Shown here in pieces: positions 1 through 64,000 of a stretch of DNA of 64,000 bases. Source of the DNA: an uncultured Cyclobacteriaceae bacterium (GTDB lineage Bacteria > Bacteroidota > Bacteroidia > Cytophagales > Cyclobacteriaceae); NCBI GenBank assembly GCA_937146645.1, contig CAKZRQ010000013.1:248001-312000 (forward strand), in the 5' to 3' direction. A program made the translations under genes and the position numbers. The notes below the pieces were generated by a model, which saw nothing but the letters and a program-made list of their open reading frames with translations, was not told where the DNA came from and ran no database searches. How positions within the stretch are numbered: position 1 is the first letter of the stretch; each line of letters starts with the position of its first letter.

Positions 1-2150
1 AATACATGCCTGAGGCGGATGAGCCTCTACTCTTTACCATTGATGAGAAAACCAATGTGGTGGACCTTACCGATCGTGGTATTGAGACGATGACAACTAA
101 AAATGAGGATCAGGATTTCTTCGTGATGCCTGATATTGGGGTGGTTATCGCAGAGCTCGAAAAAGATGAGAGCCTGGAGGACAAGGAGAAACTGATTCGC
201 AAAGAAGAGGTCATCAAAGATTATGGAGTAAAAGCTCAAAGAATCCATACCGTAAATCAGCTGCTCAAAGCCTATTGTATGTTTGAGCGAGACACTGAGT
301 ATATCCTGGTGGATGGAAAAGTGAAGATCGTGGATGAACAGACGGGTCGTGTAATGGAAGGTCGAAGATATTCCGACGGACTTCACCAGGCGATTGAGGC
401 GAAGGAAAATGTGAAAGTCGAGGATGCCACTCAGACTTATGCTACGATTACACTCCAGAATTACTTCCGAATGTATCATAAGCTTTCCGGTATGACCGGA
501 ACGGCGGAAACCGAAGCAGGAGAATTCTGGGAAATCTACAAGCTGGATGTGGTGGTCATCCCAACGAATAAGCCAATCATTCGAAAGGATAGAGAGGACA
601 AGGTTTATAAAACCGTTCGTGAGAAGTTCAACGCAGTGGTTGATGAAATCAATGAGCTGGTAGCGGAAGGAAGACCTGTTTTGGTGGGTACTACTTCGGT
701 GGAGATTTCTGAGGTTTTGAGTAGAATGCTCACCTTGAAAAAGATCCAACACCAGGTATTGAATGCGAAGCAGCACGCTCGTGAAGCGGATGTTGTGGCC
801 GAGGCCGGAAAGCCAGGAACTGTGACCATTGCCACAAACATGGCAGGTCGAGGAACGGATATTAAACTGACTCCTGAATCAAGAGCTGCTGGTGGTTTGG
901 CGATTATCGGTACCGAAAGACATGAATCCAGACGTGTGGATAGACAGCTTCGAGGTCGTTCCGGTCGTCAGGGGGATGTTGGATCCTCCCAATTCTTCGT
1001 TTCTCTTGAAGATAGCTTGATGAGACTTTTCGGATCGGATAGAATTGCGAAACTCATGGACCGAATGGGTCTGGAAGAAGGCGAGGTTATCCAGCATAGT
1101 ATGATTTCTAAGTCTATTGAGCGCGCACAGCGCAAGGTGGAGGAGAATAACTTTGGCACCAGAAAAAGGCTACTCGAATATGATGATGTGATGAACTCTC
1201 AAAGAGAGGTAGTCTACAAGCGCAGAAGAAATGCCTTAAAAGGTGAAAGGCTCGAATTGGATATTTTGAATATCCTATTTGATGTCTGTGAAGGCCTTGT
1301 GGATATGGGTAAGTCTGCTGAGGACCTTGAGAACTTCAGAATGAACGTCTTTACTTCTCTTGGGCTGGATTATCAGATTTCCGAAGAAGATTTGAAGACT
1401 AAGGATGCTGGAGTATTGACTCAGGAATTATATCAATTGGCTTTTGAGAGCTACCAAGCGAAGAACGAAAGAATCATGACCACAGCTCTTCCAGTTCTTC
1501 GTAAAGTTCATGAAGAAAGAGGAGCGACCGTGAAAGATATCATGGTTCCGATTTCTGATGGAGTCAAGCAGATTGGCGTGGTGGTAAATCTTGAGGACAC
1601 GCTTGAGTCAGAAGGAAGAAAGCTGGTCAGAACCATCGAAAAAAATGTGACTCTTGCGATTATCGATCAAAACTGGAAAGAGCATTTGAGAGATATGGAT
1701 GATTTGAAGCAATCCGTTCAAAATGCTGTTTATGAGCAAAAAGACCCACTTTTGATCTACAAGTTTGAGGCATTTGAGATGTTTAAGCGCTTTATCGGTA
1801 AACTCAATGAAGATGTTTCTTCGTTCATTACCCGTGCTGATCTTCCAAAGCAGGATCCTGCTCAAGTGAATGCCGCAGCCCCAAGAAGAAGGCAAGAACC
1901 AGAAGGTCAAGCCAGTAAAGCTGAGGTTTCCAGCACCTTGAATCCGGGAGCTAATAGAGCTGCAGCTGCCGCTGCAAATGCTGGAAGAGCGGAAGCACAG
2001 GTGGTTGCTCCAAGGAAAGTTGAAAAAAGTTATGGTCGAAATGACCGTGTCTCTGCACAATACACTGACGGTCGGGTGGTGAAAGAAGTGAAATACAAGA
2101 GTATCGAACAGGATGTACAATCCGGCAAATGTGTTATCATTGAGAATTGA
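1..2150 (+). CDS. secA: Preprotein translocase ATPase SecA, C-terminal part (5' end outside window)
   Basis: The reading frame is open through the left edge, so this is the 3' part of a longer gene; roughly the first third is missing. SecA is the ATPase motor that drives unfolded preproteins through SecYEG. The visible part has the second helicase domain, with TNMAGRGTD near visible residue 278 and RQLRGRSGRQGD near residue 313, and then the helical scaffold/wing region with YDDVMNSQRE and WKEHLRDMD. The usual C-terminal zinc motif (CxCxSGxxxxxCH) is absent. The protein ends in a basic/Ala-rich linker and a short tail with one Cys. The stop lies 5 bases before the ATG of the next lipoprotein gene, so co-transcription is likely. 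The family call is certain. Confidence 0.97.
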   Translation, partial: YMPEADEPLLFTIDEKTNVVDLTDRGIETMTTKNEDQDFFVMPDIGVVIAELEKDESLEDKEKLIRKEEVIKDYGVKAQRIHTVNQLLKAYCMFERDTEYILVDGKVKIVDEQTGRVMEGRRYSDGLHQAIEAKENVKVEDATQTYATITLQNYFRMYHKLSGMTGTAETEAGEFWEIYKLDVVVIPTNKPIIRKDREDKVYKTVREKFNAVVDEINELVAEGRPVLVGTTSVEISEVLSRMLTLKKIQHQVLNAKQHAREADVVAEAGKPGTVTIATNMAGRGTDIKLTPESRAAGGLAIIGTERHESRRVDRQLRGRSGRQGDVGSSQFFVSLEDSLMRLFGSDRIAKLMDRMGLEEGEVIQHSMISKSIERAQRKVEENNFGTRKRLLEYDDVMNSQREVVYKRRRNALKGERLELDILNILFDVCEGLVDMGKSAEDLENFRMNVFTSLGLDYQISEEDLKTKDAGVLTQELYQLAFESYQAKNERIMTTALPVLRKVHEERGATVKDIMVPISDGVKQIGVVVNLEDTLESEGRKLVRTIEKNVTLAIIDQNWKEHLRDMDDLKQSVQNAVYEQKDPLLIYKFEAFEMFKRFIGKLNEDVSSFITRADLPKQDPAQVNAAAPRRRQEPEGQASKAEVSSTLNPGANRAAAAAANAGRAEAQVVAPRKVEKSYGRNDRVSAQYTDGRVVKEVKYKSIEQDVQSGKCVIIEN

Positions 2151-2155
2151 TTAGT

Positions 2156-2698
2156 ATGAGAAGCTTTCTGATTGTTTTACTGTTTGCATTGGTTGCCGCT
2201 GGCTGCAAGAGCTCTGCCAGTGTTAGCGCTAATGATAACGATTACAGTAATTACTCAGAGGATGTATCATCAACACTCCCTACTTATCCTGACTACCAGG
2301 ACCAATTAGCACAGATAAAAGAGCCAGCAGAATCATCAGATTTGGCTATTGATGATCAGCTCGAAGCCATTGGAAGAGATTTAGCCGCTCAAAATGAATC
2401 TGAGCCCTACTTCGATGGATATACTGTTTTGGTTTATTCTGGTATAGATCGGGATGCGGCATTTGAGACTCAGGAATCTCTCGCTGAACTTTTTCCAGAT
2501 TTGAAGCCACGGATGCAATATGAGCAACCGAGATATTTACTCAAGATAGGTCAATATAAACACAGGGTTGAAGCCCAAAAGAACTACAGTCTTTTAAAAG
2601 AGGATTTTCCAAGTGCAAGGATTATTCAGGACAGAATCCAGAGAAAGGATTTTCAACTGAATTCTGGAACGGATGATAATGATGAAGGAGAGAATTAA
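2156..2698 (+). CDS. SPOR-domain lipoprotein
   Basis: A small exported lipoprotein. A signal peptide of about 16 residues ends in a lipobox (LVAAGC, Cys17 from the ATG at 2156). Then comes a Ser/Asp-rich linker, and residues of about 85-165 look like a SPOR domain (YTVLVYSG...AAFETQESL...RYLLKIGQYKHRVEAQKNY). SPOR domains bind denuded peptidoglycan glycan strands at division or remodelling sites, so a role in the cell wall is inferred. A TTG in frame at 2147 overlaps the secA stop, but the ATG at 2156 fits the signal peptide better. The 3' end overlaps the start of the following amidohydrolase by 26 bases, which points to translational coupling. Confidence 0.75.
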   Translation: MRSFLIVLLFALVAAGCKSSASVSANDNDYSNYSEDVSSTLPTYPDYQDQLAQIKEPAESSDLAIDDQLEAIGRDLAAQNESEPYFDGYTVLVYSGIDRDAAFETQESLAELFPDLKPRMQYEQPRYLLKIGQYKHRVEAQKNYSLLKEDFPSARIIQDRIQRKDFQLNSGTDDNDEGEN

Positions 2699-3869
2699 AG
2701 CTTTGGCCAAAGGCCTAAAGGAAGAGGTAATCCAAAATAGGAGGCATCTACACCAAAACCCTGAGCTTTCATATAAAGAGTATAACACGGCGAAATTCGT
2801 TCAGGAAAAGCTTGAATCCATGGGTATTTCAGGCTTGGAACAGAAGGCCGAAACGGGATGGACGGCTTGTATTGAGGGAAATAATCCGGAGAAGAAAGTA
2901 ATTGCTCTTCGAGCAGATATGGATGCCTTGCCTATTCTTGAGGCAAATGATGTTACCTATAAATCCAAAAACCCTGGCGTCATGCATGCTTGCGGGCATG
3001 ATGCACATACTGCTTCTCTACTTGGAGCTGCCAAAATTCTTAATGAGGTGAAGGACAGTTTTGAGGGAACTGTGAAGCTTATTTTTCAGCCAGGAGAGGA
3101 ACTTGTCCCGGGTGGAGCATCCTTAATGATAAAGGATAAGGTTCTGGAGAACCCCAAGCCAAATGGCATTATTGGTCAGCATGTTATGCCTTTCATTCCG
3201 GTGGGTAAAGTTGGGTTCCGGGAAGGAATTTATATGGCCAGTGCCGACGAGCTTTATCTGACGGTAAAAGGAAAAGGCGGTCATGGTGCTATGCCGGAAA
3301 CTTTTATCGACCCGGTTTTAATCACTTCACACCTGATTGTTGCTCTTCAGCAGGTGGTGAGTAGGGCTGCGAGCCCAAAGGTTCCTAGTGTCCTTTCTTT
3401 TGGAAGAGTGGAGGCAAATGGGGCAACTAATGTAATCCCAAATGAGGTCAAAGTGGAAGGTACTTTCCGAACCTTGAATGAACCTTGGAGGGCCAAGGCG
3501 CATGAAAAGATGCTCCAGATTGCTCATGGCATCGTTGAAGGCATGGGAGGAGAACTGGATTTTGAAATCAGAAAAGGATATCCATTTTTGAAAAACGACC
3601 CCCTTTTGACTCGAAGGTCGAAGGATGCCGCAATAGACTATCTCGGTGAAGAAAACGTAGTGGATTTGGATATCTGGATGGCGGCAGAGGATTTTGCCTA
3701 TTATTCTCAAGTTGTGGATGGATGTTTCTATCGTCTTGGGACTCGAAATGAATCGAAAGGGATTACTTCCAGCGTCCATACACCAACTTTCGATATTGAT
3801 GAGGATGCTCTTGAAATCGGGTCTGGTTTGATGGCATGGCTCGCCCTGTCCGAGCTTCAAAAAAGTTAA
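2673..3869 (+). CDS. M20D-family amidohydrolase (N-acyl amino acid / hippurate hydrolase type)
   Basis: A zinc-dependent amidohydrolase of 398 residues, the normal length for family M20D. Metal-site motifs are visible: MHACGHDAHT near residue 103, FQPGEE near 139, and VHTPTFDIDEDAL near 367. The dimerisation or lid domain sits around residues 185-295 (KGKGGHGAMPE). Members hydrolyse the N-acyl bond of amino acids or hippurate; the substrate here cannot be read from sequence. There is no signal peptide, so it is cytoplasmic. Three in-frame ATGs (2673, 2679, 2682) overlap the upstream SPOR lipoprotein gene, so the exact start is uncertain by a few codons. Confidence 0.9.
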   Translation: MIMMKERIKALAKGLKEEVIQNRRHLHQNPELSYKEYNTAKFVQEKLESMGISGLEQKAETGWTACIEGNNPEKKVIALRADMDALPILEANDVTYKSKNPGVMHACGHDAHTASLLGAAKILNEVKDSFEGTVKLIFQPGEELVPGGASLMIKDKVLENPKPNGIIGQHVMPFIPVGKVGFREGIYMASADELYLTVKGKGGHGAMPETFIDPVLITSHLIVALQQVVSRAASPKVPSVLSFGRVEANGATNVIPNEVKVEGTFRTLNEPWRAKAHEKMLQIAHGIVEGMGGELDFEIRKGYPFLKNDPLLTRRSKDAAIDYLGEENVVDLDIWMAAEDFAYYSQVVDGCFYRLGTRNESKGITSSVHTPTFDIDEDALEIGSGLMAWLALSELQKS

Positions 3870-3902
3870 CTCAGGGTTAAACTTTAGACCTTGGTCGAGA
3901 AT

Positions 3903-3910
3903 TATCTTTG
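3903..3910 (+). promoter_or_regulatory. Candidate -7 element TATCTTTG upstream of S1/P1 nuclease
   Basis: TATCTTTG matches the Bacteroidota -7 consensus TAnnTTTG perfectly and lies 16 bases before the ATG at 3927. A good -33 TTTG at the usual spacing is not obvious; TTTA at 3883 is the nearest candidate. It would give a very short leader. The call rests on sequence match only. Confidence 0.4.
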
Positions 3911-3926
3911 TAAGCAAAACTTGAAT

Positions 3927-4700
3927 ATGAATACATCTCGATTCCTACCCACCTTTCTCTTGTTTTTCGCCATTTCCTTTGAGAGCCTGGCTTGGGGGCA
4001 ATTAGGCCATTATATCATTGGTTATATGGCTGAAAAACAGCTTAAGAAATCCACGAAGAAAAAGGTAGAAGCGGTTATTTTTCCAATGTCCATTGGTAGG
4101 AGCGGAACATGGATGGATGAAATCCGGTCTGATTCAGCTTATGATTATGCTATCACCTGGCACTACCTCACTTCAAAGAATGGAGAATATAATCCGGATA
4201 TTCAGGAGGAAACCGGAGATGCATTCGAAGCAATCAAAAGGTTAAAGTCTGAACTTAAGAGAGGTGGTCTTTCAGCTATTGAAGAAGCAGAAAAATTAAA
4301 AATGCTGATCCATTTAGTAGAAGATATTCACCAGCCACTACATGTAGGTACTGGGGAAGACCTTGGGGGAAATGATGTCAGAATTGAATTTTTTAATCGA
4401 TCAACAAATCTACACGCCCTATGGGATACGGGTTTGATTGAGAGGAAGAATATGAGCTATACCGAATTGGGGGATGAGCTTTTTCGAAGAATTACACCTG
4501 AAATGCAAAAACGCTATAAGTCAGCCAGAATGGAAGACTGGCTGAAAGAGGCAGTTTCCGCCAGACCACTAGTTTATAATTTGCCCGATAGCAAAAGAGT
4601 TAGTTGGATTTATATGTATAAGGCGAATGATACACTGGAAGAGAGATTGGTTGCTGCTAGTATAAGATTAGCTCAGGTGTTAGAAGAAATTTATGGATAG
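3927..4700 (+). CDS. Secreted S1/P1-type zinc nuclease
   Basis: An exported single-strand-specific nuclease or 3'-nucleotidase of the S1/P1 fold, probably scavenging nucleic acid outside the inner membrane. The ATG at 3927 gives a clean signal peptide ending FESLA, followed directly by Trp. In this family the N-terminal Trp of the mature protein is a zinc ligand. Further ligands are visible: GHYIIG, WMDEIRSD, TWHYL, HLVEDIHQPLHVG and the late NLHALWDTGLI. The spacing is that of the three-zinc cluster. An upstream TTG at 3891 would only add residues before the signal peptide and is unlikely. The gene is followed by an 82-base gap before the histidine kinase gene. Confidence 0.92.
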   Translation: MNTSRFLPTFLLFFAISFESLAWGQLGHYIIGYMAEKQLKKSTKKKVEAVIFPMSIGRSGTWMDEIRSDSAYDYAITWHYLTSKNGEYNPDIQEETGDAFEAIKRLKSELKRGGLSAIEEAEKLKMLIHLVEDIHQPLHVGTGEDLGGNDVRIEFFNRSTNLHALWDTGLIERKNMSYTELGDELFRRITPEMQKRYKSARMEDWLKEAVSARPLVYNLPDSKRVSWIYMYKANDTLEERLVAASIRLAQVLEEIYG

Positions 4701-4782
4701 ACTCCGATAAGTGAAAAAATTTCTTTGACTAACCATAAATACAAAAAGCATTTTTTTATATTTAGAATCTCTATTTCTGTAT

Positions 4783-6636
4783 ATGAGAAGAGTTTCTACC
4801 TGTTTAATAATCATCCTTGCATTTGTTTTCAATTCCTCAGCGCAGGAGCTGAATGACCTCCTTGATGAAGCCCTAGAATCTCGGGACACCATAGCACTAA
4901 AAGCTACCCAGGAGCTTATTCAAACTGCATTGGATTCTGGAATTTATCTTTACTATCAGGGGCGGATCCAATCAAGGCTTGGTGACAATAGTAAAGCCGT
5001 TGGCTCCGTGGAGGCAGCTGTACAGTATTTCGATATTGATAATTCTCCCGACTACCTAATCTCGGCAAATAACTATCTCACTTATCTTGAATCAATTATT
5101 GGGAATTGGGATAGAGCCATGTTTTTTGGGCAAGAAGCGTTAAAAGCAGCAGAGACGGTTCAGGACACAAATCGAATTGCATACGCTCTTGGCGATATTG
5201 GGATTGTTTTTCATGATATGGAGGATTATCCGAATGGAGTAGAATACGCTAAGCGAGGGTTCGACCTTTTACAGAATTATCATGATCCTGATCCACGGAC
5301 TCAGGGTTTCGTGACCAATAGCCTTGCTATCAATTTTGATGATTGGGATAAGCCGGATTCTGCCCTCTATTATCACTATGAAAACCTGAAACTTCTTTCC
5401 GTTGTGGATAGTGCGACTATGACCAATACATTTAACAACATTGGGAATACGCTGCTAAAACAGAAAAACTTTGGGGAAGCAGAAAAGTGGATCAAGGTCA
5501 GTTTGAAGTATAATTATATACGGGATGAGCCTTATAAGATGGCCGCGAACTACACCAATTTGGCCAACATTTCTTACAATTTGAATAACTTCTCAAAGGC
5601 CGAGGTAATGCTTGATTCTGCTAAGAAATATGTTGATCTGAGCGGATCGAGGGAGAAGGTCAGGGATTATTTATGGGAGCAATATCGCTTCCAAAAGCGC
5701 AAGGGAGACTTGACGACTGCCATGGCTTACCTGGAGGATTATTCTGAGCTAAAGGATAGTATTTTCAAGGAAGAGCGGGTGCAGACCATAGGAGAGCTTC
5801 AGACTAAATATGAGGTATCCCAAAAAGAGACAGAGTTGGCTCAGTCAAGGGCTGAATTGGCAGAGTCAGATTTGATGGTGAAGAATCGAAACAATCAATT
5901 ATTGCTCTTGCTTATTCTGACTTTGATCGTTTTGGGGATTGCCTTTTTCATTTTTTATAGACAGAAAAATAAGACACTTCATTTAGAACAGGAGGCAAAG
6001 CTTCAGGCTATTCTTGCTGAGCAAGAAACGCAAAAAAGACTTTTAGAACAGAGAAATAGGATCTCATCAGATCTTCACGATAACATCGGTGCTCAGCTGA
6101 CTTTTATCGTTTCCTCTTTAGATAACCTGAAGTTCGTTGATCTTCCTAAAGAAAAATTCAACTCCAAGCTTGATCAGGTTTCAGCTTTTACCGTGGAAAC
6201 GGTTAATGAGCTGAGAGATACGATATGGGCAATGAATAAGGAAAGCATAAGCGTGGAAGATTTAGAAGTTCGGTTGAATACATTAATTAGTAAGGCACAG
6301 ACTTCATGCCCCAATATTGATTTTGAACTTCAGGTTGATGAGGGACTTTCCCGAGAAAAAGAATTGAATTCTATGGAAGGAGTGAATTACTATCGAATAG
6401 CTCAAGAGGCTCTGAATAATGCAGTAAAGCATTCCAAGGCGAGTAAAATTTGGATTGAACTTGCTTCTGAAAACTCCCATGTCAAACTATCTGTCAAGGA
6501 TAATGGGCAGGGAATTTCAGAAAAGGAGTCAAAAGGGAATGGTATGCACACCATGAAAAACCGAGCGGAAAGAATTGGGAGAAAGCTTACTTTGGCTTCA
6601 GAACCAAAACTCGGAACCCAAGTTTGTATTTCGTAA
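4783..6636 (+). CDS. TPR-containing sensor histidine kinase (HisKA_3 / NarL-UhpB type)
   Basis: The sensor half of a two-component system. A signal peptide (about residues 1-21) is followed by a long TPR-like helical region (about 30-330, with repeats such as YALGDIGIVFHDM and ANYTNLANISYNL). A coiled segment leads to one membrane helix at about 370-392. The kinase core has the HisKA_3 phosphorylation motif SDLHDNIGAQL (His near residue 433) and a HATPase domain with NNAVKHSK near 545 and DNGQGI near 572. The TPR region would lie in the periplasm, with the kinase in the cytoplasm. The partner is the LuxR-type regulator starting 6 bases downstream. The signal sensed is unknown. Confidence 0.93.
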   Translation: MRRVSTCLIIILAFVFNSSAQELNDLLDEALESRDTIALKATQELIQTALDSGIYLYYQGRIQSRLGDNSKAVGSVEAAVQYFDIDNSPDYLISANNYLTYLESIIGNWDRAMFFGQEALKAAETVQDTNRIAYALGDIGIVFHDMEDYPNGVEYAKRGFDLLQNYHDPDPRTQGFVTNSLAINFDDWDKPDSALYYHYENLKLLSVVDSATMTNTFNNIGNTLLKQKNFGEAEKWIKVSLKYNYIRDEPYKMAANYTNLANISYNLNNFSKAEVMLDSAKKYVDLSGSREKVRDYLWEQYRFQKRKGDLTTAMAYLEDYSELKDSIFKEERVQTIGELQTKYEVSQKETELAQSRAELAESDLMVKNRNNQLLLLLILTLIVLGIAFFIFYRQKNKTLHLEQEAKLQAILAEQETQKRLLEQRNRISSDLHDNIGAQLTFIVSSLDNLKFVDLPKEKFNSKLDQVSAFTVETVNELRDTIWAMNKESISVEDLEVRLNTLISKAQTSCPNIDFELQVDEGLSREKELNSMEGVNYYRIAQEALNNAVKHSKASKIWIELASENSHVKLSVKDNGQGISEKESKGNGMHTMKNRAERIGRKLTLASEPKLGTQVCIS

Positions 6637-6642
6637 AAGCCC

Positions 6643-7293
6643 ATGGGAATTAAGCTGGCCATAGCAGAGGACAATTCATTTTTACTCAGAGCGATTGAGG
6701 AGAAGGTCTCATTTTTTGATGATCTGGAGCTGAAGTTTACAGCCCCGAATGGAGAAGAGTTTCTGGAGAAGTTAAGAGAACATCCGGCTATCGACTTGAT
6801 CTTAATGGATATAGAAATGCCTATTAAGAACGGCATCGAAACGGTTCGAGAAATCAATAAGCTGAACCCTCAGATCAAAGTCATCATGCTGACAGTATTC
6901 GATGATGAGGAGAATATCTATCAATCGATTCTGGCAGGAGCGCATGGATATCTGCTGAAGGAGGTGGATCCAAACTCACTGCATCAGGCGATTTTGGACA
7001 CTATGGATGGAGGAGCAGCCATGACTCCAAGTGTGGCTATGAAAGCTTTAAAAATTCTGCGAAATCCCGTTTTGCCTGAGGAAGAAAAGGAGCAGATTAA
7101 TTTGACGAAAAGAGAGATTGAGGTTTTGGAGCAGACCGCTAAAGGGCTGACTTATCAACAAATTGCTGAAAATCTATTTATTTCTCCCAAGACCGTCAGG
7201 AAGCACACGGAAAACATCTACCAAAAACTTCAAGTCCACAGCAAACTGGAAGCTGTACAAAAGGCGGTTAAAAACCGGATTATTGAAGGTTAA
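6643..7293 (+). CDS. NarL/LuxR-family response regulator
   Basis: The DNA-binding output partner of the upstream kinase. The receiver domain occupies residues 1-120, with acidic residues AEDN near 9 and the phospho-acceptor Asp in LILMDIEMP near residue 56; the conserved Lys is in YLLKEVD. The C-terminal LuxR helix-turn-helix (about 150-212) has LTKREIEVLEQTAKGLTYQQ and the recognition part SPKTVRKHTENIYQKL. The operon spacing with the kinase is 6 bases. Its stop codon overlaps the stop of the convergent dsbD gene (shared TTAA at 7290-7293), so no terminator fits between them. Targets are unknown. Confidence 0.95.
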   Translation: MGIKLAIAEDNSFLLRAIEEKVSFFDDLELKFTAPNGEEFLEKLREHPAIDLILMDIEMPIKNGIETVREINKLNPQIKVIMLTVFDDEENIYQSILAGAHGYLLKEVDPNSLHQAILDTMDGGAAMTPSVAMKALKILRNPVLPEEEKEQINLTKREIEVLEQTAKGLTYQQIAENLFISPKTVRKHTENIYQKLQVHSKLEAVQKAVKNRIIEG

Positions 7294-9368
7294 GGTCTGA
7301 ATCTGCCGCTCGCAGTATCCAGAAACTCGATGAAGCTTTGGATATCGGTATCGTAGGCTTTGGGCTGGACCAAGAGATTTTCTTCATGGTCCAGAATCAC
7401 ATAATACGGCTGGGCATTGTTCTGGAAACGAGTGATCTGAAAATCGGCATTTTGCTTACCCATGGTTTTCTTCACTTTTCCGTCATATTCCGAGGTGTAC
7501 CACTCACTTTCAGGAAGTTCTAGTCGCTCATCGATATAAAGCGCAACCATCACGAAATTTTCTTTAAGACGGCTTAGTACCGCTGGGTCGGACCAGACAT
7601 TTTCTTCCATCTTCCGGCAATTCACGCACCCATGTCCTGTGAAATCGATTAGTAATGGTTTTCCTTCTTTTTTGGCTGCCGCTAATGCTTCCTCATAGTC
7701 GAAATAACCTTCGATCCCGTAAGGGATTTTTAAGAGGTCTCCATATTTCACTTGTCTATCGGAAGCTTGAATGGATGTATTTCCACCTGAAATAAAATCT
7801 TGGGTCGTAAGTGGAGGAAGATATCCACTCAGAGCTTTGAGCGGTGCTCCCCAAAGACCAGGGATCATGTATAAAACAAACATGAAGGTTGTCAAAGCCA
7901 GTAATAATCTCGGCACTCCGATGCTTTCAATTGGGCTGTCATGCGGAAGCCTGATTTTTCCCAAAAGATATAAGCCGAGCATGGCGAAAATGACGATCCA
8001 GATTACCAGGAATATTTCTCTATCGAGAATGCCCCAATGGTAAACCAAGTCTGCAATTGATAGGAACTTGAATGCCAGTGCCAGCTCCAGGAATCCTAAA
8101 ACCACTTTTACCGAATTAAGCCATCCCCCTGATTTTGGAAGTCGGTTCATCCACTCTGGGAATATGGCAAACAGGGTAAATGGAATCGCGAATGCCAGAG
8201 AAAAGGAGAACATTCCTAAAATTGGCTTAAGCAATTCTCCGCCTGCTGAAGAAATCAAAATTGAGCCGACGATGGGGCCTGTGCATGAAAAGGAGACGAG
8301 TACCAGAGTGAATGCCATAAAGAATATGCCGCTCATTCCTCCTTTTTCGGCCTTTTCATCCACGCTGTTCACGAATTTTGATGGCAGTGTGAGCTCAAAC
8401 ATTCCGAGAAATGCCAGCGCAAAGAAGATAAATACACCAAAGAAGAATAGGTTGGGAATCCAATGGGTTGCTAACCAATTTGCGAATTCTGGACCCTGTA
8501 TTGCCGCAACAGCAGTTCCAGCGATGGTGTAAATCCCAATAATGGAGGCACCATAAATGAATGCGTTTCGAATCCCTTTTCCTCGGCTTTCTGCTCTTCC
8601 GGTAAAGAAGCTGACGGTCATTGGAATCATGGGAAATACGCAGGGAGTGAGAAGAGCTGCTAAGCCGGCTAGAAAGGCTAAAATCATAAAGCCCCAAAGT
8701 GATTCGCTTTCCTGATTGGTATCGAGAATTATCGGGTCAATAGCTTCTTCGTTCTCTTCAACTTCTGATTCGTCTTGTTCTGTTGAAGGAGGGATGGCGT
8801 TGAAAAGAGGTTCTGTTTCGCCTTCTTGATCGATAGTCTCTTCAGAATTTTCAGATTCAGGATCTGAAGGAGCAGTTTCGGAAGGAAGCGGAGCCGATTT
8901 TGTTGAAACAAAGGATAAGCTTAAATCTTCCTCATAATTCACGCACTGCCCAGTCAGGTCTGAGCACATCTGATAAATGACAATACCAGTAATATTTCCA
9001 GACGGCGAGTTTAGTTTTAATTTCTGCTCAAAGCGACCTTTACCCATGAAATAGGTCACATTGGCATCCCAGACTTCTTCGTATTTCTCCTTGGAATTGA
9101 TGGACTCCAAGGCGCCAACTAATGAATAGTCAGATGAAGAATTCAGCTCGAGTTGAGTAAGGATGGGTCCGGCGTCTGGCGAGAAGTCATTGGCATAGAT
9201 GTACCAACCAATAGGAATTTCGGCTTCAAGAATGATACTGACTTCATCACCCGAAGAATAATCCTCAGGACTTATGCTAAACTCCCAGCTAGGAGGTTCA
9301 ATGATCTGGGCCTTTGCGACGCCAGTCATTAAAATCAGCATGGAAAAAAGAAGCCTTAACTTATTCAT
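7290..9368 (-). CDS. dsbD: Thiol:disulfide interchange protein DsbD
   Basis: An inner-membrane electron carrier that passes reducing equivalents from cytoplasmic thioredoxin to periplasmic proteins. Domain order: signal peptide; N-terminal immunoglobulin-like domain with the redox pair MCSDLTGQC (Cys near 136 and 142); a very acidic Glu/Ser/Asp linker (about 165-215); a membrane domain with LTPCVFPMIP (near 243) and FSCTGPIVG (near 361); and a C-terminal thioredoxin domain with GHGCVNC (near 578). All three Cys pairs are present. The ATG at 9368 is preferred over the upstream in-frame codon at 9392, because MNKLRLLFSML begins a proper signal peptide. Confidence 0.95.
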   Translation of the reverse strand: MNKLRLLFSMLILMTGVAKAQIIEPPSWEFSISPEDYSSGDEVSIILEAEIPIGWYIYANDFSPDAGPILTQLELNSSSDYSLVGALESINSKEKYEEVWDANVTYFMGKGRFEQKLKLNSPSGNITGIVIYQMCSDLTGQCVNYEEDLSLSFVSTKSAPLPSETAPSDPESENSEETIDQEGETEPLFNAIPPSTEQDESEVEENEEAIDPIILDTNQESESLWGFMILAFLAGLAALLTPCVFPMIPMTVSFFTGRAESRGKGIRNAFIYGASIIGIYTIAGTAVAAIQGPEFANWLATHWIPNLFFFGVFIFFALAFLGMFELTLPSKFVNSVDEKAEKGGMSGIFFMAFTLVLVSFSCTGPIVGSILISSAGGELLKPILGMFSFSLAFAIPFTLFAIFPEWMNRLPKSGGWLNSVKVVLGFLELALAFKFLSIADLVYHWGILDREIFLVIWIVIFAMLGLYLLGKIRLPHDSPIESIGVPRLLLALTTFMFVLYMIPGLWGAPLKALSGYLPPLTTQDFISGGNTSIQASDRQVKYGDLLKIPYGIEGYFDYEEALAAAKKEGKPLLIDFTGHGCVNCRKMEENVWSDPAVLSRLKENFVMVALYIDERLELPESEWYTSEYDGKVKKTMGKQNADFQITRFQNNAQPYYVILDHEENLLVQPKAYDTDIQSFIEFLDTASGRFRP

Positions 9369-9421
9369 GGTTGGGTGTGAATTCCTGATCAACAGTCAGT
9401 TCTGCTAGTTAAGTTCCTGAA

Positions 9422-10810
9422 TTAGCCTTGGTGCAAAGCTCTGAACTTTTCAAAGAACACAGCGATCGTTTCGATTCCGATGAAATAATTCTTCACTCCG
9501 TAATGCTCGTTCGGCGAATGAAGGGCATCGGTATCAAGCCCAAAGCCGAATAGAATTGGATCAGTTCCTAATTCTTTTTGAAAAAGTGCTACGATAGGAA
9601 TAGAGCCACCTTCTCTGGTTGGGATGGGTCGCTTTCCAAAGGTTTCTTCCATGGCTGCTTCTGCTGCTTTGTACCCTACAGAACTATCAGAGACCACCGC
9701 AGGAGACCCTCCGTGATGAGATTTCACACTGACCTTTACAGAATCAGGCGCAATTGACTTGAAGTAGTTTTCGAATATTTCTGAGATTTCATGCCAATCC
9801 TGGTCTGGGACCAAACGCATGGAAATTTTTGCATTGGCTTTTGAAGGAAGAACCGTTTTTGCCCCTTCGCCAATGTATCCACCCCAAATTCCGTTTACAT
9901 CCAAAGTCGGCCGAATGCCTACTCTCTCGATCGTACTGAAGCCTTTTTCGCCATGAACATCATCGATGTCTAATTTGGATTTATATTCTTCCAAGTCGAA
10001 CGGAGCCTCATTAAGTCTTTCTCTTTGCTGATCCGTGAGCTCTTGAACCTTATCATAAAAACCAGGAATGGTCACGTGATTATTCTCGTCTAGCATGGAA
10101 GAAATCATTTGACAAAGAATGTTGATTGGGTTCGCCACTGCACCTCCATAGGTTCCAGAGTGTAAGTCACGATTGGCTCCTACCACTTCTACTTCCATGT
10201 AGGCCATCCCTCGCAGACCAACCGTGATCGATGGGTCCTCCATGGAAATCATATGTGTATCCGAAATCAGAATGACATCTGCCGCTAGTTTTTCTTTGTT
10301 ATTGATGACAAACTCTTCCAGATTGTCCGAGCCCACTTCTTCTTCGCCTTCGATCATGAATTTCACATTGCAAGGGAGATCATTCTCAGCCATCATGGCC
10401 TCGAAAGCTTTTACATGCATGTAAAACTGGCCCTTGTCATCAGCTGAGCCTCTGGCGAAGATTGCTCCTTCTGCATGATTTGGAGCATCTTTAATCACAG
10501 GCTCAAAAGGAGGGGAATCCCAAAGCTCATAAGGATCCGCTGGCTGCACATCGTAGTGCCCATAGACCAAAACAGTCGGGTAGCTCGGATCAATGATCTT
10601 TTCACCGTAGACAATAGGATAACCAGCAGTCTGGCAAACTTCCACCGTATCGGCGCCAGCTTTTTCTAAAGATTCCCTCACAAATTCAGCTGCCGCAAAA
10701 ACATCATCTTTGAATTTTGGATCTGCGCTCACTGATGGAATCCTCAATAGATCCAGCAGCTCATTTAGAAATTTATCCTTGTTATTTTTTATGTAGTCAT
10801 TAACAGCCAT
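9422..10810 (-). CDS. M20 family dipeptidase (CNDP/PepV-like)
   Basis: A zinc metallopeptidase of 462 residues that cleaves dipeptides or related small peptides in the cytoplasm. Motifs in order: VLVYGHYDVQPADP near residue 80 (first metal His and Asp), FARGSADDKGQ near 117 (bridging Asp), MIEGEEEVGSDN near 150 (catalytic and metal Glu), a dimerisation domain at about 200-360 with NRDLHSGTYGG, and a C-terminal DALHSPNEHYG (last metal His). There is no signal peptide. It is followed on the same strand by dsbD, 53 bases downstream, without an obvious functional link. The exact peptide substrate cannot be read. Confidence 0.92.
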   Translation of the reverse strand: MAVNDYIKNNKDKFLNELLDLLRIPSVSADPKFKDDVFAAAEFVRESLEKAGADTVEVCQTAGYPIVYGEKIIDPSYPTVLVYGHYDVQPADPYELWDSPPFEPVIKDAPNHAEGAIFARGSADDKGQFYMHVKAFEAMMAENDLPCNVKFMIEGEEEVGSDNLEEFVINNKEKLAADVILISDTHMISMEDPSITVGLRGMAYMEVEVVGANRDLHSGTYGGAVANPINILCQMISSMLDENNHVTIPGFYDKVQELTDQQRERLNEAPFDLEEYKSKLDIDDVHGEKGFSTIERVGIRPTLDVNGIWGGYIGEGAKTVLPSKANAKISMRLVPDQDWHEISEIFENYFKSIAPDSVKVSVKSHHGGSPAVVSDSSVGYKAAEAAMEETFGKRPIPTREGGSIPIVALFQKELGTDPILFGFGLDTDALHSPNEHYGVKNYFIGIETIAVFFEKFRALHQG

Positions 10811-10917
10811 GTGCTTTTTGGAATATGGTAGAAAGTGTCCAAAATTATCCTTTTCGTAAGGAAATGCCTATTTTAAACTCACTTTTCACTAAAAATGATT
10901 CAGCAAATTTCACCCGT

Positions 10918-11892
10918 ATGAAAGCCGTTATTTGTCACAGTTTCGGGGGTCCGGAAAACCTCCAATTTGGAGAACTCCCCGATCCAAGTCCTAATGAAAA
11001 TCAGGTTTTGATCTCGGTGAAAGCATGTGGAGTAAATTTTCCAGACGTTCTGATCATCCAGAATAAATATCAATTCAAGCCTGAGCTTCCTTTTTCACCA
11101 GGAGGAGAAGTCGCCGGACGGATTATTGGCGTTGGTGAAAATGTCCATCATTTGAAGGAAGGAGATGAAGTTTTGGCTCTTTGTGGATGGGGAGGCTTTG
11201 CAGAAAAAGTTGCTGTGGATGCAGATCGTGTTTTTCCACTTCCTTCCGGACTCGACCCTCAAGTTGCTGCAACCACCCTTTACACTTATGGAACTTCTTA
11301 CCATGCTTTGAAGGATAGGGCCGTGCTCAAGGATGGTGAGACGCTAGTTGTTTTGGGAGCTGCGGGAGGCGTTGGGCTTGCAGCTTTGGAGCTGGGAAAG
11401 GTTATGGGAGCAAAAGTAATTGCCGCTGCCTCAACCCAAGAGAAGCTTGATTTATGTAAGTCAAAAGGGGCTGACGAGTTGATAAACTATGAAAAGGAAG
11501 ATTTAAAGTCGCGCATCAAGGAGTTGACTAATGGGAAAGGAGCTGATGTGGTTTATGATCCCGTTGGTGGGAAGTACACGGAGCCAGCATTAAGGGCTAT
11601 TGGCTGGAAAGGGCGATACCTGATAGTAGGTTTCGCGAATGGAGAAATTCCAAAGATCCCAATGAACCTTCCCTTGCTAAAAGGATGCTCCATTCAGGGC
11701 GTGTTCTGGGGTCAGTTTTCCAAATTAGAGCCAAAAGTCAGCATAGAAAATATTCAGCAGCTTGTGAAGTGGATTTATCAAGGAAAAATTCAGCAGCATA
11801 TTCATAGAGCGTATGACTTAGAAGAAGCTGCAGAGGCCTTAATTGCCTTGCAAGAGAGAAAAATGCTGGGCAAAGGGGTGGTCATGATATAA
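10918..11892 (+). CDS. NADPH:quinone oxidoreductase family protein (zinc-independent MDR)
   Basis: A medium-chain dehydrogenase/reductase of the quinone oxidoreductase type, about 324 residues from the ATG at 10918. The N-terminal GroES-like domain has MKAVICHSFGGPENL and GVNFPDVLIIQNKYQ. The Rossmann domain carries the NADPH-binding GAAGGVGLAALELGK near residue 147. No zinc-ligand set is visible, as expected for this branch. The likely reaction is NADPH-dependent reduction of quinones or enoyl compounds. An upstream in-frame ATG at 10825 would add 31 residues not matching the family. A strong hairpin terminator follows immediately. Confidence 0.92.
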   Translation: MKAVICHSFGGPENLQFGELPDPSPNENQVLISVKACGVNFPDVLIIQNKYQFKPELPFSPGGEVAGRIIGVGENVHHLKEGDEVLALCGWGGFAEKVAVDADRVFPLPSGLDPQVAATTLYTYGTSYHALKDRAVLKDGETLVVLGAAGGVGLAALELGKVMGAKVIAAASTQEKLDLCKSKGADELINYEKEDLKSRIKELTNGKGADVVYDPVGGKYTEPALRAIGWKGRYLIVGFANGEIPKIPMNLPLLKGCSIQGVFWGQFSKLEPKVSIENIQQLVKWIYQGKIQQHIHRAYDLEEAAEALIALQERKMLGKGVVMI

Positions 11893-11894
11893 AA

Positions 11895-11918
11895 AAAGCC
11901 GACTGATAAGTCGGCTTT
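11895..11918. terminator. Bidirectional hairpin between qor-like gene and ohr
   Basis: Perfect 10-bp stem AAAGCCGACT / AGTCGGCTTT with a GATA loop, placed between two convergent genes 3 bases after the upstream stop. A-rich and T-rich flanks let it work for both strands. Confidence 0.85.
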
Positions 11919-11939
11919 ACGATTTCTTGAAGACTGAAA

Positions 11940-12362
11940 TTACTCTACGGCCTTCACATTAACTTCAATATTTCCTCTGGTAGCCTTAGAATAAGGACAA
12001 ACTTGATGAGCAGCGTCTACCAATTCCTGTGCATGTGCAAGAGACTCAGCATGAGGAATTTTTACTTCTATATCCACTGCGAGACCAAAGCTTCCAGGAC
12101 CATAATTTCCCAGATGTACGTTGGCTTTAATTTCTGAATCGCGTAAGCTGGTTTTTCCCGCCACTGCACCTAGTGCACCTCCGAAGCAAGAAGAGTAAGC
12201 TGCTGCAAAAAGTTGTTCTGGATTGGTTTTTTCACCGTCGCCACCAATTTCTTTTGGCATAGAGACATCAAAGTCAAGCTTCCCGTCATCTGTTCTCACG
12301 TGACCTTTTCTTCCGCCAGTATTTACGGCAACCGCGGTGTAATCAATATTCAGTTTTTCCAT
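11940..12362 (-). CDS. ohr: Organic hydroperoxide resistance protein Ohr (OsmC/Ohr family)
   Basis: A thiol peroxidase that reduces organic hydroperoxides. It has 140 residues, the usual Ohr length. The two reactive cysteines are in SSCFGG near residue 58 and VCPYSKATRGN near 120, in typical Ohr context. There is no signal peptide. It lies 2 bases downstream of the MarR-type regulator gene on the same strand, the classic ohrR-ohr pair, so peroxide-responsive control is expected from family knowledge; see the regulator for a complication. The N-terminal motif GGRKGHVRTDDGKLDF also fits Ohr rather than OsmC. Confidence 0.95.
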   Translation of the reverse strand: MEKLNIDYTAVAVNTGGRKGHVRTDDGKLDFDVSMPKEIGGDGEKTNPEQLFAAAYSSCFGGALGAVAGKTSLRDSEIKANVHLGNYGPGSFGLAVDIEVKIPHAESLAHAQELVDAAHQVCPYSKATRGNIEVNVKAVE

Positions 12363-12364
12363 GG

Positions 12365-12796
12365 TTATTGGTTTTTAAAGAGTTGCAATTCTTCTAACAA
12401 GCCATGTATGGATTGGTTCATCTCAGCGAGATTTTTGGTCGAAGATTCAGCTAATTTTTCTTCGAGCACTGACATCACTGATGCTGCTTTTTGCTGAAGG
12501 CTTTTCCCTGGATAAGTCAATTCGGCTGTGACCGTTCTCTCATCTTCTTCTCCTCGTACTCTCTTGATGTAGTTAAGGGACTCCAGCTTTTTAAGGAGAG
12601 GAGTCAATGTTCCTGAATCCAACATAAGTTGCTTACCAATTTGATTGACGCGAAGTCCATCTTGTTCCCAGAGGCAGGACAAAACAAGATATTGTGGATA
12701 AGTCAAGCCAATTTCTGATAATCTTGAAGAGATTACTTGTACCAAAAGCCGAGAACTACTGTAAAGCCCCAAGGAAAGTGAGTGAATTGTGTCCAT
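12365..12796 (-). CDS. ohrR: MarR-family regulator, OhrR-like but without the N-terminal sensing cysteine
   Basis: A winged-helix repressor of 143 residues matching OhrR throughout: LTYPQYLVLSCLWEQ, LDSGTLTPLLKKLE and RGEEDERTV are hallmark segments. In OhrR the peroxide-sensing Cys sits in a motif of type LCFxLYxxSR; here the aligned stretch is LSLGLYSSSR, so the Cys position is Ser8 (codon TCC). The only Cys is Cys41 in VLSCLWEQ, on a later helix. The gene is directly upstream of ohr on the same strand. It probably regulates ohr, but how it senses oxidation is unclear. The family and neighbour assignment are strong; classical Cys15-type sensing is not supported. Confidence 0.88.
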   Translation of the reverse strand: MDTIHSLSLGLYSSSRLLVQVISSRLSEIGLTYPQYLVLSCLWEQDGLRVNQIGKQLMLDSGTLTPLLKKLESLNYIKRVRGEEDERTVTAELTYPGKSLQQKAASVMSVLEEKLAESSTKNLAEMNQSIHGLLEELQLFKNQ

Positions 12797-12823
12797 TTTT
12801 TAAAATATTGGTTGAACACAATT
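12785..12823. promoter_or_regulatory. Candidate OhrR operator (inverted AATTGTGT / ACACAATT)
   Basis: The inverted half-sites AATTGTGT (12785-12792) and ACACAATT (12816-12823) surround the start codon of the ohrR-like gene. MarR/OhrR operators are typically AT-rich repeats containing ATTGT/ACAAT, so autoregulation by occlusion is plausible. One arm lies inside the coding start, which weakens the case. Confidence 0.35.
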
Positions 12824-12986
12824 TAATAATGCTCGAGGATAAAACATCTCATTTATTCAAAAAATAAACCCTTTTTTGGCTTTTTATGGAGTTATGGTCA
12901 AAAACTCGGATAAGTCTCGTTAAGCTCTAAGTTATGTGGATAACTGTAAGTGATTTGACTGAAGGGAATTGGTCTTTTATTCTTTT

Positions 12987-14288
12987 TTAGCCAGAAAAAT
13001 CGGTTTCATAGGTATAATGCAGTTTGGTTTGGGCCTCCCAATCATCACCGAATGTTTGATTGATTGGGTCCCAAGTCAGTTCTCTTCCCAATTCGTGAGC
13101 AATATTTCCAATCGTACAAACCGTACATGTGCTGTGGCCAACCTCCACTGGGGCGATAGGATCCTTTCGCATGATGACAGAATCTATGAAATCGATATGA
13201 TGTGCCCCAAAACTTAACTCTTCCTTAGAAAATTTGCGTTTGCATTCGTCTACTGAGGTATCATAGCCACCACGAGAGACGGATATCCATCCCTTTTCGC
13301 CTATGAATTTTACGCCTTTCTTTTGTCCATCGTAAGATGCGACCAACATTTCGATGCCACTAGCATAGATATACTTAAGTGGTTGATCTCCCTGATCTGG
13401 AATTATGGAAACAGGCCCGTTTCTATCCATTCCTATTCCCCACTGAGCTATATCAAACATGTGAGCCCCCCAATCTGTCATGAGACCACCGCCGGTATTT
13501 TTATACCATCTCCATGCTCCCCAGGCCTTTTCATTCTTCTGTGGGCTGATGGAAATCGGAGGGTTTAAATCAGGCATGTAAGGCATTTCAGGCCTTGGAC
13601 CTAGCCAGGCTTTCCAGTCCAAACCCTCAGGAATGGTTTCGGCTTGATAGTCCACTTCTTTTGGGAATGGATTGTCACCGACATTGGCATAAACCGTTTC
13701 AATCTTACCCAGGTAGCCTTTTTGTACCATTCTTACTGCATGTTGGAAATTAGCACCGCTACGCTGCATGCTTCCAGTAGCCAAAACGATGTTATTATCT
13801 CGAACCGCTTTAATAAGGTCCTGACCTTCTTTGACCGTATAGGTCAATGGTTTCTCCAAGTAAATATCCTTACCCGCTTCACAGGCATGAATCGCCATCA
13901 GCGCATGCCAGTGATCAGGCGAAGCGATGACCACGGCATCAATTTCTGGATTCTCCAAAAGCTTTCGATAGTCTGTGTAGAGTTTAACATCTACCGTCTC
14001 ACCTCGATCAGAATAAAGCTCCTTTACCCTCATTCCGAATCGTTCGTTTTTCACCTCATAAACATCTGCACCGGCAAGAACTTCTACTTGTGGGTTTTGC
14101 ATGAAAGTGCGAAGTAGCCCCATTGTTTGTCTGCCTAACCCAATGAATCCAAGTCGAACTTTTTCGCCAGCAAATTTTCGACTAGCTGGGCTTTCGGCAA
14201 AGCTTAAGGCTGGAGTGAGCCCAAGAGCACCGGTAGTTAATAATGAGTTTCTTAAAAACTTTCTTCTAGTTGAGGCTTTATTTTTCAT
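12987..14288 (-). CDS. Tat-exported Gfo/Idh/MocA family oxidoreductase
   Basis: An NAD(P)-dependent sugar or polyol dehydrogenase of the Gfo/Idh/MocA family, 433 residues. It starts with a twin-arginine signal: STRRKFLRNSLL (Arg8-Arg9) followed by a hydrophobic segment and an Ala-x-Ala-like site. The Rossmann motif RLGFIGLGRQTMG is near residue 45, and the catalytic-region EKPLT is near 145. The C-terminal half is of the type common in secreted Bacteroidota members (WGAHMFDIAQWGIG). Tat export of a folded protein with bound cofactor is known for this subgroup. The substrate is unknown, and no sugar-utilisation genes are adjacent. The 190-base gap before the ohrR-like gene holds one isolated DnaA-box match. 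Confidence 0.9.
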   Translation of the reverse strand: MKNKASTRRKFLRNSLLTTGALGLTPALSFAESPASRKFAGEKVRLGFIGLGRQTMGLLRTFMQNPQVEVLAGADVYEVKNERFGMRVKELYSDRGETVDVKLYTDYRKLLENPEIDAVVIASPDHWHALMAIHACEAGKDIYLEKPLTYTVKEGQDLIKAVRDNNIVLATGSMQRSGANFQHAVRMVQKGYLGKIETVYANVGDNPFPKEVDYQAETIPEGLDWKAWLGPRPEMPYMPDLNPPISISPQKNEKAWGAWRWYKNTGGGLMTDWGAHMFDIAQWGIGMDRNGPVSIIPDQGDQPLKYIYASGIEMLVASYDGQKKGVKFIGEKGWISVSRGGYDTSVDECKRKFSKEELSFGAHHIDFIDSVIMRKDPIAPVEVGHSTCTVCTIGNIAHELGRELTWDPINQTFGDDWEAQTKLHYTYETDFSG

Positions 14289-14408
14289 GGCCTAGGATTT
14301 TTGGGTTGGAGAAACAATAATTTAAGCTTTTCAAAAAGAAAGGAAAACAGAGATTGATAAATGGTATTATATGCTTGGGGAATTAATCATATTGGGAAAA
14401 AGTAGCTC

Positions 14409-15341
14409 ATGACGATCCAGCAACTAGAGTATTTATTGGCAGTGGATAAGCACCGGCATTTTGGCCAGGCGGCTCAATCATGCTTTGTGACTCAGCCAAC
14501 CTTAAGTGCGCAGCTAAGTAAGCTGGAAAATGAGCTCGGCCTTGTACTTTTCGATCGGTCAAAAATGCCCGTAATTCCTACGGAAACGGGTAAGCAAGTA
14601 ATCGAGCAAGCAAAGAAAGTTGTAGGTGAGTCTCGAGGTATTTATGAGCTGGTGGCTCAAATAAAAGGGGACGTTTCAGGAGATGTGTATTTGGGAATAA
14701 TTCCAACACTCGCTCCTTATTTGCTGCATAGGTTTGTGCGAAATTTTCTGGAAAAGTATCCCAAAGTGAATCTCAATGTGCAGGAGATGATCACCGAAGA
14801 AATTATCAGTAAGCTGAAAAATGATGAGTTGGATTTGGGTATCGTTGTAACTCCGCTCTCAGAACCGGGGATTAGTGAAAAGCCGGTGTTTTATGAGAAA
14901 TTCTTCGCGTATATCTCAGATGCTCATCCGGCTCTAGCGAGCCCTCTTTTTGATCCGAGTAAAATATCGAAGGATGACTTTTGGGTGCTGCAGCAAGGCC
15001 ATTGCTTTAGGGAGCAGGCATTGAATATCTGTGATGGCTTGTCCAACGGAAGACAAAACTTCCATTACGAGAGTGGGTCTTTGGAAGGGCTTAAGAATAT
15101 GGTGAATCGCTACAAGGGCATCACCTTACTTCCTGAATTGGCGACTTTTGATTTATCTGAAGAGGAAAAGAAGCGGCTTAGGCCTTTTTCAGGAGAAACA
15201 CCAGTTCGGGAGGTGAGTATTATACTCAATAGAAGTTATCTGAAGCAAAAGTTAGTACAATTGCTGCATGAGGAAATCACTGCATCCATCCCTCAAGAGA
15301 TGACCGTGAAAGCCCATGGTAAAGTGGTTCGCTTCCGTTGA
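14409..15341 (+). CDS. oxyR: LysR-family hydrogen peroxide regulator OxyR
   Basis: A LysR-type activator of 310 residues. The N-terminal winged HTH (MTIQQLEYLLAVDKHRHFGQ, QPTLSAQLSKLE) is followed by the periplasmic-binding-like sensor domain. The redox pair is visible in GHCFREQALNIC: the two Cys are at residues 199 and 208, the same spacing and even the same numbers as the E. coli Cys199-Cys208 pair. Peroxide sensing by disulfide formation is therefore well supported. It likely controls peroxide defence genes elsewhere. Its TGA abuts the stop of the convergent NlpE gene (TGATTA at 15339-15344), leaving no space for a terminator. Confidence 0.95.
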   Translation: MTIQQLEYLLAVDKHRHFGQAAQSCFVTQPTLSAQLSKLENELGLVLFDRSKMPVIPTETGKQVIEQAKKVVGESRGIYELVAQIKGDVSGDVYLGIIPTLAPYLLHRFVRNFLEKYPKVNLNVQEMITEEIISKLKNDELDLGIVVTPLSEPGISEKPVFYEKFFAYISDAHPALASPLFDPSKISKDDFWVLQQGHCFREQALNICDGLSNGRQNFHYESGSLEGLKNMVNRYKGITLLPELATFDLSEEEKKRLRPFSGETPVREVSIILNRSYLKQKLVQLLHEEITASIPQEMTVKAHGKVVRFR

Positions 15342-15794
15342 TTATTGTTTTTTCAGAATATACAGATCGGCAAGATCGCCAGTGATAATATCTCCAGATC
15401 TGTCCAGAAACCAAGCTTGGTTCTCCCCAATTTTGTATTGGCCCTCAATTTTATCCATATGCATAAGGGTTACTTTGGATCCAGATTCATCCCACTCGAA
15501 AGTACCGGACATTTCTTGCTCCAAGGCATCATTTCTACCCAGATAGCTAGACTTTAAGAGGTAAGTTTGGTCTTTGTTTAGGGTAAGAGTGGTTTCTATT
15601 CCTTCGCAGTCGGCGCAGGGTATGGTACCTTTGTAAGTTCCATCCCAGTCTACAGAAACTTGGGTATTATCTCCTGTGGTTTCCACAGATTCTGAAGGGG
15701 TTTCGGCTTCTTCTTTTGCGTCTTCGGATTCAGTGTTTTGTGGGCCGCAGGCCCAAAGAAGGACTATGGCAATTATCCAGATATTTTTTTTCAT
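15342..15794 (-). CDS. NlpE-like copper resistance/surface-stress lipoprotein
   Basis: A lipoprotein of about 150 residues from the ATG at 15794. The signal peptide ends with a lipobox (LLWACGPQ), followed by an acidic Glu/Thr/Ser linker. The NlpE N-terminal domain then appears as DGTYKGTIPCADCEGIETTLTL, with the CxxC motif intact. NlpE-type proteins are envelope lipoproteins linked in Enterobacteria to copper tolerance and adhesion sensing; in Bacteroidota only the domain is shared and the role is unproven. Two in-frame upstream starts (for example 15887) add unrelated residues before the signal peptide and overlap the promoter region, so they are rejected. Confidence 0.85.
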   Translation of the reverse strand: MKKNIWIIAIVLLWACGPQNTESEDAKEEAETPSESVETTGDNTQVSVDWDGTYKGTIPCADCEGIETTLTLNKDQTYLLKSSYLGRNDALEQEMSGTFEWDESGSKVTLMHMDKIEGQYKIGENQAWFLDRSGDIITGDLADLYILKKQ

Positions 15795-15840
15795 TTGACT
15801 TATGTTAAGGGCGCTAGAGTCTTTATTCTGCATGAGATTC

Positions 15841-16206
15841 TTAATCTTTAAATTTTCCGATGTGCCAAAGAATACCGCTTGGATCATGGATAAAGTACTC
15901 GGAGCCCCAATCCGAATGCTGGATTTCGGAAATCTTCACTTCTGGAAATTCTACGGTGAGGTTCTTCGATTGGGTTTTCTTCCAGTGTGATTCCAAATCT
16001 CCTACTTCCAGAAACATCATGCTGTTTTCACACCATTCCTTTACATAGTAATCCTGTAGATAAAAGTTTGACGCATTTTCAATCCTTACTAAAGACATTT
16101 TTATGTCAATAGACTTGACTTGGAAACCGAGAGTTTCATAAAAGCGAATACTCCGCCCATAATCTTTGGCACCAAGAAAAGTGCGTAAGGACTTAGCTTC
16201 GCTCAT
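15841..16206 (-). CDS. VOC-superfamily (glyoxalase/bleomycin-resistance fold) protein
   Basis: A small 121-residue cytoplasmic protein with the paired beta-alpha-beta-beta-beta pattern of the vicinal oxygen chelate fold. The start RTFLGAKDYGRSIRFYETLGFQ and the end WGSEYFIHDPSGILWHIGKF are typical. Members bind or isomerise small molecules or act as antibiotic-binding proteins; the metal-site residues are not complete enough to predict a reaction. It sits directly after the DUF1569-like gene on the same strand with no gap (stop and start adjoin), suggesting one transcript with it. Confidence 0.8.
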   Translation of the reverse strand: MSEAKSLRTFLGAKDYGRSIRFYETLGFQVKSIDIKMSLVRIENASNFYLQDYYVKEWCENSMMFLEVGDLESHWKKTQSKNLTVEFPEVKISEIQHSDWGSEYFIHDPSGILWHIGKFKD

Positions 16207-16659
16207 TTACACTCCGAACTGCGTGAGATGATGATCCAGGTGCTTATAGAAAAGGTTATTCCATTCTGTGGAGGTCATAGCACCGAAGGAAGGAGATTCT
16301 TTTCCTTCGAAATGGCTCTCGCCTAATTCATGAGTCTTGTTTAGATAATCAATGAGTCGCTTTTTCTCTTCCTTGAAATTGCGTGCATCATGAATAAGAA
16401 AAGCAGGTGCCGTTCGGGTATTCTTTTTATACGGTACCTCATTCACCACTCCTTTCTTCACAAAGGTTTTCAGCATAAACCTCAAAAAAGGATTGGCTTT
16501 GGGATGTTTATCCGTGTAGGCCATTTCGTAGGCTACGTTTACATGAGCTAACATTTGGTCTACAGACATCTTTCCCCAACCCGGCTTTGTGTCGATTTTG
16601 AGGTTTTCAACCCGAGAAACCAGCTCTTTGGTCACTTCTTCGGAAAAAATATTTTTCAT
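16207..16659 (-). CDS. DUF1569 / DinB-like protein
   Basis: A 150-residue protein resembling the DUF1569 family, a branch of the DinB/YfiT four-helix superfamily. Supporting features are the early segment WGKMSVDQMLAHVNVAYEMA and the end FYKHLDHHLTQFGV, which supply His residues at positions where DinB-like proteins bind metal. No reaction is established for this family. It is the first gene of a likely two-gene unit with the VOC protein and reads away from the winged-helix module. Assignment is by overall pattern only. Confidence 0.7.
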   Translation of the reverse strand: MKNIFSEEVTKELVSRVENLKIDTKPGWGKMSVDQMLAHVNVAYEMAYTDKHPKANPFLRFMLKTFVKKGVVNEVPYKKNTRTAPAFLIHDARNFKEEKKRLIDYLNKTHELGESHFEGKESPSFGAMTSTEWNNLFYKHLDHHLTQFGV

Positions 16660-16741
16660 AGAAAATCAGGCTTTAAAGGCAATATACCGAAAAAACAGGT
16701 GCTTTGGGAGTAAGCCTAGACATAAAGTTTGAAAATAAATA

Positions 16742-16758
16742 GGTTTATATTATAAACC
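16742..16758. promoter_or_regulatory. Perfect 17-bp palindrome, candidate operator of the winged-helix regulator
   Basis: GGTTTATA-T-TATAAACC is a perfect palindrome with a single central base, lying 4 bases before a perfect -7 element and 42 bases before the ATG of the membrane-protein gene. A close variant occurs at 17667-17683 before the third gene of the module (14 of 17 positions identical). Two copies at the two promoters of a small regulator-containing cluster suggest binding by the regulator encoded at 17363. Confidence 0.6.
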
Positions 16759-16762
16759 ATTT

Positions 16763-16770
16763 TATATTTG
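16763..16770 (+). promoter_or_regulatory. -7 promoter element TATATTTG
   Basis: A perfect match to the Bacteroidota -7 consensus TAnnTTTG, 30 bases before the ATG at 16801. The palindrome immediately upstream would overlap the spacer to the -33 region, so a bound regulator could block polymerase. Confidence 0.55.
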
Positions 16771-16800
16771 TCTCGTTGGTATTGATAAACGAACAAGAAA

Positions 16801-17361
16801 ATGGAAAAAGAACTGACAAGTAAAGAATCTCTGGAACTGATCACGCAAATGATCACGAAAGCGAAGAAGACGGCTGGTGGTGACGGTGGCTTCCAGATGT
16901 TGTTATGGGGTTGGGCTATTTCAATCTGCAACTTTGGCCATTACATTTTGACCAAGTTGGATTTTGATGCTCCCTACGTGGTTTGGCTGGGATTGATTCC
17001 AGTAATCGGTATTAGCATTTGGCATGGAGTTACTAAATCAAAGAAGACAGGAGTAAAAACCCATTTGGATAGTGTGCTCAGTCAACTATGGATTATGATT
17101 TTTGTAGGGATTGTTATTGTCCTTTCATTTATGTCGAATCTGAACATGTATCAGAATCCAATCATATTGATTTTGGCTTCGATCGGGATTTTTACCACCG
17201 GAGCCATGGTGAAGGTTAATCTCATTAAGTTTGGCGGAATCTTTCTGATGGCAGCAGCACTGTTCTCATTCTTCCTACCGATCACAGAGCAGTATTTGGT
17301 GGCCGGAATTGCCATAGTCATCGGATATTTAGTACCAGGATATTCATTAAAACGAGGATAA
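16801..17361 (+). CDS. Small multi-span membrane protein of unknown function
   Basis: I do not recognise a named family. The protein has 186 residues, a polar N-terminus of about 35 residues (MEKELTSKESLELITQMITKAKK), then about five hydrophobic stretches (around 38-55, 62-80, 98-115, 120-138, 145-180) with short charged loops. It is translated with the downstream winged-helix regulator gene, only 1 base apart, and sits behind a palindromic operator candidate. A membrane protein paired with a small regulator is a common Bacteroidota arrangement; a sensor or stress role is only inferred. Confidence 0.75.
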   Translation: MEKELTSKESLELITQMITKAKKTAGGDGGFQMLLWGWAISICNFGHYILTKLDFDAPYVVWLGLIPVIGISIWHGVTKSKKTGVKTHLDSVLSQLWIMIFVGIVIVLSFMSNLNMYQNPIILILASIGIFTTGAMVKVNLIKFGGIFLMAAALFSFFLPITEQYLVAGIAIVIGYLVPGYSLKRG

Positions 17362-17362
17362 A

Positions 17363-17650
17363 TTGAGCCCTTTTAGTCCATTAGATCCACTATTACACTC
17401 TCAGCTAAGGCTTGCGGTGATGTCGCTTTTGATCGGAGTAGATGAGGCGGAGTTCACATTCCTGAAGGAGCAAACGCAATCCACTGCGGGTAATCTTAGC
17501 GTGCAGCTGGATAAGCTGGAGAAAGCGGGCTATATAGAAATCACGAAATCCTTCCGGGGCAAAAGACCATTGACGACTTGTAAGATCACCCAAAAGGGAG
17601 TGACTGCATTCGAGTCCTACGTGGAGAATTTGAAAAAATACATCGAGTAA
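17363..17650 (+). CDS. Winged-helix transcriptional regulator (HTH_34-like)
   Basis: A 95-residue single-domain DNA-binding protein. The pattern LDPLLHSQLRLAVMSLLIG, then FLKEQTQSTAGNLSVQLDKLEKAG, then a wing with RGKRPLTTCKITQKG fits the small winged-helix family often found next to a membrane-protein gene. The start is a TTG at 17363 preceded by CGAGGA; it keeps the conserved N-terminal LDPLLHS segment. The internal ATG at 17417 would delete the first helix. No effector-binding domain is present. The gene lies 1 base after the membrane-protein gene. It is likely the binder of the palindromes at 16742 and 17667, by position only. Confidence 0.85.
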   Translation: MSPFSPLDPLLHSQLRLAVMSLLIGVDEAEFTFLKEQTQSTAGNLSVQLDKLEKAGYIEITKSFRGKRPLTTCKITQKGVTAFESYVENLKKYIE

Positions 17651-17666
17651 AAAATTTTGAAATTTT

Positions 17667-17683
17667 AGTTTATAATTTAAACC
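17667..17683. promoter_or_regulatory. Second copy of the GTTTATA/TAAAC operator-like palindrome
   Basis: AGTTTATA-A-TTTAAACC, an imperfect version of the 16742 palindrome (14 of 17 positions identical), ends 10 bases before the ATG at 17694. The next bases (CCAATTTATACC here, CCATTTTATATT there) are similar too, so the conserved block is about 25 bases long. Its position would block transcription or ribosome access to the TPR gene. Confidence 0.5.
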
Positions 17684-17693
17684 AATTTATACC

Positions 17694-18419
17694 ATGAAAA
17701 CGAACGTAAAATTTATGATTGTACCAGTCTTGCTTCTGTGCATGGCTATGACCGCTCCTCAGGAGTTATTGCGAATGAACTACCTCGCTTATCTTAATGC
17801 AGATAAGGAGATTTGGAAACAGAATGTGGCATTGGCCACTAAGATTTACCAGGAAGACCCCACTGTGGATAACTTGGCCAACTTAGCCAAAACTGAATTT
17901 GGTCTTCTGAATATCACGATGAAAGATGAGGATGAGGACCTTTTCGATGACTATGTGGATAACTGTGAAGATCATTTGAAAGAATTAGAGGATGACTCAA
18001 AATATTCAGGTGAGGCCAAAGCTCTTCTTTCAAGCCTCTATGGGTACAAAATGGGCTATAGTCCCTGGAAAAGCATGACCTTGGGTCCAAAGTCTTCTAG
18101 ACTACTCGATGAAGCTTTGGATATCGATCCGGAATCTCCAATCGTGCTGAAGATGTTGGCATCTAATAAATACTTTACGCCTGCCATGTGGGGTGGAGAT
18201 GTGGATAAGTCACTTCAATTATTTGAAAAAAGTTCTCAACGATTTGAGGAAATGGGAGAGGAAAACAGCTGGATGCATTTGGATAACCTTGCCTGGCAAG
18301 GAATCATTCTGACTGAAAAAGGAGAAAAGGAAGAAGCAAAAGTAATTTATGAGAAAGCGGCTGAAATGGAACCCGAATTCCATTGGGTAACCAAGGTTCT
18401 TCTTCCAGGATTAGAGTAA
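17694..18419 (+). CDS. Secreted TPR-like protein of unknown function
   Basis: A 241-residue exported protein. A signal peptide (MKTNVKFMIVPVLLLCMAMTA) is followed by helical repeats: YQEDPTVDNLANLAKTEFG, SRLLDEALDIDPESPIVLKML and KGEKEEAKVIYEKAAEMEPE resemble TPR units. There is no catalytic motif, so a scaffolding or binding role in the periplasm is the most that can be said. It follows the regulator gene by 43 bases with its own operator-like palindrome, so it likely belongs to the same regulon as the membrane protein. A terminator hairpin follows. Confidence 0.75.
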   Translation: MKTNVKFMIVPVLLLCMAMTAPQELLRMNYLAYLNADKEIWKQNVALATKIYQEDPTVDNLANLAKTEFGLLNITMKDEDEDLFDDYVDNCEDHLKELEDDSKYSGEAKALLSSLYGYKMGYSPWKSMTLGPKSSRLLDEALDIDPESPIVLKMLASNKYFTPAMWGGDVDKSLQLFEKSSQRFEEMGEENSWMHLDNLAWQGIILTEKGEKEEAKVIYEKAAEMEPEFHWVTKVLLPGLE

Positions 18420-18439
18420 ATTAAAAGAGGTTGTAATTT

Positions 18440-18472
18440 AAAATGGTGGACTCATTGGGTCCATCATTTTTC
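18440..18472 (+). terminator. Hairpin terminator after the TPR gene
   Basis: Stem AAAATGGTGGAC / GTCCATCATTTT with a 7-base loop and one G-T pair, followed by T-rich sequence, 20 bases after the stop. Confidence 0.7.
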
Positions 18473-18518
18473 ATTTGCATTAAAGTCACGTATATTTTAA
18501 AAGATTAGATTTTCCCAA

Positions 18519-19088
18519 ATGAAGAAGCTTTGGATTAGTGTTTTCTTTCTCCTCGCGAGTTTATCCGTTTTTGCACAAGAAGAACATGAGGACCATGCTG
18601 AAGAAGAAGAATTGGAAGGAGATGGATTCCATCTTGAGGAGGGTAGGTACAGTATTGCGATGGTTTTGGGTCATACCTACATTTATGGAGCAAATGATTT
18701 AGATGGTGAGGAAATCGCCAGCTACGTACCCATGATTGCCATTGACTTCAATTATTATGTTACTGAGAGGTTGGGAATAGGTCTACATACCGATATCCTT
18801 TTTGAAACCATCTTCGTTGAGCATGCCGGTGATGGAGAAATTGAGAGAGATAACCCAATAGCTCCTGCACTTATGTTCGGCTATAAACTGAGCAAACACT
18901 TCTTACTTGGAGCAGGAATTGGGGCAGAATTTGCAGGTACTGAGACTTATGGACTTAATCGTATCACTTTAGAATATGGCGCTGAAATAGGCGGTGGTTG
19001 GGAATTCTTCGCTTTGCTTTCACAAGATTTCCGCTGGGATATTTATGATACGACCTCACTTGGCTTTGGCATAGCCAAAAGATTCTAA
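18519..19088 (+). CDS. Small outer-membrane beta-barrel protein with acidic/His N-terminus
   Basis: A 189-residue exported protein. The signal peptide ends FAQ. The first 25 mature residues are a cluster of Glu, Asp and His (EEHEDHAEEEELEGDGFHLEE), a composition often associated with metal binding. The rest alternates hydrophobic and aromatic residues in beta-strand pattern (SIAMVLGHTYIYG, GAEIGGGWEFFALLSQDFRW) and ends in RF, typical of outer-membrane barrels. About eight strands fit. The ligand is unknown. The stop abuts that of the convergent lipoprotein gene (TAATCA at 19086-19091). Confidence 0.75.
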   Translation: MKKLWISVFFLLASLSVFAQEEHEDHAEEEELEGDGFHLEEGRYSIAMVLGHTYIYGANDLDGEEIASYVPMIAIDFNYYVTERLGIGLHTDILFETIFVEHAGDGEIERDNPIAPALMFGYKLSKHFLLGAGIGAEFAGTETYGLNRITLEYGAEIGGGWEFFALLSQDFRWDIYDTTSLGFGIAKRF

Positions 19089-19442
19089 TCAGTCTTCCAC
19101 TTTTAATCGAATCTCTTCCACCTCAGCATTCACATTTGCAATGGCTCTTTCCTGAAAGAATTCTGAAACAGGCCTACCCGAATTAACTAGCCGAACCAGA
19201 TAGGGTTCTTTGGTGATCAATTCTTCTACTGGAAGATCCTCCCCTGAAAAGGCCGTACCAGCGAGAACGAACTCTTCGTCTGCTTGAAGTTGAGGTTTTA
19301 TGTACACATCCACACTTCTGGTGGTGGTGTTTTCGATGATCAGAGTAAACAAAACCATTGGGTCAGGCCCCTCTTTTTCGGAGCAGGCCATCACCATCAA
19401 AGCGAGTAGAAGAATCCAAAGAATTGATTGGGTGTGAATCAT
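19089..19442 (-). CDS. Small lipoprotein of unknown function
   Basis: A lipoprotein of about 117 residues from the ATG at 19442. The signal peptide ends LMVMACSEKEG, so the Cys is lipidated and the following Ser/Glu/Lys-rich residues resemble a surface-export tag. The mature part has no recognisable domain; it looks like a short beta-sandwich (FTLIIENTTTRSVDVYIKPQL). It follows the S9 peptidase gene on the same strand, 37 bases downstream, so the two are probably co-transcribed. An upstream in-frame ATG at 19493 falls inside the peptidase gene and is rejected. Confidence 0.65.
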   Translation of the reverse strand: MIHTQSILWILLLALMVMACSEKEGPDPMVLFTLIIENTTTRSVDVYIKPQLQADEEFVLAGTAFSGEDLPVEELITKEPYLVRLVNSGRPVSEFFQERAIANVNAEVEEIRLKVED

Positions 19443-19479
19443 TGCAGTCGTTTTATTTTTTAACGACTGCAGGCCCATT

Positions 19480-21918
19480 CTATTTCTTTTCATCCAGCTG
19501 ATTTTTGTTCTTCACGTACTTTTCTAGCCATGTGTCCATTTCCCATAAAGTGTGGAGGATAGACTCTCGAGATGCATATCCATGACTCTCATTTGGGAGG
19601 AACACCAATCGGGCAGTTCCCCCATTACCTTTGAGAGCAGCGTAGTATCGCTCAGACTGGATTGGGAAGGTTCCGGAGTTATTATCAGCCTCTCCATGAA
19701 TAAGTAAAATCGGCTCCTTTACCTTATGAGCATGCATGAATGGACTCATGGTGAAATAGATTTCTGGTGCTTCCCAGAAGGTTCTTTCTTCTCTTTGGAA
19801 TCCGAATGGTGTCAAGGTACGGTTGTAGGCTCCGGATCTAGCGATGCCTGCGGCAAAAAGATCAGAATGAGAAAGAAGGTTGGCTGTCATAAATGCTCCA
19901 TACGAGTGACCTCCTACTCCTATTCTATCACGATCACCAATACCTCGATCCACGATATAATCAATGGCAGCTTCAGCATTCGCTACCAGCTGGTCAACAA
20001 AGAGATCATTAGGTTGGGTATCTCCTTCCCCTACAATAGGCATCTCGGTTCGATCCATCACTGCATAGCCTCTGGTCACCCAATAAATTGGCGATCCCCA
20101 GCTTAATCGTGTAAACCTGTACTTTGAGCCCCTTACCTGGGAAGCCACTGCCGCCGACTTATACTCTCTTGGATAGGCCCACATCAAAACTGGAAGCGGA
20201 CCATCAGTTTCAGGATTATAACCTTCCGGTGTGTAAATCACAGCAGATAGATCAAGGCCGTCTTTTCTTTTATAGGTAACAAGTTCTTTTTGAACACCCT
20301 TAATGCTCTCGTAAGGATCAGGGAAATCCGTGATCTGGCGAGGTGCTATTCTTTTTTTCGTATTCACCAACCAGTAATTAGGTTGAGTTTCTGTTCCCTC
20401 TTTTATGCTCACAAACTCTCCAGCCTTAACATCCAGAACCTTGCTAATTCTTTCGTAATACGGTGCCTGCGAACGCCAAAGGATTTCCTGCTCCCCACTT
20501 TCCAAATCAAAGGAGGCAAGGAAAGGCATGCTTCCTTCAGGAGAACCTCCCTCAGAACGCATGTAGATTTTATCCTTATCTCTGAGCAAGACTGAACGTC
20601 CAAATTCATTGTCAGTATAAACCGGACTTCCTGGATCATTATAGATATCTGAGTAAAGTCGATCGATAATTACCTTTTGTCCGGCTTCAGGATTGGAAGG
20701 ATTAATGATACTTCTCATTTCCTGACGGCTGGCCCACCATCTCTCGTTCAGAATAGCCAATTCATCATCTGACCAATCGATGAAACTATATCGTAGCTTC
20801 GTGGAGGCGATCTTTTCCTTCTCTCCACTGAATGGAGCAGCCAAAGAATAGACGATGTCTCTTTCCTCGATCTCCATTTTTGGGTCGCCACCGTCCTGAG
20901 CTTCTGCCCAGTAAAGAGTGGCCGGCTTATCTGATCTCCAATTCACACTTCTCGGTCCTTCCACAGTGGCATCAAAACCTTTTGGTCGGACTTCGTCCAA
21001 AGGAATCTCAGCCAGCAATTTTACCAAAGAGCCATCAGTGGACGATAAAATCTCGACTTTATATGGGAACCGACTGGCAGGGACTAAGTAGGAAAATGGC
21101 TTTTCGATAGTTCTCGTCATCAGGTACTTTCCATCTGGAGAGCTGGATAGACTTCGAATCATACCCGCTTGACCGATAGCCTCCATGTTGCCTGAAAGAT
21201 CAGTTTTCATTAGCTGGCTATCCATGAAATATGCGAAAAGTGCTTCGTCATAGGTGTTTTTCAAAAGGTCCTGGTAAGTTCTGGTTGCGGCTGCTGCTCC
21301 GTCTGTTTCCTGGATTGTTGGTCCACTTGGAGCCGCAGGTTTCTTAGGATAGTCGCCACGGTTTGGGTTTACTGCTCTGAACACGATCGAATTGTCTGGA
21401 AGCCAAATCACATCTGTTCCTAGCACTCCATTTAGGATGGGGTCAGTGAGTTGTTTTGCTTCGAAAGAAGTCAAATCTGCCACCCAAAGACTGATTCCAT
21501 TGGCATAAGTATGTGTGAAAGCTAAGTACTTCTCATCCTGAGAAAGTGAGAACCCAGATAGCTTTGGGAATTCAGGAAGACCTTTTACCGCCATTTCTTC
21601 TCCAGACTTGATCTTTTTGAAGGTAATGTTATCGACGTATCGCTGTCGGCTCGAGCCTGAAGTCTGAGGATTTATTCTCGTTCCGGCAATTCTCAATTCA
21701 GGGCTTGATAGATCTTCTATTCCAGCATAACCTGGTCTTGAGAGAATCATCATCCATTCTCCATCAGAGGTAAAACTGACACTAGGAGTAGGTGGAGTAT
21801 CCACCAGATCTACGATTGATTTTGCTGGTGTTTGATAGGAAGTTTGCGCTTGAATAACTCCAAGGCTCAAGCTTAGAATCAGAAAGGATGCGAGAAGGTT
21901 TTTGAAATTTCCAGACAT
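19480..21918 (-). CDS. Secreted S9 family prolyl oligopeptidase / dipeptidyl-peptidase-like
   Basis: A serine peptidase of 812 residues, with a signal peptide (cleavage near VIQA), a beta-propeller (about residues 40-530) and a C-terminal alpha/beta hydrolase domain. The nucleophile is in GVGGHSYGAFMTANLL, the acid follows in HGEADNNSGT, and the His is in NESHGYASRES. This triad order is that of family S9 (PREPL/acylaminoacyl peptidase-like). It likely degrades peptides in the periplasm or at the surface. The divergent gene is moxR, and a plausible promoter (CTAAAATA on + strand, 21938-21945) lies upstream. Confidence 0.93.
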   Translation of the reverse strand: MSGNFKNLLASFLILSLSLGVIQAQTSYQTPAKSIVDLVDTPPTPSVSFTSDGEWMMILSRPGYAGIEDLSSPELRIAGTRINPQTSGSSRQRYVDNITFKKIKSGEEMAVKGLPEFPKLSGFSLSQDEKYLAFTHTYANGISLWVADLTSFEAKQLTDPILNGVLGTDVIWLPDNSIVFRAVNPNRGDYPKKPAAPSGPTIQETDGAAAATRTYQDLLKNTYDEALFAYFMDSQLMKTDLSGNMEAIGQAGMIRSLSSSPDGKYLMTRTIEKPFSYLVPASRFPYKVEILSSTDGSLVKLLAEIPLDEVRPKGFDATVEGPRSVNWRSDKPATLYWAEAQDGGDPKMEIEERDIVYSLAAPFSGEKEKIASTKLRYSFIDWSDDELAILNERWWASRQEMRSIINPSNPEAGQKVIIDRLYSDIYNDPGSPVYTDNEFGRSVLLRDKDKIYMRSEGGSPEGSMPFLASFDLESGEQEILWRSQAPYYERISKVLDVKAGEFVSIKEGTETQPNYWLVNTKKRIAPRQITDFPDPYESIKGVQKELVTYKRKDGLDLSAVIYTPEGYNPETDGPLPVLMWAYPREYKSAAVASQVRGSKYRFTRLSWGSPIYWVTRGYAVMDRTEMPIVGEGDTQPNDLFVDQLVANAEAAIDYIVDRGIGDRDRIGVGGHSYGAFMTANLLSHSDLFAAGIARSGAYNRTLTPFGFQREERTFWEAPEIYFTMSPFMHAHKVKEPILLIHGEADNNSGTFPIQSERYYAALKGNGGTARLVFLPNESHGYASRESILHTLWEMDTWLEKYVKNKNQLDEKK

Positions 21919-21937
21919 AATTTTTTCGATTTACGCT

Positions 21938-21966
21938 CTAAAATAAGTGTCAAGTAGAAAGAACAA
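21938..21966 (-). promoter_or_regulatory. Candidate promoter of the S9 peptidase gene
   Basis: On the minus strand, TTG (21964-21966), 18 bases, then TATTTTAG (21938-21945): close to the Bacteroidota TTG-N19-TAnnTTTG pattern with one mismatch in the -7 box. Confidence 0.35.
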
Positions 21967-22013
21967 TGTGATAATTCAATGAGAGGTATGAATCTTCTTG
22001 AAATGGTTAAAAG

Positions 22014-22046
22014 TTGACCAAAAACTCGATTGATCCATTATCTTAG
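22014..22046 (+). promoter_or_regulatory. Candidate promoter of the moxR/Bat operon
   Basis: TTGACC (22014-22019), a 19-base spacer, then TATCTTAG (22039-22046), one mismatch from TAnnTTTG. It lies 46 bases before the moxR ATG in the divergent intergenic region, so the S9 and moxR promoters are back to back. Confidence 0.4.
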
Positions 22047-22092
22047 AAATGGAACGCAAAAAAGAAAAAATAGAACAAGAATAAGATTTGTC

Positions 22093-23058
22093 ATGACAGC
22101 ATTAGAATCCATTCAGGAATTAAAAAAGCGAATGTCAAATTCCATCATTGGTCAGGATCGCCTTTGTGAAAGGCTTATTCTGGTATTGTTAGCCGATGGA
22201 AATATGCTTTTGGAGGGTTTGCCAGGATTGGCAAAGACACGAGCGATTAAAACTCTGGCAAAGGAGCTGGAATGCGGACTTAGCCGAATTCAGTTCACAC
22301 CCGATCTTTTACCTTCTGACATTACGGGAACTGAGATTTATCAACCGGAACTTGAGGAGAAATTTATCTTTCAGGAAGGTCCCATTTTTAGTAACCTGAT
22401 TCTGGCAGATGAAATAAACCGCGCACCTGCAAAAGTTCAATCAGCTTTGCTGGAAGCAATGGAAGAAAGGCAGGTGTCAGTGGCTGGCAAGACGTATAAA
22501 ATGGATCCTCTTTTCATGGTGATGGCCACGCAAAATCCGGTGGAGCAGGAAGGGACTTATCCACTTCCTGAAGCTCAAATGGATAGATTTCTCATGCATG
22601 TGATGATTGACTATCCAGACGATGAGGCGGAATTAGAAATCTTAAGATTAAACAGGTCAGAACAGTCCTCTGATAAGAAGGAAAAGGGGGAAAAACTTTC
22701 TCAGGAGGTAATTTTTGAGGCTCGTAAGGAAATTGGGGCAGTGAAGATTTCTGAAAACGTAGAGAAGTATATGGTTGATTTGGTTTCTGCTACCCGCTAC
22801 CCCAAGAAATACTCAGAGGAATTGGATGAGTGGATTGACTTCGGGGCAAGCCCAAGAGGTACCATTGCATTGGATCGGTCGGCAAGAACGCATGCATGGA
22901 TGAATGGTCAGGACTTTGTAAGTCCGGATAATGTTCGAGCTGTGGTTCATGATTGTCTGAGGCATCGCTTAATTCTAAGCTATGAGGCAAATGCTGAGGG
23001 AATCCAAGCCGATACTGCCTTGGATGAAATTTTAAAAGTTGTTGCTGTTATCGGATAA
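22093..23058 (+). CDS. moxR: MoxR-family AAA+ ATPase
   Basis: A chaperone-like AAA+ ATPase of about 321 residues, first gene of the Bat operon. Walker A is GLPGLAKT near residue 41, Walker B is LILADEINRAPAKVQSALLEAMEERQ near 103, and sensor 1 is in ATQNPVEQEGTYPLPEAQMDRF, a MoxR signature. The ATG at 22093 matches the usual N-terminus; the earlier in-frame ATG at 22030 adds a basic non-conserved stretch. MoxR proteins are thought to act with VWA-domain partners in maturation or stress tolerance, which fits the genes that follow 3 bases downstream. Confidence 0.95.
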   Translation: MTALESIQELKKRMSNSIIGQDRLCERLILVLLADGNMLLEGLPGLAKTRAIKTLAKELECGLSRIQFTPDLLPSDITGTEIYQPELEEKFIFQEGPIFSNLILADEINRAPAKVQSALLEAMEERQVSVAGKTYKMDPLFMVMATQNPVEQEGTYPLPEAQMDRFLMHVMIDYPDDEAELEILRLNRSEQSSDKKEKGEKLSQEVIFEARKEIGAVKISENVEKYMVDLVSATRYPKKYSEELDEWIDFGASPRGTIALDRSARTHAWMNGQDFVSPDNVRAVVHDCLRHRLILSYEANAEGIQADTALDEILKVVAVIG

Positions 23059-23061
23059 GGA

Positions 23062-24000
23062 TTGAAATCTAAGGAGGTTCATAACGAGGATATTTTCACT
23101 TCGCTCAAATCATTGTTGGGCATGGAGCATATTGCCAAGAAGCTAAGTTTTCGGGCAAGCAGGCAAAAAGTGAGGTCTATTTTAGGAGGGAAGCATGCTT
23201 CAAAGCTGCGCGGGAGAGGTTTGGATTTTGAGGAGGTTCGGAATTATGAGAGAGGGGACGATATCCGAAATATCGATTGGAAAGTGACTGCCAGAACCCA
23301 GGTAACTCACTCCAGAGTCTACAGTGAAGAAAAGGAGAAACCAGCTCTAATTGTAGTAGATCAATCAAACTCCATGTTTTTTGGCTCCCAGAAAAGGATG
23401 AAGTCGGTGGTCGCAGCGGAACTTGCCGCAATCTCCGCCTTTAGAATTCTCAAGGAAGGAGACCGAGTGGGGGGAGCTATCTTCACAGATGATGGAATCG
23501 ACATTATTTATCCTAAAAGAGATCGCAAGAATATTCTACGTTTTCTTGAGAGAATTGTGGCACGGAATCATGCTTTAGGAGAAAGCCAGGGGAACAGAAC
23601 TTTTGAAGATTCTTTAAAGGAGATCACTCAGAAAATCCAAAACATAGTGTCCCATGATTTTCTGGTTATTGTTATCTCAGATTTCAACCGCTACTCTCCT
23701 AAAGTGGTCAAGTTTATCACCCAGATTTCGCAGCATAATGATGTGATTTTAGCGAAGGTCATCGATCCACTCGAAAGGGATTTACCTGAAACGAATTTTA
23801 TCGCGGGGAATCAGTCCGAACAGATTAGCATAAAGGGGAAGGTTCAAGATGTGCGAAAAAAATTTCAGAATGGCTTTGATCAGGAGCTTCTTTCATTTGA
23901 AGCCAGCATGAAAAAACACAGAATCCCGGTTCTGAAAATTGACACAGTCAGACCTGTGGATGAGCAGCTTAAAGAACAGTTCGGCCTTTCAAGAAAGTGA
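23062..24000 (+). CDS. DUF58 domain protein
   Basis: A 312-residue cytoplasmic protein with the DUF58 signature GRGLDFEEVRNYERGDDIRNIDW near residue 53 and a degenerate VWA-like fold with VVDQSNSMFFG and VIVISDFNRYSP. These proteins accompany MoxR in nearly all Bat-type operons and are thought to bind it. The start is uncertain: the annotated one is a TTG at 23062 with a weak ribosome site, and the first ATG in frame (23122) would remove residues before the conserved core. It overlaps the next gene by 4 bases (GTGA), indicating translational coupling. Confidence 0.88.
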   Translation: MKSKEVHNEDIFTSLKSLLGMEHIAKKLSFRASRQKVRSILGGKHASKLRGRGLDFEEVRNYERGDDIRNIDWKVTARTQVTHSRVYSEEKEKPALIVVDQSNSMFFGSQKRMKSVVAAELAAISAFRILKEGDRVGGAIFTDDGIDIIYPKRDRKNILRFLERIVARNHALGESQGNRTFEDSLKEITQKIQNIVSHDFLVIVISDFNRYSPKVVKFITQISQHNDVILAKVIDPLERDLPETNFIAGNQSEQISIKGKVQDVRKKFQNGFDQELLSFEASMKKHRIPVLKIDTVRPVDEQLKEQFGLSRK

Positions 24001-24494
24001 GAATTCAGGATTCAAATATCGATTCATTGAGAGTTGTGGATTCCTTAGCATTGGAGGCAAACTTAAAGCTACAGCCACTCTATGAACCCGATCCGGTGAA
24101 CTTTGATTTCAGCGCACCTGGTTGGCTCTTCCTTGGAGTTATTTTGATTCTTGCGGCTCTGATCTTAGGATTTTTTGAACTCAGGAAATATCGAAGGAAT
24201 AAGTACAGAAGAGATGCATATGAGGATCTCAATCGTTTTGAAAAATCGGGTGACCTTGAGGGGGTTTTTGTCACCTTGAAGCGTGCGGCCATTTTTCGCT
24301 TCGGAAGGGAAGAAGCAGGTCCACTCACAGGAGAATCCTGGTTGGAATTCCTTGATAAAACAGCCAAAGGAGTCAAGTGGACTGATGTCTCATCAGATTT
24401 AGAAAAGTATCTGTATCAGGGTAAAGACCCTAGCCCGGAGTTTTCAAAATTGGTTTTCGCTAAAGCAAAAGAATGGATTAAAACACATGCCTGA
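23997..24494 (+). CDS. Membrane protein of the Bat operon (DUF4381-like position)
   Basis: A 165-residue protein starting with GTG inside the previous gene's stop. One membrane helix (about residues 42-62, WLFLGVILILAALILGFF) is followed by basic RKYRRNKYRRD and a helical cytoplasmic domain. In other Bacteroidota the gene between DUF58 and BatA encodes this kind of single-span protein (DUF4381), so the label is by synteny and topology. No enzyme motif is present. It likely tethers the complex in the inner membrane. Confidence 0.7.
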   Translation: MRIQDSNIDSLRVVDSLALEANLKLQPLYEPDPVNFDFSAPGWLFLGVILILAALILGFFELRKYRRNKYRRDAYEDLNRFEKSGDLEGVFVTLKRAAIFRFGREEAGPLTGESWLEFLDKTAKGVKWTDVSSDLEKYLYQGKDPSPEFSKLVFAKAKEWIKTHA

Positions 24495-25494
24495 GAATTT
24501 TGAAATAGCGAATCTTTGGGTCTTTTATCTCTTGCCGCTGCCAATTTTGATTTATTGGTTGCTTCCTTCACTGCGTATGAGAAGCTCATATCTTGGGATT
24601 CCTGGTTTTGATAAGGCGGTAGGTTACACGCAAGAGAAACCTAGAAAAGGTGCGCTGGTGAAACGAAGAGGCTGGTTCCGAATGAGTATTCTATTTATTT
24701 CCTGGGTTTTAATTCTTGCCACTCTATCATCTCCGCAGCTAGTTGGAGAGCCAGAATTGCGTGTAAAGACTTCCAGGAATTTCCTGATTGCTGCTGACAT
24801 TTCTTTTAGCATGGCTCAGCGCGATTGGGAAAGTGAAGGCCAAAAAGTCCGGCGTTGGGATGCAGTCAAGGAGGTTCTTCATGACTTAATTGAGGATCGT
24901 GAAGGGGATAGAATGGGCCTGATTTTCTTTGGCTCAAATGCTTACGTACAAGCCCCTTTCACTTCGGATTTGGGAACAGTGGATCAGCTTTTGGAGGAGG
25001 CTGATGTGGGGATGGCAGGACAAATGACCCATATCGGTAAAGCCATCACAAAAGGAGCTACCCTTTTCGAAGAGGACACCATCAAGACGAAAGTGATGCT
25101 TCTGCTCACCGATGGAGTAGATTCGGGAACAGATATTCTCCCATTAGATGCAGCTGATCTCGCAAAAGAAGATTCCATTCAGATCTACACGATAGGAATT
25201 GGAATTCCTGGAAATGCAGGAAGCGATTTGGATGAAAGAACACTGACTCAGATTGCAGACATGACTGGAGGGCAGTATTTTTTGGCTCAGGATAAGGAAA
25301 GGCTAGAACAGATAAACGAAGAGCTCAATAAACTTGAGCCGATCGAGTACGAAGAGAAGGAGAATAGACCTATTGAGTTACTTTACCCTTATCCTTTGGC
25401 AGCTGCTTTGGGTTTACTGATCCTAAGTTCACTTTTACTTTCCTTTATAAATCTGTTGAGGAAATTCAGGAGAAAGGAGGAATCCTATGCTTGA
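24487..25494 (+). CDS. batA: BatA-type VWA-domain membrane protein
   Basis: A 335-residue inner-membrane protein, with membrane helices at about 8-25, 62-80 and 300-322 flanking a VWA domain. The MIDAS metal site is intact: DISFS near residue 104, Thr in MTHIGKA, and Asp in LLLTDGVDSG. The Bat (Bacteroides aerotolerance) proteins were linked to oxygen tolerance in Bacteroides, though direct function is not known. It overlaps both neighbours by 8 bases, so the operon is tightly coupled. The basic segment FRKKE before the stop may be a cytoplasmic tail. Confidence 0.93.
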   Translation: MPENFEIANLWVFYLLPLPILIYWLLPSLRMRSSYLGIPGFDKAVGYTQEKPRKGALVKRRGWFRMSILFISWVLILATLSSPQLVGEPELRVKTSRNFLIAADISFSMAQRDWESEGQKVRRWDAVKEVLHDLIEDREGDRMGLIFFGSNAYVQAPFTSDLGTVDQLLEEADVGMAGQMTHIGKAITKGATLFEEDTIKTKVMLLLTDGVDSGTDILPLDAADLAKEDSIQIYTIGIGIPGNAGSDLDERTLTQIADMTGGQYFLAQDKERLEQINEELNKLEPIEYEEKENRPIELLYPYPLAAALGLLILSSLLLSFINLLRKFRRKEESYA

Positions 25495-27133
25495 AAATGC
25501 TTTTCCTATTGACTGGGATCAGTTTCATTTTATTAGGCCTGTTTTTTTATGGCTTTTAGTTCCCCTTAGTGTTTGGCTGCTACTTAGTTTTTTATCCCTG
25601 AGACAAGAGCAGGACTGGAAGAAAATGATTGCTCCGCATTTAAGGCCATTTGTTATTCACGAGGGAAGTGAATGGACTCGTTACCTGATGCAGGGAATAC
25701 TATTTATCGGGCTTGCTTGTGGAGTTTTGGGCCTCTCGGGCCCCACATGGAAGCAAATTGAAGTACCAGGACAAGACTTGGAGACTCCTTTAGTCATCAT
25801 TCTAGAGCTATCGCAAAGCATGCTTGAAGAGGACTTACAGCCTTCACGATTAGAGCGAGCGAAATTCAAGATCAATGATTTTTTGAAAGAAGACCCAAGA
25901 GCCAGAGCTGCCTTGGTCGGTTATTCAGGAACCGCCCATACCATTATGCCATTGACAAAGGATTACAAGCTAATCCTTAGTCATATCGATGGCTTATCTC
26001 CTTCCATTATGCCAGTGGGCGGATCTGATTTTCAAGCGGCTCTGTCACTTGCTGATACGCTCACTTCGGTTACCGATGCACCAGGAACTGTTCTTGTCCT
26101 CACGGATGATATCTCTGACGAATTTTTTGACGCAGTCAAAAACCACCTTTCTACTTCGAATAACCAATTTGAGATTCTCCCCATGTTCTCATCAAATGAA
26201 GAGGGAATGGGCTCAGCCCTAGAAAAGCTCCGAAGCCTGGAAGGCGTGGAAGTGAATGCCTTAACCCTGGATAATAGCGACGTGGAGGCAGTGGCCAAAA
26301 GAGTAAGCCAAAATCTCATTTTCACCGAAGAAGACGAACGGCAGGAAGATCAGTGGCAGGATATGGGCCTTATCCTCGTTATTCCTATGGCAGTAATGAT
26401 GCTCTTTTGGTTCAGAAGAGGCTGGGTTATTTATGGGTTGCTGATAATGATTACCACATCTTGCAGTGAGGTGCATAGCTTCAAGGATTTATGGTATAGC
26501 TCAGATTATCAAGGGCAGTTGCTTAGTGATAAGAGCGAATTTGAATCCGCAGCGGAAGCATATGAGGATCCTATGCGAAAGGGTGTGGCATTTTATAAAG
26601 CTGGAGATTATGGAAATGCTATTCAGGCTTTTCAGGAGGATACCACTGCAAATGGAGCATATAATTTGGGTCTGGCTTATGTTCAGAATGGAGATTACGC
26701 TGCAGCAAATCTTGCCTTTGGCAAGGCCATCGAATTGGACCCGGAGATGGAGCAGGCCAGAAATGCTCAATCTGAAGTCAATCAGCTGATTCCGGGAGAA
26801 TCTGAAGTGAGCCCTGAAGAAGCTGAGGAGGCCGGAGGAAAGCAATCTGGAGACGGGAATGTCAAGAATCAAGATATGGAAGATCTTGGTGGAGGGGGGC
26901 AGGAAGCCACCGAAGAGCAAATGAACGATGGTAGGAAGGAAGAAGAAGTCGCAACGGACACACGAATAGGGAAAGAATTAGACGAAGTACCTGAAGATCT
27001 GCAGGTCACAAGTCAGGAACAAGGAGGTAAAGTCTTGATGAGGAAGGTGGACGATGACCCGGCTTTGTTCCTAAAGAAGAAATTTGCGTATCAGATTAAA
27101 GAAGGACAAGTCAAAGTGAGAAAGAATGAATAG
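25487..27133 (+). CDS. batB: BatB/BatC fusion: VWA domain plus TPR lipoprotein-like domain
   Basis: A 548-residue protein with an N-terminal VWA module (helices about 18-35 and 60-80; VWA about 95-285) and, after a third helix, a TPR segment (about 355-430, KGVAFYKAGDYGNAIQAF and ANLAFGKAIELDPEMEQ) and an acidic Gln/Glu-rich linker, so BatB and BatC functions are fused. The MIDAS motif is altered: ELSQS instead of DxSxS (Glu106 for Asp) and Ser for Thr in GGSDFQA; the later Asp is present in VLTDDIS. A Cys in ITTSCSEVHS after the third helix resembles a lipobox, but it is internal. It overlaps batA and batD by 8 bases each. Confidence 0.9.
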   Translation: MLENAFPIDWDQFHFIRPVFLWLLVPLSVWLLLSFLSLRQEQDWKKMIAPHLRPFVIHEGSEWTRYLMQGILFIGLACGVLGLSGPTWKQIEVPGQDLETPLVIILELSQSMLEEDLQPSRLERAKFKINDFLKEDPRARAALVGYSGTAHTIMPLTKDYKLILSHIDGLSPSIMPVGGSDFQAALSLADTLTSVTDAPGTVLVLTDDISDEFFDAVKNHLSTSNNQFEILPMFSSNEEGMGSALEKLRSLEGVEVNALTLDNSDVEAVAKRVSQNLIFTEEDERQEDQWQDMGLILVIPMAVMMLFWFRRGWVIYGLLIMITTSCSEVHSFKDLWYSSDYQGQLLSDKSEFESAAEAYEDPMRKGVAFYKAGDYGNAIQAFQEDTTANGAYNLGLAYVQNGDYAAANLAFGKAIELDPEMEQARNAQSEVNQLIPGESEVSPEEAEEAGGKQSGDGNVKNQDMEDLGGGGQEATEEQMNDGRKEEEVATDTRIGKELDEVPEDLQVTSQEQGGKVLMRKVDDDPALFLKKKFAYQIKEGQVKVRKNE

Positions 27134-28448
27134 TCAAAGATTGAAATATGTTCTTTCAATTGGGATGTTTTTGATTTGTTCCCAGCTGTTTTCCCAGCAG
27201 TTTCATACTGAGGTGAAAATCAACAAAAGCTCGGTCTATGTAGGAGAGCCTATTGAAGTAACCATTGGAGTATTCACTACCACTTGGTTTACCAGGGGTG
27301 TTGACTTAGGAAACATTTCGGTACCAGGTGCATTTTCGGTTTATTTCAGACCTGTCAGCCAGTCCAAAACCATCAATGGGAAACAGTTTTCCGGGGTTGA
27401 ACTCACTTACAATGTCTTTCCTTATGAAGCGGACCCTGACTTTGTCTTTCCATCTCTGGACATCCAGGTGGAATCCCCACCTGAAGGGGATTATAAGGGA
27501 AAAACCCATTTACTTAGATCTCAGGAGCGCAAAATTGAGGTCAAGCCTGTTCCTGCTGAATTTGATCGAGATGAATGGCTTGTCGCAAATAGCTTGAATG
27601 TGCGAGAGTCCTGGTCTGGAAATAAGGTAGAGGTAAAGGTTGGCGATGTTCTGGAAAGGCGAATTAGCAGAAATGCTGGGGGGACAGTTTCTGAGCTCAT
27701 ACCTCCTATAATTTGGGATAGCATCCCAGAGGTAAGCATTTATCCATCGCGAAGTCAGGTGGATAATAATAAAACTAAATCGGCGATTAGCGCCAGCCGA
27801 TCTGAAAGCGTCCGATACCTTTTTGAAAAAGAAGGTAAGGTAGTGATCCCGGAAAAGGTTTTCACCTGGTATAATCCTTACCAGAAAAAGCTTTACAAAA
27901 GAACCTTGGATGCAGTAGAAGTTGATGTGGTTCCCAACCCGGATTTGGGAGTTTTATTATCTGTAAAAGATAGCCTTCAGGCTCAAGCAGCAACTTTGGA
28001 ACCAGAAGAAGCGGAGGATAAACCTCTACTGATTTTTGGATTGCCTGTTGGTCGATTTGTTCTCCTCGTCGCGATTTTCTTGATCGTTATTTATTTCCTG
28101 ATTCGGGCGGGCTGGCGTTTCTGGAATCAATTCATTGAAAGAAGAAATAAGTATCGATTATCTGAGGAGTATTTCTTTAAGCAGTTTCAACATTCTCTGA
28201 AAAGCGGAACTGGACTCGAAGCTCAGAAGGCATTTTACCGCTGGGTAGATGAGTTACATCTCATTGAGCCAAGCTTGAGTTATTTCGTCCAAAACTATGG
28301 AAAGCCTGCGGATCAGGAAACTCATTCCATTGACCTAAAAGGATTAAACTGGTCATCACAAGATTGGGAAAAAGCCAGGCTGAAAGCCATTAAATCGGAA
28401 GAGATTACTCTTTCCGTCGATAAGAAAATGGCGTGGATCAATCCATAA
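27126..28448 (+). CDS. batD: BatD-like protein
   Basis: A 440-residue exported membrane protein. The signal peptide ends near LFSQQ. The N-terminal half is beta-rich, with the BatD-like opening VKINKSSVYVGEPIEVTIGVFTT. A membrane helix at about 300-323 (GRFVLLVAIFLIVIYF) leads to a helical cytoplasmic C-terminus. It is shorter than typical BatD proteins (about 550-600 residues); the periplasmic repeats seem reduced, but the reading frame is unbroken. It closes the operon; no BatE homologue follows within the window. Confidence 0.82.
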   Translation: MNSQRLKYVLSIGMFLICSQLFSQQFHTEVKINKSSVYVGEPIEVTIGVFTTTWFTRGVDLGNISVPGAFSVYFRPVSQSKTINGKQFSGVELTYNVFPYEADPDFVFPSLDIQVESPPEGDYKGKTHLLRSQERKIEVKPVPAEFDRDEWLVANSLNVRESWSGNKVEVKVGDVLERRISRNAGGTVSELIPPIIWDSIPEVSIYPSRSQVDNNKTKSAISASRSESVRYLFEKEGKVVIPEKVFTWYNPYQKKLYKRTLDAVEVDVVPNPDLGVLLSVKDSLQAQAATLEPEEAEDKPLLIFGLPVGRFVLLVAIFLIVIYFLIRAGWRFWNQFIERRNKYRLSEEYFFKQFQHSLKSGTGLEAQKAFYRWVDELHLIEPSLSYFVQNYGKPADQETHSIDLKGLNWSSQDWEKARLKAIKSEEITLSVDKKMAWINP

Positions 28449-28538
28449 TCTAGAATTCACTTTTTGCTAATCGTCTCATTATCAAATTTCTGGCTTAGAA
28501 ATTGTATATTTTATCATATTATTTCACAAAATCTTTAT

Positions 28539-29120
28539 ATGATGAAAAGAATTTTTATTTGCCTGACCCTCCTTGTGGGTGTTATTGGCTTTTCTAAGGC
28601 TCAAACGATTAAACCAGCAATAGGAGTAAATTTCACCGATGTGGTGAATAATGGGGATGGATCTGCAAGTGGTAGGGCAGGTTGGCAATTTGGTGGTAGT
28701 ATTGCTTTTGGGGATAAAATCTACTTTGAGCCTGGGGTATTTTATCAGACTAAATCTGCAGATTTTCGAACCACCGATGACATTGCACCAGATGATTTTG
28801 AGGCTGTATTTAAGGGTTTCAGGGTTCCCGTTGCCATAGGGTGGAATATTCTTGGAAACGCTGAGTCTACAGTTTCACTTCGCGCATTTGGTGGAGCTTC
28901 TGGATTTTTCCTCACCTCTGTTGATGATGGACTCGATAAAGATGACATCAATTCTCCTGCCTGGGGAGTCTTCGCCGGAGCTGGATTAGATTTTTGGATT
29001 TTATTTCTTGATGCTTCTTATGAGTGGTCGGTTACCGATATTCAAAAGGACCTGAGTGCTATCGATCTCGGTAGGACTAATGGATTTTTTGTGAATGCCG
29101 GACTTAGGATAGATCTTTAA
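28539..29120 (+). CDS. Outer-membrane beta-barrel protein (porin-like)
   Basis: An exported 193-residue protein. Two adjacent ATGs at 28539 and 28542 begin a signal peptide ending SKAQ. The mature part shows the alternating pattern of a small eight-stranded barrel: IKPAIGVNFTDVV, WQFGGSIAFGDKIYFEPGVFYQ, and a final strand NGFFVNAGLRIDL. This is the common Bacteroidota PorT/OprF-like small barrel type; no ligand can be named. A longer in-frame start at 28464 would put 25 unrelated residues before the signal peptide. A bidirectional hairpin follows. Confidence 0.85.
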   Translation: MMKRIFICLTLLVGVIGFSKAQTIKPAIGVNFTDVVNNGDGSASGRAGWQFGGSIAFGDKIYFEPGVFYQTKSADFRTTDDIAPDDFEAVFKGFRVPVAIGWNILGNAESTVSLRAFGGASGFFLTSVDDGLDKDDINSPAWGVFAGAGLDFWILFLDASYEWSVTDIQKDLSAIDLGRTNGFFVNAGLRIDL

Positions 29121-29130
29121 GGTCATAAAA

Positions 29131-29157
29131 AAACCCGATCGAATTCCGATCGGGTTT
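29131..29157. terminator. Bidirectional hairpin between OMP and propeller gene
   Basis: Stem AAACCCGATCG / CGATCGGGTTT with a 5-base loop, flanked by A- and T-runs on both sides, lying between two convergent genes. Confidence 0.85.
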
Positions 29158-29163
29158 TCTTTT

Positions 29164-32100
29164 TTAGTTTAATCCATCAATTGGTGGTGCGCCAAGAGTT
29201 TTTAGCCTGGCGGCCAAAGAAGGAATTGTAGTTTTTTCCATTTCCATCAGATCTGCCTGAATAGGTGCAAATTCTGTTTTTCCAGCTTCCAATGCACCTT
29301 TTTGCATTCCGGTTGGACCATAAGTTCCAGCAGCACCTCGATAGGCTGCAAATAATCTATCCATGACCGTTGGATCCATATTGTCATTTAACTCTCGCCT
29401 CGCAAGATTTCCATTCATACGGCTATCCAGCATCTTGAGCGCCATTTTCGCATCATAGATATCTTTAGCCAATGCGGCATCTGTTTTACCAGATCGACTC
29501 AAGGCTACTGCCATGGCATCCACTTGTTGAGTAGCTTTTTCCAGACTTGACCCAGCCATTTGCAATTCATTTGCGAAAGCTGTAATGTCAGCTCTGAAAG
29601 ATTTTATCTCAGCAAGGCTTTTGCTCGGAAGAGCTCCTTCTCTCAGAGGTTTCACCTCGAAGGAAACCGGATCACCTAGATCCCTTACTTCTCCATTTCT
29701 GATGCTCACCAACTTCGCGGTGTAGGTACCTGGAAGAGCCATCATTCCACCAAATCCGCCGCCTCGTAACCTTTCAGGATTAATCAAACCTTGGCTGGCC
29801 ATGCTAAGGTCCCAGGTCATTCTATGGATTCCAGCTGCATTTTTGGCAGGCACTCGCTGAACAAAGGCATTGTCAGCATCATAAATTTCAAGATGAATTG
29901 CTGGAGCTTCCTCCATCATCTCTGCTTCGATCGCATCAAAACCAGGGAATTCAATGGATGCATCACCCATTTCTTTTTCAGCCTTTTTTCTGTCGGCTTT
30001 CAAGGTGCTCATTCCCTCTTTCACGAAGTAGGCGAAGGTTACTCCAAATTCTGGATTTGGCGCAGACCAATAGTCATCACCCATCTGTCGTACAGCATTT
30101 CTTGGTACATACCAATAGCCGTCACGTGGAGTGAAAAGATGCGCTTCTTTATCCAGCATCTCTTCTGAGATATCTCTCAAAGCACTGTAGTCATCAAGAA
30201 CATAAAACCCTCGTCCGAAGGATGCTCCAACCAGGTCATTTTCTCTACGCTGAATGGTAATATCTCTGAAAGAAATGGTAGGTAGACCACCATTTAGCTC
30301 CATCCAATCACCGCCACCATTAATAGAAAAATAAACACCAAATTCAGTAGCTAAGAAAAGTAAACCTTCTTTTTCATGATCCTGAACGATCCTCCAGGTG
30401 AGCAATGGCTCAGGTAAACCATTAGTGATTAATGACCAGCTAGCGCCGTAATTAGTACTTTTCGCCACGTATGGTTTGAAGTCTCCCTCTTTGTGATTAT
30501 CCAGGACTACGTAGACCGTCGCTTCGTCAAAAAGGTCAGCTCTTATGTCATTTACAAATGCATTTTGAGGTACTCCCGGAATACTTCCTACCTGTACAGC
30601 ATTCCAATTTCCACCACCATCGGTGGTGTATTGAATTAAGCCATCATCTGTTCCAGCATAAAGAACATCAGCATTAACAGGAGATTCGCCCAGAGATGTA
30701 ATGGTGCTGAACTCTGACATGGCTAAAAGATCCCAAGCATTATCCCAACCTTGGTTCTTACCCATGATTGGCTCAGTAATTCTATCTCGGTTTGTGGTTA
30801 AGTCTCCAGAAATAGCCGTCCATGAATCACCACGATCTGTGGATTTCCAAACTCTTTGCGAAGCAAAGTAAATCGTGCTTGGTACATGCTGACTTGGGAG
30901 TATTGGAGAATCCCAGTTAAATCTTTCTTCTCCTTCATTGGCCCCTGGCTGCGGCTGAATATACACTGACTCTCCAGTTAGACGATCTAATCTGTGAAGA
31001 TATCCTTGCTGCGATTCAGCATAACCAATTTCAGGATTACCAGGCTCTACGGCTGACTGATGACCATCTCCACCGAGAACTCTTGACCAATGAGCATTTC
31101 TGATTCCATTGGCATCATCTGTTCTTGAAGGGCCTCCATGAGACCCGTTGTCTTGCGTTCCACCGAACACATTGTAAAATGGAACCGCATCGTCCACAGC
31201 TACCTTGTAGTACTGCGTCAATGGAAGGTTCTTGATATATCTCCAGTTTTTCGTGCCATCGACTGTTTCATAAATTCCTCCATCCGTGCCGAGGAGCATG
31301 AAATCAGGCTCATCAGCGATGAAGTTCAGGGAATGACTATCGGAGTGTGTACCATCGGTATCGAGCAAGGCAAAAGTTTTCCCATGATCATAGGATACCT
31401 GCATACGAACATCGATTAGGTAAATCGCCCCAAATTTATGTGGATCTGCAATTACCTCCTGATAATAATGAGGGCCAGTTGCACCCGCTACGGCATCTGA
31501 CATTTTAGTCCAGGAAGCTCCTTGGTCAGATGTCATAAATACTCCACCAGTTCTGCGTACTAATTCAATAGCTGCATAAACAAAATCTGGATTTTGGGGG
31601 CTTATCGCCAAACCAATTTTACCCATTACTCCAGAAGGTAGGCCATTGGTCAACTCGGTCCAGGTTTTTCCTCCATCCGTGGATTTATGAATGCCTGAAT
31701 TCTCTCCTCCACCAAAGTAGGCAGCTACTGTTCTATGTCTTTGCCAAGTGGCAGCATAAACCACGTCAGGGTTTCTTGGGTCAATTACTGCATCTCCTAC
31801 TCCAGTCCACTCCTCATCTCCTAGGGTTTTTTCCCAAGTCTTTCCTCCATCTTCCGATCTATAAAATCCGCGGTCACCTCCGCTATTCCATAGAGGACCT
31901 TGAGCAGCAACCATAACCACATCAGAATTTTCAGGATGTACGATGATTTTACCTACGTGCTGGGAATCTTTAAGCCCCATGTTTTTCCAAGTAGAGCCAC
32001 CGTCTTCACTGAGATAAACTCCATCGCCAAATGAAATGTGTCGGCCACCATTATTTTCACCAGTTCCTACCCAAACTCGATTTGGGTTATTTGGATCGAT

Positions 32101-32406
32101 GGTCACACAGCCTGTAGCAAAAACTGATTGCCTGTCAAAAATTGGTTTCCATGTGGTACCCGCATTTTCAGTCTTCCAAACTCCGCCAGAAGCCACCGCT
32201 ACATACCAGGTGTTTCTGTCATTCGGATGAATAGCGATATCGGCAATCCGTCCTGATGTGAAAGCCGGACCAATGTTCCGCCATGCAAAGGCCGAAAAGT
32301 TCTGAGCTGCCAGACCTTCCGCTTCAGAATCTGTATTTTTCTTTTGTGCCAAAGTTGGGCTCCAAACCAGGGCCATGCACAAAATCAATAAGTAAAATTT
32401 ACGCAT
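29164..32406 (-). CDS. Secreted sortilin/VPS10-like BNR beta-propeller protein
   Basis: A 1080-residue exported protein with a signal peptide ending TLAQ. Two large propeller regions (about residues 40-370 and 420-720) carry many BNR/Asp-box units of the kind S-x-D-x-G-x-T-W: STDGGKTWTEL, SEDGGKTWEKT, STDRGDSWTAI, TDGGGNWNAV. The C-terminal 300 residues are an unrelated helical/beta region with FGGMMALPGTYTAKLVS. Such proteins are common in Bacteroidota and are annotated as glycosyl hydrolase or VPS10-domain proteins, but no catalytic residues for glycan hydrolysis are recognisable. A binding or protease-inhibitor-like role is equally possible. Confidence 0.88.
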   Translation of the reverse strand: MRKFYLLILCMALVWSPTLAQKKNTDSEAEGLAAQNFSAFAWRNIGPAFTSGRIADIAIHPNDRNTWYVAVASGGVWKTENAGTTWKPIFDRQSVFATGCVTIDPNNPNRVWVGTGENNGGRHISFGDGVYLSEDGGSTWKNMGLKDSQHVGKIIVHPENSDVVMVAAQGPLWNSGGDRGFYRSEDGGKTWEKTLGDEEWTGVGDAVIDPRNPDVVYAATWQRHRTVAAYFGGGENSGIHKSTDGGKTWTELTNGLPSGVMGKIGLAISPQNPDFVYAAIELVRRTGGVFMTSDQGASWTKMSDAVAGATGPHYYQEVIADPHKFGAIYLIDVRMQVSYDHGKTFALLDTDGTHSDSHSLNFIADEPDFMLLGTDGGIYETVDGTKNWRYIKNLPLTQYYKVAVDDAVPFYNVFGGTQDNGSHGGPSRTDDANGIRNAHWSRVLGGDGHQSAVEPGNPEIGYAESQQGYLHRLDRLTGESVYIQPQPGANEGEERFNWDSPILPSQHVPSTIYFASQRVWKSTDRGDSWTAISGDLTTNRDRITEPIMGKNQGWDNAWDLLAMSEFSTITSLGESPVNADVLYAGTDDGLIQYTTDGGGNWNAVQVGSIPGVPQNAFVNDIRADLFDEATVYVVLDNHKEGDFKPYVAKSTNYGASWSLITNGLPEPLLTWRIVQDHEKEGLLFLATEFGVYFSINGGGDWMELNGGLPTISFRDITIQRRENDLVGASFGRGFYVLDDYSALRDISEEMLDKEAHLFTPRDGYWYVPRNAVRQMGDDYWSAPNPEFGVTFAYFVKEGMSTLKADRKKAEKEMGDASIEFPGFDAIEAEMMEEAPAIHLEIYDADNAFVQRVPAKNAAGIHRMTWDLSMASQGLINPERLRGGGFGGMMALPGTYTAKLVSIRNGEVRDLGDPVSFEVKPLREGALPSKSLAEIKSFRADITAFANELQMAGSSLEKATQQVDAMAVALSRSGKTDAALAKDIYDAKMALKMLDSRMNGNLARRELNDNMDPTVMDRLFAAYRGAAGTYGPTGMQKGALEAGKTEFAPIQADLMEMEKTTIPSLAARLKTLGAPPIDGLN

Positions 32407-32508
32407 TACAATTGATGGTTGGTGTGATATTAGATTTTCCAGGGAATTAAGATCGATAATTTTACCAAGCCCTTTGGAAAAATTACGAGAACGGGAATTG
32501 ATGTAGAC

Positions 32509-33537
32509 TCAGCGGACGTCGATCTTTTGAATGGCTGATAAAACCTCCTGATTTTCTCCAATCCCTCCTATGGCATATACATGACCATCACGGTCTTGAA
32601 CCAGATTTCTGAGATCCATAATTGCTAAATCAGTTTCTATTTCTTCGAAAAGTCCAGTTTTGATTTCATAAACCAGGATGGTTTTGTTTGGAGACACAGA
32701 AGTTTTTTCGGCATATGAGATGGCATTGTAATTATAGGTTTCATTGCTTCCGCCGAAAAAGTAGATCTTTCCATTCTGGCTGAATACTCCCGATCGATAT
32801 CTGAAAGGGCCTGGATATGCTGGTTCTTTGATCCAATTAATTTCAGTTGGATTCTCTTTGGAAATAGCTCCTTTGTATAAGCCTTTCCCAGGAGGATAAT
32901 TCTTTGCGAATGTTGCTCCACCCAAGGCATAGATCGTATCTGATACTATGATTCCTACCCCTCCAAAGGTCTTTGCTTCAGTTTCGTCTGGTAACGGAGT
33001 TCCAGCTGTCCATAAATCATTTGAGGGGTTGTAAATCTGGACATTATTGACATTTGTAGAGTCGCTCCAACCAGAAATGAGATATATCAAGCTATCCTGA
33101 TAAACAGTTTGAATATGATCATCAATCGGAACTGGGATAGGTGCTAGTAGTTGGTAGGATTCATCTTCAGGATTGAATTCATAAAGCTGATTTGAAGATT
33201 TCTCTGATCCATCGGGGAATACGGCATATCCACCAGCGATGTACGCTTTGTTTTGAATGACCGAAGCCGAACTTGCGAGTCTTCCAAGAGAATCTGGAAC
33301 ATCGGAAATGTATTGGCTTAAGCCTGTTTCCAAATTCAGTCTCATGGTCTTTTTATGAACTCCCGATTGAGATTTGGTACTATCCAGTCCATAAAAGGAA
33401 TAGGCCGTGGGAGCTCCATCTTTTATCAAAATGGCACTTGACTGATTAGCTACTGGCTCGGGCAACTGAAGGGATAATTCCTCAGATGTACAGGAAAATA
33501 GAAAAATTGAGGCGAGAAGGATCAGGTATTTTTTCAT
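32509..33537 (-). CDS. Kelch-repeat beta-propeller lipoprotein
   Basis: A lipoprotein of about 342 residues from the ATG at 33537, with lipobox FLFSCTSEEL. The mature protein is built from Kelch-type repeats, each with an aliphatic run and Gly-Gly: AYIAGGYAVFPDG, LIYLISGWSDST, TIYALGGATFA, KIYFFGGSNETY, HVYAIGGIGEN. Six or seven blades would form one propeller. It is probably a surface- or periplasm-facing binding module; no enzyme motif is seen. Its start overlaps the 3' end of the NTF2-like lipoprotein gene by 4 bases (ATGA-type), so the two are translationally coupled. Confidence 0.85.
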   Translation of the reverse strand: MKKYLILLASIFLFSCTSEELSLQLPEPVANQSSAILIKDGAPTAYSFYGLDSTKSQSGVHKKTMRLNLETGLSQYISDVPDSLGRLASSASVIQNKAYIAGGYAVFPDGSEKSSNQLYEFNPEDESYQLLAPIPVPIDDHIQTVYQDSLIYLISGWSDSTNVNNVQIYNPSNDLWTAGTPLPDETEAKTFGGVGIIVSDTIYALGGATFAKNYPPGKGLYKGAISKENPTEINWIKEPAYPGPFRYRSGVFSQNGKIYFFGGSNETYNYNAISYAEKTSVSPNKTILVYEIKTGLFEEIETDLAIMDLRNLVQDRDGHVYAIGGIGENQEVLSAIQKIDVR

Positions 33538-33989
33538 GGCAGAAGGGTATAGTGACCATGAATGCAGAGCCATTTCTCTCCTTCCTTTACAAAAATCCGA
33601 GTAGATTTTCCCTTGCTGGCGAAGGGCTCTCCGTTTGTGGTTCCGTAATCTGACCAGTAGTATGTCAGCCAGGCCACGTCTCCTCGAATACTCACTTGCG
33701 GTGAAATCATGTCCGTATGGATTCCTTCTGAATCTGCTACCCAGGAACTAATTCCTTGGACTTCCGCTTCTTTTCCAACCCGTAATGCCGAGTCATATTC
33801 ACCGAATTGGGTGAAATCCGGATGGATATAGCTGGCGTATCGAACCATATCCTCATTTTCGATGGCATCCCACATATCGACCAGCGTTGCTTTAACTGCT
33901 TCCTTTTCGTCGGACGATGACAATGCTGGCGGAGCTTTGCTTTCGCAGGAAAAAATAAATAAAGACAAAATTAGGACAGAATAACGCAT
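33534..33989 (-). CDS. NTF2-like (SnoaL/DUF4440) lipoprotein
   Basis: A 151-residue lipoprotein. The signal peptide ends FIFSCESKAP. The body fits the cone-shaped NTF2/SnoaL fold: a helix with VKATLVDMWDAIENEDMVRYASYIHPDF, then strands VSIRGDVAWLTYYWSDYG and KSTRIFVKEGEKWLCIHGHYT. Members are small-molecule binders or minor enzymes; no active-site set can be assigned here. It is the first gene of a two-gene unit with the Kelch lipoprotein. A hairpin terminator lies between it and the gldJ-like gene upstream. Confidence 0.75.
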   Translation of the reverse strand: MRYSVLILSLFIFSCESKAPPALSSSDEKEAVKATLVDMWDAIENEDMVRYASYIHPDFTQFGEYDSALRVGKEAEVQGISSWVADSEGIHTDMISPQVSIRGDVAWLTYYWSDYGTTNGEPFASKGKSTRIFVKEGEKWLCIHGHYTLLP

Positions 33990-34035
33990 ATATGAAGGGT
34001 TTTGCGAAAGCTACTTATGAAAAGAGCATAAAAAA

Positions 34036-34063
34036 AGCCCTGTAGTAAAAACCACAGGGCTTC
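34036..34063 (-). terminator. Terminator after the gldJ-like gene
   Basis: Stem AAGCCCTGT / ACAGGGCTT with a 10-base loop and A-run on the + strand side (T-run on the minus strand), just after the gldJ-like stop; it separates that gene from the NTF2/Kelch pair. Confidence 0.75.
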
Positions 34064-34080
34064 AATTATTTTCTTAGAGA

Positions 34081-35304
34081 TTACTTACCCTTCTCTCCGA
34101 TGGAAATCATGGCACACCTGAAACCAATAGCATTGGTGGCAGAGTCCTGATGCATAAATCTACGAGTTCCTGGAGATAGCCAATAAGCGACATCTTTCCA
34201 TGAACCTCCTTTATAAACTCTTAACTCATCTGTAAGTAAGGAAGTCTCATAGTTTTCAGCTTCGTCATATACTCCATCTTTCCTCAACGGGTTCAAGTCG
34301 TCAAAATCTTGATATGAAAGAGGACGATAAACATCATAAACCCACTCGTTCATGTTTCCAGCCATGTGATACAATCCAAAATCGTTTGGAGCCATATCAT
34401 AAACGTTGGTCGGAAGAATCTCGCCGTCATTTCTTTGATTACCGGAAATACCCGCATAATCACCTCGACCTCTTTTGAAGTTTGCAAGGAAGTCTCCCTG
34501 CTTACCTTTACGCTTCACATTATATGGGTTTCTTACACCTCTACCATCCCATGGGTAAATTCTTCCGTATTCCTGATTTTCTTCAAGATATTGAGTACCG
34601 ATCATAGCCTTAGCAGCGTATTCCCACTCGGATTCATTTGGTAATCTATAATCTGCTAAAGCGACACCTCTCTCGATAAGGAGATTTTTGCTCATCGCAG
34701 AATCTAGACCTCTTTCCTCTCTGATCAACTCCTGCACATAATCTGTTCTCCACTTTGCATATGCATTAGCTTGATTCCAGGTTACTCCTGCTACCGGATA
34801 GAAATTAAAACCAGGGAATCTGAAATAGTAGGACTGATAAAGATCATTGAATGACATGGCACCTGACCAAACATTTTCAGATGGCTCAAGCTTCAAAAGT
34901 GAATCAGTGCTAACTTTTTTCTTCATGTCGAAGAGATACTCACGGTAATCATTATTCGTGATTTCCGTCTCATCCATGTAGAAAGAAGCCACAGTGACTG
35001 TTCTTTCCTGATTATCACGGAAGGCCATGATATCCTCTTCCTGAGATCCAAGCACCGCTCTACCTCCCTGGATAAACTTTAAGTTTGGACCAGGAATTTG
35101 CTCGGCATTCTTTGCAACAAAGAATTGGGTAGAGTCTTCTTCGTCGAAGCTAAACTCAGCACCAGTTGTCGCACTTTTCTTACCAGGCTTGTTGGCGGTT
35201 CTACGTCCGTAACCAGGAGTTTTGTTACAAGAGGATAGGATAACTCCAAAAACAATTAGGAAGGAAGCCATCCACATGCTCAATGAGGTATTTCTCTGAC
35301 GCAT
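34081..35304 (-). CDS. gldJ: GldJ-like gliding motility lipoprotein (SUMF1/formylglycine-generating-like fold)
   Basis: A 407-residue lipoprotein with lipobox VILSSCNKTP (Cys26). The body is a SUMF1-type domain: FYMDETEITNNDYREYL near residue 110, FYPVAGVTWNQANAYAKW near 170, YRLPNESEWEYAAK near 215, NDFGLYHMAGNMNEWVYDVYRP near 310 and GFRCAM at the end. The insert ANFKRGRGDYAG resembles GldJ of Flavobacterium more than GldK. GldJ is needed for gliding and stabilises the motility/type IX machinery. It is probably not catalytic. No gldKLMN follows; a terminator comes directly after the stop. GldK remains a possible alternative name. Confidence 0.7.
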   Translation of the reverse strand: MRQRNTSLSMWMASFLIVFGVILSSCNKTPGYGRRTANKPGKKSATTGAEFSFDEEDSTQFFVAKNAEQIPGPNLKFIQGGRAVLGSQEEDIMAFRDNQERTVTVASFYMDETEITNNDYREYLFDMKKKVSTDSLLKLEPSENVWSGAMSFNDLYQSYYFRFPGFNFYPVAGVTWNQANAYAKWRTDYVQELIREERGLDSAMSKNLLIERGVALADYRLPNESEWEYAAKAMIGTQYLEENQEYGRIYPWDGRGVRNPYNVKRKGKQGDFLANFKRGRGDYAGISGNQRNDGEILPTNVYDMAPNDFGLYHMAGNMNEWVYDVYRPLSYQDFDDLNPLRKDGVYDEAENYETSLLTDELRVYKGGSWKDVAYWLSPGTRRFMHQDSATNAIGFRCAMISIGEKGK

Positions 35305-35461
35305 ATTATTATCGTGTTTTAATCAATTTTAATCCGCTAATATAATTCCATTAGGGAGCAGTTACAATACAATAATGCCTAGAGGCCGATTATGTTTTGG
35401 TTAAAAACCCCATAATAGCCCACTACAGACATTTATCATGGCGGAAACTGCAATATTTATG

Positions 35462-35488
35462 CCAGTAAAAAATTTAAAATTTTACTGG
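35462..35488. terminator. AT-rich hairpin spanning the mfd stop codon
   Basis: Perfect 9-bp inverted repeat CCAGTAAAA / TTTTACTGG with a 9-base loop. On the minus strand it begins at the last codon and stop of mfd (CAG TAA), so the stem includes the stop. It has a weak stem GC content, so terminator function is tentative. Confidence 0.4.
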
Positions 35489-38400
35489 TCAAACATCTCT
35501 TTTAATCGCTGATCCGCCTTAGAAATGGATGTTACTTCCCCAATGGTAAGGATCAAACGACTTTTATACTCTTTTATTTTGCAAAGCCTTGGAAGTGTTT
35601 GTGTGAATTTCATCACCTTTCCAAAAACTTCCGAGGCATAATAATCTGATTTACTGGAAGGAAGTAAATAGCATTTCATTTTTCCAGATTTTAAAACAAG
35701 CTTCTCGATTCCCAAACTTTCTGCTTTCCATCGTAACCGAACAGTTTCCATTAACTCTTCTACTGACTCAGGAATCGGACCAAATCTATCGTTCAGCATT
35801 TTTGAAAAATTGTTCAATCCTTCTTCATCCTTAATTCCATCGAGTTTGGCGTATAGTCCAAGCCTTTCGGAAATATTGCTGACGTAGTCTTCAGGGATCA
35901 AGAGTTCCATGTCTGTTTCAATCGTGCAGTCCTGAACAAGAACAGCGGTTTTTTCCTTTAGGTCGATCTCAAAGATCTCCGCGAATTCATTCTCTTTCAA
36001 CTCCTGAACGGCCTCATCAAGTATTTTATGGTACATCTCAAAGCCAAGGTCGGTTATGAATCCACTTTGCTCTGCACCGAGTAAATTACCCGCACCCCGA
36101 ATATCCAAATCTTTCATGGCCACTTTAAAGCCATCACCTAAATCAGAAAATTCTTCTAAAGTCTGAAGCCTTTTCCTAGCCTCTGCCGTAAGGCCCGACA
36201 TTGGATTGGTGAGTAGGTAACAAAATGCTTTTTTATTACTTCGACCCACCCTTCCGCGCATTTGATGCAGGTCACTCAAACCGAACATATGTGCACGATT
36301 GATGATAATGGTATTCGCATTTGGGATATCCAGACCAGATTCGATGATATTGGTAGATACTAATACATCGTATTCGTGATTAATGAAATCCACCATGATC
36401 CTTTCCAGCTTTCTTCCATCCATCTGCCCGTGGGCGCCTATTACTTTTGCATCAGGAACCAGCTTCATAATAAGGTTAGCGATGGTGTCTATCTCTCCTA
36501 CCCGGTTATGCACAAAGAAAACCTGACCGCCTCGACGAAGTTCATATGCGACAGCATCACGAATGACTTCCTCCTGAAAGGTATGAGTTTCAGTAGTTAC
36601 CGGTTGGCGATTAGGAGGGGGAGTCGCAATGACTGATAAATCTCTGGCTCCCATTAAGGAAAAATGTAGAGTTCTTGGAATCGGAGTGGCGGTTAGCGTA
36701 AGTACATCCACATCTACCCGTAGGTTTTTGAGCTGATCCTTTACTTTCACTCCGAATTTTTGCTCCTCATCAATAACCAAAAGACCTAAATCCCTAAACT
36801 GAATATCCTTATTGACAATCTTGTGCGTGCCAACGAGAATATCAATTTCTCCAGTTTTTACTTGCTCAACAATCTCCCGAATCTCCTTTGCGGTCCTGAA
36901 ACGATTGATATATTCGACCTTTAAAGGGAAACCATCAAGTCTTTCAGAGAAAGTCTGGTAATGCTGCATGGCCAAAATGGTTGTTGGGACTAAAACAGCC
37001 ACCTGCTTTCTATCATTCACAGCTTTGAATGCGGCACGAATCGCAACTTCAGTTTTTCCAAAACCTACGTCCCCACAAACCAATCGGTCCATTGGGTAGC
37101 TCTTTTCCATGTCAGATTTCACATCGAAAGTAGCCTGTGCCTGGTCAGGAGTATCTTCGTAAACAAAGGATGATTCCAACTCTACCTGCAAGACTGAATC
37201 CGGAGCATAGGGATAGCCTTTAGCAGAACGTCTTTTGGCATAAAGGGCGATTAGATCTTTAGCAATGTCCTTTACCTTTTTCTTAACTCTCGATTTTTTA
37301 TTGTCCCAATCCGGAGATCCCAATTTAGACATGGTTGGTAGTGTCCCTTCCTGCCCACTGAATTTTGAGATTTTGTGTAGTGAGTGAATATTGACATAAA
37401 GCAGGTCATCGTCCCGAAAGACTAATCTCACCGCCTCCTGCATTTTGTCATTTACTTTGACTTTTTCCAGTCCGGCAAATCGACCAACGCCATAATCAAC
37501 ATGAACAATGTAGTCGCCAGGATGTAGGGCCTTTAGCTCTTTAAGGGTCAGAGCTTTTGATTTACTTGCCTTCCTTCTTGATCGATATCTATGAAAACGC
37601 TCAAAAATCTGGTGGTCTGTATAGCAGGCGATTTTCAACTCTCGATCTTCAAACCCTTCTTTCAGTCCCATGAGTATGGTTCCCACCTGCAGAGTTGGGT
37701 CAAGTTCTTCGAAAATTCCCAGTAAGCGATTTATTTGCTTTTCATTTTCAGCGGTGATAATGGAAGTGAAACCTTTGTTTTCATTTTCACTCAGGTTTTC
37801 AACAAGCAGGTCAAAATTCTTATTGAATGCTGGCTGTGGTTTACTGTCCCATTCAAACTTTCGGCTATCTCTCAAGTAGAATTGTTTGCCAAATTCCACG
37901 ATTTTGAATCTGGATAATGCTTCTATGAAATCAGGGCTCTGATGAAACAGATCAATGGGCTTAGTAAGGAGCTTATCTGTTTTTGATCTCGCCACCATTT
38001 GCTCATGTGTGAGTTGAGCTTTGTGAAAACACTCATCGATGACATCCAGAGTCAGCTGGTAATCTTTGATCCAAACCTTGGTTTTTTCCGGAAGAAAATC
38101 CAGAAAAGACTGGCGAACCTCCTGAAGCAAAGTTGTTTGAACATTTGGGACCAGAGAAATATGATTAACATCCTTAACAGATAGCTGGGATTCAGGATCA
38201 AATGTCCTAATGCTCTCTACCTCTTTCCCAAATAGTTCGAGACGGTAAGGGTTTTCATGAGAGAAGGAAAAAACGTCCAAAATCCCACCCCGAATCGCAA
38301 ACTGCCCTGGCTCATAAACAAAGTCCGTCTTCTCAAAATCATAACTGGCCAGAACTTCAGAAATGAATTCCATGTCAATGGCCTCACCAACTCGTGCCAC

Positions 38401-38835
38401 TAGAGTATTTTCCTGAAGAGAGCGTTTATTGATTACCTTTTCATAAAGAGCCTCAGGATAGGTGACGATCAATTTATTTTCCAGATCTGGCAATACCACA
38501 CTTGAAAGCATTTCTGCCCTCATTAATACATTGGCATTATCTACCTTATCATATTGATATGGACGTTTGAAGCTGGTTGGAAAGACAAAATGCTCCTCTG
38601 ATTGAAGGAGGTTCTGAAGGTCAGTATTAAAATATGCCGCTTCTTCTTTGTCTTTTAGGATCACCAGATGGACGCCTCCCTTTTCTTCAAAATGGCTACT
38701 CACAAAGACAGCATCCAAACTCCCAGCTAAACCTCTTATTTGTAATTTTCCAACATCAGCATTCTGTATTTCGTGAGAGATACTCTGAAATAAGGGGTGG
38801 CTTTGATAAAGGCTTAAAAATGATTTCTGATCCAA
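35482..38835 (-). CDS. mfd: Transcription-repair coupling factor Mfd
   Basis: An ATP-dependent translocase of 1117 residues that removes stalled RNA polymerase and recruits UvrA. Domains in order: UvrB-like N-terminal modules (about 1-340, with VYEPGQFAIRGGILDVFSF), the RNA-polymerase-interaction domain (about 435-480, HPGDYIVHVDYGVGRFAGLEKV), the RecG-like motor with Walker A GDVGFGKTE near 588, DEEQ box VIDEEQKFGV near 690, and TATPIPRTL; then motif VI QMRGRVGRSNKKA; then the TRCF domain at the C-terminus. All motor motifs are intact. The length is slightly below the E. coli protein (1148), normal for the phylum. Confidence 0.97.
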   Translation of the reverse strand: MDQKSFLSLYQSHPLFQSISHEIQNADVGKLQIRGLAGSLDAVFVSSHFEEKGGVHLVILKDKEEAAYFNTDLQNLLQSEEHFVFPTSFKRPYQYDKVDNANVLMRAEMLSSVVLPDLENKLIVTYPEALYEKVINKRSLQENTLVARVGEAIDMEFISEVLASYDFEKTDFVYEPGQFAIRGGILDVFSFSHENPYRLELFGKEVESIRTFDPESQLSVKDVNHISLVPNVQTTLLQEVRQSFLDFLPEKTKVWIKDYQLTLDVIDECFHKAQLTHEQMVARSKTDKLLTKPIDLFHQSPDFIEALSRFKIVEFGKQFYLRDSRKFEWDSKPQPAFNKNFDLLVENLSENENKGFTSIITAENEKQINRLLGIFEELDPTLQVGTILMGLKEGFEDRELKIACYTDHQIFERFHRYRSRRKASKSKALTLKELKALHPGDYIVHVDYGVGRFAGLEKVKVNDKMQEAVRLVFRDDDLLYVNIHSLHKISKFSGQEGTLPTMSKLGSPDWDNKKSRVKKKVKDIAKDLIALYAKRRSAKGYPYAPDSVLQVELESSFVYEDTPDQAQATFDVKSDMEKSYPMDRLVCGDVGFGKTEVAIRAAFKAVNDRKQVAVLVPTTILAMQHYQTFSERLDGFPLKVEYINRFRTAKEIREIVEQVKTGEIDILVGTHKIVNKDIQFRDLGLLVIDEEQKFGVKVKDQLKNLRVDVDVLTLTATPIPRTLHFSLMGARDLSVIATPPPNRQPVTTETHTFQEEVIRDAVAYELRRGGQVFFVHNRVGEIDTIANLIMKLVPDAKVIGAHGQMDGRKLERIMVDFINHEYDVLVSTNIIESGLDIPNANTIIINRAHMFGLSDLHQMRGRVGRSNKKAFCYLLTNPMSGLTAEARKRLQTLEEFSDLGDGFKVAMKDLDIRGAGNLLGAEQSGFITDLGFEMYHKILDEAVQELKENEFAEIFEIDLKEKTAVLVQDCTIETDMELLIPEDYVSNISERLGLYAKLDGIKDEEGLNNFSKMLNDRFGPIPESVEELMETVRLRWKAESLGIEKLVLKSGKMKCYLLPSSKSDYYASEVFGKVMKFTQTLPRLCKIKEYKSRLILTIGEVTSISKADQRLKEMFDQ

Positions 38836-38953
38836 TGCGGTGTGGTTCTAGGGCTATAGCAGCGCAAATTTAGTGCTTTCCTGAATTAAGAGGAAGCCTT
38901 TCTCGAATCCATAAAATTTTGAACCTAAGGCTTACTAAAATGTTTAGTTCTAG

Positions 38954-39568
38954 ATGGTGGAGAATCAGGAGAAATTAGGTTGGTTTCAGCGTATAGAGAG
39001 GCTGCATCCTTACGAGACATTGCTGTACTTAGGCATGTTTGGGAGTGGGCTCATTTTCTTGTTTTTGACAGTTGCGTTTCTGGTTTCTGGGACGAATCAA
39101 TTGGCAGGGTTTAACGGCCACATTCCTTTTTCATTTCTTGCCTCTACATTTTTACTTGTAGTCAGCGGTTATTCAGCGACGAAAATGAGACTTTATTATC
39201 AGGAAGAGAGAATTGATAAGCTACAGGGGTCATTGCTTGTAACCTTGGTTTTAGGTTTGATTTTTACTCTTCTTCAGTTTTTAGGCTGGCAAGAGTTGAC
39301 TAGAATGGGGATTGATTTTCAAGGAATTCCATCCGGAAGCTTTCTTTATGTCCTTTCAGGAATTCATGTTTTTCACTTACTGGGAGCTATCATATTTGCG
39401 ATTATCCTCTGGGCACAGCTAAAGAAAAAGCAGAGCGATCAGGTAGAAAGTCTTATGTTGGTTGTGAATCCATATGAGAAAATGCGTATCAGACTTTTTA
39501 CCGTCTATTGGAGGTTTATGGATGCCATATGGTTGATTTTGTTCATGTTGTTCGTAATTAGTTTTTAA
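38954..39568 (+). CDS. Orphan heme-copper oxidase subunit III-like protein
   Basis: A 204-residue membrane protein with five hydrophobic helices (about 28-48, 62-80, 94-112, 130-152, 178-202). The pattern matches cytochrome c oxidase subunit III: GWQELTRMG after helix 3, SGIHVFHLLGAIIFAI in helix 4, and RLFTVYWRFMDAIWLILFMLF at the end, corresponding to the HFVDxVW motif. No subunit I or II genes lie nearby, so it may assemble with an oxidase encoded elsewhere. It is followed 4 bases later by an SRPBCC-like gene, suggesting a two-gene unit. The role in proton uptake is inferred from family only. Confidence 0.85.
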   Translation: MVENQEKLGWFQRIERLHPYETLLYLGMFGSGLIFLFLTVAFLVSGTNQLAGFNGHIPFSFLASTFLLVVSGYSATKMRLYYQEERIDKLQGSLLVTLVLGLIFTLLQFLGWQELTRMGIDFQGIPSGSFLYVLSGIHVFHLLGAIIFAIILWAQLKKKQSDQVESLMLVVNPYEKMRIRLFTVYWRFMDAIWLILFMLFVISF

Positions 39569-39572
39569 TCTG

Positions 39573-40013
39573 ATGAAACTAACTATCGAGACATCAGTGG
39601 AACAGGATTATCTTTCGGTAAAAGAAGGGTTTAATAAGTCCTTATTTACAAAACTCAGTCCTCCATTTCCTCCTGTGAAGCTTTTAAGATTTGATGGCTC
39701 AGCCAAAGGAGATATCGTGTCCCTTGAGCTCAATTTCATTTTCTTTAAGCAAAAGTGGACTAGCGAGATTACGGATGATCAGACCGATGATAAGGAGTTT
39801 TATTTCATCGATAAGGGAGTGGAGTTACCATTTTTCTTATCGAAATGGACCCATAAACATAGAATAGTAAAATCTGGTAGTGGCTCAGTAATTAAGGATG
39901 AAATTGAATATGAATCTCCCTTTTTTTTACTCACCTGGCTCCTTTATCCAGCTATGCTAGGACAGTTTGCTTACAGGAAACCGATTTATAAAAAGATTTT
40001 CAAGCTGAGTTAA
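39573..40013 (+). CDS. SRPBCC-like ligand-binding protein
   Basis: A 146-residue soluble protein without a signal peptide. Long beta-strands with a C-terminal helix (SLELNFIFFKQKWTSEIT, THKHRIVKSGSGSVIKDEIEYES) give the START/SRPBCC-like pattern, where a cavity binds lipids or small ligands. The hydrophobic end PFFLLTWLLYPAMLGQFAYRK could contact a membrane. No family-specific motif is certain. It starts 4 bases after the subunit III-like gene. The stop abuts that of the convergent Fur-family gene (TAATCA at 40011-40016). Confidence 0.6.
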   Translation: MKLTIETSVEQDYLSVKEGFNKSLFTKLSPPFPPVKLLRFDGSAKGDIVSLELNFIFFKQKWTSEITDDQTDDKEFYFIDKGVELPFFLSKWTHKHRIVKSGSGSVIKDEIEYESPFFLLTWLLYPAMLGQFAYRKPIYKKIFKLS

Positions 40014-40487
40014 TCAGGCCGATTCAGGCAGGTTTTCGCAATTCGGTATGGTGCATGTTCCGTAAAGAACCAATGAGTGACTACTGATAGCTGATCCGAA
40101 TTCTTTACCCACTATTTCTTTAATCTCTTTTATTTTTGGATCTGAGAATTCCCGGATTTTTCTACACTGATTACACACATGGTGGTCATGGTGTTTGTAG
40201 GTCAAGGCTTGCTCATAGAGGGCCACTTTGTCTTTGAATTGATGCTTTACAGCTAGACCGCTTTCTACTAGTAAATCAAGAGTGTTGTAAATAGTTGCCC
40301 GACTTATGGTACTACCTGCATTTCTCATAGAAAGAAATAAACCTTCCACATCCATGTGCTCATCTTCAGGCAGAGCATATAGTTCTTCAAGCACGGAGAA
40401 GCGTTCTGGAGTTTTACGACTTCCATGCTTAAGAAGATAATCTTCAAAAATTCTTTTTGCCTTTTCTAAGATTTCTGGATTGGACAC
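40014..40487 (-). CDS. Fur-family metalloregulator
   Basis: A 157-residue repressor with the N-terminal winged helix (KTPERFSVLEELYAL, ISRATIYNTLDLLVESGL) and C-terminal dimerisation domain. Metal-binding features: HHDHHVCNQCRKIREF near residue 93, with the structural CxxC, and a second pair in GTCTIPNC near 145. The HSLVLYG segment matches Fur more than PerR, but iron, manganese or peroxide response cannot be settled from sequence. It is divergently arranged to the retropepsin gene. An AT-rich region (40565-40590) in between could hold an operator, not assigned. Confidence 0.9.
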   Translation of the reverse strand: MSNPEILEKAKRIFEDYLLKHGSRKTPERFSVLEELYALPEDEHMDVEGLFLSMRNAGSTISRATIYNTLDLLVESGLAVKHQFKDKVALYEQALTYKHHDHHVCNQCRKIREFSDPKIKEIKEIVGKEFGSAISSHSLVLYGTCTIPNCENLPESA

Positions 40488-40690
40488 GTCTTATCCCTGT
40501 TAAGTACCTTTAAAGATGGCGGTTTTTAGGGCCAACATCAACCTGAATGCCTTATGGACAAGTAATTTGATTTTATTCTAATTAAAAACAGGAAAGGTCA
40601 TTGGGAACAAGCAAGGCTTTTGAGTCGTTTATTAAATGCCTAAGATTCTTTTTTAGTATACTTATTATCATCGCCCATTCACTATCATTT

Positions 40691-41947
40691 ATGACTAGGA
40701 AAGTCATTTTCAGTGTAGTTTTAGTATTGTACTCTTGTGCACAGCTGGCAGCACAAGTTCCTGGGTTTTTCATGAAGGATGATTCCAAAAAGAAGGTGAC
40801 TATACCTTTTTATTCCTCTAATAGTCTAATCATCGTACCAGTCTCAGTAAACGGGAATACACCGGTAAATTTCATGATAGATACGGGTGTTCGGGCGAAT
40901 ATTCTCTTCAGTAAAAGTCTTGGTGATGCTATGGGCTTAGAATATAGCCGAAAGATAGATCTTGTTGGCGCTGATGGGTCAGCAACTTTAGGTGCTTTCG
41001 TTTCACCTGTTAATAATTTCGATTTGGGTCCTGTGGAAGGAAGGCTTCAGAGCTTGTTAGTTTTAGAAGAGGATTTTTTAGAAATAGAGGCTGTAATCGG
41101 AACTCCTGTGTATGGAATCCTGGGTTATGAGTTCTTTAAGTACAATCCTATCCGAATCAATTATGATGATAGCAAGCTTGATTTCTTCAGGGAGAATGGA
41201 TTAAAGTGGAGGCCTCCTTTCTATCATAAGTTCGATTTGACCGTTGAGGATAATAAGCCTTATATAAATGCTAAAGTCCGCCAAGAAAATGGAAAAACTA
41301 TAGACACTAAACTGCTGGTAGATACTGGTGCAAATCATGGACTCCTTTTAAACATGGAAACCAGTGATGAAATTGAACTACCTGAACGTACCATAGAATC
41401 CGAACTAGGGCAGTCCCTTGGGGGAGTTTTATACGGGTACATTGGAAGGGTAGATAGGGTAAAACTATCGGGCTTAAAAATGGATAATGTGCTGACCTCT
41501 TATCCAGAAGAGAATGAATTCAGCTTCGTAATTAAAGATTCTGGGCGTCAAGGAAGCTTGGGAGCTGAGATATTTGGCAGGAGCCGTTTGATTATTGATT
41601 ATCCTAGAGGAAGGATGTTCATGAAAAAAGGCAGGGATTTTTACTCACCTTTTGAATTCGATATGAGCGGAATTTTTGTTAAGAAAATTAACTCTTACGA
41701 TAATCGATTCTATGTCGGACAGGTTCGAGAAAATTCCCCCGCAGAACAAATGGGCATTGAAGCAAATGATGAAATAATGGCTATTAATAAGATCCCAACA
41801 TTCATCTGGGAACTCCCAGAAGTGATAAAGCTCTTCCGGTCCGAAGAAGGAAAAGAAATAGAACTAGAGCTGAGAAGGTACAGGAATAACGACTTGAATG
41901 ATTATGAAGACTATACGACAATCATCAGGTTAAGGAAACAAATTTGA
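40691..41947 (+). CDS. Exported retropepsin-like aspartyl protease with PDZ domain
   Basis: A 418-residue exported protein from the ATG at 40691, with a signal peptide ending LAAQ. Two aspartyl-protease half-sites are present: NFMIDTGVRANILFSKSL near residue 60 and TKLLVDTGANHGLLL near 213. A C-terminal PDZ domain (about 320-400) has FYVGQVRENSPAEQMGIEANDEIMAI. Both catalytic DTG motifs sit in one chain, unlike viral retropepsins that dimerise. Such proteins occur in Bacteroidota; substrates are unknown. An earlier in-frame codon at 40601 adds 30 residues before the signal peptide and is less likely. Confidence 0.88.
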   Translation: MTRKVIFSVVLVLYSCAQLAAQVPGFFMKDDSKKKVTIPFYSSNSLIIVPVSVNGNTPVNFMIDTGVRANILFSKSLGDAMGLEYSRKIDLVGADGSATLGAFVSPVNNFDLGPVEGRLQSLLVLEEDFLEIEAVIGTPVYGILGYEFFKYNPIRINYDDSKLDFFRENGLKWRPPFYHKFDLTVEDNKPYINAKVRQENGKTIDTKLLVDTGANHGLLLNMETSDEIELPERTIESELGQSLGGVLYGYIGRVDRVKLSGLKMDNVLTSYPEENEFSFVIKDSGRQGSLGAEIFGRSRLIIDYPRGRMFMKKGRDFYSPFEFDMSGIFVKKINSYDNRFYVGQVRENSPAEQMGIEANDEIMAINKIPTFIWELPEVIKLFRSEEGKEIELELRRYRNNDLNDYEDYTTIIRLRKQI

Positions 41948-42015
41948 TTAAGAAAAAAGGGTACTTTTGAGCCAGTGTTTAAAAGCACCAAAGTAAAATT
42001 TAACCAACACAAGTG

Positions 42016-42606
42016 ATGAAGAAATTATTGATCCCAGGGATTATCCTGGTAGTTTTAGCGATTTTCTTATACTCCTCTTTTACAGGAACTTATAATGACT
42101 TAGTCCGAATGGATGAGGGCGTTGGAGGACAATGGGCTGAGGTTGAAACTCAATATCAAAGGAGAGCCGATTTAATCCCGAACCTGGTAAACACAGTTAA
42201 AGGGTACGCAGATTTTGAGCAAGAAACTCTTACTGGGGTTATTGAAGCTCGAGCTAAGGCTACTTCGGTTACCATTGATCCTACTAATCTCAATGAGAGT
42301 AATATCGCCCAATTCCAGCAAGCCCAGGATGAACTTTCTGGTGCTTTGAGTAGGCTTTTAGTATCAGTAGAACGATATCCCGATTTAAAAGCGAACCAAA
42401 ACTTTCTGGAACTTCAGGCTCAACTGGAGGGAACTGAAAATAGGATTGCTGTCGCCAGAAGGAATTTCAACAATTCTGTAGTGGAGTATAATACCTACCT
42501 GAGAACCTTCCCAAATAACCTCTATGCCGGATTCTTTGATTTTGAGCGTAAAGGAACCTTTGAAGCAGCTGCTGGAGCTGAAAATGCACCAAGTGTACAG
42601 TTCTAA
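42016..42606 (+). CDS. lemA: LemA family protein
   Basis: A 196-residue protein with an N-terminal membrane anchor (about residues 2-21) and the LemA helical domain: YNDLVRMDEGVGGQWAEVETQYQRR, RADLIPNLVNTVKGY, and the end VEYNTYLRTFPNNLYAGFFDF, diagnostic of the family. The domain faces the periplasm. LemA genes are usually followed by TPM-domain genes, as here (2 bases to the next). The biochemical role is unclear. The ATG at 42016 is preferred over the GTG at 42013. Confidence 0.95.
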   Translation: MKKLLIPGIILVVLAIFLYSSFTGTYNDLVRMDEGVGGQWAEVETQYQRRADLIPNLVNTVKGYADFEQETLTGVIEARAKATSVTIDPTNLNESNIAQFQQAQDELSGALSRLLVSVERYPDLKANQNFLELQAQLEGTENRIAVARRNFNNSVVEYNTYLRTFPNNLYAGFFDFERKGTFEAAAGAENAPSVQF

Positions 42607-42608
42607 AA

Positions 42609-43046
42609 ATGGCTGAAAAATTATTTTCTTCAGATGATCGAGAGAGGATCATTGAGGCTATAAAGGAGGCCGAATTAAAAACCTCCGGTGAAATCCAAGT
42701 TCACATAGAAAGCCATGCACGAGGAGATCTCATGGATCGGGCGGCTGAAATCTTTGAGATGCTCAAAATGTATCAAACCAAAGACAGGAACGGAGTGCTT
42801 TTTTATCTCGCAGTTGAGGATCATAAGTTTGCTATTCTGGGCGATGGTGGCATCAATGCAGTGGTTCCAGACGATTTCTGGGAACAAATCAAAGAAACGA
42901 TGCTGGGCTTGTTCAAAGAGGGCAAATTCACAGACGGTTTACAAAAGGGAATAAGTATGGCAGGAGAGCAACTTCAAGCACACTTCCCTTATGATGAGGA
43001 TACGGATATAAATGAATTGCCAGATGAGATTTCTTTTGGGGATTAA
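42609..43046 (+). CDS. TPM-domain protein, soluble form
   Basis: A 145-residue protein without a signal peptide or membrane helix, containing one TPM domain: IIEAIKEAELKTSGEIQVHIE, DRNGVLFYLAVEDHKFAILGD and FTDGLQKGISMAGEQL. TPM proteins of this kind accompany LemA. The position of the missing signal suggests a cytoplasmic or membrane-peripheral role. It overlaps the next TPM gene by 35 bases, so its tail and the next signal peptide are encoded in different frames of the same DNA. Confidence 0.88.
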   Translation: MAEKLFSSDDRERIIEAIKEAELKTSGEIQVHIESHARGDLMDRAAEIFEMLKMYQTKDRNGVLFYLAVEDHKFAILGDGGINAVVPDDFWEQIKETMLGLFKEGKFTDGLQKGISMAGEQLQAHFPYDEDTDINELPDEISFGD

Positions 43047-43845
43047 ATCCCTCTTTTTGACTGTTTTGGTCCTTCTGGTTGTCATGGATACTATGGCTCA
43101 GGATTTTCCTCCAGTTCCAAATCCGCCGAGACTTGTGAACGATTTCACTCAAACTCTGAGCACAGCCGAGCAGAGTAATTTGGAGCGAAAACTAGTTGCT
43201 TATAATGATAGCACTTCGACTCAGGTCACTATCGTTATAATGACCTCTGTTGGTCCCTATGATATTTCAGATTATGCGTTTCAGCTTGGCGATGCCTGGG
43301 GAATCGGACAGCAGGATCTTGATAATGGCGTCCTGATTCTGGCTGCTATGGAGGACAGAAAAGTCTTCATTGCCACTGGCTATGGTATGGAAGGCGTATT
43401 GCCTGATGCTTTGGCAAAAAGAATAGTCGAAAGTATTATTATTCCAAACTTCAAAATGGAAGCCTATTATGATGGTCTCGATCAGGCTTCTGATATGATA
43501 TTCAAGTTGGCATCCGGGGAATATAAGGCTGAAGAGCTTCAGTCAGATGGTAACAGTGGCGGTGGGCTTTTGCTAGTTGGCTTATTCATCCTCTTTTTCA
43601 TAATTCTGCCACTTTTACGGAATCGAAATGATAATAATAACCACATGGGTGGTCGAGGCGGCGGAGTAGATCTTTGGACGACTATAATGCTAGCGAATCT
43701 TCTTCGAGGAGGAAATGGCGGTAAGTTTGGTGATTTTAAATCCGGCGGTGGATCCTTTGGAGGGGGCGGCTTTGGTGGCGGCGGAGGATTTGGTGGTTTC
43801 GGTGGCGGGTCCTTTGGTGGCGGGGGCGCAGGCGGAAGTTGGTAA
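43012..43845 (+). CDS. TPM-domain membrane protein with Gly-rich C-terminus
   Basis: A 277-residue protein with a signal peptide (cleavage near TMAQ), a periplasmic TPM domain (about residues 35-165, with SSTQVTIVIMTSVGPYDISDYA, DNGVLILAAMEDRKVFIATGYGMEG), a membrane helix (about 183-201) and a final 65 residues dominated by Gly, Phe and Ser (GGGSFGGGGFGGGGGFG). The glycine tail is common in this subgroup (photosystem II repair TPM relatives). Start is at 43012 or 43024; both overlap the previous gene. The pair with LemA suggests envelope maintenance; function is not established. Confidence 0.9.
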   Translation: MNCQMRFLLGIKSLFLTVLVLLVVMDTMAQDFPPVPNPPRLVNDFTQTLSTAEQSNLERKLVAYNDSTSTQVTIVIMTSVGPYDISDYAFQLGDAWGIGQQDLDNGVLILAAMEDRKVFIATGYGMEGVLPDALAKRIVESIIIPNFKMEAYYDGLDQASDMIFKLASGEYKAEELQSDGNSGGGLLLVGLFILFFIILPLLRNRNDNNNHMGGRGGGVDLWTTIMLANLLRGGNGGKFGDFKSGGGSFGGGGFGGGGGFGGFGGGSFGGGGAGGSW

Positions 43846-43865
43846 TGAGCCTTGACCAAAATCAA

Positions 43866-43891
43866 AAAAGAGCGCCGAGAGCGCTCTTTTT
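43866..43891. terminator. Bidirectional terminator between TPM gene and ndk
   Basis: Stem AAAAGAGCGC / GCGCTCTTTT with a 5-6 base loop (core GAGCGC at 43870-43875 and GCGCTC at 43881-43886), with A- and T-runs on either side. Confidence 0.85.
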
Positions 43892-43913
43892 ATTTGTTAA
43901 AGAAAGCTAAATC

Positions 43914-44336
43914 TTAACCTACTCTTTCGATTTCGGAAAAGTAGAAATTGCCTTCGATTGTGGCGTTTTCGTCCGAGTCAGATCCGTGAACGGCATTTGC
44001 TTCAATAGACTTAGCAAAGATTTTTCTGATTGTTCCTTCTGCAGCATCTGCAGGATTAGTAGCTCCAATAAGTTTTCTAAAATCTTCGACTGCATTATCT
44101 TTTTCCAGGATAGCAGCGATGATTGGTCCTGAAGACATGTAGGCGCATAAATCGGCGTAGAATGGTCTCTCTGCATGCACAGCATAGAATTTGCCAGCCA
44201 TTTCACCGGTCAATTGAGTGGCTTTCATTGCTACGATTTTGAATCCGGCTTCTTCAATCATTTTTAAAATTGCTCCAGAATTCCCTTCAGCAAATGCGTC
44301 AGGCTTAATCATGGTGAATGTTCTGTTAGTTGCCAT
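43914..44336 (-). CDS. ndk: Nucleoside diphosphate kinase
   Basis: A 140-residue enzyme that transfers the gamma phosphate among nucleoside triphosphates through a phospho-His. The P-loop-independent motif is complete: [10 protein letters not shown] at the start, [15 protein letters not shown] in the middle, and the active-site His in [13 protein letters not shown] near residue 114. Full length and no signal. The 181-base gap upstream holds a 7-bp hairpin (44373-44393) of unclear purpose. Confidence 0.97.
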
Positions 44337-44517
44337 TGTGTTTTTCGAGGGTTTAATTTGGCGGCAAAAATAGGAGATTTAGATTCAATCTCCGAGTCCA
44401 CCTCATAATTTCTAGCCGAGAGCTCTCATTTTCAGCTCAATGCGGCTATTGGGATTTGCTAAAAAATTGCAGACATTTGCAAGCTAATTGTGGCTAAATA
44501 GCCTCTAAAAGATTCGA

Positions 44518-45558
44518 ATGACAGCTTTCGCCTCATTTAAGAAAGAAATTTCTTCACCCAGAAATATCTTCATTACTACACACGTAAAACCTGACGCAGA
44601 TGCCCTAGGCTCTTCTTTGGGTTTAGCCAACTACCTAATCAAAAAAGGACATAAGGTAACGGTGGTTACTCCAACCGACTATCCCTATTTCCTTACCTGG
44701 ATGAAGGGTAATGATGACGTGATTGACTTCAGTGTTCCAAAGAATGTTCCCAAAGTGAAGAAAGCTCTGAAAGAAGCAGATATCGTTTTCTGCCTTGACT
44801 TTTCAGTGCTTGGAAGGGTAAATGAGTTGGGTGAAATGATTCGTGAGAGTGATAGTTTTGTTGTGAACATAGATCATCACCAGGAGCCCGAGGATTTTGC
44901 TGATTACAGACTTTGGTCGACCGAGGCTGCAGCAACATGTGAGTTGGTTTATGAGCTTATCGCAAAGCTTGGGGATAAAAAATTGATCGATACGGATATC
45001 GCCGAGTGTTTATATGCTGGGATCATGACAGATACTGGTGGATTTAAGCATCCCAACACAACAAAAAATGTCCATCACGTGGTTGCTGATCTGATAGAGA
45101 TTGGTGCCGATAATACGAAGGTGGCCAACCTCATTTATGATTCGAATTCTGTGAACCGGTTGAAGTTCATTGGCTTTGCCATCAGTCATCGCCTTATAGT
45201 AAGAGAGGATCTCCATCTTGCTTATTTTGTAATCAGCAAAAAAGATCTTAAAAAGTATCAACACAAGACCGGTGACTCGGAAGGCTTGGTCAATTATGCT
45301 CTATCTTTGGAGGGTATTCAAATGGCGGCTTTGTTTTCTGAGAGAGAAGACGGAGTTAAGATCTCATTCCGATCTACAGCGGACGTGGCCGTAAATAAAT
45401 TTGCTGCGTCATACTGGAATGGGGGAGGTCATAAAAATGCTGCTGGAGGAAGGTCTCATCTAAGCCTGCGGGCTACTGTTCAAAGATTTGAGGATTTAGT
45501 AGAAGAGAAAAAAGAAATACTATTTGGCTCTGAGGTTTTGGAAGAAAATCCGAGCTAA
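44518..45558 (+). CDS. DHH-family phosphoesterase, NrnA-like (nanoRNase/pAp phosphatase)
   Basis: A 346-residue enzyme with the DHH domain: HVKPDADALGSSLGLANYL near residue 21, CLDFSVLGRV near 94, NIDHHQEPEDF near 120 and MTDTGGFKHP near 172. The C-terminal DHHA1 domain has GGGHKNAAGGRSH near 305. Bifunctional NrnA enzymes degrade 2-5-mer RNA and remove the 3' phosphate of pAp; length and motifs fit NrnA rather than RecJ. The FKBP lipoprotein array begins 27 bases downstream, but its promoter arrangement is unknown. Confidence 0.9.
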   Translation: MTAFASFKKEISSPRNIFITTHVKPDADALGSSLGLANYLIKKGHKVTVVTPTDYPYFLTWMKGNDDVIDFSVPKNVPKVKKALKEADIVFCLDFSVLGRVNELGEMIRESDSFVVNIDHHQEPEDFADYRLWSTEAAATCELVYELIAKLGDKKLIDTDIAECLYAGIMTDTGGFKHPNTTKNVHHVVADLIEIGADNTKVANLIYDSNSVNRLKFIGFAISHRLIVREDLHLAYFVISKKDLKKYQHKTGDSEGLVNYALSLEGIQMAALFSEREDGVKISFRSTADVAVNKFAASYWNGGGHKNAAGGRSHLSLRATVQRFEDLVEEKKEILFGSEVLEENPS

Positions 45559-45585
45559 ACCATACGATTGAAACCATATAATTTT

Positions 45586-46512
45586 ATGAATATTAAAAAA
45601 AGTGCTTGGGCCATTGGTGCCTTGATTTTTGGTGTGTCAACACTATCATCTTGTCAGAAAACGAAGGTGACTGAGATGGATGGTATCGAATACACATATC
45701 ATAAGGAAGGATCAGAGAAGCCTGCAAATGGTGATTTTCTGATGTACCATTTGGTTATCCAAACCGAAAATGATTCTACTATCTATTCGACCGTAGACCA
45801 GCCTTTTCCTGGATATTTACAGGCTAACGATTCATTGCCTGCCAGCAATGGCATGGATGAGATTTTCCTTAATCTGAGAAAAGGAGATAGTATCTCTTTT
45901 CAAGCCAAGGCAAAAGTCATTTTTGGTCCAAACCAGCCACCGTCTCTTGATCCGGATGATGAAGTCAAAGTTGCTTTAGGTGCTTTTGATGTATTAGATA
46001 GAAATGGGATCGATTCTCTTTTCCAGGCTGCTATGGCTGAGGAAAGAGCAAAGGAAGCGGAAAGGGCAAAGGAGCTTTTGGTAACAGAATCTGCTGAAAT
46101 TGAAGCTTATGCTGCTGAGAAAGGAATTGAAATTCAAAAGACTGATAATGGTCTTTATTATATAATTGAGCAAGAAGGCACGGGGGAATTGGTTAGCCCT
46201 GGGACTACAATGTATGTGGATTACGCAGGTTATCTGATCGACGGGACTCTTTTTGATACCTCTAATGCTGAACTAGCTCAAGCAAATAATGTCTTCAACC
46301 CATCCAGAGACTATTCTCCACTTCCTGTGAATGTGGGAATGGGTCAGGTAATTCCAGGTTGGGATGAAGGACTTCTTTTACTGAAGAAAGGATCAAAAGC
46401 TAAGTTTTTAATTCCATCTCCATTGGCATATGGAGAAGCGGGTGCAGGAGGCTTAATTGGCCCAAACTCTATCCTAGTGTTTGACGTAGAAGTGACGGAT
46501 GTTCAGAAGTAA
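45586..46512 (+). CDS. FKBP-type peptidyl-prolyl isomerase lipoprotein with two FKBP-like domains
   Basis: A 308-residue lipoprotein from the ATG at 45586, lipobox LSSCQKTK. An N-terminal degenerate FKBP-like domain (about residues 40-140, lacking aromatic active-site residues) is followed by a coiled, Ala/Glu-rich linker and a canonical C-terminal FKBP domain: YVDYAGYLIDGTLFDTS, GQVIPGWDEGLLLLKKG and FLIPSPLAYG. The loop before the VIPGW segment has a 20-residue insertion (QANNVFNPSRDYS). PPIases of this kind help exported proteins fold in the envelope; GldI of gliding bacteria is a family member. First of three tandem paralogues. Confidence 0.92.
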   Translation: MNIKKSAWAIGALIFGVSTLSSCQKTKVTEMDGIEYTYHKEGSEKPANGDFLMYHLVIQTENDSTIYSTVDQPFPGYLQANDSLPASNGMDEIFLNLRKGDSISFQAKAKVIFGPNQPPSLDPDDEVKVALGAFDVLDRNGIDSLFQAAMAEERAKEAERAKELLVTESAEIEAYAAEKGIEIQKTDNGLYYIIEQEGTGELVSPGTTMYVDYAGYLIDGTLFDTSNAELAQANNVFNPSRDYSPLPVNVGMGQVIPGWDEGLLLLKKGSKAKFLIPSPLAYGEAGAGGLIGPNSILVFDVEVTDVQK

Positions 46513-46542
46513 TTGGACACTCATTAATAACCAAATTAATCT

Positions 46543-47100
46543 ATGAGACTTAGATATCTATCCATTTTATTTATTGCTGTAGCTACCATTGGTGTGTTCT
46601 CTTGTATTGATCAGGACAGTACAATTGATGCGATTTTCCAGAGAGACATGGAAGCAATCGATGAATATTTAGCTAATAATCAGCTGGTAAACGTGAAGGA
46701 GTATGAGGATTCCAGAGGTTTTAGAATAATCTGGCAGGAAGTTTCTGGAAGTGGAGTATTCGCGGAGCCCCAGGATACCGTTGTCGCGAATTATACTGGT
46801 AAGCTACTTACGAATCAGGTATTTGATACTTCCATCGAAAATGTGGCAAAAGAGAATGGAATTTTCGTGGATGGCAGAAGCTATATCCCATTGAAGTTTA
46901 GGACTGGATTTGGTTTTGTCATTGCCGGCTTTGAATTAGGTCTTCTTAATATTGAACTTGGAGATAAGGCTACAGTCATAATGCCATCTGAACTTGGGTA
47001 TGGAGGTAATCCACCAGACGGTATTCCAGTTAATGCTCCATTGATTTTTGAGATAGAGCTACTCGATATTAAACGCAGCCCGATAGACAATAATAATTAA
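46543..47100 (+). CDS. FKBP-type PPIase lipoprotein, second in the array
   Basis: A 185-residue lipoprotein, lipobox GVFSCIDQD. Single FKBP domain with NYTGKLLTNQVFDTSIE, FVIAGFELGLLNIELGDKA and VIMPSELGYGG. The Trp floor of the active site (VIPGW in the first paralogue) is Phe here (VIAGF), and the 20-residue insert (KENGIFVDGRSYI) is shared. This change may lower or alter isomerase activity. It lies 30 bases after the first gene and 3 bases before the third. Confidence 0.88.
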   Translation: MRLRYLSILFIAVATIGVFSCIDQDSTIDAIFQRDMEAIDEYLANNQLVNVKEYEDSRGFRIIWQEVSGSGVFAEPQDTVVANYTGKLLTNQVFDTSIENVAKENGIFVDGRSYIPLKFRTGFGFVIAGFELGLLNIELGDKATVIMPSELGYGGNPPDGIPVNAPLIFEIELLDIKRSPIDNNN

Positions 47101-47103
47101 GAT

Positions 47104-47655
47104 ATGAAGAGAGGGATACCATATTTGATCTTTTTGGCATTCATGGGTATGATTGCCTGTGAGCCGCCAAATCCATTTGAGAATGGTCCCACCTATGATG
47201 TGGATGCTAATCTTGCAATTGACAGTGTCAAGATTGAAAACTTCCTTGATACGGCTCGGATTGACAGTATTTACAGAATTCATGATCCGTCTGGAATCAT
47301 TGTAATTGTTCAGGAAGAAGGAGAAGGAACCAGGCCCACAAGTGGAAATGTGGTATACTCAGACTACATCGGCTCACTTATGGAAGATGGTTCAGTTTTC
47401 GATACGAATCTTGAGCAGGTTGCGATTGATAATGGGATTTTCATTGAGGGGAGACAGTATGATGTGTTTAATTTTGTGATGGGCTCGGGTTCAGTGATCA
47501 CAGGATGGGATATTGGCTTTAGAAGAGTTCGTCCCAGAACCAAGGGAATCATGATCATACCTTCTCCTTATGGATATAGGAATCAAGAAAGTAACGATAG
47601 AATACCTCCAAATTCCGTTCTTCTTTTTGAATTCGATTTTAGAGGACTAGACTAA
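47104..47655 (+). CDS. FKBP-type PPIase lipoprotein, third in the array
   Basis: A 183-residue lipoprotein with lipobox GMIACEPPN. The FKBP domain has YSDYIGSLMEDGSVFDTN, GSVITGWDIGF (active-site Trp retained) and MIIPSPYGYR; the final strand ends FEFDFRGLD. The basic stretch FRRVRPRTKG replaces the usual GLxGMxxGxK loop. Again the insertion IDNGIFIEGRQYDV is present, so all three derive from one insert-bearing ancestor. A terminator hairpin follows. Confidence 0.88.
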   Translation: MKRGIPYLIFLAFMGMIACEPPNPFENGPTYDVDANLAIDSVKIENFLDTARIDSIYRIHDPSGIIVIVQEEGEGTRPTSGNVVYSDYIGSLMEDGSVFDTNLEQVAIDNGIFIEGRQYDVFNFVMGSGSVITGWDIGFRRVRPRTKGIMIIPSPYGYRNQESNDRIPPNSVLLFEFDFRGLD

Positions 47656-47656
47656 A

Positions 47657-47682
47657 AAAAAGGAGCAAGAAAGCTCCTTTTT
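47657..47682. terminator. Bidirectional hairpin after the FKBP array
   Basis: Stem AAAAGGAGC / GCTCCTTTT (core AGGAGC 47661-47666 and GCTCCT 47673-47678) with a 6-base loop and T-run; it touches the end of the convergent methyltransferase gene. Confidence 0.8.
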
Positions 47683-48272
47683 TATTTCCTCCATGGGATC
47701 AAGGCTGGTACTTCATCTTGATATTTTTTGTAAGCCTTTCCATAGACGGAGGTTAAATTTTGTTCTTCATACTTTATCCCAAATGCGAGATAAATCAAAA
47801 GGCAGGAAAAGTGGATAAGTGCCGTAAGCGATGCTGCTACTAATGCATAGCCTAGAAAAATTAGAATTAACCCAGAATAAAGAGGGTGTCTAACTTTTGA
47901 ATATATTCCTGAGGTGATTAATTCATCCTCTTTTGAAGAGGATATCCCTAAAAAGCTTGACATCGAAATGGCTCTGGAGGATTTGACCATGATTATCGTT
48001 CCAAAGGTCGCTATCATGTATCCCAGATAGGTGGAAATAGGAGATGTTGGGAATAATTGTAGAACTGTGATTTTCACAGAATGTAAAAGGACTACACCGA
48101 AAATCACTACTGATACTATTGAATAGATGAGGCGGTACCTTTTCGTCAAATTTGGCCAACGCTGCTCTAAAAATCTTTTTAACTTTACAGATGCTAAGGC
48201 ACTATGACTGATGTAAAAAACAGTCCAAAGAAGCACAAGCGTCACATATTTAATTATTTCTTCGTTTTCCAT
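47682..48272 (-). CDS. Isoprenylcysteine carboxyl methyltransferase-like (ICMT/PEMT) membrane protein
   Basis: A 196-residue protein with about four to five membrane helices. The C-terminal signature of the ICMT/phospholipid methyltransferase family is present: LITSGIYSKVRHPLYSGLIL near residue 118 and YEEQNLTSVYGKAYKKYQDEVPALIPW at the end. It is expected to use S-adenosylmethionine at the membrane face; the acceptor may be a lipid or small molecule. The start is 13 bases from the start of the divergent saccharopine dehydrogenase-like gene, so promoters overlap. Confidence 0.85.
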   Translation of the reverse strand: MENEEIIKYVTLVLLWTVFYISHSALASVKLKRFLEQRWPNLTKRYRLIYSIVSVVIFGVVLLHSVKITVLQLFPTSPISTYLGYMIATFGTIIMVKSSRAISMSSFLGISSSKEDELITSGIYSKVRHPLYSGLILIFLGYALVAASLTALIHFSCLLIYLAFGIKYEEQNLTSVYGKAYKKYQDEVPALIPWRK

Positions 48273-48285
48273 ATCCTTCTAAATC

Positions 48286-49494
48286 ATGAAAATCGGAATT
48301 ATTCATGAGGGTAAAAACCCACCAGATAAACGAGTTCCTTTTACTCCCCAGCAACTGGCAGAAATTCAAAATAGTTTTTCTGGAGAGTTAGAGATAGAAG
48401 TTCAAAGTAGCCAGATCCGTTCATTCACTGATCAGGAATACGCTGAAGCGGGCTTAAAAGTAGTAGAAGATATTTCTTCATGCGATATTTTGTTCGGAGT
48501 GAAGGAGGTCCCAATTCCATCATTAATTGAAGGCAAGACCTATTTCTTCTTCTCTCATACCATGAAAAAGCAGGAGTATAATAGACCTTTACTTCAAGCT
48601 TTGTTAGAGAAAAATATCAGAATGATCGACTATGAGGCACTAACTAATGATAATGGTGTGAGAGTGGTTGCCTTCGGCAGATGGGCCGGTATAGTTGGGG
48701 CATATAACGCTTTCCTTACTTATGGTAAAAAGAGTGGGTTATATGATTTGAAAGAAGCTAACCAGTGCTACGATTTAGATGAGCTGAAGGAAGAGCTAAA
48801 GAAAGTTGAGCTCCCTCCAATAAAAATAATTTTAACCGGTCGTGGTAAAGTTGGGAAAGGTGCTAGAGAGGTACTAGAAATGATTCCTATTAAGGAAGTG
48901 TCTGAGGATGCCTTTAGAAATGATTATTTTGAAGAAGCCGTATTTACGAATCTGGATTCAGAAGAGATTAACAAACGGAAGAAAGACGGCGGATTCGATT
49001 TGAATGAATTCTTCTCTACTCCTGAGCTTTATGAAAGTGACTTTAAGAAGTATACAGAAGTAGCGGATATTTTGATAGGAGCATCCTATTGGGACCCAAG
49101 AGCTCCAAGGCTTTTTGAATTGAAAGATATCCAAAGCGAGGAATTTGCCATTTCCGTAATTGCTGATATTACCTGCGATATTGATGGATCTATCCCGACC
49201 ACACAAAGGCCAAGTACAATAGCGGAGCCGGTTTACGATGTGGATCGTGACACCATGGAGGAAGTGGCTCCATTTTCTAAACAATCAAGTATTTCAGTAA
49301 TGGCGGTTGACAACCTCCCGTGTGAATTACCAAGGGCCGCCAGTTATGGTTTTGGATCACAACTTAGAGAATGGGTTATCCCGGCCTTATTAGAGGATAA
49401 TCCTGCGATCCTGGAAAGAGCAACCATCTGCCGGGATGGAGATTTGACTTTGGAGTTTATGGATTTAAGAAACTTCGTAGAAGGAAAAGAGTAA
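48286..49494 (+). CDS. Saccharopine dehydrogenase-like (lysine-forming, AlaDH/PNT fold) protein
   Basis: A 402-residue dehydrogenase. The N-terminal half is the AlaDH/PNT-type domain (KIGIIHEGKNPPDKRVPFTP, then FFFSHTMKKQEYNRPLLQALL and YEALTNDNGVRVVAFGRWAG), and the C-terminal half binds NAD with IILTGRGKVGKGAREVL near residue 185. The C-terminal segment ITCDIDGSIPTTQRPSTIAEPVYD fits NAD-dependent saccharopine dehydrogenases (LYS1 type). The reaction would be saccharopine to lysine plus 2-oxoglutarate, or a related imine. It starts just 5 bases before the DeoC-like gene, indicating one transcript. Confidence 0.85.
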   Translation: MKIGIIHEGKNPPDKRVPFTPQQLAEIQNSFSGELEIEVQSSQIRSFTDQEYAEAGLKVVEDISSCDILFGVKEVPIPSLIEGKTYFFFSHTMKKQEYNRPLLQALLEKNIRMIDYEALTNDNGVRVVAFGRWAGIVGAYNAFLTYGKKSGLYDLKEANQCYDLDELKEELKKVELPPIKIILTGRGKVGKGAREVLEMIPIKEVSEDAFRNDYFEEAVFTNLDSEEINKRKKDGGFDLNEFFSTPELYESDFKKYTEVADILIGASYWDPRAPRLFELKDIQSEEFAISVIADITCDIDGSIPTTQRPSTIAEPVYDVDRDTMEEVAPFSKQSSISVMAVDNLPCELPRAASYGFGSQLREWVIPALLEDNPAILERATICRDGDLTLEFMDLRNFVEGKE

Positions 49495-49499
49495 AACAA

Positions 49500-50135
49500 A
49501 TGGGGGTGGATCAGCGATTTATTGAACCTACATTTTTGGATGCTGAGTTCAATGCTGAGCAACTCAATGACTCTCTCTATAGAATTAAAGAATCTGGATA
49601 CTCGGGCATTACCACTCCTTCATTTTGGGTGAAGAAGGCGGTTCGAGATTTAAAAAATGATGATATCATGGTGAGTACCGTGGTAGGATACCCCCACGGT
49701 TTTAGCCAGTCAATTGCAAAAGTGACTGAAGCCAAAGAAGCCATTTCTCAAGGGGCACTAGGAATTCATCTTGTATGGTCTCAAACCTCGTATCTCTCTG
49801 GTATGACCTGGCCGAAAATTGAAGTTGCCAAGCTGTCAAAGTTATGTCACGAGGCGGGGTGTTTTTTATCCGTGATGGTTTCTTCCAATTGGGTACAAGA
49901 TGAATCGACTCTACTGGAAGTAGCCAAAATGATTCAAGATGCTGGGGCTGATTTTTTCACTCTTGGACTAGATTTTTCTGAGCAAATAGAAGTAGGGCAG
50001 ATCAAATTACTTCGGGAAAATCTCAGCTCTCAGGTTGGAATAAGAACCTTTGATTCGGGCAGGGATCCAGAAAGGTTGAACCTTCTATTAAATGCTGGAT
50101 CAGACAAAATTCATTTGCCTGGGAGACTGGTTTAA
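49500..50135 (+). CDS. DeoC/aldolase-fold protein lacking the aldolase catalytic residues
   Basis: A 211-residue TIM-barrel protein of the deoxyribose-phosphate aldolase family by overall pattern: VSTVVGYPHGF (VCTVIGFPLG in DeoC), VTEAKEAISQGA and the C-terminal VGIRTF...RLNLLLNAGSDKIHLPG. The three catalytic positions are all changed: the Asp of EIDMVIN is His (GIHLVWS), the Schiff-base Lys of FVKTSTG is Thr (FFTLGLD), and the Lys of VKASGG is Arg (GIRTFDS). The usual aldolase reaction is therefore unlikely. It is coupled to the dehydrogenase (5-base spacing) and its stop overlaps that of the Na/Pi gene (TTAA at 50132-50135). Function unknown. Confidence 0.8.
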   Translation: MGVDQRFIEPTFLDAEFNAEQLNDSLYRIKESGYSGITTPSFWVKKAVRDLKNDDIMVSTVVGYPHGFSQSIAKVTEAKEAISQGALGIHLVWSQTSYLSGMTWPKIEVAKLSKLCHEAGCFLSVMVSSNWVQDESTLLEVAKMIQDAGADFFTLGLDFSEQIEVGQIKLLRENLSSQVGIRTFDSGRDPERLNLLLNAGSDKIHLPGRLV

Positions 50136-51238
50136 TTACTGAAATAAATCAGTAAGAACGGAATAATGAAGAACACAAGAAGAATATAGGCGAATCCTAT
50201 AAATCGAGTTTTTGATGCTTTTTTTCCAAACTTCTCAGCCAACTTAACCGGAATGTTTCTCACTGCAGGAATCGGCATTATTACTAAGGCTCCAAACAGA
50301 TTAATGAAGAAATGTACCAGAGCTAAAGCAATTGCCTCCTCAGTTTTATAAACTGCGGCGATCGCTGCGGTGATGGTGGTTCCGATGTTGGCACCAATGA
50401 TGAAAGGGAAGGACTTTGCCAAGCTCACTTTTTTGTTAGCGACCAGTGGAATTACCAGAGAAGTCGTGACCGTACTAGATTGTACAGCTGCAGTGAAGAG
50501 GGTTCCGTAAAAGAATCCCCGATAAGGAAACTTGAATACCAGATTGCTAATCTGATTAAAGGAGTCAAAAATAAAGGCTTTAAATACGGAAGACGTGAGA
50601 AGCTTAATGGCACCGAAGATTAGAAATATGGCTATGATGAGGGTCAAAAATGGAATATCTACTACAGTTGTAAGCCAATCTGTTAATGGGCGTGTGAAAG
50701 TTTTACTGTACACATAGGGGCCTTCATAGCTTTCATCAGCAAAGAGATGGGCCGTCTGTGTAGCTAAGTTGCTCAGGAATCCAAATGTCAATTCCATTGG
50801 GAGCAACACGAAAACTGTTACCATATTAAAAAAATCATGAAGCACACCAGCAGAAAGCGCACGAGCGAAACGCTTCTTCTTCATGATATAGGATAAGGAG
50901 ACTAGTGTAGAAGTAAGTGTGGTACCGATATTCGCGCCCAGTACAATTGGCACAGCTTGCGAAAGCTCTAAGTTTCCAGCTGCCACCACAGCAACAACGG
51001 TAGAAGTCACAGTGGAGCTACTTTGGATCAGAGCTGTCATCAGAATCCCAATAAATAGCCCAACGAATGGATTCTCTGTGGCAAGTAGAATTCCATTTGC
51101 CACAGAGCTATTCAAGTTCCCCATTGAAACTGTAAGCAGATCAATGGCAAAAATGAATAGCAACAAGGCTATGACCATTAGGAAATAGCTCTTGATTTTA
51201 TTCGTACCGTTTGACTCTTCAAGCCTCTCTGCGACCAT
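50132..51238 (-). CDS. Na/Pi cotransporter family protein (NptA-like, no PhoU domain)
   Basis: A 368-residue membrane protein with two inverted repeats each carrying the QSS motif: IQSSSTVTSTVVAVVAAG near residue 68 and VQSSTVTTSLVIPLVANKK near 255, both preceding APIVLGANIGTT-like stretches (VLGANIGTTLTST, IIGANIGTTITAA). This is the sodium-dependent phosphate symporter fold. The C-terminal PhoU-like cytoplasmic domain common in bacterial YjbB-type proteins is missing. It reads towards the DeoC-like gene and is divergent from the PiT-like permease, so two phosphate-transporter types face each other. Confidence 0.92.
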   Translation of the reverse strand: MVAERLEESNGTNKIKSYFLMVIALLLFIFAIDLLTVSMGNLNSSVANGILLATENPFVGLFIGILMTALIQSSSTVTSTVVAVVAAGNLELSQAVPIVLGANIGTTLTSTLVSLSYIMKKKRFARALSAGVLHDFFNMVTVFVLLPMELTFGFLSNLATQTAHLFADESYEGPYVYSKTFTRPLTDWLTTVVDIPFLTLIIAIFLIFGAIKLLTSSVFKAFIFDSFNQISNLVFKFPYRGFFYGTLFTAAVQSSTVTTSLVIPLVANKKVSLAKSFPFIIGANIGTTITAAIAAVYKTEEAIALALVHFFINLFGALVIMPIPAVRNIPVKLAEKFGKKASKTRFIGFAYILLVFFIIPFLLIYFSN

Positions 51239-51457
51239 GGTGTGCTGTTGGGTTAACCCTTCAAAATGATCTTTTGGATGAGGGTGATATTGTTCTCAGC
51301 CAAATTTTCTTCAAATTGATCGGCAAAATTTGAAATTTTTTTGCGAAAAACCTTAATAATCAGAGCTTAGAAAGATGATTTATTGTTCGCTTAACAATTT
51401 GATAATAATGACAATCTCAGAACTTCATTATTTTAGGCCTTGAATTCGAGACCTAGC

Positions 51458-52597
51458 ATGCCTCCGAAAAAAAACCTCGACCAGAATATTAATCCGGGAA
51501 AACTATCGAAATCATCCTACGCCCTGTTTGATTTCACCAGAAAAGAGAAACCTTTTCTAATTGTAATCTGCATTCTGATCACCATTGCAGGAATCATTAC
51601 GCCATATACCTATGCGGCAATGTGGTTTGGTTTTGCCTTGGCAGCTTACTCAGCCATTGCAAATGATTCCATACAAACCATAGGTACTTTTATAGCTTCA
51701 AATCAGCATAGAAGATGGTATTGGCTTTGGCTGTTTATGGGGCTAATCTTTGTTGCCACAGTAACATACAGCTGGCTAAATTTTGGGGGTGATGTTAGCT
51801 ACGAGCGTCTAACTACAAAGGGCTTGGAGAAAGCGCCAGAGAGCTTTGTCTTTTTACAGCTTGCTGCGCCTATAGTCCTATTGGTGATGACCAGGCTTAG
51901 AATGCCGGTTTCTACCACCTTTCTCCTACTGAATGTTTTTACTTACAGTTCTGGAACCATTGTAAGTGTTACCACAAAAAGTTTATCTGGATATTTCCTC
52001 GCATTTTTTATAGCGATCATTGTTTGGTTTGCACTGGAGCGATTTGTCAAGAATTATCTAAAAGGTGAAGCTGCTCCTTATTGGACCGTTTTGCAGTGGA
52101 TTACTTCTGGTACACTCTGGGCAGTTTGGATTATGCAGGATGCTGCGAATATTGCTGTTTTCTTACCCAGACAGCTAAATACCGTAGAGTTCGTTTGTTA
52201 TGCTGGTTTTGTCTTTCTTGGGCTCGGCTTTCTTTTCTACATGAAAGGAGATAAAATCCAAGGGATCGTAAATGAGAAGTCCAATGTGACTGATGTAAGG
52301 GCAGCCACCATCGTAGATTTCGTCTACGCTATAATACTCTTTTACTTTAAGCTTTATAATAGCGTACCCATGAGTACCACCTGGGTATTTATTGGCTTGC
52401 TTGGCGGTCGTGAATTAGCGATCGCTCTAGGGAAAGAATTAGGTCCTGAGGATAAGAGATCCAAATGGGTTAAACGTGCTTTAAAACTTGCCCGAAAAGA
52501 TGCTGCTAAGGCAATTATTGGACTTTTGGTTTCTCTGATTTTAGCCATCATTATTAATGAAGGCGTACGAAATGAGATTCTAGATTATTTTAGATAA
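51458..52597 (+). CDS. Distant PiT (inorganic phosphate transporter)-like membrane protein
   Basis: A protein of about 379 residues with about ten membrane helices. Family-like features: FALAAYSAIANDSIQTIGTFIAS (compare GANDVANAFGTxxGS in PiT), RMPVSTTFLLLNVF and the second-repeat VPMSTTWVFIGLLGGRELAIA (compare PVSTTxxxxGxxxG). The second Asn-Asp element is degenerate (NVTDVRAATIVDF). I infer an ion-coupled anion permease related to PiT; phosphate specificity is not proven. The TTG at 51440 adds six residues; the ATG at 51458 is preferred. It is divergent from the Na/Pi gene, 219 bases away, and followed 4 bases later by tadA. Confidence 0.65.
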   Translation: MPPKKNLDQNINPGKLSKSSYALFDFTRKEKPFLIVICILITIAGIITPYTYAAMWFGFALAAYSAIANDSIQTIGTFIASNQHRRWYWLWLFMGLIFVATVTYSWLNFGGDVSYERLTTKGLEKAPESFVFLQLAAPIVLLVMTRLRMPVSTTFLLLNVFTYSSGTIVSVTTKSLSGYFLAFFIAIIVWFALERFVKNYLKGEAAPYWTVLQWITSGTLWAVWIMQDAANIAVFLPRQLNTVEFVCYAGFVFLGLGFLFYMKGDKIQGIVNEKSNVTDVRAATIVDFVYAIILFYFKLYNSVPMSTTWVFIGLLGGRELAIALGKELGPEDKRSKWVKRALKLARKDAAKAIIGLLVSLILAIIINEGVRNEILDYFR

Positions 52598-52601
52598 GCT
52601 C

Positions 52602-53045
52602 ATGGAGCTCTTTACTCACGAGTATTTTATGAATGAGGCGCTCAAGCAGGCAAAATTCGGCTTTGAGGAAGGAGAAATTCCTGTTGGTGCGGTGATAGTT
52701 TCTAACAACCGGGTAATAGCTAAAGCTTACAATCAAACCGAGAAGCTGCAGGACGTTACTGCCCATGCTGAAATGCTAGCGATTACATCTGCTGAAAATA
52801 CGCTTGGGGCAAAATACCTGACCGATTGTAAAATGTATGTGACATTAGAGCCATGCCACATGTGTGCCGGGGCCCTTTTTTGGTCTCAGATTTCAGAACT
52901 GCATTTTGCTGCAAGTGACGAAAAAAGGGGGTATAGAGAGTTGAGCCCAAAAGCCCTTCACCCTAAGACAAAAGTTTTTTCCGGTACCCTGGCTCAGGAA
53001 AGTCAAAAATTATTGAATGATTTTTTCTCAAAATTGAGAAAATAG
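52602..53045 (+). CDS. tadA: tRNA-specific adenosine deaminase TadA
   Basis: A 147-residue zinc deaminase that converts A34 of tRNA-Arg(ACG) to inosine. The zinc site is complete: VTAHAEMLAI near residue 55 with His and catalytic Glu, and LEPCHMCAGAL near 83 with the two Cys. EGEIPVGAVIV near 26 is also typical. Start 4 bases after the PiT-like gene. No signal peptide. Assignment is certain at family level; the tRNA specificity follows the family. Confidence 0.95.
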   Translation: MELFTHEYFMNEALKQAKFGFEEGEIPVGAVIVSNNRVIAKAYNQTEKLQDVTAHAEMLAITSAENTLGAKYLTDCKMYVTLEPCHMCAGALFWSQISELHFAASDEKRGYRELSPKALHPKTKVFSGTLAQESQKLLNDFFSKLRK

Positions 53046-53142
53046 TGCCCTTTTCAATCGTTTGAGAACCTTTTTGTAGTTGCTTGGGTTGCTGTAGTAT
53101 ATTCTTTCAATGAAATATTGTTTCACCAAAACCAAATAAGAA

Positions 53143-53748
53143 ATGCATTTTGAATTACCATCTCTACCTTATGCGCCAGAGGCGCTAGAACCCCATATCG
53201 ATGCTAAAACCATGGAGATTCATCATGGAAAGCATCATGCCGGATACGTTAGTAAATTAAATGCTGCAATAGCAGGTACAGATCTTGAAGGAAAATCTAT
53301 CGAGGAGCTTCTAAGAGTAGCAAGTCATAACCCAGCCGTTAGAAATAATGGAGGAGGACATTATAATCACAGCCTTTTCTGGCAAATCTTATCTCCTGAT
53401 GGGGGCGGTGAGCCAAAGGGTGAGATAGGAGCTGCTCTTATCACGAAATTTGGTAATTATGATGAGTTCAAGGATCACTTTGCTGCCACCGCTGCTAGTA
53501 GATTTGGCTCTGGTTGGGCTTGGTTGATCGTGACGGCGTCAGGAGGCTTGGAAATAACCTCTTCTCCTAATCAAGATAACCCGATGATGGATATCTCTGA
53601 GATTAAGGGCACACCTATTTTAGGCCTTGATGTATGGGAGCACGCATATTACTTGAATTATCAGAATAGAAGACCAGACTATATCACGGCATTTTGGAAT
53701 GTGGTGAATTGGGATGAAGTGGAAAAGAGATACCTCGCTGCACTTTAA
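53143..53748 (+). CDS. sod: Fe/Mn superoxide dismutase
   Basis: A 201-residue cytoplasmic enzyme (no signal peptide) that dismutates superoxide. Metal ligands are visible: His in [12 protein letters not shown] near residue 27, [11 protein letters not shown] near 78, and [16 protein letters not shown] near 164 (Asp and His). The metal (Fe or Mn) cannot be decided with confidence from this. The length is normal. A strong terminator follows 22 bases after the stop. Confidence 0.97.
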
Positions 53749-53770
53749 AATTTAAATCAATTATATGGAG

Positions 53771-53799
53771 CCCCAGTCAGTGATGACTGGGGTTTTTTT
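53771..53799 (+). terminator. Terminator after sod
   Basis: Stem CCCCAGTCA / TGACTGGGG with a GTGA loop, followed by seven T: a textbook intrinsic terminator. Confidence 0.92.
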
Positions 53800-53950
53800 G
53801 TTCCAAAATCGAATCAACTGAGTGTACGATAATGATACAGTCTTTTGTGTTTTTTTAGTTTAAGTGGCCTTAAATTAAAATATAGGCCTATTTTTTTCAT
53901 TGGCACTTCTTTTTCATAAGGTGGCATAACACACAAACCAACTATTAGCC

Positions 53951-56386
53951 ATGCGTGCTACCAGCATTTTATTTACTACACTTTTGATTTATTTCTTGGG
54001 TATCAGCAGCGCAGCTGCTGAACAACCAAGTATTGTATTCGGGACCTTGGTCGACCAACAAGGGAATCCAGTCCCTTATGCCAATGTTGCACTTATTGCT
54101 CCCAATGGAGGAGGACTTGTTGACGGAACTGTTTCGGATGAAAATGGTGAATTCTTAATTGAATCCATTAAGTCCGGAACCGTTCAACTGGTTATTTCAT
54201 CCATAGGTTATAAGCAGTTTTCCTCTGAGGAATTTGAATTAGAGCCTGGTCTAAAAAAGGATTTTGGTCAGGTGAGTATAGAAGAAGAGATGACCGGTCT
54301 GGATGAAGTGACTGTTCAATCCACCAGACCGGAGATAATAATCGAACCTGACAAAACCATTGTTAATGTAGAAGGAACGGTTATGGCTGAAGGCTCCAAT
54401 GTTCTGGATGTAATCGGGAGATCGCCTGGAATCTATGTTGATCAGGATGGAAACATAAATCTTAATGGTCGAACCGGCGTGGTGGTGATGATTAATGATC
54501 GACAAACCTACATGAGCGCCACCGATTTGGCTAATTTCCTTCGAGCTATGCCAGCTGATAATATTAAAAGTCTCGAAGTGATTAATAACCCTTCTGCAAG
54601 GTTTGATGCTGAAGGTTCAGCCGGAGTCATAAATATTGTAATGAAGAAAAATACCGTTGATGGTGTTTTTGGAAATGTTCAGGCAGGGGGCCAATACAAT
54701 GGCCTTTGGGCACCAATAGGAGGTGTTTCTCTTAATGTGAAAAAAGGAAAGTGGACAACTAATCTAAACGTGAATCACAACCACTACGCAGTGGTCAATG
54801 AACTGGATATTGAGCGTAATTTCACGTTGCCAGAGGGTGTTTCAAATTTCAGTCAAGACTCTGAAATCAACCAAAGAGACAAGAACTGGTTCGGTAATGG
54901 AGCTATTAATTATGAGATTAACCCAAACCATAATCTAGGATTAAACTTTCAGGTGTCAAATTCAAACTTCCAGAATAATAGTACATCACTTACGGAAATC
55001 ACTATTCCAGGGGAGGAAGAAAATAGTTATCTGGATTCAGATAATGATCAGAGTGGCGGAAGTGATCGCTACTTTGCCAACCTTCACTATGGAGGAAAAT
55101 TAGATACCTTAGGCACGACTTTATCGGCGGACATAGATTTCACCAGGATGAATTCAGATAGCAGGTCTCTTTTGTCAAACAGCTACTGGATCGGTGAAGA
55201 CATCGATAACGGGACCATGGATCAGATTCTCACTTTGAATGACATGTACTACAATATCTTCACTTCAAAAGTGGATTTGGTGAAGCCTGTAGGGAAAAAA
55301 GGAGGAATGCTTGAAACAGGAATTAAAGGATCATGGGTAAAATCTGATAATAATCTTGATCTGAGTCGTGCGATTGAAGATGGTCCTTTTGAGCCGGACC
55401 CAAATAGTAATCGATTCATATATAACGAATCGGTTTTGGCTGCCTATGCTTCGTATAAAGGAAGTTTTTCTGAGAAGGTTTCTTTCCAAGCTGGGTTAAG
55501 AGGTGAATATTCAGAGATCAAAGGAAATTCTGTGACTCTTGATGAAATAAATACTCAGGAGTATTTCAACCTCTTCCCAAGTGTTTTTGTGCAACACAAG
55601 ATCAGTGATAACTATCAGATCGTGTACAATGCTAACAGAAGGATAACCAGACCGAATTATCGACTACTTAATCCATTCGTGAATTACATTGACCCACTTA
55701 CTTCGGAGAGAGGTAATCCTAATCTGAGACCTCAGTATTCGAATAATTTCGAAATGAACCATGTAGTAAAAGGCATGTATCAATTCACAATAGGATATAG
55801 TGAGACCGAAGATGCTTTCATGCAGGTTTTTGTCCAGGATGAGGAAAGTAGATCGACTACCACATACACTGATAACTTTGACAAAACGCGTAATGCGAAC
55901 TTCAGAGCCATAGTTCCTGTCCAGATTCGAGAATGGTGGGGAGCCTCAAATATGGTTCAAGTGAATTATAACAAGTTCAGAACTCAAATTGGGGATGACT
56001 TGCTTGATAATTCTCAGACATCTTTCTTGATTAGATCTCAGCATAATCTCAGTTTACCTAAAGGGTTTAAACTTGAATTGATGGGAATGTATGTTGGACC
56101 TCAAATGTGGGGCCAGGGCGAGTTGAGAGGTTTTGCGTGGATGGATGCTGGTGTGACTAAGACAGTTATGAATGATAAGCTCACTATAGCTGTGAATGCG
56201 ACTGATGTATTTAGAACTCAACTCATCAGAGCGAACATTCAGTTTGCAGAAATAAATTCATCTTTTGAGCAGTATAGAAGTAATCAAGGAGTTCGATTCA
56301 CCTTGAGGTGGAGATTCGCCAAGGGAGATAGTTTCCGAGTAAATAAGAGCTCTGGAAGTGATGCCGAGCGAAATAGATTAAACTAA
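53951..56386 (+). CDS. TonB-dependent-type outer-membrane beta-barrel protein (OMP_b-brl_3-like)
   Basis: An 811-residue outer-membrane protein. Signal peptide (cleavage near ASA), then a CarboxypepD_reg-like domain (about residues 30-105, FGTLVDQQGNPVPYANVALI and DENGEFLIESI), a plug domain (about 115-235, VLDVIGRSPGIYVDQDGNINL, SARFDAEGSAGVINIVMKK), and a barrel with many strands (NPNLRPQYSNNFEMN). It lacks a recognisable partner lipoprotein (SusD), so it is not a SusC/D polysaccharide system; substrates could be peptides or metal complexes. A long gap of 202 bases separates it from sod. Confidence 0.92.
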   Translation: MRATSILFTTLLIYFLGISSAAAEQPSIVFGTLVDQQGNPVPYANVALIAPNGGGLVDGTVSDENGEFLIESIKSGTVQLVISSIGYKQFSSEEFELEPGLKKDFGQVSIEEEMTGLDEVTVQSTRPEIIIEPDKTIVNVEGTVMAEGSNVLDVIGRSPGIYVDQDGNINLNGRTGVVVMINDRQTYMSATDLANFLRAMPADNIKSLEVINNPSARFDAEGSAGVINIVMKKNTVDGVFGNVQAGGQYNGLWAPIGGVSLNVKKGKWTTNLNVNHNHYAVVNELDIERNFTLPEGVSNFSQDSEINQRDKNWFGNGAINYEINPNHNLGLNFQVSNSNFQNNSTSLTEITIPGEEENSYLDSDNDQSGGSDRYFANLHYGGKLDTLGTTLSADIDFTRMNSDSRSLLSNSYWIGEDIDNGTMDQILTLNDMYYNIFTSKVDLVKPVGKKGGMLETGIKGSWVKSDNNLDLSRAIEDGPFEPDPNSNRFIYNESVLAAYASYKGSFSEKVSFQAGLRGEYSEIKGNSVTLDEINTQEYFNLFPSVFVQHKISDNYQIVYNANRRITRPNYRLLNPFVNYIDPLTSERGNPNLRPQYSNNFEMNHVVKGMYQFTIGYSETEDAFMQVFVQDEESRSTTTYTDNFDKTRNANFRAIVPVQIREWWGASNMVQVNYNKFRTQIGDDLLDNSQTSFLIRSQHNLSLPKGFKLELMGMYVGPQMWGQGELRGFAWMDAGVTKTVMNDKLTIAVNATDVFRTQLIRANIQFAEINSSFEQYRSNQGVRFTLRWRFAKGDSFRVNKSSGSDAERNRLN

Positions 56387-56390
56387 AAAA

Positions 56391-56415
56391 TAAGCCCTGA
56401 TGAAGTCAGGGCTTA
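56391..56415. terminator. Bidirectional terminator between barrel gene and MaoC gene
   Basis: Perfect 10-bp stem TAAGCCCTGA / TCAGGGCTTA with a 5-base loop, preceded by A-run. Confidence 0.85.
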
Positions 56416-56417
56416 CT

Positions 56418-56885
56418 TTATTCATGAAAATGATATAAGAAGACCAGCACTCCAGAGAATGCTGGTTTTTTTTGATCCTTAATCTCCAGCTTTACCTGTA
56501 CTTCGGCCTTAACGGTTCCCCTTAGGTTCATCACGGATTTAAGAGTGGCAATCAATCTAACCTCACTATCTACGGTGACGGGATTTGCGAATCGAAGTGA
56601 TTCTATCCCATAGTTTATCATCATTTTGAGGTTTTGGACCTCCACGATTTGTTCCCACAGATGAGGTACAATACTAAGGGTCAGGTAGCCGTGGGCGATG
56701 GTATTCCCAAAGGCTCCTTCTTTTTTTGCCCTTTCAGGGTCAGTATGAATCCATTGGTGGTCATAGGTCGCGTCTGCAAAAAGATTTATTTGTTCTTGCG
56801 TGATTTTGAAAAATTCAGATTTGCCAATTTCCTGGCCGTTGTATTTTTCGAACTCTTCAAAGTTCCTGATTATTACTGGGGGCAT
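56418..56885 (-). CDS. MaoC-family (R)-hydratase
   Basis: A 155-residue hot-dog-fold protein. The hydratase signature is in FADATYDHQWIHTDPERAKK near residue 36 and FGNTIAHGYLTLSIVP near 60 (catalytic Asp and His). Members hydrate enoyl-CoA compounds in (R)-specific fatty-acid or polyhydroxyalkanoate metabolism. Genes for fatty-acid metabolism are not adjacent. The C-terminal half is typical of the stand-alone form. Length normal. Confidence 0.93.
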   Translation of the reverse strand: MPPVIIRNFEEFEKYNGQEIGKSEFFKITQEQINLFADATYDHQWIHTDPERAKKEGAFGNTIAHGYLTLSIVPHLWEQIVEVQNLKMMINYGIESLRFANPVTVDSEVRLIATLKSVMNLRGTVKAEVQVKLEIKDQKKPAFSGVLVFLYHFHE

Positions 56886-56960
56886 AGATTAGATTTTTTC
56901 TGACTGCCTAAAATAGGGTGCATATTTAGAAATGGAAAGTCAAAATCGTTTCCATTATTT

Positions 56961-57770
56961 ATGTTTGTCTTTATGGGTCAAAAATATCTACACGGTTTTA
57001 TTCCTGAAGAACAGCAAAGACTGATAGATCAGGCAGGCTTTCTCACTCCATTGATATATCCGAGGATTGATTTTTCTGGTTGTAAGAGAATTTTAGAGAT
57101 TGGCTGTGGTGTTGGAGCGCAGACTGCGAAGCTGTTGGAATTGTTTCCTGAAGCTCATATTACCTGTATAGATCATTCGGAGCTTCAGCTGGCAAAGGCA
57201 AAGGAGAACCTGAAATTCGCAGGAGAAAGGGTGACCTTTTTTCAGCAGGATGCTACCAAACTTGATTTACCTGAGAAGTATGACGCAGTTTATATTTGTT
57301 GGGTGCTGGAGCATATTCCTGAGCCTGTTGAGGTCCTAACTTCCATGAAGTCATTTTTAAAGGAAGGAGCTAAAATTTGGATCACGGAAGTATTTAATGC
57401 TACGTTTTATTTCCATCCAAAAGGGAAAGCATTAGAGAGCTATTATGTGAAGTACGGTGAATTTCAAAAGTCTTTGGGTGGAGATCCCGATGTAGGGGCT
57501 AAACTAGGAAACCTGCTAGAACACGCGGGCTATAATAGTATCCAGCTGTATCCTGGAGGTTTTCATCTTGATAAGAGCGATGAGAATCAACTTTTGGCAT
57601 TTTTGGACTTCTGGAAAGAGCTGATGAGGAGTGGAAGCGAAGAGATGTTAAAGGCAAGTGTAATTTCCATTGAGGATATTTCCTTGATGGAGAAGGATTT
57701 AGACCTTATCGCTAAAGATGAAAACCCAATTTTTTACTATCGCTTCGTTCAAGCATTTGCCAGAGTCTAG
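56961..57770 (+). CDS. Class I SAM-dependent methyltransferase
   Basis: A 269-residue enzyme with the AdoMet-binding Rossmann motif I ILEIGCGVGAQTAKLLELFP near residue 44, motif II ITCIDHSELQLAKAKENL near 68, and QQDATKLDLPEKYDAVYICWVLEHIPEP near 94. The acceptor is unknown; similar sequences are generic methyltransferases. The ATG at 56973 may be the true start instead of 56961 (MGQKYLHGF). It is the last gene before the gene-free region that carries the DnaA boxes. Confidence 0.9.
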   Translation: MFVFMGQKYLHGFIPEEQQRLIDQAGFLTPLIYPRIDFSGCKRILEIGCGVGAQTAKLLELFPEAHITCIDHSELQLAKAKENLKFAGERVTFFQQDATKLDLPEKYDAVYICWVLEHIPEPVEVLTSMKSFLKEGAKIWITEVFNATFYFHPKGKALESYYVKYGEFQKSLGGDPDVGAKLGNLLEHAGYNSIQLYPGGFHLDKSDENQLLAFLDFWKELMRSGSEEMLKASVISIEDISLMEKDLDLIAKDENPIFYYRFVQAFARV

Positions 57771-57913
57771 AATTACCCCAAAATTAGCTCTTATACATAA
57801 TTTGAAAATTGTATTATTCAAGTTAAAATATAATCTTTTTGATGCGGTTTTGAATAACCATGTTTTCTGAACATATATTTCTTTACCCTCTCTTTCCTTA
57901 GGATTCTATTTTT

Positions 57914-57935
57914 GAAGATTTGCCAAATAATCTTC
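57914..57935. repeat. Hairpin GAAGATT-AATCTTC
   Basis: A 7-bp perfect inverted repeat (57914-57920 and 57929-57935) with an 8-base loop. Part of the right arm overlaps the first copy of the 300-bp-spaced repeat. It might act as a weak terminator for the methyltransferase gene. Confidence 0.45.
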
Positions 57936-58240
57936 TTTTTGAGCCCAGATGAAAACACAAATCAGAGGGATAACAGATTCAGCAGATCAGATTATTAGCT
58001 TCAGAAAAATGGGCCGTAATTACGTCTAAACAAGGATTAAAAAAAGCAAGTATTTTTTATCCACAAATTCAATAATTTATCCACACTTACTAACAAGTAG
58101 GATTTAACGTACTGATTATAAGATATTTATAGCTAAAAAAATTTACTAATTTTTGTGGATAAAGATAGCTAACTTAAACAATGGCAAAAATGAGTATGTT
58201 AAAAAAGCTGTTTGTTTCTCTACCAAATAATCTTCTATTT
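57921..58240. repeat. Direct repeat pair, 300-bp period
   Basis: CCAAATAATCTTCT occurs at 57923-57936 and 58223-58236. Extending to 20 bases (57921-57940, 58221-58240) keeps all but two positions. The second copy ends at the ClC gene's stop codon. No transposase-like ORF lies between. Confidence 0.7.
58057..58162. promoter_or_regulatory. Cluster of three perfect DnaA boxes
   Basis: TTATCCACA at 58057-58065, 58077-58085 and (as TGTGGATAA) 58154-58162. All three extend to the same 10-mer TTTATCCACA. Two are direct repeats at 20-bp spacing; the third is in opposite orientation beyond an AT-rich stretch. Confidence 0.7.
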
Positions 58241-60026
58241 AGGCTCGCTCATTAAGCCTCTGACGGATCAATTTTTTGCGGTATGCATTGAATATTCTGG
58301 ACTTAGAAATGAAGCCTAGATACTTTTCTTCGTTGATAACTGGTAAATTCCACGCCCCAGATTTTTCGAATTTAGCCATAACGGATTGCATATTTTCAGT
58401 AGCCAATAGAACTTCTGGGGGACTATGCATTAGATCCTTGATGAGAACGGAATCTCTTTTTGCCTCATCGAACATAATTCCCCTGATATCATCTAATGTA
58501 ATAATACCTCTGAGGTGTTCGTCGTCATCGACCACTGGGAAAATGTTCCTTTTGGAGACCTTTACCAATGAAATTAACTCGGATAGTTTGGCATCAGGTG
58601 AAACAGGATGTAAATCTTTTTCTATGACATGGGAGATGCTTATGAGGTTTAATACTTCTTGATCTCTTGAGCTATCTAGGCTTTTTCCCTGATCTCTTAA
58701 TTGAAGAATGTATAAGCTGTCTTTCTGATAATATGAGGTGGTGACATACGATATAGCGGAAACAAACATTAAGGGTATGAATAATTCGTAACCACCTGTA
58801 ATCTCTGCAATAAGGAATATAGCCGATAGAGGGGCATGCTGAACACCACTCATGAGACCGCACATCGCGACCATGGTGAAAGAGGCTAAAGGTAGGGGAA
58901 TGTGAAATCCAAATTGATTTTTTGCATAAGCAAAGGCGAAACCGAGAATTCCACCAGCAAACAGAGAAGGAGCGAATACCCCACCACTTCCGCCACTTCC
59001 AAGGGTGATGGCTGAGGCGATAGGTTTCAGGAGGACAATGATGGTTAAGAAAACAATAAATAGAGCTGGACTATCAAAGGCAGAAAAAAATGGGCTTGTC
59101 TCCAGGATACTTAGAGGATTACCCTCGATTAAAGTATTGAGGGTATTGTATCCCTCACCATAAATCGGAGGAAAGAAAAAAACCATAAATCCCAGAAAAG
59201 CACCTCCGTAAAGGAGTTTCATTGTTTGCCCCTCGAATCGTGTCATAAATCGCTCTGTGTAATGGACTGCTCGTGTGAAATAAAGGGAAACAAAACCGCA
59301 CAATATGGCCAAAACGAGGTAATAAGGCATATGCGCTGCCTTAAAGCTGTCTACAAGATTGAAATTAAATAAGGAGTCGTTGCCGATGAGGACCATTGAG
59401 GTTAAGGAACCCATGACAGATGCTATAAGGAGCGGGATGAAACTGGTAGTGGAGATTTCCAAAAGGATTACCTCAATTGCGAATATCACAGCTCCAATGG
59501 GTGCACCAAATATTGATGATATGGCCCCAGCAGCTCCACATCCAATTAAAAGAGTTCGCTTCTTGGCATTCAAATGCATAAGAGACCCTGTGTTTGAGCC
59601 TATGGCTGCACCAGTTACGACCATGGGAGCTTCTAGTCCAACGGAGCCACCAAAACCCACCGTCAGAGCAGAGGTAACCAGTCGGCTAATGCTTTTGACT
59701 CTAGGTACTATGCTGTTATTTTTTGAAATGTTGAAAAGTACATCAGGAATTCCATGTCCTCCAAAATCATTGAAAATGTACTTGCCTACCAGATATGCTA
59801 GGGTAATCCCGATTAGAGGATAGAGGATATACATGAAATTGGCATATTCAGCATAGAAATCTGCCGTAAGGAAGTTCTGTATACTGTGGACAGTTTCTTT
59901 CAGAACCACGGCGGCTAGACCTGATAAAACCCCGATGACACCACTTAGAATAAGAATAAAGGACTGATTGCTCAAATGTCTGAGTCGCCATTTTAAAAAC
60001 CGAGTAATCAAGTCGGGTCGGGCCAT
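58239..60026 (-). CDS. ClC-family chloride channel/transporter with CBS domains
   Basis: A 595-residue membrane protein of the ClC family. The selectivity motifs are recognisable: GGHGIPDVLF near residue 88, GSVGLEAPMV near 126 with the gating Glu, and GSGGSGGVFAPSL near 342. About ten to eleven helices precede two CBS domains in the C-terminal 140 residues (HPVSPDAKLSELISLVK, LLATENMQSVMAKFE), which usually bind adenosine nucleotides and gate the channel. The retained Glu suggests Cl/H+ exchange. It lies directly after the M28 gene, 7 bases downstream, and reads into the DnaA-box region. Confidence 0.94.
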   Translation of the reverse strand: MARPDLITRFLKWRLRHLSNQSFILILSGVIGVLSGLAAVVLKETVHSIQNFLTADFYAEYANFMYILYPLIGITLAYLVGKYIFNDFGGHGIPDVLFNISKNNSIVPRVKSISRLVTSALTVGFGGSVGLEAPMVVTGAAIGSNTGSLMHLNAKKRTLLIGCGAAGAISSIFGAPIGAVIFAIEVILLEISTTSFIPLLIASVMGSLTSMVLIGNDSLFNFNLVDSFKAAHMPYYLVLAILCGFVSLYFTRAVHYTERFMTRFEGQTMKLLYGGAFLGFMVFFFPPIYGEGYNTLNTLIEGNPLSILETSPFFSAFDSPALFIVFLTIIVLLKPIASAITLGSGGSGGVFAPSLFAGGILGFAFAYAKNQFGFHIPLPLASFTMVAMCGLMSGVQHAPLSAIFLIAEITGGYELFIPLMFVSAISYVTTSYYQKDSLYILQLRDQGKSLDSSRDQEVLNLISISHVIEKDLHPVSPDAKLSELISLVKVSKRNIFPVVDDDEHLRGIITLDDIRGIMFDEAKRDSVLIKDLMHSPPEVLLATENMQSVMAKFEKSGAWNLPVINEEKYLGFISKSRIFNAYRKKLIRQRLNERA

Positions 60027-60033
60027 ACAGGAT

Positions 60034-60957
60034 TTATTCTTCTAGAAAAAAATTATCAAGTTCAAGAATACACTTGAGAATTAAATTAGCAGAACCTACG
60101 AAAAACTCGGGGTTTATTCCATCTATTTCATCATTCTGTGTGTGATAGTCCTTATGATCTTCGACTCCAAAATATACATGTGGGATTCCTTCCTTTACGA
60201 AAGATCCATGATCTGAAGCATTGGTCCAATCATCCTTACCCATACTAGGCTGATCGTGTCCAAAAAGGAGATTTGGGTATGAATCTCTTGATGCGGTTTG
60301 TAAGGGTCCTAAAAGGTCAGGGTTTTGATAAGTTCCAGATGCATAAATCTCGCCATTATCATTTCGGCCTACCATATCCAGGTTCACGTTGACGAGAATT
60401 CTCTCAAGCTCAAATGGGAAATCCTTTACGAAGGCTTTTGAACCCCTCAACCCCAACTCTTCTGCATCAAAAGCCGCAAACATTAGGCTGTGCTTTGGAG
60501 GATTATTAGAGAAGTATTCTGCTATTGCTAAGATGGTTGCGGTACCTGAAGCATTGTCATCCGCACCGTTGTAGATAGAATCCCCTTCTGTATTTGGCTG
60601 GCCCAACCCTAAATGATCGAAATGAGCACTTATTACGATTATTTTTTCTGATTCACGACCAGGGATATACCCAATGACATTAGCTGCGTCTTCATAGACC
60701 TTTCTATATCCTCTGAAGGAAAATCTTTGTAGATAGTCTGAATAATGGGACTTAAGGCCATAACTGATGAACTCGTTTTTGATGTATTCTATCGCCTCCA
60801 GATTACCCTCGCTGAGGGTTTTTCTTCCCTTTAGGTCATCTGAACTTAGAAAGACCATATGCCTCATTAGATTTTTGGCATCAATACTTTGAGAAAAACT
60901 CGTTGTATGAATGAAAGCCAGAAAACAAATGATACCTACCTTCAGGGAAAGTTGCAT
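60034..60957 (-). CDS. Secreted M28 family zinc aminopeptidase
   Basis: A 307-residue exported metallopeptidase with a signal peptide ending TSFSQS. Zinc ligands of the M28 family: SAHFDHLGLGQ near residue 112, NGADDNASGTATI near 131, FDAEELGLRGS near 163 (Glu-Glu), VNLDMVGRND near 190 and the final DYHTQNDE near 272. It removes N-terminal amino acids from peptides in the periplasm or outside. It is followed by the ClC gene. No PA or other accessory domain is present, so it is the short form. Confidence 0.94.
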   Translation of the reverse strand: MQLSLKVGIICFLAFIHTTSFSQSIDAKNLMRHMVFLSSDDLKGRKTLSEGNLEAIEYIKNEFISYGLKSHYSDYLQRFSFRGYRKVYEDAANVIGYIPGRESEKIIVISAHFDHLGLGQPNTEGDSIYNGADDNASGTATILAIAEYFSNNPPKHSLMFAAFDAEELGLRGSKAFVKDFPFELERILVNVNLDMVGRNDNGEIYASGTYQNPDLLGPLQTASRDSYPNLLFGHDQPSMGKDDWTNASDHGSFVKEGIPHVYFGVEDHKDYHTQNDEIDGINPEFFVGSANLILKCILELDNFFLEE

Positions 60958-61023
60958 ATGGGTACGGGTTTTCGTTAGTTAACGCAAAATTACTACTGCA
61001 AGTAAAAATAGCTTTTATTGCCA

Positions 61024-62004
61024 ATGAAATTCTATTTGGGGGTTCTTCTTTCTATTTGCCTTTGGCAAGTTGGTAATGCTCAAGGTGCCCTTCCCGAAAC
61101 CTTTTTTGACGGTAAAGCAGCGGTGATGGTGTCCGTTGATCCAGCTGCACAACCTGCTATGACCTGGAGACAGCTCGCTGATAGTTTGCATACTTCTTTG
61201 GTAGATGCCGGAGCAGATCCTGTAGCCTATTATGAGCTTGAAACCATAGCCCTATCTGAGGATAGACAGGCGGCTTACGCCAAAGCTTTTGAGGCAAGAC
61301 AAATCAAGAATATAATTTTCATCACAAAGACCAAGAGAACAGTGGCGGTGCACATGTCTTCGTTTAGTGGAGATGGAAAGATAATTCCTAGCACCAGTTT
61401 ATTTGGTGTTCAGGGAGCTGATCTCGAAGAAGCTAGAAGTACCTTAGAAAGTATCGGTGACAACGTGAGAAGCAAAAATTTACTGGTTATTGATGTTCCA
61501 GAATTTGGAGAGGTAATCGATGCTTCTGCATCCGTCAGCTTGAAATATGAGCAAGGATACCCTTTGAATTTAGAAATTTTCAAAACAGGGGTGCCAATTG
61601 CTGGGTCTTCAGCTACTGAGAGTTTGATAAGTCTATTTCGATTTGACCTTTATGGAAAAAGTGAGGCGGATGTTTTGGCCGAACAGGCTAGCCAAAAGTC
61701 TGCATTAGAATCAATTCTGAGTTCAAATTACCCATATGAAGTAGTATGGCTTACTGAGGCAAGAACGAATCAGGATTTAATATCGGATCGAATCCAATTT
61801 GTTCTTGATAAAGTCGAAGGCCGTGAGGCTGACTTAATGGAAAGTATGGGAGTAGAACCCTCGCCTGGATCAGAAAATAGAGTTGTAGTAAAGTACTTCA
61901 TTAAACTCTTGGTGAGAGATGAAATTTACATAGGAGCTAGCTGGGATGCAGACCCTGATTGGAGAAAATCACTTCAAAATTTTCTATCGAATCTAAAAAA
62001 ATAA
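61024..62004 (+). CDS. Secreted protein of unknown function
   Basis: I do not recognise a family. The product is 326 residues with a signal peptide ending near GNAQ. Mixed alpha/beta composition: an early segment AVMVSVDPAAQPAMTWRQLADSLHTSLVDAGADPVAYYELE, strands with KNIIFITKTKRTVAVHM and a long late region without Cys (RNVVVKYF-type strands). The C-terminal helix has WDADPDWRKSLQNFLSNLKK. The start is the ATG at 61024, not the upstream TTG at 61018. Reads divergently from the M28 gene. A conserved hypothetical of Bacteroidota is the best available description. Confidence 0.7.
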   Translation: MKFYLGVLLSICLWQVGNAQGALPETFFDGKAAVMVSVDPAAQPAMTWRQLADSLHTSLVDAGADPVAYYELETIALSEDRQAAYAKAFEARQIKNIIFITKTKRTVAVHMSSFSGDGKIIPSTSLFGVQGADLEEARSTLESIGDNVRSKNLLVIDVPEFGEVIDASASVSLKYEQGYPLNLEIFKTGVPIAGSSATESLISLFRFDLYGKSEADVLAEQASQKSALESILSSNYPYEVVWLTEARTNQDLISDRIQFVLDKVEGREADLMESMGVEPSPGSENRVVVKYFIKLLVRDEIYIGASWDADPDWRKSLQNFLSNLKK

Positions 62005-62005
62005 A

Positions 62006-62024
62006 CCTCCCGAAGGAGGCTTAT
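62006..62024 (+). terminator. Short hairpin after the unknown secreted gene
   Basis: Stem CCTCC / GGAGG with a CGAA tetraloop directly after the stop codon, preceded by an A-run, followed by CTTATT; a weak terminator candidate. Confidence 0.5.
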
Positions 62025-62177
62025 TGAACAGCTGTTTCAAATAGGGTGATTGAAGCAACTTTTTCCTTTTATCTCATTGGATCTAACCTAGTAGTTAAGA
62101 TCGAATATTATTTAGACTTTCCAACAGATTAACCGATTATTTTGTCATTCGTCAACAAATAAATGCAGTAGGTACCG

Positions 62178-62762
62178 TTATGTACCGTGGTAAAGGTCTC
62201 TATTTAAAAACGGAATTAAGGCAAGCATTATTGCTGGCGAATAGTATTCAGCCCGAGTTATTTTTTGTTTAGTTAAAATACCCACAGACCCCCCTTTTTG
62301 TTTGGAGTTTTCTTGAGAAAAAACCTTGTCATCGGCATGTCCTAATTCCATGCCTGAATCCACCAGTTCAGCCACTGCTTTGGGTAAATAGAAAGTGGCT
62401 GTTTGAGCCTGGCTAGCCTTACCATTTTGATCCTCCATATAAACCCAGGCAAAAGCAAACATTCCATTTGAATCTTTTCCTACACCTCCTTCTATTCCCA
62501 CCCAATAATGGGCTTCGGGGAAGGAAATTTTCGCATTCTTTACTCGATTCTTGGCTCCTAACAGGGTTTCTTCTAATCCTACGGGTTGGTCAGAGACTTC
62601 TGAAGCGGCATGGATTCCAGAGATGGCAAAATCTACCTCGAAAATTTCCCTAAATGCGTTTTGGGTACAGGATAACTTGACCGGGTTTTGGCTGCCCACG
62701 ATAATCAATTGCTTATCGCTTTTCTGGAAGTTTTGTCTTTTGGGGAATGACCTTTTCTCCAT
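62178..62762 (-). CDS. Inosine/xanthosine triphosphatase (YjjX-like NTPase)
   Basis: A 194-residue house-cleaning phosphatase of the Maf/ITPase-like YjjX family, which removes non-canonical ITP and XTP. The motifs IIVGSQNPVKLSCTQNAFREIF near residue 20, DQPVGLEETLLGAKNRVKNAK near 62 and WVGIEGGVG near 86 fit this family. The enzyme is cytoplasmic. It lies 7 bases downstream of the yebC gene on the same strand, so the two are co-transcribed. Confidence 0.85.
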   Translation of the reverse strand: MEKRSFPKRQNFQKSDKQLIIVGSQNPVKLSCTQNAFREIFEVDFAISGIHAASEVSDQPVGLEETLLGAKNRVKNAKISFPEAHYWVGIEGGVGKDSNGMFAFAWVYMEDQNGKASQAQTATFYLPKAVAELVDSGMELGHADDKVFSQENSKQKGGSVGILTKQKITRAEYYSPAIMLALIPFLNRDLYHGT

Positions 62763-62769
62763 GAATTGA

Positions 62770-63477
62770 TCAGGCCATATTGGTGTAAACCTGGTTTACA
62801 TCATCATCCTCTTCCATTTTCTCAACCATCTTATTGATGATCTCTTCCTGCTCTTCATTGAGTTCTGTCAGGGTGGTTGGAAATCTTTGGAAGTCAGCGC
62901 TGATCACTTCTATGCCTCGATCTTCGAGAGCCTTTTGCATAGAGCCAAAATCTTCAAACTCTGTGTAAACAAAAAGCTCTCCTTCATTTTCATCTATTTC
63001 AACGAGTCCAAAGTCAATCAACTCCAGCTCTAACTCTTCTATGTCATGTCCTTCTTCTTTGAAACGGAATACCGCTTTTCTATCGAACATAAAGCTTACA
63101 GAACCTGATGTGCCAAGACTTCCGCCTGCTTTGGAAAAATAGCTTCGGACATTTGCTACGGTACGATTGATATTATCTGTTGAAGTTTCTACGATTACCG
63201 CGATACCATGAGGACCATAACCTTCATAAACCTGCTCTTCGTAGTCTTTTTCATCCTTGCTGGATGCTCGTTTTATAGCGGCTTCAATACGATCTTTGGG
63301 CATTTGAGCACCCTTAGCATTTTGAATGACTGTTCGCAGTTTTGGATTAGAGTCCGGATCGGGTCCTCCAGTCTTAACTGCCATGACAATCTCTTTACCC
63401 AGACGGGTAAAAACTTTGGACATCTTGTCCCATCTTTTGAACTTCCGTTCTTTTCTGAATTCAAATGCTCTTCCCAT
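62770..63477 (-). CDS. YebC/PmpR-family transcriptional regulator
   Basis: A 235-residue protein from the ATG at 63477. It opens with MGRAFEFRKERKFKRWDKMSKVFTRLGKEI, as in the YebC family, which starts with MGRAFE; an in-frame start upstream at 63648 is rejected. The middle has KGAQMPKDRIEAAIKRA and YEGYGPHGIAVIVETSTDNINRT, and the last domain ends in the ferredoxin-like fold with FGSMQKALEDRGIEVISADFQR. Members act as transcription factors or as translation-associated factors. First gene of the unit with YjjX. Confidence 0.93.
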   Translation of the reverse strand: MGRAFEFRKERKFKRWDKMSKVFTRLGKEIVMAVKTGGPDPDSNPKLRTVIQNAKGAQMPKDRIEAAIKRASSKDEKDYEEQVYEGYGPHGIAVIVETSTDNINRTVANVRSYFSKAGGSLGTSGSVSFMFDRKAVFRFKEEGHDIEELELELIDFGLVEIDENEGELFVYTEFEDFGSMQKALEDRGIEVISADFQRFPTTLTELNEEQEEIINKMVEKMEEDDDVNQVYTNMA

Positions 63478-63617
63478 ATTGATCTTAATACTTGGTAAAA
63501 ATAATAAAACCGAAGAAATCCGAAATGTGCCTGAGAGAGAAAACTGGCCATAAATAAAAATCACTTTTATTTGACCACTTATACCCGGAAACCGTATACT
63601 TTTTAACCTTTTAAAGC

Positions 63618-64000
63618 ATGAAAAATCTCGTAGAGTACCCCATCCCAAACCTTCCTGAAAAGACGCTTCCCAGAGTAGTAATTATTGGAGGAGGTTTTGC
63701 TGGGCTTAAGTTGGCAAGGAGCCTTAAAGGGAAGCCGTTTCAGGTGATTCTTTTGGATAAGAACAACTTCCATCAATTCCAGCCTCTTTTCTACCAAGTA
63801 GCTACAGCAGGATTGGAACCAAGTGCGATTTCATTCCCCCTGAGGAAGATATTTCACAACACCAAAAATGTGAGCTTCCGCATGGCTGAAGTCAGTCGTT
63901 TTGATTCTGAGATCAAAAGAGTGTACACAGATGCTGGGTACGTGGATTATGATTACCTCGTGTTAGGTCTTGGTGCTGATTCGAATTATTTTGGGTCGCA
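63618..64000 (+). CDS. Type II NADH dehydrogenase-like FAD oxidoreductase, N-terminal part (3' end outside window)
   Basis: The gene runs off the right edge; only about 127 residues are visible, from the ATG at 63618. The sequence VVIIGGGFAGLKLARSLKGK near residue 21 is the FAD-binding Rossmann motif, and NNFHQFQPLFYQVATAGLEP and VDYDYLVLGLGADSNYFG are typical of NDH-2-type NADH:quinone oxidoreductases. The enzyme transfers electrons from NADH to quinone without proton pumping. The divergent neighbour is the yebC gene, 140 bases away. Confidence 0.9.
   Translation, partial: MKNLVEYPIPNLPEKTLPRVVIIGGGFAGLKLARSLKGKPFQVILLDKNNFHQFQPLFYQVATAGLEPSAISFPLRKIFHNTKNVSFRMAEVSRFDSEIKRVYTDAGYVDYDYLVLGLGADSNYFGS

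Follow-up and report, generated by a model that had tools for sequence, protein, structure and literature searches.

The stretch of DNA analysed here, referred to as the window, comprises 64,000 nucleotides (C13:248001-312000) of a genome assembled in 65 contigs, and contig C13 is 435 kb long. The genus is by inference Algoriphagus; the CLC protein of the source genome matches A. sediminis, the nearest named record, at 92%. At about 306 kb within C13, the perfect DnaA box TTATCCACA occurs three times within 106 bp, and this array, hereafter the element, lies among the following features.

56961..57770, + strand: SAM methyltransferase-domain gene, flanking the gap, convergent
57771..58238, no strand: intergenic gap with the element, 468 bp, the largest gap of the window
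58035..58056, no strand: A/T-rich flank GATTAAAAAAAGCAAGTATTTT, abutting box A, conserved in the alignment profile
58057..58065, + strand: DnaA box A, TTATCCACA, by sequence match
58077..58085, + strand: DnaA box B, TTATCCACA, in tandem with box A (head-to-tail, 20-bp pitch)
58105..58129, no strand: 25-bp palindrome TAA-N4-YTGA-N3-TCAR-N4-TTA, with 13 of 14 specified positions here
58154..58162, - strand: DnaA box C, TTATCCACA, opposed to both other boxes, its start 77 bp from the start of box B
58166..58175, no strand: box C flank TAGCTAACTT, kept within Algoriphagus, different in nine other-genus rows
58239..60026, - strand: CLC chloride channel gene with CBS domains, flanking the gap, convergent

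A first-pass annotation, made from the letters of the sequence, had described three perfect boxes with a longer common extension, in AT-rich DNA on which the neighbouring genes converge, and all of this was borne out. Sequence matching extended each of the three boxes to TTTATCCACA, gene calls placed the flanking genes in convergent orientation, and A+T content was 77.4% in the 106-bp element and 72.4% in the 468-bp gap, against 58.1% in the window. The further statement that this is the only gap above 300 bases depends on the ORF cut-off: it is the sole gap of more than 250 bases in the window when ORFs of at least 60 aa are counted, while two further gaps, of 319 and 332 bases, appear when only ORFs of at least 130 aa are counted. 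The window holds eight perfect DnaA boxes against 0.45 expected, a number reached in none of 100 dinucleotide shuffles.

Conservation of the array

The tandem pair of boxes is present as one copy each in 33 of 36 genomes of the genus, and the three genomes without it are 67-83% complete. The spacing within the pair is always 11 bp in these 33 genomes, where the search pattern permitted 6-16, and the third box lies 76 or 77 bp away in every one of the 30 loci, out of these 33, that were inspected. In a separate set of contig loci, 53 of 54 had DNA past the CLC gene, and there three perfect boxes were found in 45 of the 53, while box B was altered to TTTTCCACA in five (the five Aquiflexum and Cognataquiflexum rows of the alignment) and perfect boxes were absent beside the CLC gene in three Belliella loci. 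Some of the numbered genomes duplicate assemblies in the contig-locus set, and the two sets were therefore not pooled. The invariance of box A across the 58 aligned rows is built in, as the selection pattern demanded it. An extra perfect box between A and B, at a 10-bp pitch, occurs in some loci of two genera (L195, L264, L268, L279), and the GATTAAAAAAAGCAAGTATTTT flank beside box A is alike in some other-genus loci and unlike in others.

Across the family, the whole array was recovered in 46 of 196 genomes and in 24 of 84 genera, own genus included. In this search the 11 bp between A and B was fixed and box B was variable at two positions, so that the spacer to box C is the only free result; all spacers measured 67-69 bp where 60-80 was permitted, and a reversed-pattern control gave zero matches among the 196 genomes. 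The exact array was not found in the other 150 genomes, and the element would on this count be not universal in the family, or else moved or diverged. Among 295 genomes of the class, the exact array gave only four matches, all from the own genus, in a search that misses diverged boxes. Beside the CLC gene of four other-family genomes of the order, those with a strong CLC match, the array was seen with variant boxes in G044 and G037, with the palindrome at 13/14 and 14/14, respectively, and with one box of G037 carrying two mismatches as read by eye; nothing was seen there in G047 and G041. Because G044 and G037 keep a diverged form, the counts outside the family are lower bounds. In G055, from a further family, a perfect tandem pair occurs without the palindrome (best 11/14) and with other boxes around the pair.

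The array does not follow its neighbours. Six small genomes that have lost the CLC gene at the locus, or carry it fragmented there, keep the three boxes and their spacings; a CLC-like neighbour was present in 22 of 30 loci and not found in eight, an approximate count owing to partial ORFs. In none of the 30 loci examined is the element overlapped by an ORF of 60 aa or more. As far as these comparisons reach, the element is shown to be non-coding, old and independent of neighbouring genes. The six small genomes (G002, G005, G006, G007, G008 and G011) are incomplete, at 2.2-2.8 Mb, and in them a gene that looks by eye like a transglycosylase sits between the methyltransferase gene and the boxes.

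Position of the skew-defined origin

The first-pass annotation had offered two readings of the boxes, oriC or a DnaA-titration locus, and had remarked that no clear change of skew was visible there. On C13 the plain GC skew has its minimum near 230 kb, yet it tracks gene orientation, and therefore third-position (GC3) skew with genes split by strand was used, scanned in 20-kb slices, with the genomes sampled in parts and C13 covered for the most part. By slices, with variation among single genes, strand-corrected GC3 skew is negative on average left of 220 kb and positive in every slice from 220 to 410 kb, the end of the stretch examined; it is thus positive on both sides of the element, in keeping with that remark. 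At the resolution of single genes, the switch falls between one that ends at 224,080 (-0.20) and one that starts at 224,540 (+0.22), about 82 kb from the element and across the following gap.

C13:224081-224539, no strand: inferred oriC gap, 459 bp, outside the window (23.5 kb to its left), at 2.6 kb on the downstream side of mnmG (gidA)

The palindrome recurs in this gap, which also has an A/T-rich stretch and DnaA-box variants such as TTATCCCCA, CTATCCACA and TTATCCACT. Just upstream of mnmG, TGTTTCACGTGGAACA at C13:228985 is a putative parS-type site; 11 of the 14 genus genomes taken have such a site next to mnmG, and G104, from another genus, has three.

In all five genomes examined by slices, the source genome and four others of the genus, the GC3 switch lies at or near mnmG and 72-308 kb from the element. 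Two of these are single contigs: in G009, where mnmG lies at 4.395 Mb and the element at 4.286 Mb, the switch falls between the 4.38 and 4.40 Mb slices, and beyond it the skew is weak, dropping in places to near zero or below as far as about 4.58 Mb; in G033 it falls between the 560 and 620 kb slices, with mnmG at 614 kb and the element at 455 kb. The strongest case for a switch apart from the element is G026, in which all 20-kb slices from 420 to 760 kb are negative, straight across the element (458 kb), and the slice with mnmG (766 kb) is positive. In G021 the element is on the opposite side of mnmG, and the switch is again at mnmG.

The gap on the mnmG side was found in all 14 genus genomes taken. 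The gene before it has negative GC3 skew in 14 of 14 and the gene after it positive skew in 12 of 14 (G033, 0.00; G014, -0.02), and in G010, G014 and G033 the genes next after the gap are not clearly positive either. Each of the 14 gaps has three to nine DnaA boxes of at most one mismatch, where the count over all of C13 would predict about 0.2 per gap, and their alignment reveals a conserved A/T-rich stretch. In G104, the gap after the corresponding gene holds nine boxes with no more than one mismatch. Skew before this gap, towards mnmG, is negative; past it the values are at first mixed and by 57 kb beyond have become positive, as they are at 1.49 Mb and around the element.

Because of the skew switch, the variant boxes, the A/T-rich stretch and the parS-type site, we infer that oriC of the genus lies at mnmG, where a skew-defined origin means the historical one. 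The element, as these distances indicate, is shown to lie near the skew-defined origin but not at it: mnmG and the element are 72-308 kb apart in the 12 of 14 genomes that carry both on one contig, the element being on the 5' side of mnmG in seven and on the 3' side in five. In other genera, 15 of the 19 genomes entered (of 41 other-genus matches) have both on one contig, at 40-554 kb and at less than 150 kb in 11 of the 15. The dnaA gene is on a different contig from the element in the source genome and about 0.92 Mb from it in G009 and G033, in line with the earlier premise that an origin need not adjoin dnaA.

Perfect boxes, an A+T-rich gap, a conserved geometry and a bend-site-like motif are what would be expected of the chromosomal oriC, or of a second, conditional origin, at the element itself. 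Against this stand the skew switch 72-308 kb off in five of five genomes, the mnmG-side gap with its own box variants, conserved A/T-rich stretch and nearby parS-type site, and the course of the skew around the corresponding gap in G104, and we regard an origin at the element as very improbable. Of the two readings first proposed, oriC thus gives way to the gap beside mnmG, and a titration or control locus is the one favoured. The first-pass annotation had also named beforehand what would count against its candidate origin: a skew minimum elsewhere, which was found, and the lack of the boxes in relatives, which in fact retain them in 33 of 36 genus and 46 of 196 family genomes.

Other box clusters were considered as candidates for oriC, namely, in the own genome, window 12693/12935, window 17864-18200, C13:363848-364026 and C16:58147-58313, and perfect-box clusters in G009, G021, G026 and G033. 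They were rejected: all boxes but 12935 are in or at the edge of ORFs, and none is at the switch on the contigs whose skew was followed, a set that leaves C16 outside.

Several of these clusters have features of their own. Beyond the element, the window has five more perfect boxes, four of them within ORFs (12693, 17864, 17954 and 18200) and one between ORFs (12935). Two of them (12693-12943) lie in and upstream of a MarR-like gene with an OsmC-like gene adjoining, both by eye, and G009 has boxes near the same MarR-like and OsmC-like genes; three (17864-18208) lie on one strand within a 241-aa coding sequence. Four perfect boxes with identical spacings of 191, 221 and 116 bp occur at G009:C1:4262285-4262813 and G021:C1:4998994-4999522, in a gene pair resembling by eye a kinase and a response regulator, about 22-23 kb from the element, and similar kinase/regulator genes of G026 carry boxes at other spacings.

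The central palindrome and a candidate bending protein

The palindrome is embedded in a spacer that is otherwise variable among the 58 aligned loci. Read in the direction of the CLC strand, the palindrome begins 44 bp ahead of box B in 57 of the 58, and the A at position 2 is invariant. As the pattern was derived from these loci, their shuffle statistics prove little beyond the fixed position. In other genera, 25 of the 41 matches were scored, 16 being left out, and the palindrome is at the fixed offset in 24; seven of the 25 duplicate sequences of the 58-locus set, and of the 18 that do not, 17 have the same offset and 13 score at least 12/14, though the letters of these loci were known before the pattern was written. 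At the level of sequence, the element is shown to consist of three DnaA boxes around a palindrome at a nearly invariant position.

The published E. coli consensus for IHF, as given in the relevant part of PMC8682772, is TAAnnnnTTGATW, a sequence like that of each palindrome half, the left one included. At one alignment column this consensus is matched with a mean of 1.78 mismatches of nine (at most one in 26 of 58 loci, exact in eight), and the other 19 columns scanned have means of 3.8-6.7. The whole palindrome resembles what may be two overlapping IHF half-sites, the consensus being that of E. coli. A single PF00216 protein of the HU/IHF family was detected in the own genome, in a search for PF00216 only, and a homodimer of this family would suit the symmetry. 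A palindrome copy (12/14) also stands at C13:322777-322801, about 155 bp upstream of this sole PF00216 match, and is possibly an autoregulatory site.

A weaker copy of the palindrome recurs in the inferred oriC gap; in 13 of 14 genomes the best copy scores 11-13 and stands at position 217-239. The score is at least 12 in eight of the 14 (2.9% of shuffles) and 11 in five (18% of shuffles), and G009 fails; the motif had been spotted in the alignment before scoring. The inferred oriC beside mnmG shares DnaA boxes and a weaker palindrome with the element, and differs from it in having several variant boxes at the skew switch, where the element has three, mostly perfect, boxes away from it.

Genome-wide, with at most one mismatch allowed, the palindrome pattern finds 30 sites in the own genome (7 when reversed), 34 in G009 (7 when reversed) and 16 in G033 (12 when reversed). 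Among the 16 of G033 are both the element and the oriC gap, the element is one of the 30 in the own genome, and neither is among the sites listed for G009. Since the palindrome is not special to the element, its cognate protein may be an ordinary regulator. This recurrence, with 16-34 sites in each of these three genomes, and the conserved flank abutting box A suit the proposal that boxes and palindrome serve chromosome folding, segregation or the regulation of an unseen transcript, in which DnaA would be structural or transcriptional. Against it, no ORF of at least 60 aa covers the element in the loci examined, Rfam gave zero matches in 57500-58500, no terminator-like sites were seen in a scan of 57700-58300, and promoter-like matches in the scan of the element region showed no excess (four against 3.4 in shuffles); because the flanking genes of the window converge, a promoter role is not obvious. 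We consider a role of this kind rather improbable.

Relation to known DnaA-control loci

Most of what is established about extra-origin loci that control DnaA comes from E. coli, and Bacillus and Streptomyces are mentioned as having analogues, according to the relevant parts of PMC5742627 and PMC10950094. Three such loci of E. coli, namely datA, DARS1 and DARS2, consist of clustered boxes in non-coding DNA and alter the nucleotide state of DnaA; IHF acts at datA and DARS2, and DARS2 depends on IHF and Fis (PMC5742627, sections on these loci). In our own scan, TAACCTATTGATA stands between a perfect box and another box in the datA region, all on one strand, and the DARS1 and DARS2 regions each have a box plus two opposed boxes at 14 and 12 bp, start to start, where the choice of boxes that form the core is an assignment made in this analysis. 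Extra-origin clusters in Bacillus subtilis and Streptomyces coelicolor, datA-analogous and said to repress untimely initiation in the part of PMC10950094 that deals with them, are likened to the element by description alone.

The likeness to datA is that both are non-coding, with boxes of high (in the element, predicted) affinity flanking an IHF-type (in the element, candidate) site at constrained spacing (PMC5742627 and PMC4585315, in part; own scan), and that datA is origin-proximal (PMC4585315, in part), as the element is relative to the skew-defined origin. The site between the boxes is an IHF-binding site at datA and a fixed-place predicted motif, a palindrome, in the element. The minimal datA region, at 183 bp, is larger than the 106-bp element, and the essential boxes of datA all face the same direction (both from the datA passages of PMC5742627), whereas box C of the element is opposed. 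Common descent with datA is not claimed.

The orientation of the boxes recalls DARS instead, with three boxes of which box I is opposed to II and III (parts of PMC5742627 and PMC8682772; own scan). If the element were a reactivator of this kind, the opposed boxes would set ADP-DnaA head to head, ADP would leave, DnaA would be recharged with ATP, and initiation would be promoted. Box order and orientation match the E. coli DARS core, DARS1 at 101 bp is close to the element in length, and DARS2 needs IHF and Fis (lengths and requirements as in the DARS passages of PMC5742627). The E. coli trio is compact, however, at 14 and 12 bp in both DARS1 and DARS2, where the element has 77 and 20 bp with a bend-site-like palindrome inside the array, and the proximity to the origin is closer to datA (PMC4585315, in part). 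A reactivator, unlikely as it is, is the main competitor. The DARS-like orientation, combined with a datA-like candidate bend site and origin proximity, is the reason for which the element is assigned to neither family.

We consider it highly probable that the element is a DnaA-control locus and not oriC. For the explanation as a whole, an extra-origin DnaA-control locus with bend-folded boxes that acts as a sink or inactivator near the origin, we give a probability of roughly 0.5. DnaA would bind boxes A, B and C, and a DNA-bending protein, most simply the one PF00216 protein, would bind the palindrome. Bending would fold the 68-bp spacer, such that DnaA on the opposed box could meet DnaA on the tandem pair. 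Because the element would be copied soon after oriC fires, its doubling would add a high-affinity DnaA sink, and the duplicated element might also form an ATP-hydrolysing complex, as at E. coli datA; with less active DnaA, re-initiation would be restrained.

Least certain is the direction in which the element would act: a sink or inactivator is favoured over a reactivator, and a net negative, datA-like action stands at about even odds. DnaA keeps Arg281, Arg285, Leu290 and Arg334, residues tied to datA-dependent hydrolysis in E. coli in the account of PMC5742627. On C13, the origin's contig, perfect boxes number 27 of 74 against 7.5 expected (p ~1e-9, for a contig picked as the window's own), an enrichment that would fit the E. 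coli titration picture, in which a box pile-up near the origin is reported to suit titration (PMC12371093, in part). Against the explanation are the opposed box C, where the essential datA boxes are uniform in direction, distances between element and mnmG of up to 554 kb, the recurrence of the palindrome elsewhere in the genome, and the failure to find the exact array in 150 family genomes or perfect boxes in the three Belliella loci. Against it, too, are that HU cannot replace IHF in E. coli DDAH (PMC5742627, in the part on DDAH) and that the own genome has one PF00216 protein.

A bolder proposal, to which we give tentative and less than even credence, is that the element represents a third architecture of DnaA control, in which DARS-like opposed boxes would be folded round a symmetrical bend site bound by an HU/IHF-family homodimer, which would act at oriC as well, the architecture being present in many genera of the family and, diverged, in two other families of the order. 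Among the matches listed in searches of open-licence PMC full texts, none was an extra-origin DnaA-control locus for Bacteroidota; in such searches 'datA' is inseparable from 'data', and the result is weak evidence of absence.

The locus also carries a caution: oriC can lie elsewhere than at the cluster with the most perfect DnaA boxes in a genome. As a 106-bp element of fixed geometry in 24 genera, it provides a precise, deletable target for the study of once-per-cycle initiation control in the phylum. If the third architecture is true, a common bending switch would couple the origin and a control locus in Bacteroidota.
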